DNA from: Clostridia bacterium
GTDB lineage: Bacteria > Bacillota > Clostridia > Christensenellales > Aristaeellaceae
Direction: 5' to 3'
Assembly (NCBI GenBank): GCA_017396845.1
Contig: JAFQKQ010000089.1
Location: 1-40,611, forward strand
Length of the DNA: 40,611 nucleotides
In this document: positions 1-40,611 of the stretch, one piece after another
How the letters are laid out: each line of letters begins with the position of its first letter
How positions within the stretch are numbered: position 1 is the first letter of the stretch
Translations under genes and position numbers: made by a program
The notes under the pieces: generated by a model
What the model was told of the DNA's origin: nothing
Database searches by the model: none
What the model saw: only the letters and a program-made list of their open reading frames with translations

Positions 1-36
1 CCATACTCTCAACCTCCCTCAGGTGCGCCAACACCT
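1..36 (-). other. Ribosome site and start codon of a leftward gene lying outside the window
   Basis: Read on the minus strand, GGGAGG (positions 18-13) is followed 8 bases later by ATG at positions 4-2, which is good Shine-Dalgarno spacing. A short hairpin (AGGTG at 36-32 against CACCT at 25-21) sits just before the ribosome site. The coding part is outside the window, so the product cannot be named. Confidence 0.5.
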
Positions 37-153
37 TCGCTCGGTTAAGCGTCTTTCGCTCAATTTTCTTCCGAATCGACTGTCTTCTTCTTTTTCGTTC
101 TCTGTATCGTTTTCAAGGATCGGTGCCGCTCGGTTTTTGTTTCCCCCTGACAG

Positions 154-189
154 CTTGATCATTATAACAAAGGATTGGGTATTTGTCAA
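154..189 (-). promoter_or_regulatory. Consensus sigma-A promoter, leftward
   Basis: Minus strand TTGACA (189-184), a 17-base spacer and TATAAT (166-161): a perfect consensus pair. The start point should fall near 154, giving a leader of about 150 bases that contains CCTTGAAAAC, a sequence often seen in clostridial rRNA or ribosomal leaders. It serves the gene that begins at position 4 and runs out of the window. Such strength suggests a highly expressed gene, but which one is unknown. Confidence 0.75.
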
Positions 190-331
190 CACTTTTTTTA
201 TACTTTTGTCATGAGTATATTATATCAATATATTGTATATAATCTGCGTCACCAATACAACATATTGTGTTTTTTATGCATACATATTCGAAATTCGACA
301 AAATTCCTTTTGTTAAGATACTGTATATCTA

Positions 332-360
332 TTGACGGCGTAACAATGTTATGTTACACT
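332..360 (+). promoter_or_regulatory. Promoter with an operator-like palindrome in the spacer, for the YhbD-like gene
   Basis: TTGACG (332-337), a 17-base spacer and TACACT (355-360). The spacer contains the palindrome GTAACAATGTTATGTTAC (340-357), with 6-base arms. A dyad between the -35 and -10 boxes is the usual site for MerR-type autoregulators, and the gene downstream encodes a protein with a MerR-like helix-turn-helix. Autoregulation is inferred from this arrangement. Confidence 0.6.
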
Positions 361-385
361 ATCTTCGAAAGCGAGGTGGTATTCA

Positions 386-1027
386 TTGGACGCTTGGATC
401 AGCAAGAAGGATCTTTTAAAGGAAACCGGCATCTCCTACGGGCAATTGTACCGATGGAAACGCGAAAATCTGATACCGGACGCGTGGTTTGAAAAGCGCT
501 CATCATTTACCGGTCAGGAAACCTTTTTCCCGCGCACATTGATACTGGAACGCGTACACTTTATTTTGACGCACAAGGATGAATACTCCCTAACCGAGCT
601 GAAAAACCTCCTCTCCCCCGAATCAGACAGCCGCTCCTATTCACTGGACGCCATAAAAACGCTTCCTGGCGCCGAGCGCACCGCACTCATTTATGAAGCA
701 ATGCACAGTTATCGTCCCCTCAATCACGGGCAGGCGCTGACCATCGCAATCTGCGCAGGATACGATGCCGCTTGTCATCCGTCGGATCAAGCGCTGATCT
801 CCTTTATTGAAACGCTCGAAAACTGGCAAAGTGAATATGACGTTCTGAGCGAGTCCGAAGGCAAAATCTTCGTGATGAAAGCGGAGAACATTCATATCCC
901 GCTGTTCTTTTCATCAAGCGGCGAGGTGCGCCTCCCCAAATACGCGCTGATCGAATTCTCTCTATCCATGAGCGAGGTTTCCAGAACCTATACCAGAATG
1001 CTCAATAAAATATACGAGGTGAAATGA
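386..1027 (+). CDS. yhbD: YhbD-like (DUF4004) MerR-related regulator
   Basis: A 213-residue protein beginning with a MerR-like DNA-binding segment (ISKKDLLKETGISYGQLYRWKR, residues 5-26, split here as ISKKDLLKETG and ISYGQLYRWKR), then a region resembling YhbD of Bacillus subtilis. The start is a TTG codon preceded by GCGAGGTGG at 371-379. In Bacillus, yhbD lies directly before the bactofilin genes yhbE and yhbF; here too a bactofilin follows one base after the stop, so the two are certainly one transcript. A dyad in its promoter suggests self-regulation. Family assignment rests on the N-terminal motif and this conserved neighbourhood; the ligand or signal is not known. Confidence 0.7.
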   Translation: MDAWISKKDLLKETGISYGQLYRWKRENLIPDAWFEKRSSFTGQETFFPRTLILERVHFILTHKDEYSLTELKNLLSPESDSRSYSLDAIKTLPGAERTALIYEAMHSYRPLNHGQALTIAICAGYDAACHPSDQALISFIETLENWQSEYDVLSESEGKIFVMKAENIHIPLFFSSSGEVRLPKYALIEFSLSMSEVSRTYTRMLNKIYEVK

Positions 1028-1028
1028 A

Positions 1029-1748
1029 ATGGAAAACAGGAGCGATATCAAGATTTCCGGCAGCGGAAACATTGGAAATGGCATATATAACGACATTAAA
1101 ATCTCCGGAAGCGGCAGAGCATCGGGCGACATAGACGCCATACGCGTTCACGTATCGGGAAGCGGTCAATTTCAAAATGTACGGGCAGAGGAAATGCACA
1201 TAAGCGGAAGCAGCCACATCGACGGAAATCTCACCGGCGGAAGCTTTCATGTATCCGGAAGCGCACATATTTCCGGTATAATCGAGCTTGACAGCCTCCA
1301 TATCTCCGGTTCGCTTCATGCGCATTCCGGCGTTCGCGCCCGCACCATACGCGCAAGCGGAAGCATATCCGTCACAAACGACATCGAATGCGAAGAGATG
1401 AAAGCAGCAGGAGCCGTTCATACAGACGGGCTCTTGAACGCCGATACCCTTGAAATCTCCTTGAGCGGCAATTGCAAAATCGGCGAAATCGGCGGATGTA
1501 CCATTCGCATAAGCGCACCAGAATATTCTCCGAATTTCTTTTCCAGGCTGTTTTCCCATGCGCGTTCCCGCACGCTTACATGCAATACCATCGAAGCAAA
1601 TGATATTTCCATCGAAAACACCATCGCAAAAAGCGTCCACGGGAAAAACGTTATAATCGGAAAGGGCTGCAAGATCGACAGCGTTGAATATACAGATACT
1701 ATTTCCATTGATCCCGATGCCGAAGTCGGAGGATACGTGAAAATCTGA
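1029..1748 (+). CDS. Bactofilin-like polymer-forming cytoskeletal protein (YhbE/YhbF type)
   Basis: The 239-residue product is built of short repeats of the type I(K/H)(I/V)SGSG, spaced about every 16-20 residues over residues 7-125, as expected of the right-handed beta-helix of bactofilins (DUF583). A second beta-rich block (residues about 150-239) has the same hydrophobic alternation, with a more divergent linker (PEYSPNFFSRLFSHAR) between them. Bactofilins self-assemble without nucleotides and act in cell shape, motility or sporulation. The GAGGTG ribosome site at 1016-1021 lies within the end of the upstream regulator gene, so translation is coupled. There is no signal peptide or membrane helix. 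Confidence 0.8.
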   Translation: MENRSDIKISGSGNIGNGIYNDIKISGSGRASGDIDAIRVHVSGSGQFQNVRAEEMHISGSSHIDGNLTGGSFHVSGSAHISGIIELDSLHISGSLHAHSGVRARTIRASGSISVTNDIECEEMKAAGAVHTDGLLNADTLEISLSGNCKIGEIGGCTIRISAPEYSPNFFSRLFSHARSRTLTCNTIEANDISIENTIAKSVHGKNVIIGKGCKIDSVEYTDTISIDPDAEVGGYVKI

Positions 1749-1819
1749 TGAACTGCTTTTCATATCGCAAAAAACGTGTATAATAGTAGAAACGCTTTGA
1801 ACGAAAGAAGGAACATACA

Positions 1820-2854
1820 TTGATACGTTTTGAATGCGATTATCTGGAAGGCGCGCATCCTGAAGTTTTAGATGCGCTTATCAAGACCAATCTTGAGCAG
1901 ACCTGCGGCTACAGCGAGGACAGTTACTGTGAAGAGGCCCGCGAAAAAATCAAAACCGCCATCGGAAGAAACGACGCAGACATTCATTTCTTAGTCGGCG
2001 GTACGCAGGCCAACCTCACCGTAATCACCGCCGCGCTCCGTGCGCACCAGGGCGTTATCGCCGCCGACACCGGTCACATCGCCGTTCACGAGAGCGGCGC
2101 GATCGAAGCAACCGGTCATAAAGTAATCACCCTCCCCAACGATCACGGAAAAATCAACGCAGCACAGATTCGTGAATTTGTCGACGCGCATTATGCCGAC
2201 GCGACGCATGAGCATATGCCCCAGCCCGCAATGGTATATATTTCCCATCCCACGGAGTTCGGTACGCTTTATACGAAGAAAGAGCTCAAAGACATTTCAG
2301 AGGTATGCCGCGAGAAGAATCTGATCCTGTTTGTCGACGGCGCACGTTTGGGGTACGGCCTCGAAGCCACAGGAACCGATGTTACCCTTCATGACCTCGC
2401 CAATCTCACAGATGTATTCTATATCGGCGGAACTAAAGTAGGCGCGCTCTTCGGAGAGGCAGTAGTAGTCAATCATCCGCTCTTAAAGCGCGATTTCCGC
2501 TACATCATGAAGCAGCGAGGCGGCATGCTGGCAAAAGGAAGGCTTCTCGGCATCCAGTTCGGCGCGCTTTTCACCGATAACCTCTATTCCCGAATCGGAA
2601 AACACGCCATCGAGCTTTCCGATCTGATCAGAAACACGCTTCGTGACCTTAACATCCCTGAGCTCGTGCCCTCCCCTACCAATCAGCTCTTCCCCGTGCT
2701 CTCAAACGAAAAAATCGCAAAGCTATCCGAAAAATACTCCTTCTCCCACTGGGCAAATGTAGACGAAAACCATAGCGCCATCCGCATCTGCACCAGCTGG
2801 GCAACCACGAAGGAGAATGTTACGAAGTTGATTGATGATTTGAAGGCGCTGTAA
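1820..2854 (+). CDS. ltaE: Low-specificity L-threonine aldolase (PLP enzyme)
   Basis: A 344-residue fold-type I PLP enzyme of the beta-eliminating lyase family, which cleaves threonine or allo-threonine to glycine and acetaldehyde. Visible features are the substrate and cofactor loop FLVGGTQANLT (about residues 57-67), FVDGARLGYG with the PLP-ring Asp (about 171-180), and YIGGTKVGALFGEA with the PLP lysine (about 200-213). Length matches the family. The start is TTG, with AGAAGGA 7 bases before it; a TATAAT at 1779-1784 gives it its own promoter, although the -35 box is poor. A strong terminator follows. The protein could also act on related beta-hydroxy amino acids. Confidence 0.85.
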   Translation: MIRFECDYLEGAHPEVLDALIKTNLEQTCGYSEDSYCEEAREKIKTAIGRNDADIHFLVGGTQANLTVITAALRAHQGVIAADTGHIAVHESGAIEATGHKVITLPNDHGKINAAQIREFVDAHYADATHEHMPQPAMVYISHPTEFGTLYTKKELKDISEVCREKNLILFVDGARLGYGLEATGTDVTLHDLANLTDVFYIGGTKVGALFGEAVVVNHPLLKRDFRYIMKQRGGMLAKGRLLGIQFGALFTDNLYSRIGKHAIELSDLIRNTLRDLNIPELVPSPTNQLFPVLSNEKIAKLSEKYSFSHWANVDENHSAIRICTSWATTKENVTKLIDDLKAL

Positions 2855-2866
2855 CGAGCAGATACC

Positions 2867-2914
2867 GGCGTTGTCCCCAAATGGCAAAGCTGCCATGCGG
2901 GGCAACGCCTTTTT
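2867..2914 (+). terminator. Rho-independent terminator after the threonine aldolase gene
   Basis: GGCGTTGTCCCC (2867-2878) pairs with GGGGCAACGCC (2899-2909) with a one-base bulge. An inner ATGGCA/TGCCAT stem extends the hairpin and TTTTT follows. Confidence 0.85.
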
Positions 2915-2960
2915 GTATACAAAAAGAGCCTCTTTTTATGAGACGGCTCCTTATGTATGC

Positions 2961-2998
2961 AAAAACCTCCGCCCGAATAAAATCAGGCGGAGGTTTTT
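2961..2998. terminator. Bidirectional terminator, mainly for the leftward 3-gene operon
   Basis: AAAAACCTCCGCC and GGCGGAGGTTTTT form a stem of at least 13 pairs around a 12-base loop; the A and T tracts make it work on both strands. It lies 15 bases past the stop of the alkaline-phosphatase-family gene. Confidence 0.85.
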
Positions 2999-3013
2999 GG
3001 ACCCTTCCATCTT

Positions 3014-3823
3014 CTACTTTTTCGCCAAAAACCCATACATATGGATAATGTTCATATCCTCCGGCATATCCAGGCCGTGCGAGCCGCAGTCGCCGTCGAT
3101 TTCGTGGCAGCCGTGGTCGGGGCAGAAGGCGTGCATGGTGTTGTGATGTGGCCATTTTTTCGCAATTTGTTCTTCGAAGGCTTTATAGGTTTCTGCGTTA
3201 TGCTTGATTTCATTAAGTGAAGCTTCGGCTTCGGGGCCTTGCTTGTGCATGGTGTAGTCGTAGCTTTTGTTGTATACTACGATCAAGTCGTATTCGTCCT
3301 TATCGATCAGCTCTCTTGCTTTTTCATTCACTTCGTCCATCGTTTCATATATATAGTAATCCATTTCGCGGTTTAAGAATATGCAGGAAATGCTGTCTTT
3401 GGCGGTTGATACGATCGCGCATTTTTTGCCGTTTTTGATCAGCACGTCGAACACGGTTTCCACCGTCAACACCGGCTTTTCGTATTTTTGAATGCCGTGC
3501 TTATCGGGCATTACACCGGAATAGATGGACGCAAAGCACACGGGCGTGACAGACGGCATAACGGACAGCATAGGAATCTGCAGGTCGGATGCGCAGACGG
3601 CGTCCGTAAAGAGAGCGGTATATTTCTGATACAACCACAGGGCGATCGCGTCGGGGTTAAACATGAACACGCGGTCCGCTTTTTCGCCGCGCAGAATTTT
3701 GTTCATTTTTTCAAGCACGATATCGTTTGCGGGATGCATTTCATGGTTCGGCTCGATTCCAAAGGCAGTCAATATGGTTGCGGCGACGGAGGTAATCGGT
3801 ATGCTGTTATTTACATTTGCCAT
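3014..3823 (-). CDS. Alkaline-phosphatase-superfamily hydrolase
   Basis: A 269-residue protein related to type I phosphodiesterases and phosphopentomutase-like enzymes. PSVTPVCFASIYSGVMPDKH (about residues 90-109) looks like the nucleophile region with Thr, and YDLIVVYNKSYDYTMH (about 179-194) and CPDHGCHEIDGDCGSHGL (about 235-252) hold the Asp/His metal ligands. It is short for the superfamily (usually 400 or more), so the cap domain is missing. No signal peptide is seen, so it is probably cytoplasmic. It is the last gene of the operon with the MMPL protein and the URO-D protein, 11 bases after the latter. The substrate is unknown; the context suggests a small phosphorylated or phosphonate-type molecule, which is inference only. 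Confidence 0.7.
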   Translation of the reverse strand: MANVNNSIPITSVAATILTAFGIEPNHEMHPANDIVLEKMNKILRGEKADRVFMFNPDAIALWLYQKYTALFTDAVCASDLQIPMLSVMPSVTPVCFASIYSGVMPDKHGIQKYEKPVLTVETVFDVLIKNGKKCAIVSTAKDSISCIFLNREMDYYIYETMDEVNEKARELIDKDEYDLIVVYNKSYDYTMHKQGPEAEASLNEIKHNAETYKAFEEQIAKKWPHHNTMHAFCPDHGCHEIDGDCGSHGLDMPEDMNIIHMYGFLAKK

Positions 3824-3834
3824 ATATGTATCTC

Positions 3835-5061
3835 CTATCTTTCCGTTTCTTCAATTGCGATCTCGGAAAATCTTGTAAGTCTCTCAGGATGATAGCGAAC
3901 GGTGGACACATCCTTCAAAATCATTTCAAGCTTCACATCGTTTTTCTTAGCCGCATCAACCGTCCTTCTGATATCGCGGCGAACAGCGTCTTCGTCGAAG
4001 GTATCCATTGCGAGGTACGCAGGCGTAGGCTTATTGCTCATGATGAAGCCCTTCGGAAGCTTTTCGCTGAATTTCTCTCTGTCGCTCCAGGGGCTGCAGG
4101 ATATCTTTTTCACGTTCGGAAGCTTTACGATTTTTTCGAGTCTGTCGTCCAGCCGGTCGCAGCAGCCGTAATAAATGCTTCCAAAGCGGCAAAACACCTT
4201 TTCCATATAGTCGCATTCGAATTCCTGCGTGATTCTGGGCGACACGGAGGTAAACAACTGCGCAAGGCCGAACGCCCACGTGTCCTTTGAAGTTACAAAC
4301 TCTTTCTCCTTGTCGTCCGGGTGGTAGGTATGCGAGCAGTGGCAGTAATGACCGTAAGAATCGAACGCACCCAGAGCATTCAGCTGATCGATCTGGTCAA
4401 GATACCCTTTCACCATCTTTTCCATGACGGCGTGCATCATTTCCGGGCGATCGATCAACTCGATATAGCACGCTTCAACGCCCATCCAGTATGCAATCGT
4501 ATCCCATGCACCCAGATGCATGATCATGCCCGTCATGCGGACAGGAAGAATTCCCGCGAAAATTTCTTCCGCCGTCTGGCGGATTTCCTTTTCTTTCCGA
4601 ACGTCCAGCGTAATCACGGGCGACTTGATCTTTTCTACGTCCTCTTCCTCCTGAATGAGGTTCGTCATTCTCTGCGCCGCAACATCGCCGGTTTCATCCG
4701 TATACAGCCTTTCTACTTCCGCCTCCAGCCCCCAGCCGGTAGACGAAATCGGGCGCGGAAGCTTGATATATTCATCCAGCACCATATCCGCCGGAAAATG
4801 CTTCCATTTATATATTTCCTTGCGCATCCAGTCTTCAACGCCTCTGAAATAGGGATCCTCCACCTGTAAATTCAGGCTTCCATCTGTATTCAGTTCATTC
4901 CACGGAAGCTGATCGATCAAAATCATCGGTCGCTCGGACGCGAGCGAATTGTGTCTGAGCCACATTTCCTTTTTCTTTTTTTGTATCGGAAGGGACGCAA
5001 GGTGCGCATACTCAGAAGCAAGGGTTTTTAGGATCGAAACATCATTTTTCGAAAGCGCCAT
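3835..5061 (-). CDS. URO-D family protein (uroporphyrinogen decarboxylase-like methyltransferase), copy 1
   Basis: A 408-residue member of the URO-D/MtaA/CmuA superfamily. It has LPWNELN near residue 52, HYCHCSH at 238-244, and YYGCCD at 297-302 leading into a barrel strand with SPWSDR. The His/Cys clusters are the usual zinc site of the methylcobamide:thiol methyltransferase branch rather than true heme synthesis. A paralogue (410 residues, same motifs and length) lies at 32848-34080. No corrinoid protein is encoded nearby, so the methyl carrier would have to be elsewhere. The start overlaps the end of the MMPL gene by 20 bases, so the genes are translationally linked. The exact substrate cannot be read from the sequence. 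Confidence 0.75.
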   Translation of the reverse strand: MALSKNDVSILKTLASEYAHLASLPIQKKKKEMWLRHNSLASERPMILIDQLPWNELNTDGSLNLQVEDPYFRGVEDWMRKEIYKWKHFPADMVLDEYIKLPRPISSTGWGLEAEVERLYTDETGDVAAQRMTNLIQEEEDVEKIKSPVITLDVRKEKEIRQTAEEIFAGILPVRMTGMIMHLGAWDTIAYWMGVEACYIELIDRPEMMHAVMEKMVKGYLDQIDQLNALGAFDSYGHYCHCSHTYHPDDKEKEFVTSKDTWAFGLAQLFTSVSPRITQEFECDYMEKVFCRFGSIYYGCCDRLDDRLEKIVKLPNVKKISCSPWSDREKFSEKLPKGFIMSNKPTPAYLAMDTFDEDAVRRDIRRTVDAAKKNDVKLEMILKDVSTVRYHPERLTRFSEIAIEETER

Positions 5062-7246
5062 ATTGTACCTCCTTCACACCGCGCATAACGGCTTTATCAA
5101 AACTCAGTAAAAGCGCCGGAAGCAGCGTAAGCACCAATATCACCGATACCAGCGCGCCGCGCCCAAGCATTGTGCCGATGGACGATACATAAAACACCGT
5201 GCAGACCTTGCCGATGGCAAAACCCGCAAAGATCAATATGATACCCGACGTAAACACGGTCGGAATGGCGGATGTAATCGCAAGCTTCATTGCTTCCGCA
5301 GGCGCATGCGCCGCTCTTTCCCGTCTGTAGGCGCTGGTCAGAAGGATTCCGTAATCGATTGTCGCGCCCATCTGAATGGCGGTGCAAATCAGATAGCTCA
5401 TAAAGAATATGCCCTCTCCCTGAATCGCCGGATACGAAAGCCCCATCCAGATCGCGCCCTGAATTACGCATACGAGTATCAGCGGAACCGTGAAATTCTT
5501 AAAGGATAACAATATAATGAAAAGAATCGCAAGCACCGTAATCAGGTTTACCTTCATCATATCCCCGGTGAACGCTGAAGAAATATCGTATGACGACATA
5601 CTGGTTCCCGCAATTCCAACCTCTTCTCCGGGATATGCATTTTCCAGAATTTCCCGGATTTTGTCAAGCGTTCGGTATGCGTTCTCCCCAAAGTCGGGGA
5701 TATCCGTAAGGAGTATGATTCTCGTATACTTTTCGCCCACAAACATGCTTCTGGCAAAATCCAGCGCATCCTTAATCTCGGCGATCATCTCATTTTTCGG
5801 CATTACATCGTAGGCCTTGTCGATTAATTCGTCGCCTCTGACCGTAGTACTAAAACCCATGCCGCCCAAATACAGTCCAAGACCGATCTGTGAAATGCCC
5901 GTCATTTCGGAAATCTCTTTAAGCGTATAATATCTGATCGCGTCATTACCGGTGGTAACGATGGACATAGCATCGGTAACAACAGGTTTTCCGTTCATTT
6001 CAAGCGTCTGAAGGCTTTCAATCAGCGCCCTCTGGCGGTCGTTGCCCGCATCCGACATGTCCGTCGGAAACAAAAGCACCAGCTGATTGGAACGTCCAAA
6101 CACGCTGCTCACGGAATCCGCTTCGATATTGGTGTTTTCATCGGTAAAAAGGTATTCGTTTTTCGTCTGAACATAAGCGGATATCAAAACAACCGCCACC
6201 AGTAAAACCGATATCAAGCGACGAAATCTTACCGCAAACCTTCCAAGCGCTTCCCCGCCCAGCGGAAGCGGCGCATGCTTCGTTTTTTCAAGCGCGCGGC
6301 TAAACAGGATAACCAGCGCCGGCATGAATAGAAATACCGTTATGAGGCTTAAAAGTATCCCCTTAGCGAGCACAATTCCGATATCGAAGCCGATGGTGAA
6401 GCTCATAAACATGAGCGCGGCCAATCCTGCGACGGTGGTAAGAGAGGAAGACGAAATCGGCATAAACGAACGCCTGAGCGCGTGCGTCATGGCGCCTTCC
6501 GCATTGCCGTCCGCATGCATTTCATCGAAATAATTGTGAAGCAGCATGATGGAATAATCCATCGACAGCGCCAGCTGCAAAATAGCGGCGACGGCAAACG
6601 TAATAAAGGATATGGAATCGAATATCCAGTTGGTTCCCATATTGAGAACGACGGAAACGATCATTACAATAAAAAACAAAACCGGTTCGATATACGAATG
6701 CGACGTAAGAAATAAAACTGCAACCACGATCACAAGCGCCAGCGCCATTGCGACGGGAATCTCGCGAAGGAGGTTATTCTGAATGCTGATTGTCTGCGGG
6801 GCAGCGCCGGACATGGTGAATGTATATGCATTATCCCTGTTTTCAAGGTCTTTTGCAAGTTCGCGAACGTATTCAACTCCATCCTCGCATTCCAATATGA
6901 GGTTGATTCGTTCATACCTTACGCCGTCTTTTTCCCGCACGTCCGTTTCCTTGTCATATGCTGCGCGCATCACTCCGCTTCTATCAGAAAGCTCCTGCGC
7001 GATTGCTTCCGCTTCGCCCTCGGGCAGGTTTTCAAACATCACAGTCAGCTGACCTACGGAGCCGAACTCCTCCTCCATCATCACAAGCGCGCGTTTGGTA
7101 ACGGTGTCATCCGCCAGATAATCGGTAAAATCGTAATTGATCACAGCTTTGGGAATCATAAATCCCGCCAAAACCGTACAAAACAAAAAAGCCAGCGCAA
7201 TCAGCTTTCTTTTATCAACAATACGCTTTGCAAGTCTTTCGAGCAT
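5042..7246 (-). CDS. MMPL/RND-superfamily membrane transporter
   Basis: A 734-residue protein with the classic duplicated layout: one helix, a soluble loop of about 130 residues, five helices, then the same again (about 12 helices in total). LALSMDYSIMLLHNY in the first half and MGATIDYGILLTSAYRRER in the second are the central-helix motifs whose Asp residues carry the proton relay of MMPL proteins. These export lipids, siderophores or similar molecules. I place the start at Met9 of the longest frame: GGGGGAC lies 7 bases upstream, and the promoter at 7273-7301 would start transcription near 7266, downstream of the alternative GTG at 7270. It is first in the operon with the URO-D and phosphatase-like genes. 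Confidence 0.8.
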   Translation of the reverse strand: MLERLAKRIVDKRKLIALAFLFCTVLAGFMIPKAVINYDFTDYLADDTVTKRALVMMEEEFGSVGQLTVMFENLPEGEAEAIAQELSDRSGVMRAAYDKETDVREKDGVRYERINLILECEDGVEYVRELAKDLENRDNAYTFTMSGAAPQTISIQNNLLREIPVAMALALVIVVAVLFLTSHSYIEPVLFFIVMIVSVVLNMGTNWIFDSISFITFAVAAILQLALSMDYSIMLLHNYFDEMHADGNAEGAMTHALRRSFMPISSSSLTTVAGLAALMFMSFTIGFDIGIVLAKGILLSLITVFLFMPALVILFSRALEKTKHAPLPLGGEALGRFAVRFRRLISVLLVAVVLISAYVQTKNEYLFTDENTNIEADSVSSVFGRSNQLVLLFPTDMSDAGNDRQRALIESLQTLEMNGKPVVTDAMSIVTTGNDAIRYYTLKEISEMTGISQIGLGLYLGGMGFSTTVRGDELIDKAYDVMPKNEMIAEIKDALDFARSMFVGEKYTRIILLTDIPDFGENAYRTLDKIREILENAYPGEEVGIAGTSMSSYDISSAFTGDMMKVNLITVLAILFIILLSFKNFTVPLILVCVIQGAIWMGLSYPAIQGEGIFFMSYLICTAIQMGATIDYGILLTSAYRRERAAHAPAEAMKLAITSAIPTVFTSGIILIFAGFAIGKVCTVFYVSSIGTMLGRGALVSVILVLTLLPALLLSFDKAVMRGVKEVQYGAFEK

Positions 7247-7272
7247 CTGTTTGTCCCCCGTTTCACTCACAA

Positions 7273-7301
7273 ATTATACCACACGCCCCCGGAAGTGACA
7301 A
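7273..7301 (-). promoter_or_regulatory. Promoter of the MMPL/URO-D/phosphatase operon
   Basis: Minus strand TTGTCA (7301-7296), 17 bases, TATAAT (7278-7273). The start point near 7266 leaves a short leader of about 20 bases and decides the start codon of the MMPL gene. Confidence 0.75.
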
Positions 7302-7329
7302 CCGAAATATTCATACGTTTTCTCACCGG

Positions 7330-7358
7330 TTGCAAAACATTTTTCATTATGTTATCAT
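7330..7358 (+). promoter_or_regulatory. Promoter of the HAD/PAP2/galactosidase group
   Basis: TTGCAA (7330-7335), 17 bases, TATCAT (7353-7358); the ribosome site GGGAGGG follows at 7375-7381. It is divergent from the MMPL operon promoter about 30 bases away. Confidence 0.65.
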
Positions 7359-7387
7359 ACAATCAGCGATTTGTGGGAGGGATGCAA

Positions 7388-8029
7388 GTGATTGACTTTC
7401 AGGCGGCCCTGTTCGACATGGACGGAACGATTCTCGATTCCATGGGCGTATGGGCCAACGTCGACAGAATGTTTTTTGAGAAGCGCGGCATGGCGGTGCC
7501 GGAGGGCTATCAGCACGCCATTTCAGGCATGAGCTTTCGAAAAACAGCGGAGTATACAAAGGAAACTTATGCGCTGCCCGAATCCGTTGACGAAATCCTT
7601 CGCGAATGGAACGAAATGTGCGAGCGGGAATACGCGGAAAACGTGCCTCTTAAGCCGCACGCCGGAGAGTATCTTGAAAAGCTATCGGCTAACGGAATCA
7701 ATCTGGCCGTCGCGACGGCGCTTCCTGAGCATCTGTATAAACCCGCGCTCATCAGAAACAACGTGTACCATTTGTTTTCCGCATTCGCGTCTACCGGCGA
7801 ATCCGGAGAAACCAAGGCGACAGGACGCGTGTACCGCGCCGCGGCCGACAAGATGAACGTTCCCTATGACCAATGCGCCGTATTTGAAGATATATATGAA
7901 GGAATTCTCGGCGCAAAAAACGCGGGCATGAAGACGGTTCTCGTTCGCGACAAAGCTGCGGAGCACTCGAGGGAAAAATCACTCGCTTTGGCGGACGCAT
8001 CCATAGAAACCTATGCTGAACTTTTATAA
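7388..8029 (+). CDS. HAD-superfamily phosphatase / beta-phosphoglucomutase-like
   Basis: A 213-residue HAD subfamily I protein. ALFDMDGTILDS near the N-terminus is motif I with both catalytic Asp residues; VATALPEHL is motif II; the Lys of KATGRVYRAAADKM and FEDIYEGILGAKNAGM are motifs III and IV. The helical cap lies between motifs I and II, as in beta-phosphoglucomutase and sugar-phosphate phosphatases. GTG at 7388 is the best start, because GGGAGGG is 6 bases away and would be too close to the ATG at 7382. It is followed after 24 bases by the PAP2 gene. Lying upstream of an alpha-galactosidase, a sugar-phosphate substrate is plausible but not shown. Confidence 0.8.
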   Translation: MIDFQAALFDMDGTILDSMGVWANVDRMFFEKRGMAVPEGYQHAISGMSFRKTAEYTKETYALPESVDEILREWNEMCEREYAENVPLKPHAGEYLEKLSANGINLAVATALPEHLYKPALIRNNVYHLFSAFASTGESGETKATGRVYRAAADKMNVPYDQCAVFEDIYEGILGAKNAGMKTVLVRDKAAEHSREKSLALADASIETYAELL

Positions 8030-8053
8030 TACCAAGCGGGGAGGAAACGCTTC

Positions 8054-8950
8054 ATGGACATCAATTTTCTGGTATGGCTTCAAAACCTAAGAACTCCATT
8101 CTTCGACACCTTCTTCTCTTTGATCACGGAAATGGGCGATGAAGTCGCAATCATCGCGCTCGCCTGCGCAATTTACTGGTGCATTGATAAGCGCTGGGGC
8201 GACAGAATGCTCTTTACACTCTTTTCCGGCATTATGGTAAACCAATTCCTCAAAATCACATGCTGCGTACAGCGCCCATGGGTGAGAAGCGAACGGGTGA
8301 TACCGCTTAACGGCGCTACCGAGAGCGCCACGGGGTATTCGTTCCCAAGCGGACACACCGCAAACGCTGTTTCCTGCTACGGCGGATTCGCCGCCGAAAA
8401 GCGCGTAAAAAAATGGGCGTGGGCGCCTTGGGTTCTCGTGCTGCTCATCGGCTTTTCCAGACTGTATTTAGGCGTTCATACGCCGCAGGACGTGCTCGTA
8501 TCCCTCGCCATCGGCATTGTGCTCGTGATTACCGTAAAGAAGCTTTCCGCCGTACTTGAAAAGAATCCGAGGCTCGATATTCTTTACGCGCTGACCGGCT
8601 TTGTGCTTTCCATAGCGCTTGCGCTGTACGCCACGTTTAAGCCCTATCCCGCGGGCGACGGAATGAAGTATACCAACGACGCTTTAAAGCTTGCCGGCGC
8701 GGCGGCGGGACTTTTCTTAGGCTGGATCGCCGAAAGAAGGCTGATCGGCTTTGAAATCCCGAAGGCGCTCTGGAAAAAGGCTGTGCGCCTGATTGGCGGT
8801 CTTGGACTGGTGCTTATCATTATGAAGGGACTTAAAGCACCTCTGAATTCATTCTTAGGCGAGTCGCTCGGAAACTTTGTCCGCTACGCGCTGGTAGGAA
8901 TCAGCGCAACGGCGCTTTGGCCGCTTGCATTCAAGAAGCTCCGCTTCTGA
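8054..8950 (+). CDS. PAP2-family membrane phosphatase
   Basis: A 298-residue integral membrane protein with all three phosphatidic-acid-phosphatase type 2 motifs: KITCCVQRPW (K-x6-RP), YSFPSGHTA (PSGH) and SRLYLGVHTPQD (SRx5HxxxD). The catalytic histidines are present. The N-terminal part (LVWLQNLRTPFFDTFFSLIT) is typical of bacterial PAP2 enzymes, and the C-terminal half adds about four further helices. It likely dephosphorylates undecaprenyl pyrophosphate or another lipid phosphate on the outer face of the membrane. GGGGAGG lies before the ATG. Together with the upstream HAD gene it appears to be in one transcript. Confidence 0.8.
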   Translation: MDINFLVWLQNLRTPFFDTFFSLITEMGDEVAIIALACAIYWCIDKRWGDRMLFTLFSGIMVNQFLKITCCVQRPWVRSERVIPLNGATESATGYSFPSGHTANAVSCYGGFAAEKRVKKWAWAPWVLVLLIGFSRLYLGVHTPQDVLVSLAIGIVLVITVKKLSAVLEKNPRLDILYALTGFVLSIALALYATFKPYPAGDGMKYTNDALKLAGAAAGLFLGWIAERRLIGFEIPKALWKKAVRLIGGLGLVLIIMKGLKAPLNSFLGESLGNFVRYALVGISATALWPLAFKKLRF

Positions 8951-8999
8951 TACATAAAAAGAAATCCTTGATCGGCATAAAAGTATCGGAGGTTTAATC

Positions 9000-11159
9000 A
9001 TGTCCATCACCTATTCTGACGGAATTATCCATATTCAGGGAAAAAGCACCAGCCTATGCCTGATGGTGCATCCCGAGTTCGGCCTTTTAAATCTCTATTG
9101 GGGCGCACGCCTTCCGGACGGAAACGTAGCCTATGTCCTTGACGGCATTACAGACGGCGCATCCTTCGATTTGAAATCCTCCCGCATGCCTTATGACCTC
9201 CCTTTGCGGGGCAGCGGCTATTATCAAACGCCTGCTCTCTGCGCCGTCAACAATATGGGAAACGACCTTGTAAAGCTTTCCTATGTAAGCCATGAAATTT
9301 ATCGCGGCAAAAAGCATATCCCGGGACTTCCACAGGTGTATACGGAAGAAGGCGACGGCGCTCAGTCCGCAGAAATTCTGCTTACGGACGCGCTCACCGG
9401 CCTCACTGCATGCGTAACGTATACCCTGATCCCGGAAACGGATGTAATCACCCGCAGCATGAAAGTGATAAACGCGGGAAACAGCCCGGTAACGCTTACG
9501 CACATGATGTCCGCAAGCATCCCCCTGTACGGCTCGGATTACGATGTAATCAACTTAAGCGGCGCATGGGCAAGAGAAAGGCATATTAACCGGACGCCCC
9601 TTGCGCACTACGGCGTTCGAATCGAAAGCCAGCGCGGCGCGTCCGGTCACGAACAAAACCCGTTTATCGCACTTTCGGAAAAAACGGCGACCGAGCACAC
9701 CGGAAGCGTATGGGCAATGGCGCTGGTGTATTCCGGTTCGTTCCTTGCCGCATGCGACGTAAACAACTTTCATACCGCCCGTCTGTCAATCGGCTTGAAT
9801 CCCGAAACCTGCTCATGGAAGCTTATGCCGAGCGAAGAATTCCAGACCCCGGAAGCAGTGCTCGTGTATTCGGGCGGCGGTTTTAACGGCATGTCTCAGA
9901 AATTCCATTCCACCATTCGCCGCCGCATTGTCCGCGGCTATTGGCGCGATGAGGTTCGCCCGATTCTGATCAACAACTGGGAAGCCACCTATTTCAACTT
10001 TAATGAAGAGAAGATTGAAAAAATCGCTCGGAAAGCGGCGAATCTCGGCATTGAACTGTTCGTACTGGATGACGGATGGTTTGGACGCAGGAACACGGAC
10101 AATTGCTCCCTCGGCGACTGGGTGGTGAATACGGACAAGCTGCCCGGCGGCATCAGGGGAATTGCGGAAAAGATCAACGGCATGGGCATGAAATTCGGCC
10201 TCTGGTTCGAGCCGGAAATGGTTTCGCCCGACAGCGATCTCTACCGCGCCCATCCCGACTGGTGCCTGCACGCGGAAGGACGCAGCCGCACCGAAGCCAG
10301 GCAGCAGCTGATTCTGAATCTTTCCAGACGCGAAGTGCAGGACTACATCATATCCGCCGTTTCCGCTGTGCTAAGGGATGCGCCCATCGACTATGTAAAA
10401 TGGGACATGAACCGGAACATGACGGAGTATTTCTCCTACGGGCGCGAAGCCGACCGACAGATGGAGACGCAGCACAGGTATATGCTCGGCCTCTACCGCG
10501 TGATGGACGAAATCACCTCCGCTTTCCCGAAGGTGCTGTTTGAAGGCTGCTCGGGCGGCGGCGGAAGATTCGATATGGGCATGCTGTATTATATGCCTCA
10601 ATTCTGGACGAGCGACGACACGGATCCGGTCGAGCGCTTGAAAATACAGTACGGCACAAGCTTCGTATACCCTGCCAGCGCCATGGGTGCGCACGTCAGC
10701 GCCAGCCCCAACCACCAGACGTTCAGAAATACATCCGTAAAAATGCGCGCGGACGTCGCGCTGGGCGGCAACTTCGGCTTTGAGCTCGATTTGAATACGC
10801 TGACGGATGAAGAAACCGCCTCCGTAAAGGAATCCATTGAGTTTGTCAAAAAGGTGAGAAAAACGCTTCAAACCGGCACATTCATCCGGCTGGAAAGCCC
10901 GTTTGAAGGCAACTACGCCGCATGGGAATTCGTATCGGAGGATCAAAGCACCGTAATTCTGGCCGCCTACAGAAGACTCACCGCGCCGAACCCCTGCATG
11001 AAGAAAATCTTCCTGAAATCCCTCGATGAAAACTCACAATACATAAACGAGCAAACCGGCAAAACCTACTCCGGCGCCGCCCTCATGCACGCAGGCATCC
11101 TCTTCCCCGACACAAGACGCGATTATCAGAGCATGATCCAATCGTTCAGAAAAGCCTAA
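9000..11159 (+). CDS. GH36 alpha-galactosidase
   Basis: A 719-residue cytoplasmic enzyme of glycoside hydrolase family 36, releasing terminal alpha-galactose from raffinose-type sugars. It has the N-terminal beta-sandwich, then the barrel with WEATYFNFNEEKI, LDDGWFGRRNTD and FGLWFEPEMVSPDSDLY. YVKWDMNRN carries the nucleophile (Asp469), and the acid/base Asp lies in WTSDDTDPVERL (539-540). The C-terminal beta domain is complete. Length is normal (about 720-740), and there is no signal peptide. CGGAGG lies 8 bases before the ATG. No sugar transporter gene adjoins it. It is probably cotranscribed with the HAD and PAP2 genes; a terminator follows. Confidence 0.92.
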   Translation: MSITYSDGIIHIQGKSTSLCLMVHPEFGLLNLYWGARLPDGNVAYVLDGITDGASFDLKSSRMPYDLPLRGSGYYQTPALCAVNNMGNDLVKLSYVSHEIYRGKKHIPGLPQVYTEEGDGAQSAEILLTDALTGLTACVTYTLIPETDVITRSMKVINAGNSPVTLTHMMSASIPLYGSDYDVINLSGAWARERHINRTPLAHYGVRIESQRGASGHEQNPFIALSEKTATEHTGSVWAMALVYSGSFLAACDVNNFHTARLSIGLNPETCSWKLMPSEEFQTPEAVLVYSGGGFNGMSQKFHSTIRRRIVRGYWRDEVRPILINNWEATYFNFNEEKIEKIARKAANLGIELFVLDDGWFGRRNTDNCSLGDWVVNTDKLPGGIRGIAEKINGMGMKFGLWFEPEMVSPDSDLYRAHPDWCLHAEGRSRTEARQQLILNLSRREVQDYIISAVSAVLRDAPIDYVKWDMNRNMTEYFSYGREADRQMETQHRYMLGLYRVMDEITSAFPKVLFEGCSGGGGRFDMGMLYYMPQFWTSDDTDPVERLKIQYGTSFVYPASAMGAHVSASPNHQTFRNTSVKMRADVALGGNFGFELDLNTLTDEETASVKESIEFVKKVRKTLQTGTFIRLESPFEGNYAAWEFVSEDQSTVILAAYRRLTAPNPCMKKIFLKSLDENSQYINEQTGKTYSGAALMHAGILFPDTRRDYQSMIQSFRKA

Positions 11160-11161
11160 TC

Positions 11162-11216
11162 AAAAAAGCACAGCTGCAGAATTCCGAATTCGGCAACTGT
11201 GCTTTTCTCTTTTTTA
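11162..11216. terminator. Bidirectional terminator between the alpha-galactosidase and rsmA
   Basis: AAAAGCACAG (from 11164) pairs with CTGTGCTTTT (11197-11206), the arms being extended by an imperfect inner stem; a T-rich run follows on the plus strand and A tracts serve the minus strand. The two genes converge here. Confidence 0.75.
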
Positions 11217-12077
11217 TTCCTGTACCAGATTTTCAAATATACCGACCAATTCCTCAATCTCCAGCGCTTCTCCGCGGATTCTCGCGTCAAAGCCTGCGCC
11301 TTCTATTGCCGAAACGGCTTTTTCTCTCGGAATCGCCATATCGCTTGAAAGATTGTTGGCGAGGGTTTTTCTGCGCATTCTGAATGCCGCTTGGATGAAG
11401 CGAAGAAAACGGGTTTCGTTTTCTCCTTCAAGCGGGCGCTGCTTTCTCATATTCAGCCGGATGAGGGCGCTGTCTACGTGCGGGGGCGGGGTGAACAGCG
11501 TTCTTGGGGCTTCCATAAGAAATTCGGCCTCGGAGAAATATTTGAGCGTTGCGCTCAGAGCGCTCCAGTTTTTGTCGCCGGGGCTGCTCATTACGCGCTC
11601 GGCAGCTTCCTTCTGAACCATCACGGTGATGCTTTCGGGCTTTCTTTGAAGCGTAACCGCGCGCATCAGAAAATCGGCGGTAATATAGTAAGGAAGATTG
11701 GCTACGATTTTATAGGGCGCATCCGTACCGAAATACTCGCCTGCAAGCAGCGTAATATCCGCCTTCATTGCGTCCTGAAAGACGATTTTTACATTTCTAT
11801 CCCCAATCACGTCCCGAAGCACATTTTCAAGCGCTCTGTCAAGCTCAATTGCCAGCACCTTTGCGCCTCTGTCCGCCATCATCGCCGTCATCATACCGGA
11901 GCCCGGACCGATTTCAAGGATGTTATCCCCCTCACAAACGCCCGCGAGGGACACGATATCGCCTATAACATCCTCGTCCAAAATGAAATTCTGCCCGATT
12001 GAATGCGTGAAATGAAATCCGTTCGCTTCCAGCGCAACGCGCGCCCGAAGCCCCAATGAAAGCCCGTTTTCTGTCAT
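11214..12077 (-). CDS. rsmA: 16S rRNA (adenine(1518/1519)-N6)-dimethyltransferase RsmA/KsgA
   Basis: A 287-residue SAM-dependent enzyme that dimethylates two adjacent adenines near the 3' end of 16S rRNA, a late step of 30S maturation. FTHSIGQNFI, LEIGPGSGMMT (SAM loop) and VANLPYYIT (the NLPY catalytic motif) are all intact, and the C-terminal small domain with FRMRRKTLANNL is present. I start it at Met9 of the longest frame, as GGGAGG (12088-12083 on the minus strand) lies 5 bases before that ATG. Its neighbour upstream is valS, 93 bases away; the gap shows no clear promoter. Confidence 0.95.
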   Translation of the reverse strand: MTENGLSLGLRARVALEANGFHFTHSIGQNFILDEDVIGDIVSLAGVCEGDNILEIGPGSGMMTAMMADRGAKVLAIELDRALENVLRDVIGDRNVKIVFQDAMKADITLLAGEYFGTDAPYKIVANLPYYITADFLMRAVTLQRKPESITVMVQKEAAERVMSSPGDKNWSALSATLKYFSEAEFLMEAPRTLFTPPPHVDSALIRLNMRKQRPLEGENETRFLRFIQAAFRMRRKTLANNLSSDMAIPREKAVSAIEGAGFDARIRGEALEIEELVGIFENLVQE

Positions 12078-12170
12078 TCCTGCCTCCCGAAATATGCGCA
12101 TCTCTCCCGATGCGCATCATAGACGCAGGGCTGCCGTAAATCTATCCGGCAGCCCCATGATTTTTGCGAA

Positions 12171-14900
12171 TTACTTAAGCTCTTTAAGCTCCTCAATGCG
12201 CGCTCTGATCGAGTCCGCAAGCTGGCGGCTCTTCTCGAGCTTGCCCTTTTCCGTCTCAATCAGGCTCGCGGGCGCCTTTGCAAGGAAGCCCTCGTTGGCC
12301 AGCTTGCCTTCGCCGCGGCGGATTTCGTTTTCAGCGTTCTGGAGATCCTTATTCAGTCTCGCAATTTCCTTATCCACATCCACCAGTTCGCCCAGCGGGA
12401 TAAAGAGACTCGCGCCGTTGGTTACGGCGGAGGCGGACTTCTCGGGGTTCGGATCCTCTGCCTTCAGGAATTCCACACCGCTTGCCGCAGCCAGGCGGAA
12501 GAAATAGCCTTCGGACTTCTTGAATGCTTCCGTAAGCTCGCTTGCAGGCTTCAGAATGAGGGTGGCCTTCTTAGAAACGCTCACCTTCATCTCGGCGCGA
12601 AGGTTGCGCGCGGCGCGGATGACCTCCATAATAGCGTCCATCTGCTTGGCTTCCTCGTCAAAGTCGTATTCGCTCTTGGCTTCGGGCCACTGGGAAGTAA
12701 TCAGCATGCCTTCGCTTCCGGGGAGATACGAATACAGTTCTTCGGTGATGAACGGCATATAGGGATGCAGAAGCTTAAGTATGCCGGTCAATACGTAATT
12801 CAGCGTCTCCTGCGCAGCGTTCTTGGCGCTTTCATCTTCGCCGTTGAGTTCGTGCTTCGCCATTTCGATGTACCAGTCGCAGAAATACGACCAGATAAAG
12901 TCGTACAGATTGGCGGCTGCCATGCCCAGATCGTAGGATTCAAGATGCTGGGTGATTTCGCGCACGATATCATTGAAGCGCTTGAGAATCCACTTATCCG
13001 AAAGCGCAAGCTTGTCGGCGGACGGCACGCCCTTGGGCGTAAAGCCCTGCATGTTCATCAGCGCAAAGCGGCTGGCGTTCCAGATCTTGTTGGCGAAATT
13101 TCTGTAGGTCTCAATCTTCCCGTGAGACATGCGCACGTCGCTTCCGGGCGCAACGCCGATAACGAGCGAGAATCTCAATGCGTCCGCGCCGTACTCGTCG
13201 ATCACTTCCAGAGGATCGATGCCGTTTCCGGAGGACTTGCTCATCTTCTTGCCCTGCGCGTCGCGTACAAGGCCGTGCATGAGCGCAACCTCAAACGGGC
13301 AGGTACCCATCTGCTCAAGGCCGGAGAATACCATTCTCGCAAGCCAGAAGAATATGATGTCATAGCCGCAGGAGAGCACGCTGTTGGGATAGAAGTATGC
13401 GAGGTCTTCTGTCTTTTCCGGCCAGCCGAGGGTAGAGAACGGCCAGAGCGCAGAGGAGAACCAGGTGTCAAGCACGTCTTCATCCTGATATACGGGTTTT
13501 CCGCAGTCCGGGCAAACAGTGATATCCTCGCGCGTTACATGCACCTTTCCGCAGTCCTCGCAGTAGAACGCGGGAATTCTGTGTCCCCACCAGAGCTGAC
13601 GGCTGATGCACCAGTCGCGGGTGTTCTCCATCCAGTTTAAGTAAATCTTTTCAAAACGGTCGGGGATAAAGCGAAGCTCGCCGTTTTTGACAACTTCCAC
13701 CGCAGGCTTGGCAAGCGGAGCCATCTTTACGAACCACTGCTTCGAAACCATGGGCTCGATGGTCTGATGGCAGCGATAGCAGGTGCCTACTTCGTGCGTC
13801 AGCGGCTCCACCTTCTTGAGGCGTCCGATTTCGGTAAGATCGGCTACGATCGCCTTTCTGGCCTCCATCGTGGTCATGCCTGCGTATTTTCCGCAGTCAA
13901 GAACCACGGGCTCGTCGGCAGTCGCGCGTCCGCTTGCGATGAGCTCGGCGTTTTCCTTCGCTTCCTCAGCGCCGGTCATATGTCCGTCATAGGTGAACAC
14001 GCGAACCATGGGCAGGTCGTGGCGCTTTCCTACTTCGTAGTCGTTCGGATCGTGGGCGGGCGTGATCTTAACGACGCCGGTACCCTTGGTCATGTCGGCG
14101 TGCTCGTCCAGAACAATCGGGATTTCCTTATCGATCAGGGGCAAAACCACATGGCAGCCGTGCAGATGCTTATATCTTTCATCCTCGGGATTGATCGCAA
14201 CCGCGGTATCGCCCAGCATGGTTTCGGGGCGGGTGGTAGCGATCTCCAGCATTTCGCCGGTCTCCTTTACCGGGTACAAAAGGTGCCAGAAATTACCGTT
14301 TTGCTCCTCATACTCAACCTCCGCATCGGAAATCGAGGTCTTGCAGCAGGGGCACCAGTGGATCATGCGCCAGCCCTGATAGATCAGATTCTTTTCATAC
14401 AGGTTTACAAACGTCTCGCGGACGGCTTTGGAAAGACCTTCGTCCATCGTAAAGCGCTCGCGCGACCAATCGCAGGAAACGCCGAGCTTGCGAAGCTGAG
14501 ATACGATTCTTCCGCCGTATACCTTTTTCCAGTCCCATACGCGTTCCAAAAACTTTTCGCGTCCCAGATCCTTCTTGGTAAGCCCCTCCGCCTTGAGCGC
14601 GTCTACCACCTTTACCTCGGTTGCGATGGCGGCATGATCCGTGCCGGGTACCCACAGCGTCGGGTCGCCCTTCATGCGATGATAGCGGATCAGAACGTCC
14701 TGCGGCATTTCGTCGAGGGCGTGGCCTACGTGAAGCTGTCCGGTAATATTGGGCGGCGGCATTACGATCGTGAAGGGCTTTTTGCCCTCAACCATCTTGG
14801 GCTTGAACGCGCCGCTTTCTTCCCACATTTTATATATGCGCTCTTCCATTTCCTTGGGCGCATACACTTTTGCCATTTCAAACGTATTCATGTTTTCCAT
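12171..14900 (-). CDS. valS: Valyl-tRNA synthetase
   Basis: A 909-residue class I synthetase joining valine to tRNA-Val. PPPNITGQLHVGH (residues 48-60) is the HIGH motif, KKMSKSSGNG the KMSKS loop; the editing (CP1) domain includes LEIATTRPETMLGDTA, and paired Cys motifs (CPCC, CYRC, CEDC, CPDC) suggest zinc-binding knuckles. The anticodon-binding domain and the C-terminal coiled coil (VDVDKEIARLNKDLQNAE) are complete. GGTGGAG lies 9 bases before the ATG at 14900; the more upstream GTG would place the ribosome site inside the gene. It is controlled by the valine T-box at 15152-15380, with a small membrane protein gene between. Confidence 0.97.
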   Translation of the reverse strand: MENMNTFEMAKVYAPKEMEERIYKMWEESGAFKPKMVEGKKPFTIVMPPPNITGQLHVGHALDEMPQDVLIRYHRMKGDPTLWVPGTDHAAIATEVKVVDALKAEGLTKKDLGREKFLERVWDWKKVYGGRIVSQLRKLGVSCDWSRERFTMDEGLSKAVRETFVNLYEKNLIYQGWRMIHWCPCCKTSISDAEVEYEEQNGNFWHLLYPVKETGEMLEIATTRPETMLGDTAVAINPEDERYKHLHGCHVVLPLIDKEIPIVLDEHADMTKGTGVVKITPAHDPNDYEVGKRHDLPMVRVFTYDGHMTGAEEAKENAELIASGRATADEPVVLDCGKYAGMTTMEARKAIVADLTEIGRLKKVEPLTHEVGTCYRCHQTIEPMVSKQWFVKMAPLAKPAVEVVKNGELRFIPDRFEKIYLNWMENTRDWCISRQLWWGHRIPAFYCEDCGKVHVTREDITVCPDCGKPVYQDEDVLDTWFSSALWPFSTLGWPEKTEDLAYFYPNSVLSCGYDIIFFWLARMVFSGLEQMGTCPFEVALMHGLVRDAQGKKMSKSSGNGIDPLEVIDEYGADALRFSLVIGVAPGSDVRMSHGKIETYRNFANKIWNASRFALMNMQGFTPKGVPSADKLALSDKWILKRFNDIVREITQHLESYDLGMAAANLYDFIWSYFCDWYIEMAKHELNGEDESAKNAAQETLNYVLTGILKLLHPYMPFITEELYSYLPGSEGMLITSQWPEAKSEYDFDEEAKQMDAIMEVIRAARNLRAEMKVSVSKKATLILKPASELTEAFKKSEGYFFRLAAASGVEFLKAEDPNPEKSASAVTNGASLFIPLGELVDVDKEIARLNKDLQNAENEIRRGEGKLANEGFLAKAPASLIETEKGKLEKSRQLADSIRARIEELKELK

Positions 14901-14918
14901 TTTCTCTATCTCCACCTT

Positions 14919-15122
14919 TTAATATTTTCCAAATGCAATAATGATGATCAGTCCAAGAAGCACAAGCCCCATACCGGCAAACTTCATGACGACGATTCTC
15001 TTCGGCGTTTTTTTGCCGGGCGCAAGCGAAACGATCGCGCCTGAAAACAACAAAATCACGCCTATGACGCCCGCGGCGCCGAGGCCCGTCCACCCTGAAA
15101 AGATATCCTTCAGCCACTCCAC
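14919..15122 (-). CDS. Small two-helix membrane protein between T-box and valS
   Basis: A 67-residue protein with two hydrophobic segments (about GAAGVIGVILLFSGAIVSLA and MGLVLLGLIIIIAFG) joined by a basic loop (PGKKTPKRIVVMK). I do not recognise the family. AAAGGAGGTG precedes it; the GTG at 15122 has 9-base spacing, whereas the TTG two codons upstream would be only 3 bases away. It lies 18 bases before valS and immediately after the T-box terminator, so it shares the tRNA-Val-responsive leader and is expressed with valS. The product may be unrelated to charging; the arrangement could be accidental or a lineage-specific operon. Confidence 0.65.
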   Translation of the reverse strand: MEWLKDIFSGWTGLGAAGVIGVILLFSGAIVSLAPGKKTPKRIVVMKFAGMGLVLLGLIIIIAFGKY

Positions 15123-15151
15123 CGCCAAGCACCTCCTTTAACCAAAAACAA

Positions 15152-15380
15152 GAGCAAGCCGCCGCATTGGGCGGATTGCTCCGCGGTACCACCAAAATTT
15201 ATATCTTTAAGGCTGTAACGGGCCCGCCCGCGCGAAACTACTTGTATTTTCATCCGCGGCCTCGGAAGCGACCTTCCGCTTTCAGTAAATCCCGGGCAGC
15301 CTTTCAGCCGGCGAACCGCCCTCTCTTAGGGGTCTGAAAGCGTACTCCTCTTCGTCAGTGGCATATCGTTTCAAACTTAC
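15152..15380 (-). promoter_or_regulatory. T-box riboswitch, valine type (GTC specifier)
   Basis: On the minus strand the leader has Stem I with AGTA on one side and a GTC triplet (15272-15270) in the opposite strand of the specifier loop; CGCTTTCAG/CTGAAAGCG forms the arm above it. GTC is a valine codon, fitting valS downstream. The invariant T-box TGGTACCGCGG is at 15191-15181, and the terminator hairpin GAGCAA/TTGCTC (15181-15152) is followed by T-rich sequence. Uncharged tRNA-Val should bind and favour the antiterminator. Confidence 0.9.
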
Positions 15381-15386
15381 ACGTAC

Positions 15387-15416
15387 ATTATACCTCATTC
15401 GATTGTTAAGCGTCAA
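15387..15416 (-). promoter_or_regulatory. Promoter of the T-box/valS transcript
   Basis: Minus strand TTGACG (15416-15411), 18 bases, TATAAT (15392-15387). The TGA stop codon of pgsA (15415-15413) lies within the -35 box. Confidence 0.75.
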
Positions 15417-16000
15417 TTGGTTTTGAGCGAACGCAATTTTTTAACGCTGTCCAGAATATAGAATACCAGCGCCGCAAGCGACACGCACACGGCGATAATC
15501 AGCATGACCTCGCCGATGTCCGAAGCCAGCTCCGCGCTGTGCCACGGAAACACCAGCACGATTCCCACGACAAACAGGCACGTGGCGGCTTTTCCCCAGA
15601 TATTCGAATGCACAACCACGCCGCGCTTGAGCATATACATAGAGCCCGCGAGCATGATCGCTTCCTTTATCAGCATTATAATCAGGAGTATCCAATTGAG
15701 CGGTTTCCATCTGTTCGGCGCGAGCAGCCCGTCGCTTGCCAGACAAAACAGTATTGAAAGCACCATCAGCTTGTCAGCCAACGGATCACAAAGCTTGCCG
15801 AACGACGTGATCTGATTCAATCTGCGCGCCAGATACCCATCCAGCATATCGGTAAAGCTTGCAAGCGCGAATACGAGCATTGAAACATAGCGTTTTTCCG
15901 GCAGCTGATAGTAGGCAATCAGGAACACAGGAATCAAAAGCATGCGCACAATCGTCAGGAAGTTGGGCAGATTCACCCAGCTGGTCGTATCGTTTTCCAT
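15413..16000 (-). CDS. pgsA: CDP-diacylglycerol-glycerol-3-phosphate 3-phosphatidyltransferase
   Basis: A 195-residue membrane enzyme making phosphatidylglycerol phosphate, the committed step to phosphatidylglycerol. The CDP-alcohol phosphotransferase signature, DGxxAR-x8-GxxxDxxxD, is complete in DMLDGYLARRLNQ followed by ITSFGKLCDPLADK. The N-terminus NLPNFLTIVRMLLIPVF is typical of PgsA; six helices in total. I use the ATG at 16000, since TTTGGAGGAG precedes it by 6-7 bases; the longer frame places this site inside the coding sequence. It has its own promoter at 16031-16059. Confidence 0.93.
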   Translation of the reverse strand: MENDTTSWVNLPNFLTIVRMLLIPVFLIAYYQLPEKRYVSMLVFALASFTDMLDGYLARRLNQITSFGKLCDPLADKLMVLSILFCLASDGLLAPNRWKPLNWILLIIMLIKEAIMLAGSMYMLKRGVVVHSNIWGKAATCLFVVGIVLVFPWHSAELASDIGEVMLIIAVCVSLAALVFYILDSVKKLRSLKTN

Positions 16001-16030
16001 GCATTCTCCTCCAAATTTCATCAACGAGGT

Positions 16031-16059
16031 ATTCTATCACAAATCCAGCGCATCCGCAA
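16031..16059 (-). promoter_or_regulatory. Promoter of pgsA
   Basis: Minus strand TTGCGG (16059-16054), 17 bases, TAGAAT (16036-16031), about 30 bases before the pgsA start. Confidence 0.6.
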
Positions 16060-16120
16060 CTTATGCAATGCGCCTTTTTCGATATATTTCGCGAAAAAAA
16101 CGGCATAATTTCGTCATGAT

Positions 16121-16420
16121 CTAAAATTGATTTCTGGGATCCGTGCTTCTGCGTTTTTTGCCCGTATCGTCCAGAAACTCAATTTCAAGGCGGTCAAACT
16201 CCACTTCCTCTATGAAATGCTCTTTCAGAAATGCAGTCCTTCGGAAGGAGGCGTATTCTCTTTCATGCTTCGGAAGCCATATCGGGCGCGGTATGTCAAA
16301 CTGCTTGCACATTTCCGTAAGCGCCTCGCCCTCTTCGCCCCAGCTGCACGGATATGTATCCTGTCTTTCAATTCTATGATCCTTGATCACGCGCGCCCAG
16401 AGTCTTGCCAATTGATTCAC
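16121..16420 (-). CDS. Small hypothetical protein, conserved-looking
   Basis: A 99-residue soluble protein with no recognised domain. The N-terminus (MNQLARLWARVIKDHRIERQ) is basic and helical; the middle contains IPRPIWLPKHEREY, the C-terminus VEFDRLEIEFLDD followed by a basic tail ending DPRNQF. The start is GTG; the ribosome site (GGGAT) is weak, but a consensus -10 with a good -35 box lies upstream (16445-16473). It is likely a real gene, because the reading frame has its own promoter and does not overlap neighbours. I cannot assign a function. Confidence 0.6.
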   Translation of the reverse strand: MNQLARLWARVIKDHRIERQDTYPCSWGEEGEALTEMCKQFDIPRPIWLPKHEREYASFRRTAFLKEHFIEEVEFDRLEIEFLDDTGKKRRSTDPRNQF

Positions 16421-16444
16421 ATCCCATTTGTATATTCGGCGGTA

Positions 16445-16473
16445 ATTATATCACGTTTGCCCGTTACTTGCAA
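16445..16473 (-). promoter_or_regulatory. Promoter of the 99-residue gene
   Basis: Minus strand TTGCAA (16473-16468), 17 bases, TATAAT (16450-16445). It overlaps the 3' end of the M23 peptidase gene, so transcription of the small gene does not depend only on readthrough. Confidence 0.65.
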
Positions 16474-17080
16474 ACGGCGGCAGCGCTTTTTTACCGTTAA
16501 TCTCGTAGAAAAAATGCAGATGGCTTTCCATATCGCTTTCGCACACAGCGCTTACACCCATTTTCCCGATAATCTCCCCCGCCTTCACGGTTTTGCCGGG
16601 TGCAATCGAAACTTCCGACAGCGATGCATATCCGCTTCTGCATCCGTTTTCATGAAGAATCGTCACCGTAAGTCCGTATCTTTCATCCGTCTCTATGCTT
16701 TCTATTCTCCCCTTTGCGCATGCGCGTACAAAGCCGTCGCCAAGCGCAAAATCCACGCCCGCGTGCGTTTCATACAGGGAATACGCGCCGTTCCACACCG
16801 GCGCATCGGATGAGAAGCCTTTTACGATTACGCCGTCCGAGGGCAGTTCAATGTATTCCGCTTCAGGATGCGCATTATCGGAAATATCGTTTTCGAGTAC
16901 TATGCCGACCTCCGCCCTTTCGCTTATTACGGGCTCTCTTTCCGTAAGCGCCTGCCTTATGAGTACGGCGGAAACGGCAGCGCAGACGAGGAGCAAGGCG
17001 ACACTTACGGGCACCTTAAGCTTTTTCGCCTTCCCAAGCGCATTTATGAATTTTTCTCTGTTTGCTTTATAATGAAACAT
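16451..17080 (-). CDS. M23 (LytM-type) metallopeptidase, membrane-anchored
   Basis: A 209-residue protein with one membrane helix (residues about 22-41) and an outside M23 domain. The zinc ligands are intact: His106/Asp110 in HAGVD and His187-x-His189 in SHLHFFYE. These enzymes cut peptidoglycan peptides. The architecture (short cytoplasmic N-terminus, one helix, LytM domain) and the sequence around YETHAGVDFALGDG resemble SpoIIQ of endospore formers, which in clostridia often keeps its catalytic zinc site; that identity is possible but not proven, as no SpoIIIA genes are adjacent. GGGAGG lies 7 bases before the ATG. Confidence 0.8.
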   Translation of the reverse strand: MFHYKANREKFINALGKAKKLKVPVSVALLLVCAAVSAVLIRQALTEREPVISERAEVGIVLENDISDNAHPEAEYIELPSDGVIVKGFSSDAPVWNGAYSLYETHAGVDFALGDGFVRACAKGRIESIETDERYGLTVTILHENGCRSGYASLSEVSIAPGKTVKAGEIIGKMGVSAVCESDMESHLHFFYEINGKKALPPFASNGQT

Positions 17081-17241
17081 TTGAAAACCTCCCTGCAGTT
17101 ATAATTCCCAAAGCGCGTGAAACGTATACTTTACGTAGTGATTCCGCTGTAATTTTTCATAAACTACATGCTATTTGAGCGGGATCTATGGTATAATCTC
17201 CGTAATACTCTACAAAAGCATACAGGAGGCGTTATCTCCAT

Positions 17242-18330
17242 ATGGGTTCGCAAGGGAATAAATACGAGCGCATCGCCGAACAAAAAAAATTGCGCCGCGC
17301 ATGGCGTCTCAGAAGGTTCACCTTCTTTTTTTCGCTGCTTTTCAGAATTTCCTCCATTCTTGTGATTATCCTCGTTATTCTTCTTCACAGAATGTTTATC
17401 GGCCCCAGCCCGACCATCAGCCGCATGCTCACCATGACGCTGACGGAAACGAGCGCGCTCAAATTTGTGCCGCATCTGTTTATGTCGGAGGATACGGTAA
17501 ACCGCATCATCGACAGTTCGCGCCTGATTGAGCCGGAGGAGAAAACGGATACATCATTGATTCAGATCGTAAAATACAATCCTTCCGATAATAAGAGTCC
17601 CGAAGAGGCTTCCGCCGAGCAAAGCATTCCGGAGCCTATCAAAATCGAGACGGTTATCGGCGCCACCTACAAAGGCTATATGATGATCGTAAGCGATCCT
17701 TCCCGCGTATTCCTGGGCGTTACCAATGAATACTTTAACGGCGGCGGCAAGCGCATTGACGATCTTGCCGCGAAATACGATGCCGTCGGCGGCATCAACG
17801 CCAGCGGCTTCAAGGATGAAAACGGCATGGGCAACGGCGGAAGCCCGATCGGCATGGTCATATCCGAAGGCAAGCTCCTCCGCTCCACCTCCAGTCACAC
17901 CATCGCCGCTTTTGATGAAAACCATATTCTTCACGTGGGCAAGTTCACAAAGGAGGACGTGGAAAAGCTTGGACTTCGCGACGGCGCAGGCTGGGGTCCG
18001 GCGCTGGTGGTAAACGGAGAACCCGCCGAAACGCCCGTAAACACCACGGGTCTCAATCCCCGAACCGCCATCGGACAGCGTGCGGACGGCGCGGTTCTGA
18101 TGCTCGTCATCGACGGAAGACATCCCAACAGCATGGGCGCAACCTATTCGGATCTGATTGAGGTTATGGTCAGGTACGGCGCGGTAAACGCCTGTAATAT
18201 GGACGGCGGCACATCCTCCACGCTTCTCTACGAGGGCGAAAGACTCAGCCATACCACAACGCTCAACTCCTGCCGCTCTATTCCCACCGCATTTCTGATT
18301 CGAAGGGAGGCGACCAACAGTGAGCCGTAA
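17242..18330 (+). CDS. Phosphodiester glycosidase family protein (NAGPA domain), membrane-anchored
   Basis: A 362-residue protein with a basic N-terminus and one membrane helix (about residues 28-50), then an extracytoplasmic domain. The NAGPA-like signatures are GGINASGFKD, GAGWGPALVVNGEP, LNPRTAIGQRADGAVLMLVIDG and CNMDGGTSSTLLYEG. Homologues include the mammalian uncovering enzyme and bacterial YihY/exopolysaccharide-associated proteins acting on glycosyl phosphodiesters in the cell wall. A TATAAT at 17192-17197 precedes it; AGGAGG (17222-17227) is the ribosome site. Its 3' end overlaps the next gene by 11 bases, so both are produced together. Confidence 0.8.
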   Translation: MGSQGNKYERIAEQKKLRRAWRLRRFTFFFSLLFRISSILVIILVILLHRMFIGPSPTISRMLTMTLTETSALKFVPHLFMSEDTVNRIIDSSRLIEPEEKTDTSLIQIVKYNPSDNKSPEEASAEQSIPEPIKIETVIGATYKGYMMIVSDPSRVFLGVTNEYFNGGGKRIDDLAAKYDAVGGINASGFKDENGMGNGGSPIGMVISEGKLLRSTSSHTIAAFDENHILHVGKFTKEDVEKLGLRDGAGWGPALVVNGEPAETPVNTTGLNPRTAIGQRADGAVLMLVIDGRHPNSMGATYSDLIEVMVRYGAVNACNMDGGTSSTLLYEGERLSHTTTLNSCRSIPTAFLIRREATNSEP

Positions 18331-19723
18331 ACCGATCACCTACGCCCGGTACTTTCAAAGAGAAAAATCCTATCGCGCTTTTCGCGGAACCATAACATTC
18401 ATACTGATTCTGGCAGGTGTTTTATTCCTTCTGCACGCGGAAAGCCGCCTTTCGGAATACGAAGCCTCGCAGCCCGAAAAGCGAATCGCAGAATTTGCGG
18501 AGCTTTTGAAAAACGGCGATGAAAAAGCGCTCGCCATGCTGCCGGACGATGTGCTTCTGGGCGGCGAAAATCCCGTAACGGAAGAAACCTACATCGTAAA
18601 CCGCATTACGGAAAAAGAACTCACATGGCACGAAAAGGTTCAGACCAATCCCGACAGGATCGATTTCGACCTGATGGCGGACGGCGAAAAGATCGCCCTG
18701 ATCGAGCTTGCAAAGGCCGAAAAGACAAATGCTTCCAATTACGATCAGTGGGAGGTTTCGAAGATTACCGCCTCCGTAAAGCCTGCCCACCTGGCGTCGG
18801 ATGTATTGATTCAATTGTCCGCAGACGACTTTTCATCCTTGATTGCCGGCGCAAACGAGGAGGATTTCCCCCGCGACAGCGCGTCCGCGCTGGAAAACGA
18901 ATTAAAAGCATTTGCGCTTAAAAAGCGCGTCACGCTCGTTCAGCTGGCTTTGTCGGAGGATTCTTCCCTCATGTATCAGTACCGCGCGGACGATACGCCT
19001 CTGGCAACCGTTCAGATTGCCGAAAGCGGGAAAGACGACGGCGCTTCCTGGGAATTAACCGTAGTATCCTTTGACTGCTTAAACGCCGCATCCGTAACCA
19101 TCCGCGTCCCCGCATCAGCAAAAGTAACGGCAGACGCCGAGACGCTTGATTCCTCCCACATCGTTGCCGCCGGCCTTTCCCATGATTACGCCGCCTATGT
19201 TCCCGAGGACGCAGTAAACCCGGTCGATTTCAGCGAAGTGGAATACAGATACACGTATTTCTATCAAGCGCCCGAAATCAAAGCATATGCTGAAGACGGA
19301 CGCGAATATACGCTTGTCGAAACGGAAAGCGGCAAATACACCTATCAGCTCATCTCGAGCCCCGAGCTTTTCCCGGATACGGACGAACGCATCCTTCAGG
19401 CTACGGACACCATCGCCAATTTTCTCGTAGGCTTAAGAAAGCTCAATCAGGTTCTTAAGTATGTTGAGAAGCCCTCCGCCGCCTATGACATCATCGACGA
19501 GTACGACAACTGGCGAAGCGTACAGGCGGGAAGCGCAAGAATCAGCGATTTCACCATCAATTCAATCGTCCCTCTGGGCGACAACTGCTTTGCCGCCGAC
19601 ATCCGCGCGAATTTCTTTGTCGCGTACTCCGGGAAAAACCAGACCGAGCATTCAATCGGCTACACCTTCTTCTTCCGCAAGGTGAATAACCAGTGGATGA
19701 TTTACAACTTACTGAGCCGCTGA
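18320..19723 (+). CDS. Membrane-anchored protein of unknown function
   Basis: A 467-residue protein with a basic N-terminus, one membrane helix (about residues 23-41) and a large outside part with no cysteine-rich or catalytic motif I recognise. The region around DCLNAASVTIRVPASAKVTADAE looks like small beta domains, and the C-terminal 110 residues (ILQATDTIANFLVG to YTFFFRKVNNQWMIYNLL) have the pattern of an NTF2-like domain ending in a conserved-type W-MIYNL. TcaA/YvbJ-like surface proteins have similar layouts. The start is GTG, 10 bases after GGGAGG, inside the NAGPA gene, so the two are coupled and probably work at the cell envelope together. Confidence 0.65.
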   Translation: MSRKPITYARYFQREKSYRAFRGTITFILILAGVLFLLHAESRLSEYEASQPEKRIAEFAELLKNGDEKALAMLPDDVLLGGENPVTEETYIVNRITEKELTWHEKVQTNPDRIDFDLMADGEKIALIELAKAEKTNASNYDQWEVSKITASVKPAHLASDVLIQLSADDFSSLIAGANEEDFPRDSASALENELKAFALKKRVTLVQLALSEDSSLMYQYRADDTPLATVQIAESGKDDGASWELTVVSFDCLNAASVTIRVPASAKVTADAETLDSSHIVAAGLSHDYAAYVPEDAVNPVDFSEVEYRYTYFYQAPEIKAYAEDGREYTLVETESGKYTYQLISSPELFPDTDERILQATDTIANFLVGLRKLNQVLKYVEKPSAAYDIIDEYDNWRSVQAGSARISDFTINSIVPLGDNCFAADIRANFFVAYSGKNQTEHSIGYTFFFRKVNNQWMIYNLLSR

Positions 19724-19736
19724 CCTTCGCGCCGTT

Positions 19737-19780
19737 TGCCGTATGCATGCGTATCCATGCGCTGCATACGGCATTTTTCA
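19737..19780 (+). terminator. Terminator after the membrane-anchored protein gene
   Basis: TGCCGTATGCA (19737-19747) pairs with TGCATACGGCA (19763-19773), followed by TTTTTCATTTTG. Confidence 0.85.
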
Positions 19781-19839
19781 TTTTGTCAACTGTTTTGCCT
19801 TAAAAATTTCACGCCCGTTTTTTTGCGCACTTTTACCTA

Positions 19840-19869
19840 TTGACGCACAGCCCTTATTCCTGATATAAT
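19840..19869 (+). promoter_or_regulatory. Promoter of the structured RNA
   Basis: TTGACG (19840-19845), 18 bases, TATAAT (19864-19869). No credible coding start follows with a ribosome site. Confidence 0.75.
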
Positions 19870-19875
19870 TCGCTT

Positions 19876-20122
19876 TGTCAAAAGGCACTGTATCCTGGGG
19901 TGTGCGCCACGGTTCTGCTTTTACCCACATCTTCACAAAAGGACTCCGGGTCGGTTTCGCGGATGTCAGGCCCCCATTGTCAGGGGAAGACAGTATGCGG
20001 CCGCAGGTTTCCGCCCTGCCTGAGCGGCGGGTGAAAAAGCAGAAGCGAACGGCACTCACGGGATATTTTTTATGCAAAAACACAGGCAGCCGTCATTGAT
20101 GATGCGGCTGCCTGTGTTTTTT
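19876..20122 (+). ncRNA. Structured non-coding RNA, candidate 6S RNA
   Basis: The transcript from near 19876 to the terminator at 20072-20122 folds as a long closing rod: GTTCTGCTTTTACCC (19914-19928) pairs with GGGTGAAAAAGCAGAAGC (20029-20046), and outside it GTGTGCGCC (19900-19908) pairs imperfectly with GGCACTCAC (20050-20058), then ATCC with GGGAT. The apex holds smaller hairpins (CCCC/GGGG inside TGTC/GACA; GCAGG/CCTGC). The outer strands CCTGGGGTGTGCGCC and GGCACTCACGGG resemble the closing stem of 6S RNA, but the branched apex is unusual. I know of no match to SRP RNA, tmRNA or RNase P. Presence of an RNA gene is well supported; its class is not. Confidence 0.6.
20072..20122. terminator. 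Bidirectional terminator of the RNA and the aminotransferase operon
   Basis: ACACAGGCAGCCG pairs with CGGCTGCCTGTGT around an AT-rich loop, with an A run on the left and TTTTTT on the right. It ends the RNA on the plus strand and the leftward operon on the minus strand. Confidence 0.9.
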
Positions 20123-20150
20123 GCTGTCATCGAAAAAAACGAACGGCTTT

Positions 20151-21335
20151 CTACTTAAGGCCGTGTCTTTGGGTAAAGCGAGCGATTCTCTTTACCGCCT
20201 CTATGATATTATCCATGCTGGATGCGTAGGAGCAACGGACATAGCCGCTGCCGGTTTCGCCGAATGCGTCGCCGGGAACGCAGGCTACGCGCTCTTCCTC
20301 AATCAGCTTCACGCAGAATTCCTGCGCGGTCATGCCGGTATTTTTGATGCAGGGAAAGGCATAGAACGCGCCCAGCGGCTCATGAGTGGAAAGCCCCGCT
20401 TTTCTCAAGCCATCCACGATCACGCGGCGGCGGCGGTCGTACTGGACGACCATCCTCTTAACGTCCGCAAAGTCGCTTTCAAGGCCACTTTTGAGCGCCT
20501 CCACAGCCGCATACTGTCCGGCGGTGGGCGCACACATGATGGCATACTGATGAATGCGAAGCATTACATCCAATATCTCCTTCGGTGCGCAGGCATAGCC
20601 CATTCGCCAGCCGGTCATTGCGAATGCCTTGGAAAAGCCGTTCAGCGTAACGGTTCTCTCCCTCATGCCGTCAATCGCGGCGAAAGAGAGATGGCGTACG
20701 GGAGAATACGTAAGCTCTGCGTAGATTTCATCGGCGATTACGATAATATCGGTACCCCTTAAAACGGAGGCCAGCTCCTCCATATCCTCTTTTCCCATGA
20801 TTCCGCCGGTGGGATTGTTGGGATACGGGAAAATGATCGCCTTGGTGCGCGGGGTGATCAGAGGCAAAATCATTTCACCCGTCAGCTTAAAGCCGTTTTC
20901 GGCGCGTGTCGGAACGGGCACGCATTTACCGCCCGCAAAGGTAATGCAGGGCATATACGATACATAGCTGGGATCGGGAACCAGCACCTCGTCGCCCGGC
21001 TCAAGGAGCGCACGAAGCGCAAGATCGATGCCCTCGCTCGCACCCACCGTTACCATTATTTCCTGATCCGGATGATATACTGCGCCAAAGCGCGCTTCGT
21101 ATTCCGAAATCAGGCGCGTAAGCTCCTTCATACCTCTGTTGGAGGTATAATGGGTATGCCCGGAACGCAGGGAGTAAATCGCCGCGTCGGAATACCGCCA
21201 GGGCGTAGTAAAATCCGGTTCGCCTACGCCCAGGGAAATCACATCCTTCATTTCGCTGACGATATCGAAGAACTTTCTGATCCCCGAGGGCGGCACATTT
21301 TTGATGCGCTCACAGAGTATTTTATCGTAATTCAC
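20151..21335 (-). CDS. PLP-dependent aminotransferase, class I/II (aspartate aminotransferase family)
   Basis: A 394-residue fold-type I enzyme, the common length. Conserved elements: SLGVGEPDFTTP near the N-terminus, HYTSNRGMKELTRLIS, VTVGASEGIDLALRALL, the Asn and Pro of YPNNPTGG, the PLP-ring Asp/Tyr of IADEIYAELTY, the PLP lysine in LNGFSKAFAMTGWRMGY, and the C-terminal Arg in YVRCSYA. It is likely a broad-range transaminase (MtnE/AraT/PatA-like) for aspartate or aromatic amino acids. The start overlaps the stop of the Lrp gene by 4 bases (ATGA), so the regulator and enzyme are coupled and the Lrp protein may sense a substrate of this enzyme. Confidence 0.88.
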   Translation of the reverse strand: MNYDKILCERIKNVPPSGIRKFFDIVSEMKDVISLGVGEPDFTTPWRYSDAAIYSLRSGHTHYTSNRGMKELTRLISEYEARFGAVYHPDQEIMVTVGASEGIDLALRALLEPGDEVLVPDPSYVSYMPCITFAGGKCVPVPTRAENGFKLTGEMILPLITPRTKAIIFPYPNNPTGGIMGKEDMEELASVLRGTDIIVIADEIYAELTYSPVRHLSFAAIDGMRERTVTLNGFSKAFAMTGWRMGYACAPKEILDVMLRIHQYAIMCAPTAGQYAAVEALKSGLESDFADVKRMVVQYDRRRRVIVDGLRKAGLSTHEPLGAFYAFPCIKNTGMTAQEFCVKLIEEERVACVPGDAFGETGSGYVRCSYASSMDNIIEAVKRIARFTQRHGLK

Positions 21336-21826
21336 GGGCTCACCTGCAATCTGTCATCCTGCGTTTCCTTTTCCATGATCACGCCGTCCTGCTTGTACTT
21401 TTTAAGTACGAAATGCGTAGCCGTAGACAGCACGTTTTCAATGGTCGAAAGCTTTTCCGCCACAAACAGCGCCAGCTGCTTGATATTCGTTCCTTCCACA
21501 ATTACAAGAAGGTCGTATGCGCCGCTCATCAGATAAGCGCTTTTTACTTCCTCAAACCGATAGATTTTTTCGGCGATGGCGTCAAAGCCCTCGTCTCTCT
21601 GCGGGGTTACGCGCACCTCGATCAGCGCCTGCACGCGATCCTCGCGCACGCGGTCCCAGTTCACCATCGCGGAGTATTTCAAAAGAATCCGATCCCGCTC
21701 CAGACGCGCGATCACGCTTTTTACTTCGTCCTGCGCGCGCCCCGTCATCACGGCAATCTGTTCGGGGCTCGTTCTTGCATCCTCATACAAAATTTCCAAA
21801 ACCGAAAGATCAAATTCGCTAAGCAT
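21332..21826 (-). CDS. Lrp/AsnC-family transcriptional regulator
   Basis: A 164-residue protein with a winged helix-turn-helix (LSVLEILYEDARTSPEQIAVMTG, then DEVKSVIARLERDRILLKY; both shown in parts of at most 20 residues here: EDARTSPEQIAVMTG and DEVKSVIARLERDRILLKY), followed by the RAM ligand-binding domain (VQALIEVRVTP to VEGTNIKQLALFVAEKL). Such proteins bind amino acids and form octamers. It is coupled to the downstream aminotransferase by a 4-base overlap and to the MATE gene upstream by 8 bases, a typical amino-acid transport and metabolism regulator arrangement. Confidence 0.85.
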   Translation of the reverse strand: MLSEFDLSVLEILYEDARTSPEQIAVMTGRAQDEVKSVIARLERDRILLKYSAMVNWDRVREDRVQALIEVRVTPQRDEGFDAIAEKIYRFEEVKSAYLMSGAYDLLVIVEGTNIKQLALFVAEKLSTIENVLSTATHFVLKKYKQDGVIMEKETQDDRLQVSP

Positions 21827-23222
21827 CTGATTCCATCTCCTTTTGACTGTGCTGATATCCGGGATTTATCGAAAGCCTTCGTATAAACAGGTAATAGCTT
21901 GGCACCAGTATCAGATCCGCTCCCGCCCATGCGAGAATTTCCGCCCAGAACACGCCCTGATATCCGATCACATACGGCAAAAGTATTACAGACAGCGTGC
22001 GCATGATAAATTCCGCGATGCCCGAGAGCATAGGCATGACGGTGTTTCCCATGCCCTGAAGCGCGGAGCGGTAAATGTGCAAAATATACAGTACCGGAAG
22101 GCAGCCGCTCATCAGATACAGAAATTCCAGCGACACCTTGAGCGCCGAATCAATTTCCTCCGGCGTTCCGGACAAAAAGCCGGAAACAATGCCTTTTCCA
22201 AAGATGAACATAAAGGCGGTAATCACAAGCGCGGTGACAATTCCGAGAAGCGCGGATACATGAAGCCCCTTTTTAATGCGGGAGATCTTTTTTGCGCCCA
22301 GATTCTGCCCGCAGAAGGTGCTGGTGGCGTATCCAAATGATATAGCCGCGATTTCCAGTACGCCGTAGAGCTTGTTGGTGGCGGTATAGCCCGCGACAAA
22401 GCCCACGGAATCTTTGTTGATGGAAGCCTGCAGCGTGTTCACCGAGCGCTGTACAACCATGCCGCCGACGCCGATAATCGCATTCTGAAACGCAATGGGC
22501 GCGCCCAGGCCGATCAGCTTCAGGCTGGTTCTCATATTGATTTTCAGATCCTGCCTGCTCGGGCGGACAATGCTGATGGACGCAAGCGCAATAAAGCAAT
22601 ATATGGACGAGCATGCCTGCGCAATGACGGTTGCAGCCGCAGCGCCCTGAACGCCCCAATGAAACACCGCTACAAACAGTATATCCAGCGCAATATTGAC
22701 AACGGAGGCGACGGCCATGGCGATGAGCGGCGTCCTGCTGTCGCCGAGCGAGCGCAGAATGCCCGCCATCAGGTTATACGCCATTACGATGGGAAACGCC
22801 GCGAAGAGTATCGAAATATACCTAGTCGACATGGGACGGATGATGGGCGAAACCTCCAGTATATCCATTGCGGGTGATACCGAAAGAAGCGCGATCAACG
22901 AAAGCAGCACGCTTGTAATCAGCGCCAGCGTAATCGAATGCCCCACGTATTTTTTCAGATCATCATATCGTTCTGCACCGAAGGACTGCGCCATAGGAAT
23001 GGTAAAGCCCTGCGCAAAGCCCTGTATTACGCCCAAAAACAGCCAGTTAAACCAGTCGCTGTTGCCGAGCGCCGCAAGCGCCGCCGTACCCTCGACGCTT
23101 CCGACGATGCGCGCATCGACCACGGTATACAACTGCTGAAAAATATTTCCCACCATCAGAGGAAGCGCGACCTTTAATATCAAAGGCAGCGGCCGTCCCT
23201 CGGTCATATTGCGAACTTTCAT
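21819..23222 (-). CDS. MATE-family multidrug/solute efflux transporter
   Basis: A 467-residue, 12-helix transporter. The N-terminal half has LPLILKVALPLMVGNIFQQL and the start of helix 2, and the duplicated second half starts near the middle with GLGAPIAFQNAIIGVGGMVVQ, matching the DinF/NorM pattern; the segment MSGCLPVLYILHIYRSALQGMGNT is in the C-lobe. It uses a Na+ or proton gradient to export cationic compounds or other solutes. I place the start at the ATG at 23222 (GGGTGA six bases upstream) rather than the further one at 23264. It is first in the operon with the Lrp and aminotransferase genes. Confidence 0.85.
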   Translation of the reverse strand: MKVRNMTEGRPLPLILKVALPLMVGNIFQQLYTVVDARIVGSVEGTAALAALGNSDWFNWLFLGVIQGFAQGFTIPMAQSFGAERYDDLKKYVGHSITLALITSVLLSLIALLSVSPAMDILEVSPIIRPMSTRYISILFAAFPIVMAYNLMAGILRSLGDSRTPLIAMAVASVVNIALDILFVAVFHWGVQGAAAATVIAQACSSIYCFIALASISIVRPSRQDLKINMRTSLKLIGLGAPIAFQNAIIGVGGMVVQRSVNTLQASINKDSVGFVAGYTATNKLYGVLEIAAISFGYATSTFCGQNLGAKKISRIKKGLHVSALLGIVTALVITAFMFIFGKGIVSGFLSGTPEEIDSALKVSLEFLYLMSGCLPVLYILHIYRSALQGMGNTVMPMLSGIAEFIMRTLSVILLPYVIGYQGVFWAEILAWAGADLILVPSYYLFIRRLSINPGYQHSQKEMESDA

Positions 23223-23345
23223 CAAATTCACCCATTGTATATCATTTTTGCTATCATACCACATGCGAAGGGTTTAGAAAAGCGGGTTCTTGAAAATATT
23301 ACACATCGCGGGCAATCAGATGACATATTCCCCTCAAAATCGCAC

Positions 23346-23374
23346 TTGAAAACGCACGTCGGAAGTGATAATAT
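23346..23374 (+). promoter_or_regulatory. Promoter of the DMT transporter gene
   Basis: TTGAAA (23346-23351), 17 bases, TAATAT (23369-23374). Transcription would begin near 23381. Confidence 0.6.
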
Positions 23375-23404
23375 ACTAAAAAAACAGTGAATGGAACGAT
23401 TGAT

Positions 23405-24313
23405 ATGTTGACGGTTGTTTTAGTCGGAATAATGCTGATTCTCTATTCCTTCCAGACCCTCTTTATGCGCCTGTATTCCGACAAGTATCCGGGCGAAGCA
23501 TCGGTTTCCACCTATGTATATACGGCAATCTACGGGGTTTCCATTTCTCTGATTTCATTTGCCATCGGCGGCTTCCGTTTTTCGCCGTCGCCCGTAACGG
23601 TGATGTACGGCGTTTTGAATGCGCTGGCGCTCACCGTATACAATTACGCGCTCATCAAAGCCACAACGACCGGCTCCTATGCCGTCGCCAATTTAAGCAT
23701 GCTCTCCGGCGGTATTCTGGTATCGCTCTTCCAGTTCGTCGTATTCTATGACGGCTTCCTCACGCTCCTCCAATACGCGGGAATTGCAGTGATGCTTCTG
23801 TCGTTCCTGTTTATCAACGCCGACGGCCTGAAAGCCGGAAAGGCGCAAAACAGCGAAAAGAAAGCCAAAAAGCGCAGCCTGTTCCCCCTGTACTGCGCGA
23901 TGGTATTCCTTGCCAACGGCCTTTACGGCGCGTTTATCTACGCCCAGCAGACCGCCATGCAGAATACGCAAAGAAGCGAAATGGTCATCATCACCTACAT
24001 GCTCTCCGCCATCGTAGGCTTTATCGTAGTATTATCAAAAAAGCGCGGCCAGACGCTTTCATCGTTCCGCCAGACGCGCATTTCTTCAATTTATCTTGCC
24101 ATATGCTGTCTCTCCGCAGCTGCGGCGCTGAATCTGTACGTATATGTAATGACGCTGGTCAAGAATATCGCCGTTCTGAACACCATCGACAACGGCGGTA
24201 TACTCGCCATCTCCGCCATATACGCTTACTTTATCTTCCGGGAGAAAATGACGCCTTCCAAGCTCACAGGAATCGTTCTGGCCATCGGCTCCATCGTAAT
24301 GCTTTCCATATAA
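23405..24313 (+). CDS. DMT/EamA-like membrane transporter
   Basis: A 302-residue protein with about ten membrane helices arranged as two repeats, the DMT superfamily plan. The first repeat includes LYSFQTLFMRLYSDKYP and VLNALALTVYNYALIKATTTGS; the second ends in the FREKMTPSKLTGIVLAIGS segment typical of EamA proteins. I prefer ATG at 23405 to the GTG at 23387, because the promoter at 23346-23374 would leave almost no leader before that GTG; the ribosome site is weak in either case. The polysaccharide deacetylase follows 24 bases later, probably in the same transcript. The substrate is unknown. Confidence 0.75.
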   Translation: MLTVVLVGIMLILYSFQTLFMRLYSDKYPGEASVSTYVYTAIYGVSISLISFAIGGFRFSPSPVTVMYGVLNALALTVYNYALIKATTTGSYAVANLSMLSGGILVSLFQFVVFYDGFLTLLQYAGIAVMLLSFLFINADGLKAGKAQNSEKKAKKRSLFPLYCAMVFLANGLYGAFIYAQQTAMQNTQRSEMVIITYMLSAIVGFIVVLSKKRGQTLSSFRQTRISSIYLAICCLSAAAALNLYVYVMTLVKNIAVLNTIDNGGILAISAIYAYFIFREKMTPSKLTGIVLAIGSIVMLSI

Positions 24314-24337
24314 TCTGACTGACAGGAGGTATTTGGC

Positions 24338-25141
24338 ATGCGCGTAATCTACCACTGCTTTCCGGGCGGAAAACACAAGGCGCTCACCATGAGCTATGAC
24401 GACGGCAGAAATGCCGACAGAAAACTTACGGAAATTTTCAACAAATACGGCCTTCGCGGAACATTCCACGTAAACGCAGGCCTTGCATCCCTTTCCGGCG
24501 ACAGAATTCCCCTGGAAGAGTACAAAGATGTATATCGGGGACACGAGGTATCCTGCCATACGTTTACGCATCCAACCATCGCGCGCTGTCCGCTGCCCTC
24601 CGTCATGAATCAGGTGCTCGCCGACCGGCGCGCGCTTGAAAATGCCGTGGACTATCCCGTGCGCGGGCTTTCCTACCCCAACGGCTCCTATTCCAGAGAA
24701 ATCATTGAAATGCTGCCGATGGCGGGCATATGCTATTCAAGAACCGTGAATTCCACGGGATCTTTCGCCATTCCCGAAAACTTCCTCGAATGGAATCCCA
24801 CCTGCCACCATAAGCACAATATCGCCACCCTCGGCGAGCAGTTTTTGTCTCTTTATAAAACCCAGTATCTCTACCTTATGTACGTATGGGGACACAGCTA
24901 CGAATTCGACAACGACAATAATTGGGAGATCATCGAAAACTTTTCAAAGCTCATGGGCGGCAAGGACGATATCTGGTACGCCACGAATATCGAAATTGTG
25001 GACGATATGGAAGCCTTCAAGCGTCTGCGCTTCTCGGAGGATCAGTCGTTCGTAGAAAACCCGAACGCAAAAAGCGTATGGATTCAGGTTGACAAGGAAG
25101 TCCCCATCGAGATTCCGGGCGGAAAAATTTTGAGAATATAA
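24338..25141 (+). CDS. Polysaccharide deacetylase family protein (NodB/CE4-like)
   Basis: A 267-residue protein with the CE4 motifs LTMSYDDG (metal and base Asp), HTFTHP (HxxxH metal ligands), LSYPNGSY (motif 3) and WGHSYEFD (motif 5 region). No signal peptide or membrane helix, so it is probably cytoplasmic, which is unusual for peptidoglycan deacetylases and points to a soluble sugar or amide substrate. AGGAGG lies before the ATG with a spacing of about 8. It is next to the DMT transporter gene and before the cassette's own promoter, so it probably belongs to the transporter transcript. Confidence 0.8.
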   Translation: MRVIYHCFPGGKHKALTMSYDDGRNADRKLTEIFNKYGLRGTFHVNAGLASLSGDRIPLEEYKDVYRGHEVSCHTFTHPTIARCPLPSVMNQVLADRRALENAVDYPVRGLSYPNGSYSREIIEMLPMAGICYSRTVNSTGSFAIPENFLEWNPTCHHKHNIATLGEQFLSLYKTQYLYLMYVWGHSYEFDNDNNWEIIENFSKLMGGKDDIWYATNIEIVDDMEAFKRLRFSEDQSFVENPNAKSVWIQVDKEVPIEIPGGKILRI

Positions 25142-25183
25142 TCGTTCACGGTTTTTTCTGCGCAGAATTCGTTTTTGTATTGC

Positions 25184-25212
25184 TTGAAAACATCTGTAGA
25201 CTATAGTATAAT
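25184..25212 (+). promoter_or_regulatory. Promoter of the radical SAM peptide cassette
   Basis: TTGAAA (25184-25189), 17 bases, TATAAT (25207-25212). The expected start near 25219 lies about 30 bases before the degraded first unit; there is no terminator before 31781, so it could drive the whole cassette. Confidence 0.75.
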
Positions 25213-25250
25213 ATTGGGTATAAAGGATCGAAAACAATACGACTTCCAAT

Positions 25251-25465
25251 ATGAGCATTATACCGGCGATCGAACGGAATTCCCGGATAATAGTTCGTTT
25301 CTTCACATGCTTGCAAAGATACGCATTGAATCCGCGCTTAAAGAGCGCTTTCGGGCAACGTCTTTGAACCCGATAAAAATACCCCCTTCACCGCCAGGTC
25401 TTTATGCCGCTTCCAATCCCGATACGGATATGGATGATCTTATACAAAAGCCGGTCGTTCGCCGA
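25251..25465 (+). pseudogene. Decayed copy of the small membrane protein (unit 1)
   Basis: It begins with ATGAGC, as in the two intact paralogues, but the frame breaks; in the shifted frame it ends with SNPDTDMDDLIQKPVV, matching SHPDMDVDDIIKTLVV of the 26006 gene. The paralogue's TGA stop is CGA here (25463-25465), and the flanking DNA continues to match (for example GAATACGC after it). The two membrane helices are missing. I take it for a remnant of a third copy; it would be missed by gene callers or called as an unrelated ORF of 114 residues. Confidence 0.55.
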
Positions 25466-25599
25466 ATACGCCGCTTAGTCTTACAAATCCATTTCTTTAA
25501 AGGAGGCATACCCATATGAATATAAATCCGCGCACCTTTCGTCAGGTATGTGCAATGGTTGCATGCAATCAGCTGAACCGCTATATTACAGGCATCAGC
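25402..25599 (+). repeat. Duplicated unit, copy 1 (membrane-protein 3' end plus peptide 5' end)
   Basis: This segment matches 26379-26580 over the end of the small membrane protein gene and the first 28 codons of the peptide gene. Shared blocks include TATGCCG, GTCGTTC, GAATACGC and ATGAATATAAA.CCG. Divergence is substantial, so the duplication is old. Confidence 0.6.
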
Positions 25600-25905
25600 G
25601 ACAAGGATATGGAAACCGTATATAAACACCTGCTCAAAAATCCGAAAAATACGGCAGGCGTTATCAATCAGCATGTATATCTGTCGGATGAAACAGGCAA
25701 CCAGACCCCAGCTTTTACATTTGAGGAATCCCAGCGCAGGATTAGTTGCGATCTGATACTGCTTTCAACCAACGCTGTGGAAGTTCGCGGAATGGCGTCA
25801 TCCAATCCGTGGAATCAGGATGTGAGCGGGTCGGGATGCACTTCCTGCGGCGGCTCCAGAAATAATAACAAAAATAATAACAACAACAATAACAACAACG
25901 GCTGA
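25516..25905 (+). CDS. Candidate precursor peptide A with CxxCGG core and Asn-rich tail
   Basis: A 129-residue protein. Residues 1-28 (MNINPRTFRQVCAMVAC and following NQLNRYITGIS) form a leader-like region shared with peptide B. The last about 35 residues are GSGCTSCGGS plus a run of Asn interrupted by one Lys and ending in Gly. A middle part (about residues 29-95) is hydrophilic. AAAGGAGG lies 10 bases before the ATG. Two radical SAM genes lie downstream on the same strand, and further copies of this tail occur at 26600 and 29830, which supports a modified-peptide (RiPP) precursor. No leader-cleaving protease is seen near. I do not recognise the family by name. Confidence 0.65.
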   Translation: MNINPRTFRQVCAMVACNQLNRYITGISDKDMETVYKHLLKNPKNTAGVINQHVYLSDETGNQTPAFTFEESQRRISCDLILLSTNAVEVRGMASSNPWNQDVSGSGCTSCGGSRNNNKNNNNNNNNNG

Positions 25906-26005
25906 CGCTTAAAATACGCAGGAAACAGCATTCGGCATGGCGATTCGGAGCACCGGCAAGAAGCCGTTTATCCTACCGATCATTGAAAGCGAGGCAACTC
26001 ATATA

Positions 26006-26440
26006 ATGAGCGATATTGGCGCAAACGAGCCGTCCTATACAACGAAAGATCTTCGTTTTGAACTTGTTGGAAAAAGCTATATCAAAAATATGCTCATGGA
26101 ACGTCATCAAGCGATGTTTCCGGACCGTTCGAGAATAAAGCTGATTTTGGCGAGCAAAAAGTATCGTAAAAAGTTCAGTGCCTTTAGCTGGATTTTTCTT
26201 GCGCTCTTCCTGATTATACTGATCATCGGAGTTGTGTTCCTTTGCATGGATGATCCGTTCGTCACCGGCATAGGCACAGCGTTCTTTCTCTTTGGCTTTC
26301 CTATATCGCTGATCACCGCGATCATCATGCTGATTGTTCATGCAGTCAGAATGAGACCCATCCGCCTTCTGGTGAATTATGCCGTCTCCCATCCCGATAT
26401 GGATGTCGACGATATCATAAAAACGCTGGTCGTTCACTGA
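26006..26440 (+). CDS. Small two-helix membrane protein, copy 1 (HPDM tail)
   Basis: A 144-residue protein with a soluble N-terminal part of about 50 residues, two membrane helices (around 56-80 and 87-110) and a C-terminal tail NYAVSHPDMDVDDIIKTLV. The 26664 gene has the same plan (VIYAMEHPDMTIDAIIDEVV), though identity elsewhere is low. I start at ATG 26006, which aligns with the paralogue's MS-; the longer frame from 25937 lacks a ribosome site. GCGAGG lies before the start. Function unknown; position between peptide genes suggests a role in peptide handling or immunity, which is inference. Confidence 0.7.
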   Translation: MSDIGANEPSYTTKDLRFELVGKSYIKNMLMERHQAMFPDRSRIKLILASKKYRKKFSAFSWIFLALFLIILIIGVVFLCMDDPFVTGIGTAFFLFGFPISLITAIIMLIVHAVRMRPIRLLVNYAVSHPDMDVDDIIKTLVVH

Positions 26441-26580
26441 ATACGCAGTTTCCGGCGCCGAATCATAATAAACTTATGTCAAAAGAGTCTGCCCCAATGA
26501 ATATAAAGCCGTGCACCTGCCGGCAGGCATGCGCGCTCTGCGCATGCAATGTCCTGAACGGATGTATCTTAGGCATTAGC
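26379..26580 (+). repeat. Duplicated unit, copy 2
   Basis: Counterpart of 25402-25599. In this copy the membrane protein's stop codon is intact (TGA at 26438-26440), while the peptide gene downstream is truncated. Confidence 0.6.
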
Positions 26581-26661
26581 GGCGAAGATACGGATGGCTT
26601 TCCGTCTGCCTGCGGCAATAACAGCAGCAACAGCCGACGCTCAAAATATAGGAGGAAATGA
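26497..26661 (+). CDS. Peptide B: short, Cys-rich relative of peptide A
   Basis: A 54-residue peptide aligning with the first 28 residues of peptide A, then jumping to a remnant of the Asn-rich tail (ACGNNSSNS). Seven cysteines (6, 8, 12, 15, 17, 23, 39): two shared with A (12 and 17) and the rest extra. The ancestral TGA stop is CGA here, so the frame reads through 8 more codons into RRSKYRRK. The ribosome site is poor (AAAGAG) and the middle is missing, so this may be a decaying copy; the Cys enrichment argues against simple random decay. An ATG at 26476 in the same frame is an alternative start. Confidence 0.5.
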   Translation: MNIKPCTCRQACALCACNVLNGCILGISGEDTDGFPSACGNNSSNSRRSKYRRK

Positions 26662-26663
26662 AT

Positions 26664-27068
26664 ATGAGTTATGATGATTCTGTCCACAATTACGACACTC
26701 GCTATCAGGCAGCCGCTTTAATGAAGGAAGCTTTTGAAAAGCAATTATATGAAAAAGGCTTTCAGCCGGAAAATTTGAGAGTAAAGGCGCAGTATTTGGC
26801 AAAAACGAATAGCAGCGGCTCATCAGGCATGTCTAAATTGGTGTTTGCTCTGATATTCATCATCGGCGGCCTGTTGCTTATGATATCAGGCGAAACATTT
26901 CTGGGGGTTTTCGGAACAATGCTGCTGATTGTTGGATGCATTATGTTCATAAAGACTGTAACCAAAAATTCGAAGTCGACAATCGCGATGAATTCGCTTG
27001 TGATATACGCAATGGAACATCCGGATATGACCATCGATGCAATTATTGATGAGGTGGTCGGATGCTGA
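26664..27068 (+). CDS. Small two-helix membrane protein, copy 2 (HPDM tail)
   Basis: A 134-residue protein: hydrophilic N-terminus with YDTRYQAAALMKEAFEKQLY (alpha-helical), two membrane helices (about residues 56-76 and 79-98) and the tail YAMEHPDMTIDAIIDEVVGC. It is a paralogue of the 26006 gene. AGGAGG (26649-26656) lies 8 bases before the ATG at 26664; the ATG at 26658 would be too close. The stop overlaps the start of the LRR gene (ATGCTGA), so the two are translationally coupled. I recognise no named family. Confidence 0.75.
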   Translation: MSYDDSVHNYDTRYQAAALMKEAFEKQLYEKGFQPENLRVKAQYLAKTNSSGSSGMSKLVFALIFIIGGLLLMISGETFLGVFGTMLLIVGCIMFIKTVTKNSKSTIAMNSLVIYAMEHPDMTIDAIIDEVVGC

Positions 27069-27904
27069 AGAAAAGCTTGTACCTTCTGATCTGTATCACG
27101 ATGATCGTATTGTTCTGCGCCTGCTCGACATCCGGCGGAAACGAAGGCGCGGATCAAAAAGCATATACCGACGTCACCGTTTTTGAAGGCATAAAGTATT
27201 CAAAAATCGGCGGGGAGCTATGGCTGGTCGGTTATGAAAAAGACCTGCCCAAGAATCTCACTCTCTCCATTCCCGAAAACGTCGGCGGCGTTCCCGTCGT
27301 CGGCATTGAGAAAAACGCGCTTCGCGGTTTGAGTCAGCTGACAGAGCTCTACGTTCCCGGCAGCGTATCTGTAATCCGGGGCGGCGCGTTTGCCGAGTGC
27401 AAAAACCTTAACAAGGTTACGCTTTCAGAGGGAATTCATACGTTAGAGGGCGAAGTATTCATGAAATGCGCGTCTCTAAAGTCCATCGCCATTCCGACTA
27501 CCGTTACGGTCGTCCGCGGAAACGCATTTCAGGACTGCGCTTCCCTTGAAAACGTATCTCTCCACGACGGAATTACCGAAATCCACGCCTATGCATTTCA
27601 GAACTGCGCATCCCTTACCCATATCGTACTCCCCTCAGGCATTACGGAAATCCGGGCGAATACATTTGAGAACTGCATAAGGCTCCGGTCGATCAGCATA
27701 CCGGCAGGTGTTTGGCGCATAGCCGCGCACGCATTCAGAGGCTGCAATGCGCTGTCAAACGTGGCTGCGCCCGATTCCCTGCGCGAAATCGGCAGCTCCG
27801 CATTCAGAGAATGCAAAAGCCTTAAAAGCATCAGCCTCCCGAGAAATGTATCCGTCGACGAGCGTGCGTTTAAGAACAGTCCTACAAAAATCAGCTACCG
27901 CTGA
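27062..27904 (+). CDS. BspA-type leucine-rich repeat lipoprotein
   Basis: A 280-residue protein beginning with a lipoprotein-like signal (MLKKSLYLLICITMIVLFCAC; candidate lipidated Cys21, preceded by FCA, so the box is not textbook). From about residue 75 on it has six or so LRR_5 (BspA/Treponema pallidum) repeats of the form AF-x-x-C-x-x-L-x-x-(I/V)-x-(I/L)P, with conserved Cys pattern (FAECKNL, FMKCASL, FQDCASL, FQNCASL, FENCIRL, FRGCNAL, FRECKSL). It is most likely a surface binding protein. Start overlaps the preceding gene and its stop is 19 bases before the radical SAM gene, so it belongs to the same transcript. Confidence 0.8.
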   Translation: MLKKSLYLLICITMIVLFCACSTSGGNEGADQKAYTDVTVFEGIKYSKIGGELWLVGYEKDLPKNLTLSIPENVGGVPVVGIEKNALRGLSQLTELYVPGSVSVIRGGAFAECKNLNKVTLSEGIHTLEGEVFMKCASLKSIAIPTTVTVVRGNAFQDCASLENVSLHDGITEIHAYAFQNCASLTHIVLPSGITEIRANTFENCIRLRSISIPAGVWRIAAHAFRGCNALSNVAAPDSLREIGSSAFRECKSLKSISLPRNVSVDERAFKNSPTKISYR

Positions 27905-27923
27905 CAGACAGGGGATCGACTTC

Positions 27924-29672
27924 ATGAGCCAGTTTATCCATTTGCTTTACGTTCCCACCATGAACTGCAATCTGAAATGCAGGTATTGCTATCTGGGCGA
28001 TATGACCGGGGAGAATGCATGCACAAAGGGATATCTTGAAACGCTTGAGTATGCGGTAGAAAAGTTTCGTTCCGCGCACGTGATCCCCTTTAATATATCG
28101 CTGCACGGCGGTGAAGTGACCACCCTATCGCCGGATGCGTTCAGATCCCTCGTGGCATACATTTCCAAATATTACGAATTGAACCGCAGCCTGCTTCAGG
28201 AAAACGGCTTCAAGGTGGGTACGCCGCACATCAAAACCAATTTGTATCAGATCGACAAGCATTTGGACGCGATCAAGGAATTTGACGTAAGCATCAGCGG
28301 AAGTCTCGATCTTCCGCTGTCTCTGCACGAAAAATACCGCGTGACCAAGGGCGGAAAGGGCACGCTCGATACGATCATGAAAAACATCGAGCTGCTGCGT
28401 GCGCTTCCGAACAAAAAAAAGGTCTCCGCGACCATTTTTAAAGAGCACTTCGACCATTTGGATGAGATTGTTCATGACATCCGCTTCCTGGCCGATCACA
28501 CCTGTCTTGATATGAACGCGTTCAATTTCATGATAGGCTTTGCCTACGGAAACGAAGTCGATTACGAAGTACAGCTTACGCCCTTATCCGAAACGGATCA
28601 GGAAAAACTGTACGAGCGCATGCACGAGGCATACGAAGGAAGCGATCTTGAAAAGGGATTGAACGAGAGCTGGTTTGCGGAATTCACGCCCGCCTATTGC
28701 ACAAACTGCGACAACTGCGGCGAAAAGTTTTTCCTGCTGGAGCGAAACGGCGATATATATTCCTGCGTGCGCGGGCAGGGACACCCGGAGTTTTTCTACG
28801 GCAACATTTACGAGGATACCGTTGAAACCATCCTCGCAAATGCAAAAACGAAGATATTCATACAGCATAACGCCGTCGGCTTTCCCGAGGAATGCGGAAA
28901 ATGCGAATATCTGCACCTGTGCAAAACCGGCTGTCCTTTTGTGAAAAGCGTATATAAATCCGGAAAATCGTATACCTGCCTTCTTCAGAAAAAGCTCTAT
29001 AAGAACGGAACCTACGAAGAAATCAAACCGAATTTCACCTATTGGTATCTTAAAAAAAACCATCCGGAGATCGCAAACGACTACCGGCAGGAAATTATCC
29101 CGGAGAATTCGCTTAAGGATCTCATCCGCCGCGATAAAAAGCTTCAGATGGTCTATGACAAGACAGCCTTCGTATTATCGGTAAACGGGGTCGATTATCC
29201 TCTGGAATCTCAGATTCTTAAGGACAAACGCGATATTATCTACATAAACCCCGATACCGCGCTTACGCTGTACATCAAAAAGGAAATCATGGACGCACTG
29301 GCGGATTATCCCGTATACAACACGCTCTATATCCAGCTGCTTTCCGGAGATACGGTTGTATACGGAGACGAGCAGCGCGAAAAACAGGCGCATGTCATGA
29401 CTCATCAGATTTACAAATACGCGCTTGATATGGATTCTACGGATCGCGAAGGCTTTTACAGAGTCGATATGGCGCCGCTGATCCGGCTGTATGCAAACAG
29501 CATATCCAAGGTTTCGCCCAACAACCTGTTTGTCACAACCGGCGCGCTTCGCGATTACCATTACTGGAAGCAGAAGAATAACGGTTTCTATCACATAAAC
29601 GCGCTGAATCTGCCGTTTCAGAACATCGAGTTTATGTACTTTGACATGCACGATGATGATTTGAACGAATAA
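27924..29672 (+). CDS. Radical SAM/SPASM peptide-maturase-like enzyme with long C-terminal extension
   Basis: A 582-residue protein. VPTMNCNLKCRYCYLGD carries the [4Fe-4S] triad C15/C19/C22. The SPASM region is complete: CDNCGEKFFLLERNG, then DIYSC, and CGKCEYLHLCKTGC (Cx2Cx5Cx3C) with a final Cys in YTCLL. The last about 150 residues (from NYRQEIIPENSL on) match no domain I know. Such enzymes install thioether or C-C bonds in peptides. GGGGAT precedes the ATG by about 10 bases. Upstream and downstream peptide genes with CxxCGG motifs are plausible substrates. It may belong with the CXXX-repeat-target maturase group, but I cannot confirm that from memory. Confidence 0.8.
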   Translation: MSQFIHLLYVPTMNCNLKCRYCYLGDMTGENACTKGYLETLEYAVEKFRSAHVIPFNISLHGGEVTTLSPDAFRSLVAYISKYYELNRSLLQENGFKVGTPHIKTNLYQIDKHLDAIKEFDVSISGSLDLPLSLHEKYRVTKGGKGTLDTIMKNIELLRALPNKKKVSATIFKEHFDHLDEIVHDIRFLADHTCLDMNAFNFMIGFAYGNEVDYEVQLTPLSETDQEKLYERMHEAYEGSDLEKGLNESWFAEFTPAYCTNCDNCGEKFFLLERNGDIYSCVRGQGHPEFFYGNIYEDTVETILANAKTKIFIQHNAVGFPEECGKCEYLHLCKTGCPFVKSVYKSGKSYTCLLQKKLYKNGTYEEIKPNFTYWYLKKNHPEIANDYRQEIIPENSLKDLIRRDKKLQMVYDKTAFVLSVNGVDYPLESQILKDKRDIIYINPDTALTLYIKKEIMDALADYPVYNTLYIQLLSGDTVVYGDEQREKQAHVMTHQIYKYALDMDSTDREGFYRVDMAPLIRLYANSISKVSPNNLFVTTGALRDYHYWKQKNNGFYHINALNLPFQNIEFMYFDMHDDDLNE

Positions 29673-29753
29673 TGCGCCCTGCGCCTTTCGGGAAGCGTGC
29701 GCATCGGCAGCCGGCGAGCCGCTTACACCGTTCATTTCAAACATCAGAAATGA

Positions 29754-29909
29754 GAATTCCGAAAAATATCCGACCGCCTGACGGCAATCCCCAAAAGATA
29801 TGCACCCGAATCAAATCAGCAGAACGATTCTTCTTTGAGCTGCGGCTGCGCATCCTGCGGCGGCTCAGGCAATAATAACAATAATAGCAGCAACAATAAT
29901 ATCGGCTGA
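29754..29909 (+). pseudogene. Remnant of a third precursor peptide (C-terminal part)
   Basis: An open frame without a start codon (preceded by a TGA at 29751) encodes a tail like that of peptide A: APESNQQNDSSLSCGCASCGGS, here quoted in parts as APESNQQND and SSLSCGCASCGGS, then an Asn/Ser run ending in Ile-Gly. The core motif GC(T/A)SCGGS and the sequence GGCTGACGC around the stop match peptide A. The leader region is absent. It lies between the first radical SAM gene and the potassium channel gene. It could be translated only by a non-standard start or a frameshift from the ATG at 29750. Confidence 0.55.
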
Positions 29910-29924
29910 CGCAGGGAGAATGCC

Positions 29925-30638
29925 ATGAGAAAGCGAATCTATGAAATCGTTCATTGCTATGAGTATGATCGTGTAAGCCGCCTGTATAAATGGGTAATGA
30001 TCGCTTTCATCGCGCTGAGTCTGCTGCCGTTGGCATACAAGGAGCCCCAGCCGATTTTCCGAACTCTGGACGGCATATGCCTTTGTGTATTCTCCGTCGA
30101 CTACCTGCTTCGCTGGATCAGCGCCGATTACAGAATGGACGCCTGCGGAAAACGCGCTTTTCTTATCTATCCGCTGCGCTTGATATCCATTATCGATCTA
30201 TTGTCCGTATTGGCGCTCGTGTTTTCCTGTCTGGATCTGCCTCAATCGCTGTCGATTGCGCAGACGATGAAGGCTTTCAGAATCATCCGCATCTTCCGGT
30301 ATTCAAAAAACATGCGCATGATCATCGATATATTGAAGCGCTCCAAAAAGCCGCTGACGGCAGTAGCAAGTCTGGCCGGAGGGTATATTGTTATTTCGGC
30401 GCTCATCATATTCAATGTCGAGCCGGATTCCTTCGCCAATTTCTATGAAGCACTCTATTGGGCTACCATTTCTTTAACGACCGTCGGATACGGTGATATC
30501 TATCCGGTTTCCGATATCGGGCGCACCGTTGCAATGATTTCCGCTTTTTTCGGTCTGGCAATCGTCGCGCTGCCGTCCGGTATCATAACGGCGGAATACC
30601 TGAAAATAATCAATTCCGGCGATGACAAATCTTCTTAA
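29925..30638 (+). CDS. Voltage-gated potassium channel homologue
   Basis: A 237-residue protein with S1-S6 helices: S1 WVMIAFIALSLLPLA, S2 ICLCVFSVDYLLRWI, S4-like basic helix MKAFRIIRIFRYSKNMRMI (residues 115-133), then the pore with the filter TTVGYGD at 185-191 and S6. This is the KvAP-type plan (six helices, one pore), with a short cytoplasmic end and no RCK domain. AGGGAGA precedes the ATG; the peptide remnant stop is 15 bases upstream. Its presence between peptide and radical SAM genes is unexpected; a role in immunity or as a peptide target is possible but purely inferred. Confidence 0.85.
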   Translation: MRKRIYEIVHCYEYDRVSRLYKWVMIAFIALSLLPLAYKEPQPIFRTLDGICLCVFSVDYLLRWISADYRMDACGKRAFLIYPLRLISIIDLLSVLALVFSCLDLPQSLSIAQTMKAFRIIRIFRYSKNMRMIIDILKRSKKPLTAVASLAGGYIVISALIIFNVEPDSFANFYEALYWATISLTTVGYGDIYPVSDIGRTVAMISAFFGLAIVALPSGIITAEYLKIINSGDDKSS

Positions 30639-30658
30639 ACGAGAAGGAAACAGAACTT

Positions 30659-31702
30659 ATGGCAAATGCAGATTGGCTGGTATTACAGTTTCATATTACA
30701 GGAAGATGCAATCTTCAGTGCAAGCATTGCTATAGGACAGACGGCGGCGTACAGCCGCTTTCTTTTGACGATGTTATCGGTACGCTTGAACAGTTCAAGG
30801 CTCTGATAAAGCGCCGCGCATCAGAAACAAATTCCGCCGAATGGGGACATGTGAATATCACCGGCGGCGAGCCGTTTATGCGTGAGGACATGCCGCTTCT
30901 TCTCGAATACTTTGAAAAAAACAAAAGCGTCTTAGGCTTCGGCGTGCTTACAAACGGAAGCTTTATAACGGAAGATATGATAGGCTTGCTGAAAAAAGCG
31001 GGCGTGTCCTTTGTGCAGCTGAGTCTGGACGGAAACCGGGCGCTTCACGATGAACTGCGCGCAAAGGGCGATTACCGCCGCACGCTGAAGACCGCAGCCC
31101 TCCTTGAAAAGCGCGGAATCAAAACCTATATCAGCTTCACGGCAAACAGGAAAAACATAAAAGCCCTCCCATCCGCCGCATGGGCGTGCAGGCTGCGCGG
31201 CATAAGCCTGCTCTGGTCCGACCGCCTGGTTCCTATCGGAAACGGTGCAGATATGAAGGAGCTGGCGATCACCCGCGAATATATGCCCGAGTATCTTTCA
31301 ATGCTTAAGAAAGCCGTCGGAACCCGGCTTACGCAAAGGCTGTTTCCAAAAACATTCGTCGCCCGAAACAGGGCAATTCAGTTTTTGGGCTGTACCGACC
31401 CCATCTACACATGCTCTGCCGGAAATCAGCTGATCACCGTAGACGAGTTCGGAAACATTATGCCCTGCCGCAGGATGGGGACCGTATGCGGGGATGTGTT
31501 TTCGTCTTCTCTGGAGGAGATTTACTGCCATCACCCGCTTTTTCTATCCCTCAGAGAATCGGCCGTTCCCGAATCGTGCTACGGCTGCATATACAATCAC
31601 CTGTGCCGCGGAGGCGCAAAATGTCAAACTCTCGCCGCATACGGCCGCCTGAACGAAGCCGATCCCGGCTGTCCGCTGTCAAAAACAGGCGGCGATTTAT
31701 AG
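30659..31702 (+). CDS. Second radical SAM/SPASM enzyme
   Basis: A 347-residue protein. GRCNLQCKHCYR has the CxxxCxxC cluster (C17/C21/C24) and HVNITGGEPFMREDM is the SAM-binding GGE motif. The C-terminal part has CSAGNQLITVDEFG, NIMPC and CYGCIYNHLCRGGAKC, a SPASM-like pattern (Cx2Cx5Cx5C rather than the usual x3 at the end). It starts 20 bases after the K+ channel with AGAAGG 10 bases before the ATG, so it is cotranscribed. Being shorter and without the C-terminal extension, it may serve as the modifying enzyme while the longer one acts as partner, or both modify the peptides; which is unknown. Confidence 0.8.
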   Translation: MANADWLVLQFHITGRCNLQCKHCYRTDGGVQPLSFDDVIGTLEQFKALIKRRASETNSAEWGHVNITGGEPFMREDMPLLLEYFEKNKSVLGFGVLTNGSFITEDMIGLLKKAGVSFVQLSLDGNRALHDELRAKGDYRRTLKTAALLEKRGIKTYISFTANRKNIKALPSAAWACRLRGISLLWSDRLVPIGNGADMKELAITREYMPEYLSMLKKAVGTRLTQRLFPKTFVARNRAIQFLGCTDPIYTCSAGNQLITVDEFGNIMPCRRMGTVCGDVFSSSLEEIYCHHPLFLSLRESAVPESCYGCIYNHLCRGGAKCQTLAAYGRLNEADPGCPLSKTGGDL

Positions 31703-31780
31703 ACGCGCGTCTCCCCGACCGCAGAAACGCCGTCGACTTCAAAAAAGCGCCGCCCCCCTTAATCCGAACCAAAAATCAAT

Positions 31781-31830
31781 CCGGGAGATGCACAGAACGC
31801 TCAATTCTGCACATCTCCCGGATCTTTCTT
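31781..31830. terminator. Bidirectional terminator closing the cassette and pyrH
   Basis: CCGGGAGATG (31781-31790) pairs with CATCTCCCGG (31812-31821), extended by CAGAA/TTCTG across a small internal loop. TCTTTCTTTC follows on the plus strand; T-rich sequence also follows on the minus strand. It separates the convergent second radical SAM gene and pyrH. Confidence 0.75.
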
Positions 31831-31880
31831 TCATTGGCGGCCCGGCTTCACGAAACAGCCGCCATTCATATATTTACAAA

Positions 31881-32585
31881 TCACGCATGCACTCTCGTTC
31901 CGATATCCTCGCCCATGGCAGCCTTGATGATGTTTTCAAGGTCGTCCATATTGAACACGCGAATTTCGGGAATTTTCTGCTCCTGGCAAAGGAGGAAAGC
32001 CGAGGTATCCATTACCTTCAGGCGCTTCTCCACTGCTTCCTGATAGGTGACTTCTGTAAGAAGCTTCGCGTCGGGGTTTGTTCTCGGATCCTTATCGTAT
32101 ACGCCGTCTACTGTAGTTCCCTTGAACACTGCGTCCGCGTCGAGTTCCGCCGCTCTTAAGGCCGCGCAGGTATCCGTAGTGAAATAGGGATTTCCGGTGC
32201 CGCCGGCCAAAAGCGCCACGCAGCCGTCGTTCATCGCGGCAAGTACGGCGTCCCTGGTGTAAAGGCGGGCAAACCGATTCATTTCCTGCGCGGTAAACAC
32301 CTGCGCCTTTCCGCCCATGCGGACAATTGCGTCAGACACGCAAAGAGCGTTGATAACGGTTGCAAGCATGCCCATCTGATCGGCATTTGCGCCGTTCATT
32401 TCATTCGTAAACCTTCCGCGCCAGATGTTGCCGCCGCCCATGACCACGCCGACCTGAACGCCGGTCTTAGAAAGCCGGAGGATCATATCCGCCACCTTGT
32501 CCACGCGCTCGGGATCAAATGTTCCCTTGCCGCTTACGGGGGAGAGCGTTTCGCCGCTGAGCTTAAGAATGATGCGCTTATACAT
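31881..32585 (-). CDS. pyrH: UMP kinase (PyrH)
   Basis: A 234-residue enzyme making UDP from UMP. It has the bacterial UMP kinase motifs KLSGETL, VGVVMGGGNIWRGR, NADQMGMLATVINAL and LLAGGTGNPYFTTDTCAALRA (UMP-binding); the latter is given here as LLAGGTGNPYF and TTDTCAALRA. Start at Met28 of the longest frame, because the CAGG site lies just before it and the upstream residues are unlike PyrH. It is alone here: no rpsB, tsf or frr, the usual neighbours, is present, suggesting it was relocated. Promoter at 32665-32693. Confidence 0.93.
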   Translation of the reverse strand: MYKRIILKLSGETLSPVSGKGTFDPERVDKVADMILRLSKTGVQVGVVMGGGNIWRGRFTNEMNGANADQMGMLATVINALCVSDAIVRMGGKAQVFTAQEMNRFARLYTRDAVLAAMNDGCVALLAGGTGNPYFTTDTCAALRAAELDADAVFKGTTVDGVYDKDPRTNPDAKLLTEVTYQEAVEKRLKVMDTSAFLLCQEQKIPEIRVFNMDDLENIIKAAMGEDIGTRVHA

Positions 32586-32664
32586 GATACCTGCCCCTTT
32601 CCAAAAAGCAGACGGCTTCGCCGCCTGATAAGCTTTCCATGCAATACGGTGGATTTTCTCAGGC

Positions 32665-32693
32665 ATTGTACCATATTTTACCGCCGTTTACAA
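32665..32693 (-). promoter_or_regulatory. Promoter of pyrH
   Basis: Minus strand TTGTAA (32693-32688), 17 bases, TACAAT (32670-32665), about 80 bases before the pyrH start. Confidence 0.6.
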
Positions 32694-32771
32694 CCGGGAA
32701 AGGTAATATGTGGAAGATGTTTTTGTTGAACGGATGCGCGCGCAGGTATCCGTACACTTTCAGGGCAGGAA

Positions 32772-32800
32772 TTGACATACCGCTAAAAAAGAAATATAAT
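32772..32800 (+). promoter_or_regulatory. Consensus promoter of the second URO-D gene
   Basis: TTGACA (32772-32777), 17 bases, TATAAT (32795-32800): a perfect sigma-A pair, so the URO-D gene is likely expressed strongly and alone. Confidence 0.8.
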
Positions 32801-32847
32801 CGATACAAACCATACTTTTACAATAGAATTTGAAGGGAGCCGTTTTC

Positions 32848-34080
32848 ATGGACCGCGAAATCCTACGTACGCTTGCAGCGAGAATCCGAGAAATTTCCGA
32901 AATGCCGATTCAAGCAGAAAAGCGGGAATTGCACAGAGCCGTAAACAGCAAGCGAATGATTCGCCCCGTAGTGCTGATGGACGAGCTTCCGTGGAATCAG
33001 TTGAACGGCAGCGGGGAGCTTACGCTGAAATGCGAAAACGCGTTTCTCCGAAGAGTGGAAGACGTTTTTAGAAAGACGCTCTGGAAATACGATCACTGCC
33101 CCTGCGATATGCTTGTTGAGCCGTTTTATGCGCTCCCCCGTTCGATTACCATCGGCGATATCGGCATTTCCGCGCCCATCGGCGAGGTTCGCATGGCGGA
33201 TAAGGGCAATAATATCATATCCAGAAGCCTTCAGGATCAATTATCATCGTTTGATGCGCTTGAAAAGCTGCATGTTCCCGAAATTTATGCAGACGACGAT
33301 AAGACAAACGCGGAAAAGGAAATGCTTACCGATATCTTCGGCGATCTTCTGCCCGTAAAGACCGTGGGCTTGAACCATGCAGGATTTTTATGCCCTTGGG
33401 ACGATCTTTCGTTCTGGCGCGGCGTAGAGGCGATATACATGGATCTTTACGATGAACCCGAGCTTCTTCACGAAACAATGAAAAGGATCATGGATATCAA
33501 AAAGCAGCTCCTCGAAAAAGAAATCGAATTGGAGCTGCTGGATGATTATCTTCCGCTTCTTCACTGCACCGCCTCGCTCACCGACGAGCTTCCGGGGAAA
33601 AAAGAGAACGGAAAAACGCTTCCCAAGAACATGTGGGCGCGCGGCATGGCGCAGGTTTTCGCAAGCGTATCCCCGCGCATGCATGACGAATTTGAAATCC
33701 GGTACGTAAAAGAATATTTTGACAATTTCGGACTTCTTTACTACGGCTGCTGCGAGCCGCTGCACGATAAAATAGAGATACTGAAGCAGTTTAAAAACCT
33801 CAGAAAAATCTCCATAACCCCGTGGGCGGACGTAAGAAAAGCCGCCGAGCGCATGGGCAGGGATTATGTAATGGCCAGAAAACCCAACCCGGCAGCCGTA
33901 GGCGTTTTAGAGATCAACGAAGATGCCCTGAGAAAGGATATCCTCGAAACGCTTGACGCGTGCAGAGAAAACGAAACCCCGGTGGAATTCACATTAAAGG
34001 ATATCAGCAGCGTATGCTATAAGCCGGAAAACCTGGAAAAATGGGAACGGATCGTAATGGAAACGGTTCTTAATTACTGA
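32848..34080 (+). CDS. URO-D family protein, copy 2
   Basis: A 410-residue paralogue of the 3835-5061 gene with the same plan: LPWNQLN at 48-54, HC at 239-240, YYGCCE at 298-303, SITPWADVRKA following. Compared with copy 1, the HCHCS motif is reduced to LLHCTAS, so the metal site may differ. GGGAG lies 8 bases before the ATG at 32848. The strong promoter and terminator make it a single-gene unit. True uroporphyrinogen decarboxylases are shorter and have different active-site loops, so heme synthesis is unlikely; a methyltransferase role on an unknown substrate is inferred. Confidence 0.75.
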   Translation: MDREILRTLAARIREISEMPIQAEKRELHRAVNSKRMIRPVVLMDELPWNQLNGSGELTLKCENAFLRRVEDVFRKTLWKYDHCPCDMLVEPFYALPRSITIGDIGISAPIGEVRMADKGNNIISRSLQDQLSSFDALEKLHVPEIYADDDKTNAEKEMLTDIFGDLLPVKTVGLNHAGFLCPWDDLSFWRGVEAIYMDLYDEPELLHETMKRIMDIKKQLLEKEIELELLDDYLPLLHCTASLTDELPGKKENGKTLPKNMWARGMAQVFASVSPRMHDEFEIRYVKEYFDNFGLLYYGCCEPLHDKIEILKQFKNLRKISITPWADVRKAAERMGRDYVMARKPNPAAVGVLEINEDALRKDILETLDACRENETPVEFTLKDISSVCYKPENLEKWERIVMETVLNY

Positions 34081-34087
34081 TACGCAC

Positions 34088-34120
34088 AGCGGACGCCTTC
34101 AATCGGCGTCCGCTTCCATT
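34088..34120 (+). terminator. Terminator after URO-D copy 2
   Basis: AGCGGACGCC pairs with GGCGTCCGCT around TTCAATC, followed by TCCATTTTT. Confidence 0.85.
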
Positions 34121-34168
34121 TTTCAGTGAAACAAACAGGCTTTAAAATCCCTTCGTTTTCCAACTCAT

Positions 34169-35890
34169 CTACCCAATTTCAAATGCCGCCTGTAAGCCGT
34201 TTGCGATATCCGTTCCGTTCTGTGCGTCCAGAATTCTCGCCATCTTCATCATGCTCTCCTGCATTCCGATACTTTCCTGATGCTCCCGGGCTATTTTTGA
34301 TATCTGCTCCTTCATTTCCTCCTTCCCCTCAAATTCCATCATTTCCATACATATAAGCGCCTGCTGCGCGTTTTCGGGTCTGAAAAATCCCAGCTGATAA
34401 AATTCCTTTGCAAGTTCGTTTTTCTTAAGCAGAAGCATCGGCTGCGAGCGCTGCGCACGCACCCTGATATCAAATACCGGCGCTCTCAGTCCCATATCGA
34501 CGCCGAATTCCCCCTGCGCGTGCATGCGGATGCGTGCGTTTGAAAAGCGTACAAACCGCCTTGCATTTCCATCGCCGGTGATTCTGAAGCATCTCGGTTC
34601 ATCATAAAACTGCCGTATGAGCTCGATTATAAGATTGCACATGCGTGTAAACGCCCGATAGCTGCTTTTGAGCATATCCCTCGCCAGCTTTCCGCCCGCG
34701 TCTTGAAGCGCCATAATAGCGCTTGCCGCCGTCACGCCCGCGCTTGACGCGCCCTGCGAAAAATCGCGGTTGCCGCTGGTCTCCTTAAGCTCGTCGATCT
34801 TCCCCTTCAGAATTGAAAGAAGCGACCCGTCCACGCCCCTCACGTCGATCTGCTTGATGCTGTCCTGCGGAGAAGAGCCGCCCTGATAATGCACGAAATC
34901 GCGCGACCAATCGGCGTATTCCTGCTCGTTGATTGCGCCGTCTGAACGTATGAAAAAACGCGGACTCGCGGACAGCATGGCGCTTTTCAGTATCACCTGA
35001 TTCAATCTGTCGATATACATCTGCGGCTGCTTGCAAACATCTATATACCCAAACCCCGCCGGAGAATCCGCCTCAACAAACTGCACATCAAACACAAAGG
35101 GATACTGTCCGTGATCGTAATATCCCCGCAAACGGTACTTGGGATCGTTTTCCGACGCATACAGCAATTGTCCGCAGACAAACTTCACAAAATGCACACG
35201 TTCACATCCGTTTATCCGCTTTTTATAATACCAGTCCACCACCACGCTCTTCTCTGTACTTTTCCTGCCCGCTTCATATTCCGCGTCCGCGAGTCTTCCG
35301 CCCGTAAGCTTCCCGTTTAGAAACGGCCAGATATCCGTAAGCACATCGTTTTCAACGCTCTTTACATAAAACACATTCCGGCTCGATTGAATATCCGTAA
35401 TGCCCGGCTCCCAATACAGATTCATAAGATCAATCTTTCGTATATCCACATCCCCCAGGCCGCCGTGCTTTGAGCTGTTCCAAAATACGCCCGTAACGCC
35501 GGTTCCGCCCTTAAGCTTCGACCACCATACATCCGAATACACCTGCTCGTATTCGTTCTGCTCGAGTATCACGGGAAGAATGTCGCTCAGCATCTGCGCG
35601 TCCTCGGTATCGCTTTCCTCCCTCGGAAGCACGTAGGGCTTCGGAAAATTATCCATGGCGTCTGCGTGCTTATTGGCGATGCAGTTTAAGAGCCATGCGC
35701 TCGCAGGCTCCGGATCCGACTGCTTTTTCCCCTGGCGCATTTCTTCCCAATGCCTGAGCCTGTACCATTTTTCGTTGGCAATGAGCCTGTTATCAAGCTC
35801 CGCCTTTTCGCTTCTGTATTCAATCAGCACTTCCTCCGCTTTTCGAACATCCTCCACAGTAATTACCGGTTCAAACAGAATTTCTTCCAT
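34169..35890 (-). CDS. Phage portal protein
   Basis: A 573-residue protein similar in plan to portal proteins of tailed phages: an N-terminal part with RHWEEMRQGKK, a region with WWSKLKGGTGVTGVFWN, and a helical segment (about residues 330-420) with the conserved-type pattern ASSAGVTAASAIMALQDAGG, followed by a C-terminal part rich in Glu/Met helices. Portals form the ring through which DNA enters the capsid. GGGGGA lies before the ATG and it starts 20 bases after the terminase stop. No capsid, scaffold, protease or tail genes follow; the convergent URO-D gene does. It is intact in frame. Confidence 0.75.
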   Translation of the reverse strand: MEEILFEPVITVEDVRKAEEVLIEYRSEKAELDNRLIANEKWYRLRHWEEMRQGKKQSDPEPASAWLLNCIANKHADAMDNFPKPYVLPREESDTEDAQMLSDILPVILEQNEYEQVYSDVWWSKLKGGTGVTGVFWNSSKHGGLGDVDIRKIDLMNLYWEPGITDIQSSRNVFYVKSVENDVLTDIWPFLNGKLTGGRLADAEYEAGRKSTEKSVVVDWYYKKRINGCERVHFVKFVCGQLLYASENDPKYRLRGYYDHGQYPFVFDVQFVEADSPAGFGYIDVCKQPQMYIDRLNQVILKSAMLSASPRFFIRSDGAINEQEYADWSRDFVHYQGGSSPQDSIKQIDVRGVDGSLLSILKGKIDELKETSGNRDFSQGASSAGVTAASAIMALQDAGGKLARDMLKSSYRAFTRMCNLIIELIRQFYDEPRCFRITGDGNARRFVRFSNARIRMHAQGEFGVDMGLRAPVFDIRVRAQRSQPMLLLKKNELAKEFYQLGFFRPENAQQALICMEMMEFEGKEEMKEQISKIAREHQESIGMQESMMKMARILDAQNGTDIANGLQAAFEIG

Positions 35891-35910
35891 GCCGTCCCCC
35901 TTATTCTTTA

Positions 35911-37347
35911 TTATACGCGATAGAAACGCGCTTTCCGGTCCATTAAGTCGAGCGGATCATCGAGATTCATATGCATTTCGCTCTGTTTCGCAGGTGAAAT
36001 CGGATTTTCCATAAGAACATATCGGCATTCGTCATAGATATGATCCTCCTGCGCGGAATTGATGTCCTCCACCATTTTCGTATCGTACGTAAGCGCGGGG
36101 ATGGTTCTGATAAAGTGGCGGCAGGTGGAGAATACCTGCAGCATCGGCCGCCCGTCTTCGCGGAATTTAAATCTGTAGTGGTACTGCATCTTTCCCGGAA
36201 GGCGCGTATTATCACCCGGGTGGAAATAAATGTAATTCGGGTGCCGCGCCATCATCACAGCGACGGATTCGCCCCGGGACTCGTCAAATATCGACGGATC
36301 CGCAACGCCCGTAATTTCCCGTCCCCGAAGATACTCGTTTTCCCTTTCTATAAGCGCAATATTTGCCGCAATCCTATCGGGCGATTCGCGCGTTCCTTCG
36401 TTGGGCACGCCGTTTGTGCCGTACAATTCCGCAATCCTGAAAAGCCTGCCGTCCTCATCCGCCGCATACCAGCCCACTGAATATGGTCTTGCATAGCCAA
36501 AGTCGAACCCCCGCCATATCCGCCACGATTTCGGAATCCGAAACGGCGCAATCACATGCGTATAAACGCGGTCTTCATAGTGGTTCGGGTCATTTACCCA
36601 TTCCGAAAACACCTGTCCGTCGAAAGAATCCCAGCTTCCGTACAGCTGCGCGTTTTTCTGCGCCGAGGGGAGCATAGAAAGATTGGCAAGATAATCCCTG
36701 TCGTTTTCAAGAAGCTTATTATTATCAAACACCGTCGCCGGTATGAAAATGCGCGAGCGCGTCCGCTTCTCCTCTCTCCCCTCCGGCGTTCGGATCGAAA
36801 ACTCTTCCCTGACCGGCGTCATCGGCGGCGCGCAGGTGATAAACCGCTCCTTCACCCAGCCGTGCCCGATCCCGCCCGGGTTTGTGGTCGCCCGGATGCC
36901 GACAAACGTACCCGGCCCCGACGGACGGTTTCTCGAAAACATGAACGAATACTCCGCCCAGGTAAAGTGGGTAAGCTCGTCAAATATGATCAAATCAAAC
37001 TGCCGTCCGCGATAGCTCTCCACATCCGACGCATTGTGCATGCTGCCGAACGCCACCGTAGCGCCGGAGGGAAACATCCACCTGTGCATGGTGGAATTGT
37101 ATTTCGCCTCCGGAAACAAACGCGGATAGTACATGCGCGATTTGTCGATCAATTCCGTAAGCTGCGGATAGGTTTTTCTTAGAATCAGCGCGCGAAAATG
37201 CGGTATATGCACCCAGTACATCGGCAGCATCACACTGGCCTCGCTCTTTCCCCCGCCCGCTGCGCCGCCATACAGGCATTCGTATTCTCGCCTTTTCAAA
37301 AACTGCGCCTGCTTCTCCTGCGGCTCCCATATCACATTAGCCGCCAT
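35911..37347 (-). CDS. Phage terminase large subunit
   Basis: A 478-residue ATPase-nuclease. The Walker A motif GGAAGGGKS (27-35) and Walker B FDLIIFDELTHF are intact, with the motif III-like ATTNPGG. The RNase H-like nuclease has its acidic residues in FDFGYARPYSVGW, VADPSIFDE and YDECRYVLMEN. Start is the ATG at 37347, six bases after GGAGG; the ATG two codons earlier overlaps that site. It overlaps the small upstream gene by 11 bases. The enzyme pumps DNA into a prohead, but no such prohead is encoded here; perhaps a domesticated module or remnant. Confidence 0.85.
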   Translation of the reverse strand: MAANVIWEPQEKQAQFLKRREYECLYGGAAGGGKSEASVMLPMYWVHIPHFRALILRKTYPQLTELIDKSRMYYPRLFPEAKYNSTMHRWMFPSGATVAFGSMHNASDVESYRGRQFDLIIFDELTHFTWAEYSFMFSRNRPSGPGTFVGIRATTNPGGIGHGWVKERFITCAPPMTPVREEFSIRTPEGREEKRTRSRIFIPATVFDNNKLLENDRDYLANLSMLPSAQKNAQLYGSWDSFDGQVFSEWVNDPNHYEDRVYTHVIAPFRIPKSWRIWRGFDFGYARPYSVGWYAADEDGRLFRIAELYGTNGVPNEGTRESPDRIAANIALIERENEYLRGREITGVADPSIFDESRGESVAVMMARHPNYIYFHPGDNTRLPGKMQYHYRFKFREDGRPMLQVFSTCRHFIRTIPALTYDTKMVEDINSAQEDHIYDECRYVLMENPISPAKQSEMHMNLDDPLDLMDRKARFYRV

Positions 37348-37837
37348 CTGCATCCTCCGGCGCGGGAAGAATCACAACGCCCGTATCGTTTCTTTCGCCT
37401 TTTACGTTCTGGGAAAGCTTTTTCTCTTCCATCTCCAGCTTTTTCAGCTGCACCTCCAGCTCCCGCTCCGCATCCGGCGGAAGCATGCCGTACAGGCTTC
37501 GAATCGCATCGGTGAGATCGCGGATCGCCTGAATGGCTTCCCTCATCTGCTTAACGTTTCTAAGGCTCAATGTCGCCTCCATGATTTCGCCCGTTGCCTT
37601 ATCCTGATAGGCATGCCTGCAAAACTGCTTGTCATCCGCCATCAGTTCGATCATCGCCTCGCACGCCATCTCGGCCGCTTGCTTAAGCAAGGGAAAGCTG
37701 TCGTTTTCCGGTATGCTTTTTCCCTTTTTTACCGTTTTCCTGCCGCTTTTTGCGCCTTTTTCCCCCTTCAGCACGCGAAATACGCCCTCATGCACATTTC
37801 CTGTGCCTGCCGTTTTAACGCCGGTTTCACCATTCAT
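37337..37837 (-). CDS. Terminase-associated small protein, possible small subunit
   Basis: A 166-residue protein: an N-terminal basic region (KGEKGAKSGRKTVKKGK), a helical middle with LKQAAEMACEAMIELMAD, and a long amphipathic coiled-coil-like C-terminus (MREAIQAIRDLTDAIRSLYG, then LEVQLKKLEMEEKKLSQ). Its position just upstream of and overlapping the large terminase is that of the small subunit, and basic plus helical character fits DNA binding, but I do not recognise a defined family. AGGGGAGGT lies 7 bases before the ATG at 37837; the longer frame starting at 37954 has no ribosome site. Confidence 0.65.
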   Translation of the reverse strand: MNGETGVKTAGTGNVHEGVFRVLKGEKGAKSGRKTVKKGKSIPENDSFPLLKQAAEMACEAMIELMADDKQFCRHAYQDKATGEIMEATLSLRNVKQMREAIQAIRDLTDAIRSLYGMLPPDAERELEVQLKKLEMEEKKLSQNVKGERNDTGVVILPAPEDADGG

Positions 37838-37874
37838 TATAAATACCTCCCCTGAAAAAAGCATACATTGATGA

Positions 37875-39362
<1,488 letters not shown>

Positions 39363-39390
39363 ATACAGGCTGTATGGTAAGCAATCAAAA

Positions 39391-39422
39391 ACGCTGTCTC
39401 CGCGAGGAGACAGCGCCCTCTT
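39391..39422 (+). terminator. Terminator after gdhA
   Basis: CGCTGTCTCC pairs with GGAGACAGCG across GCGA, followed by CCCTCTTTT. Confidence 0.8.
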
Positions 39423-39533
39423 TTCGATCCTGCGGGAAAACTATGAGCGCGGAAATGAAATCCAAATGACTGTGCCGGGGTGTGATATCATCATATCAGA
39501 TACAGGGAAACAGTACGAAGGAGGATTTCAAAC

Positions 39534-40037
39534 ATGAAAAAGGCAGTTCAGTGGATCATTATCGGAGTCGTCGTAATCGCAACCGCGATCTTTTGCTGGA
39601 ACAGAAACAATCCCGAATCCAATGAGCCGGTTTCGGTGAACATCGCCACCTGCTCGCTTTGCATTGACGGAAGAAATTACAGCATGGATCATGTGGAAAC
39701 CGTAGTCAGAAGTTGGAGAGACGAAGAGGATCTGGCAGTTTACGATGTGGTGTTTGAGAATGATTCAGCCGATCTGGAATGCGTGATCGGCGTGATCCGC
39801 GAGAGAATCGGCGACGGGAACTACGAATACACCGTAACCGCGTCGTCGATTGAAATCGACGGGAGAAGCTATTACCGGGGCGATATCCGCGGCTATGGCA
39901 ATATGGATTTCACGTACTACATGGCCACCGAAGGCAGCCTCTCGGTTGGATTTTCGGATCCCTATCACTACAGAAGCAGCGACGTTGTCCGCGTGGTCGG
40001 ATATGTCGATATTTACTTCGATATCTACAAAGATTGA
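39534..40037 (+). CDS. Membrane-anchored or secreted protein of unknown function
   Basis: A 167-residue protein with one N-terminal helix (VQWIIIGVVVIATAIFC, residues 5-21) followed by a Cys/Asn stretch (CWNRNNPESNEP), then an extracytoplasmic domain rich in beta-strand-type sequence and aromatic residues (NYEYTVTASSIEI, FTYYMATEGSLSVGF, VVGYVDIYFDIY). Two close cysteines (CSLC, about residues 40-43) may be a pair. GGAGG lies 8 bases before the ATG. I recognise no family. It sits between gdhA and an insertion sequence and may be part of neither. Confidence 0.65.
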   Translation: MKKAVQWIIIGVVVIATAIFCWNRNNPESNEPVSVNIATCSLCIDGRNYSMDHVETVVRSWRDEEDLAVYDVVFENDSADLECVIGVIRERIGDGNYEYTVTASSIEIDGRSYYRGDIRGYGNMDFTYYMATEGSLSVGFSDPYHYRSSDVVRVVGYVDIYFDIYKD

Positions 40038-40069
40038 GTTTTCAGGAGGCATCCTTCACAATTCCGATT

Positions 40070-40096
40070 GGGGCCGTCTCATTACGAGGCGGCTCC
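40070..40096 (+). terminator. Hairpin after the 167-residue gene, possible terminator
   Basis: GGGGCCGTCTC pairs with GAGGCGGCTCC (11 pairs, two wobbles) around ATTAC. The following sequence CTTGCGTT is a weak T tract. Confidence 0.4.
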
Positions 40097-40110
40097 TTGC
40101 GTTAAAAAAA

Positions 40111-40139
40111 GGCACTCAGGCTGTACAAACCTGAATGCC
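40111..40139 (+). other. Hairpin near the probable left end of the insertion sequence
   Basis: GGCACTCAGG (40111-40120) and CCTGAATGCC (40130-40139) are inverted copies with one mismatch around CTGTACAAA. It lies about 20 bases before the transposase ATG and could be an end-linked hairpin or block to readthrough from outside. The true terminal repeat cannot be set without the other end. Confidence 0.35.
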
Positions 40140-40159
40140 GGCGGTAAAATGTAACTGTC

Positions 40160-40611
40160 ATGAAAACATTAAAACCGCAGACAGATTATACCGCAATGAC
40201 GAACGGATTTCAACTGGTAATGCCGTTGAACTGCGAAATAAACATCGGGAAGAATGCGCCGGTGAGACTACTCAATGCCGTGATGGAAAGGATGGATTAC
40301 AGCAAATTGTACGCGGCATACTCCCACCTGGGGAGAATCGAGTACTCACCGAAGATTCTTATGAAAATCATGGTGTACGGCTATATGCGCAAGCAGATCT
40401 CCAGCCGTGCGCTGGAAGCATGCTGCCGCGAAAATTTGCACTTCATCTATCTGCTGGAAGGACAGCGCGCACCGGATCACAACACAATCAATCGCTTCCG
40501 CAAGAATATTCTGACACAGGAAGCCGGGCAGGATATTCTGCGGCAGCTGGTTTTGCTGCTCAATCAGAGCGGACTGCTGAGTCTGGAAGCTGCTTTCATC
40601 GACGGAACCAA
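40160..40611 (+). mobile_element. IS1182-like transposase, 5' part, cut by window end
   Basis: The open frame from the ATG at 40160 reaches the window end (150 codons visible). Its N-terminal domain has MDYSKLYAAYSHLGRIEYSP, then KIMVYGYMRKQISSRALEACC and FIYLLEGQRAPDHNTINRFR, as in IS1182-family (and IS5-like, DUF772) transposases; FIDGT at the end contains the first catalytic Asp of the DDE triad. The ATG has no strong ribosome site. The frame is open, so the copy may be active. Completeness cannot be judged here. Confidence 0.8.

Follow-up and report, generated by a model that had tools for sequence, protein, structure and literature searches.

A rare radical SAM/SPASM family encoded beside proteins with C-terminal asparagine runs in bacteria and Mu-like phages

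Radical SAM enzymes of the SPASM type carry a region whose pattern is seven cysteines. Anaerobic sulfatase maturases recognise the target site (C/S)x(P/A)xR, and TigE, from the poly-cyclopropylglycine pathway, yields a product in which a single kind of altered residue recurs many times. TigE corresponds to PDB entry 8vpo and presumably to the enzyme of PMC9062424.

The original prediction concerned a RiPP-like gene run in which radical SAM/SPASM enzymes would modify short cysteine-containing peptides of sactipeptide or ranthipeptide type. The locus is real and conserved, but what it has in common with its relatives is a run of asparagines rather than the cysteines.

The gene run in the window

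The window is the whole stretch of DNA that was analysed, 40,611 nucleotides in length. The genes named in the original prediction are all present, and all lie on the plus strand, arranged as follows:

25184–25212, plus strand: promoter-like site, TTGAAA-17-TATAAT, 11/12 matches
25402–25476, plus strand: decayed copy of the mem1 end (direct repeat D4, 79%; reading frames compared)
25516–25905, plus strand: pepA, 129 aa, proposed substrate
25937–26440, plus strand: mem1, membrane protein of 167 aa
26476–26661, plus strand: pepB, truncated copy of pepA (direct repeat D2, 72%; codon comparison)
26658–27068, plus strand: mem2, membrane protein of 136 aa
27062–27904, plus strand: BspA-type leucine-rich repeat (LRR) protein (LRR_5, PF13306, E 6.7e-51)
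27924–29672, plus strand: rSAM1, radical SAM enzyme of 582 aa with full SPASM region and extra C-terminal domain
about 29706–29909, plus strand: pepC, where the peptide gene usually lies; C-terminal half of a pepA-like gene, decayed
29925–30638, plus strand: K+ channel of the voltage-gated type, TTVGYGD (PF00520, E 2.1e-24)
30659–31702, plus strand: rSAM2, radical SAM/SPASM enzyme of 347 aa
31778–31824, no strand assigned: terminator-like hairpin of 20 pairs, between convergent gene ends

The promoter site exists, but promoter-like sites are no commoner in the region than in shuffled sequence (9 against a mean of 10.2); the closing hairpin likewise exists, but its T tail was reported on the minus strand, and it lies between the convergent ends of the run and the next gene. 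That the genes are grouped by more than chance follows instead from their conservation in other genomes. The start of the LRR protein resembles a signal or lipobox, as judged by eye, and mem1 aligns at 26% with mem2 and at 17% with the N-terminal part of the LRR protein of a related locus (L034).

pepA is predicted to comprise a folded domain of about 91 residues (1–91) followed by a disordered tail, the end of which reads GCTSCGGSRNNNKNNNNNNNNNG; no signal sequence was recognised by eye. A leave-one-out HMM with the N runs masked recovered it at E 7e-12, whilst no relatives were found in viral_contigs and its model had no match in the PDB at E 0.001. Related tails do occur twice more in the DNA, as had been claimed, but both extra copies look incomplete. 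In pepB, homology to pepA begins at 26497, and a copy of pepA residues 1–34 jumps to a short Asn/Ser run, with four extra cysteines; pepC, with the tail CGCASCGGSGNNNNNSSNNNIG, has an internal TGA and no in-frame ATG. Three equivalent peptide substrates were therefore rejected, pepB appearing truncated and pepC decayed.

A conserved bacterial block and its asparagine tails

Both enzymes proved to be radical SAM/SPASM proteins, in line with the CxxxCxxC and SPASM-type cysteines noted in their genes. rSAM1 exceeds the cut-offs of both PF04055 and PF13186, and all eleven loci retain C15, C19 and C22 of the CxxxCxxC motif, C265, C281, C324, C327, C333, C337 and C352 of the SPASM region and, likewise, C194 and C259. 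The extra C-terminal domain (about residues 366–582) had no significant match among PDB sequences, the best having an E of 0.25.

Full-length rSAM1 found a match in 114 of 200 genomes of the order; among the matches listed, the window's own aside, identity was 22–36%, mostly across the shared core. The family itself is rare, with one carrier in a draw of 299 genomes from the phylum, namely the window's own genome. Its lateral transfer can be argued from identities only, since most forks of the tree stay open.

The order LRR gene, rSAM1, small-protein gene was found in ten of ten fetched relatives, an LRR homologue preceding rSAM1 in each. G1015 and G457, which agree in contig number and length, were treated as a single genome and counted once, and L047 and L048 belong to one genome, in which the rSAM1 gene is divided across two contig ends; farther downstream in L048, ABC-transporter-like genes were seen by eye. 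In L065, from another family, the genes run membrane protein, LRR protein, rSAM1 and peptide, then the K+ channel, followed after one extra gene by a second radical SAM enzyme. These consecutive genes bear out the proposal that the locus forms one system. The BspA-type protein belongs to that system, with LRR genes in all ten relatives, but the K+ channel, which had been included as well, was seen, like rSAM2, only in the window and L065.

Beside rSAM1, an asparagine tail is present in all ten complete peptides of the eleven loci; the L061 peptide, whose contig ends after ...FDGGSSNN, was excluded from the complete tails. Of 803 ORFs of 60 or more aa in these loci, ten have at least eight asparagines in their last 25 residues, and these are exactly the ten rSAM1-adjacent tails. 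AAT and AAC codons are mixed within the run in 10/10, and it is therefore the amino acid that is kept; DNA slippage as sole cause was rejected on the same ground. The folded domain was found once per genome, beside rSAM1, in all ten carrier genomes searched; as all ten sit in the domain model, they match by construction, and the informative part is that no second copy was found. The domain was not found in the one genome of the same genus that lacks rSAM1.

Cysteines, by contrast, occur in the last 45 residues of only two of the eleven peptides, those of the window and L065, and are missing from the other nine (L061 being cut by the contig end). The cysteine motif was accordingly rejected as the common signature, and a general assignment to the sactipeptide or ranthipeptide type loses its support with it. 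The expected association of the enzyme's homologues with such peptides thus holds for the asparagine tail and not for the cysteines.

Phage relatives and tail fibres

Relatives of rSAM1 are present in Campylobacter-type Mu-like phages, many of which are close kin. A Campylobacter relative covers 98% of rSAM1 (E 2e-98), whilst a two-row alignment of rSAM1 found no relative in viral_contigs, and the best 50 matches of the rSAM1 model in BFVD were for the most part annotated as radical SAM or Fe-S proteins, with identities of 10–20%. For the Campylobacter phages CP220 and CPt10, 11 and 12 radical SAM proteins, respectively, are described (PMC2853527). Neither was among the seven records matched by the phage enzyme, and a passage on CC_R7 (PMC12398825) added nothing further.

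Each of the 12 distinct Campylobacter-type contigs that carry the enzyme has a tail fibre ending in 2–5 asparagines, followed by no more than one further residue. Domain scans covered three fibres: that of L069 (6307–7338) has the N-terminal domain Phage_tail_fib (PF12571, E 3.5e-40), that of L086 also matches tail-fibre PHROGs, and the L076 fibre hits a single PHROG, whose function is unknown. A control at the same position used 28 loci drawn by another gene, three of which were not scorable and were excluded (L099 and L113, whose fibre runs off the contig, and L120, which is arranged differently). Fibres ended in at least two asparagines in 7/7 loci with the enzyme and 0/18 without it (2e-6 by exact count, kinship ignored); for L111 (enzyme in two frames), L118 (fibre in two pieces) and L071 (fibre cut N-terminally), the score was taken from the C-terminal piece unaltered. 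Thirteen viral contigs carry the family, and one of them, L091, is a counterexample, having no asparagine-run partner among its listed ORFs; its enzyme matches only itself in viral_contigs. The phage relatives point to the asparagine tail as the common feature.

Proposed function and relation to known systems

An enzyme beside asparagine-ended proteins, both bacterial and phage, hints at a hitherto undescribed means of modifying the ends of proteins. The rSAM1 family probably consists of SPASM radical SAM enzymes acting on the Ser/Gly-rich, asparagine-run C-terminal tail of a partner encoded nearby.

It is rather unlikely that the run is a mere recognition tag, docking tag or linker, the target lying elsewhere, in the distal domain of the fibre, in an aromatic residue or Ser/Gly/Cys before the run, or in the LRR protein. 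A separate recognition part is frequent in SPASM enzymes, the run is often preceded by an aromatic residue, Ser or Cys, and L091 lacks a run and has a Cys-rich protein two genes upstream. Against this, the peptide tails share neither a cysteine nor an aromatic residue in a constant position, and the run is common to fibre ends forming three or four groups, though some share other stretches (e.g. L070 and L076, 32% across 59 residues).

That both enzymes make thioethers from CxxCGG cysteines, as classical sactipeptide or ranthipeptide maturases would, appears quite improbable, and for rSAM1 this reading is disfavoured: besides the nine of eleven peptides without tail cysteines, 11 of 12 enzyme-adjacent phage fibres have none in their last 12 residues, and both enzymes fall under the cut-off of every maturase family among the best 25 listed. 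For rSAM2 it is a possible fit. CteB (5wgg) and SkfB are the best solved-chain matches of its profile, and CteB also matches the rSAM1 fold; the NCBIfam scores of rSAM2 lie below the cut-offs (109.7 of 400 bits for ACGX, 124.1 of 395 for TIGR04053). Cysteine tails occur exactly where rSAM2 does, in 2/2 loci with it and 0/9 without (0/8 leaving out L061, whose downstream side is missing). The window and L065, with orthologues of rSAM2 at 53% and of the K+ channel at 58%, are also the only two of eleven loci that combine tail cysteines, channel and second enzyme; because there are only these two, and their rSAM1 proteins are mutual best matches (67%), the link may reflect one event. Among plasmids, rSAM2 matched 235 records, the six listed being at 29% identity.

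A chance neighbourhood of a low-complexity tail and an unrelated radical SAM gene is scarcely credible, no support for it having been found in this rare family, and is refuted by conservation across the eleven loci and by the phage presence/absence control.

If the family does act on the tail, the folded N-terminal part of pepA would present the disordered tail to rSAM1, and 5'-deoxyadenosyl-radical chemistry would alter it, most likely at asparagine or at the Ser/Gly/Cys residues that lead into the run; the product could conceivably be alternating D-Asn or Asn-Asn bonds. The altered small protein would then work together with the membrane-anchored LRR protein. Neither leader-removal nor export genes were recognised in the shared block, by profile searches in the window and by eye in the relatives, and for that reason a surface role is only inferred. 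In the window and L065, the second SPASM enzyme may crosslink cysteines ahead of the run, the K+ channel going along, and in Mu-like phages of the Campylobacter type an enzyme of this family would alter the tail fibre at its C-terminal tip. We give about even chances to the full proposal, in which a rare, scattered radical SAM family places a novel modification on C-terminal asparagine runs, both at the phage fibre tip and on a dedicated bacterial small protein serving a membrane-anchored LRR system, one branch of which has a K+ channel and a Cys-directed second radical enzyme. If true, asparagine runs at protein C-termini would be a new class of radical SAM substrate, and radical post-translational chemistry would be how the phage completes the tip of its fibre.

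In the open literature, with subscription papers mostly outside the scope, radical SAM was not found together with polyasparagine or poly-asparagine, nor with leucine-rich repeat and BspA. No paper turned up on phrog_1802, or on SPASM in combination with cyclophane and asparagine. Radical S-adenosylmethionine did not occur jointly with phage tail fiber and post-translational modification either; works joining radical SAM, tail fiber and phage do exist and were covered in part, and others join Campylobacter with Mu-like and radical SAM.

Of the known systems, the anaerobic sulfatase maturase anSME (4k36–4k39) differs in that rSAM1 reaches 101.1 bits against a cut-off of 349.45 and has the extra C-terminal domain, and none of the eleven peptides has the maturase target site. 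PapB, CteB and SkfB resemble the locus as SPASM radical SAM enzymes adjoining a small substrate gene, but tail cysteines are missing in nine of eleven loci and rSAM1 scores 87.7 of the 340 bits set for PapB. Among NCBIfam models, rSAM1 scores highest against DynA, at 112 bits, below the cut-off of 450, and in having no aromatic residue in a constant position of the tails the locus differs from the cyclophane-type and related systems (DynA, DarE, GrrM); against the CXXX-repeat equivalog, rSAM1 reaches 46 of 350 bits. TigE shares the SPASM character. PHROG 1802, a phage radical SAM group with no assigned function, is matched by rSAM1 (residues 10–571, E 2.7e-43), the phage enzyme (2–585) and the L091 enzyme (4–601). 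The group is broad, as rSAM2, which lacks the extra domain, matches its core too (E 5.9e-28), and the extra domain of rSAM1 alone matches only weakly (E 4.7e-5); for part of PHROG 1802, the reading preferred here offers a hypothesis of function.

Gene content and conserved core of the locus

The locus singled out by the original prediction is present in the window: on the plus strand, 25516-31702 encodes peptide A, two small membrane proteins, a BspA-type LRR_5 protein, the radical SAM/SPASM enzyme rSAM1, which carries an extra C-terminal domain, a K+ channel, and a second radical SAM/SPASM enzyme, rSAM2. Among the best 25 NCBIfam matches neither enzyme reached a maturase-family cut-off, the top scores being DynA (112 of 450 bits) and anSME (101 of 349 bits) for rSAM1, and TIGR04053 (124 of 395 bits) and SbtM (117 of 350 bits) for rSAM2. 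A peptide search of the window's own genome returned pepA, the gene of peptide A, and its incomplete copies pepB and pepC. The window reads as a rearranged copy of the locus with a single intact peptide, since only peptide A is intact, pepB reproduces just residues 1-34 of it, pepC is a decayed C-terminal half with no ATG and one internal stop, occupying the position of the relatives' peptide gene, and a membrane-gene remnant lies 5' of peptide A. Over those 34 residues (26497-26598) pepB has gained four Cys, and its 8, 9 and 13 changes from pepA at codon positions 1, 2 and 3 give no clear sign of selection. By eye, the gene converging on the end of the run (31881-32666, minus strand) resembles pyrH (uridylate kinase).

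All ten bacterial relatives (L034, L046, L047+L048, L058-L063 and L065, with one rSAM1 gene divided between the contig ends of L047 and L048) share the order LRR gene, rSAM1, small-protein gene; the window differs in having its intact peptide gene upstream of rSAM1. In most relatives the LRR gene apparently includes the membrane part that is a separate gene in the window (judged by eye, with L034 aligned). A P-x-T-Y motif lies close to the N-terminus of the small protein, for which AlphaFold2 predicts a domain folded to about residue 91, with the remainder disordered. After masking of N runs, a leave-one-out profile recovered the held-out peptide in 10 of 11 loci (E 3.1e-7 or better), missing that of L061 (E 0.29). 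The tails are Gly/Ser-rich, and in the ten complete cases the longest Asn run is 8-20, and the Asn codons are always mixed; nine of the ten terminate with Gly, Ala or Ser, the other with Arg. Such an Asn-rich ending is unique to these ten peptides among the 803 ORFs of at least 60 residues at these loci. The small-protein domain was found once in each of the ten carrier genomes searched, and was not found in G597, an rSAM1-less genome of the same genus and the sole negative genome compared. A zinc-ribbon, apparently membrane-bound protein of 351 or 359 residues is encoded 3' of the peptide at L046:6488-7540 and L048:7454-8530 (both minus strand).

Distribution of the rSAM1 family

Scanning genome_contigs with rSAM1 gave a single true orthologue, L034 (57% identity); whole-genome searches used a profile of the extra C-terminal domain. 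The family of L034 contained three positive genomes among 397, the window's family seven among 300, and the class three among 391 (including G1015, treated as the identical genome to G457). Two draws around G1225, of 21 and 28 genomes, had one positive each, and two of three genomes in the genus were positive, while the phylum (299 genomes) and order (347 genomes) yielded no carrier beyond the window's own genome; the draws overlap, and counts include that genome, or G200 and G1225, where drawn. The family is rare and patchy. Lateral transfer is suggested because the window's rSAM1 is closer to that of L065, from another family (67% identity), than to that of L059, from its own genus (60%), although the tree does not resolve these forks.

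Asn-tailed fibres in phages

A tblastn search of plasmids and phages with rSAM1 returned a single relative of near full length (35.7% over 98%), carried by both a Campylobacter coli record and Campylobacter phage CAM-P21. Its gene lies in a Mu-like phage tail region, two genes beyond a tail fibre (PF12571) with the C-terminus ...APSGSTNNNNY. When viral_contigs was scanned, the family appeared in 13 distinct contigs. Twelve, which carry no host name and were assigned by resemblance to the Campylobacter phage, all have a fibre with a terminal Asn run: seven fibres end NNNNY and three NNF, with one example each of NNS and NNNNN. The thirteenth, L091 (96.8 kb; 40% alike across the enzyme's C-terminal domain), shows no Asn-run ending among the ORFs listed, and is taken as a real exception to the coupling. 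Two genes upstream of its enzyme, L091:3495-4013 encodes a 172-residue protein with a Cys-rich end similar to the Cys motif seen in the window's peptides.

As a control, 28 phage loci were gathered through the baseplate J gene, blind to enzyme presence, of which three were not scorable. The fibre ended in an Asn run in 7/7 loci with the enzyme versus 0/18 lacking it between the fibre and the DUF1353 gene; these 18 have a 164-170-residue gene there instead (that of L095, the one tested, is DUF4376). The exact count puts this at 1 in 480,700, a figure that treats loci as independent, and the true weight is lower because many of these phages are closely related. The enzyme-linked fibre ends form three or four groups (L070; L075+L076; L077+L078+L079+L087; L086), some of them linked by weak or short matches. 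These Campylobacter-type Mu-like phages (L069, L070-L079, L086, L087, L094-L119) swap a cassette at the tail fibre, one form comprising a fibre end and the 164-170-residue gene, the other an Asn-tailed fibre end, a gene encoding about 211 residues (the one tested is phrog_10241) and the radical SAM gene. In L111 (IMGVR_UViG_647000224_000001), one of the seven enzyme-bearing control loci, the radical SAM gene is in two reading frames, and the fibre still ends Asn-Asn-Phe.

Tail cysteines and a candidate reaction

Within the extent of the fetched flanks, the K+ channel and rSAM2 occur only in the window and L065, where one additional gene separates them:

L065:10353-11156, a 267-residue protein with a weak DUF4190 match, between K+ channel and rSAM2, without a counterpart there in the window

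Tail Cys occur in 2/2 peptides of rSAM2 loci versus 0/9 others, 1 in 55 by count, or 1 in 45 leaving out L061, whose contig ends within the peptide tail. This co-occurrence fits, and does not prove, use of the tail cysteines by rSAM2. The association of channel, rSAM2 and Cys tail may reflect a single historical event, as the rSAM1 enzymes of the window and L065 are reciprocal best matches; that of L058, which has neither channel nor rSAM2, is nearly as close.

The simplest candidate account is that the enzyme abstracts hydrogen from residues of the Asn-rich C-terminal tail, which a folded partner would present. Enzymes related to the rSAM1 core attack their targets at side-chain carbons, so the likeliest sites would be the Asn beta-carbons, or Ser, Gly or Cys before the run; epimerisation, crosslinking and desaturation are candidate reactions that sequence cannot distinguish. 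In phages the site would be the fibre tip, and the LRR partner hints at a surface role in bacteria too. The original prediction had cast the peptides as substrates of both enzymes through their CxxCGG cysteines, on the thioether pattern of sactipeptides and ranthipeptides. For rSAM1 that reading is not supported, as tail Cys are found in only two of 11 peptides, and the result deserving a test is the link between this enzyme and Asn tails in both bacteria and phages.
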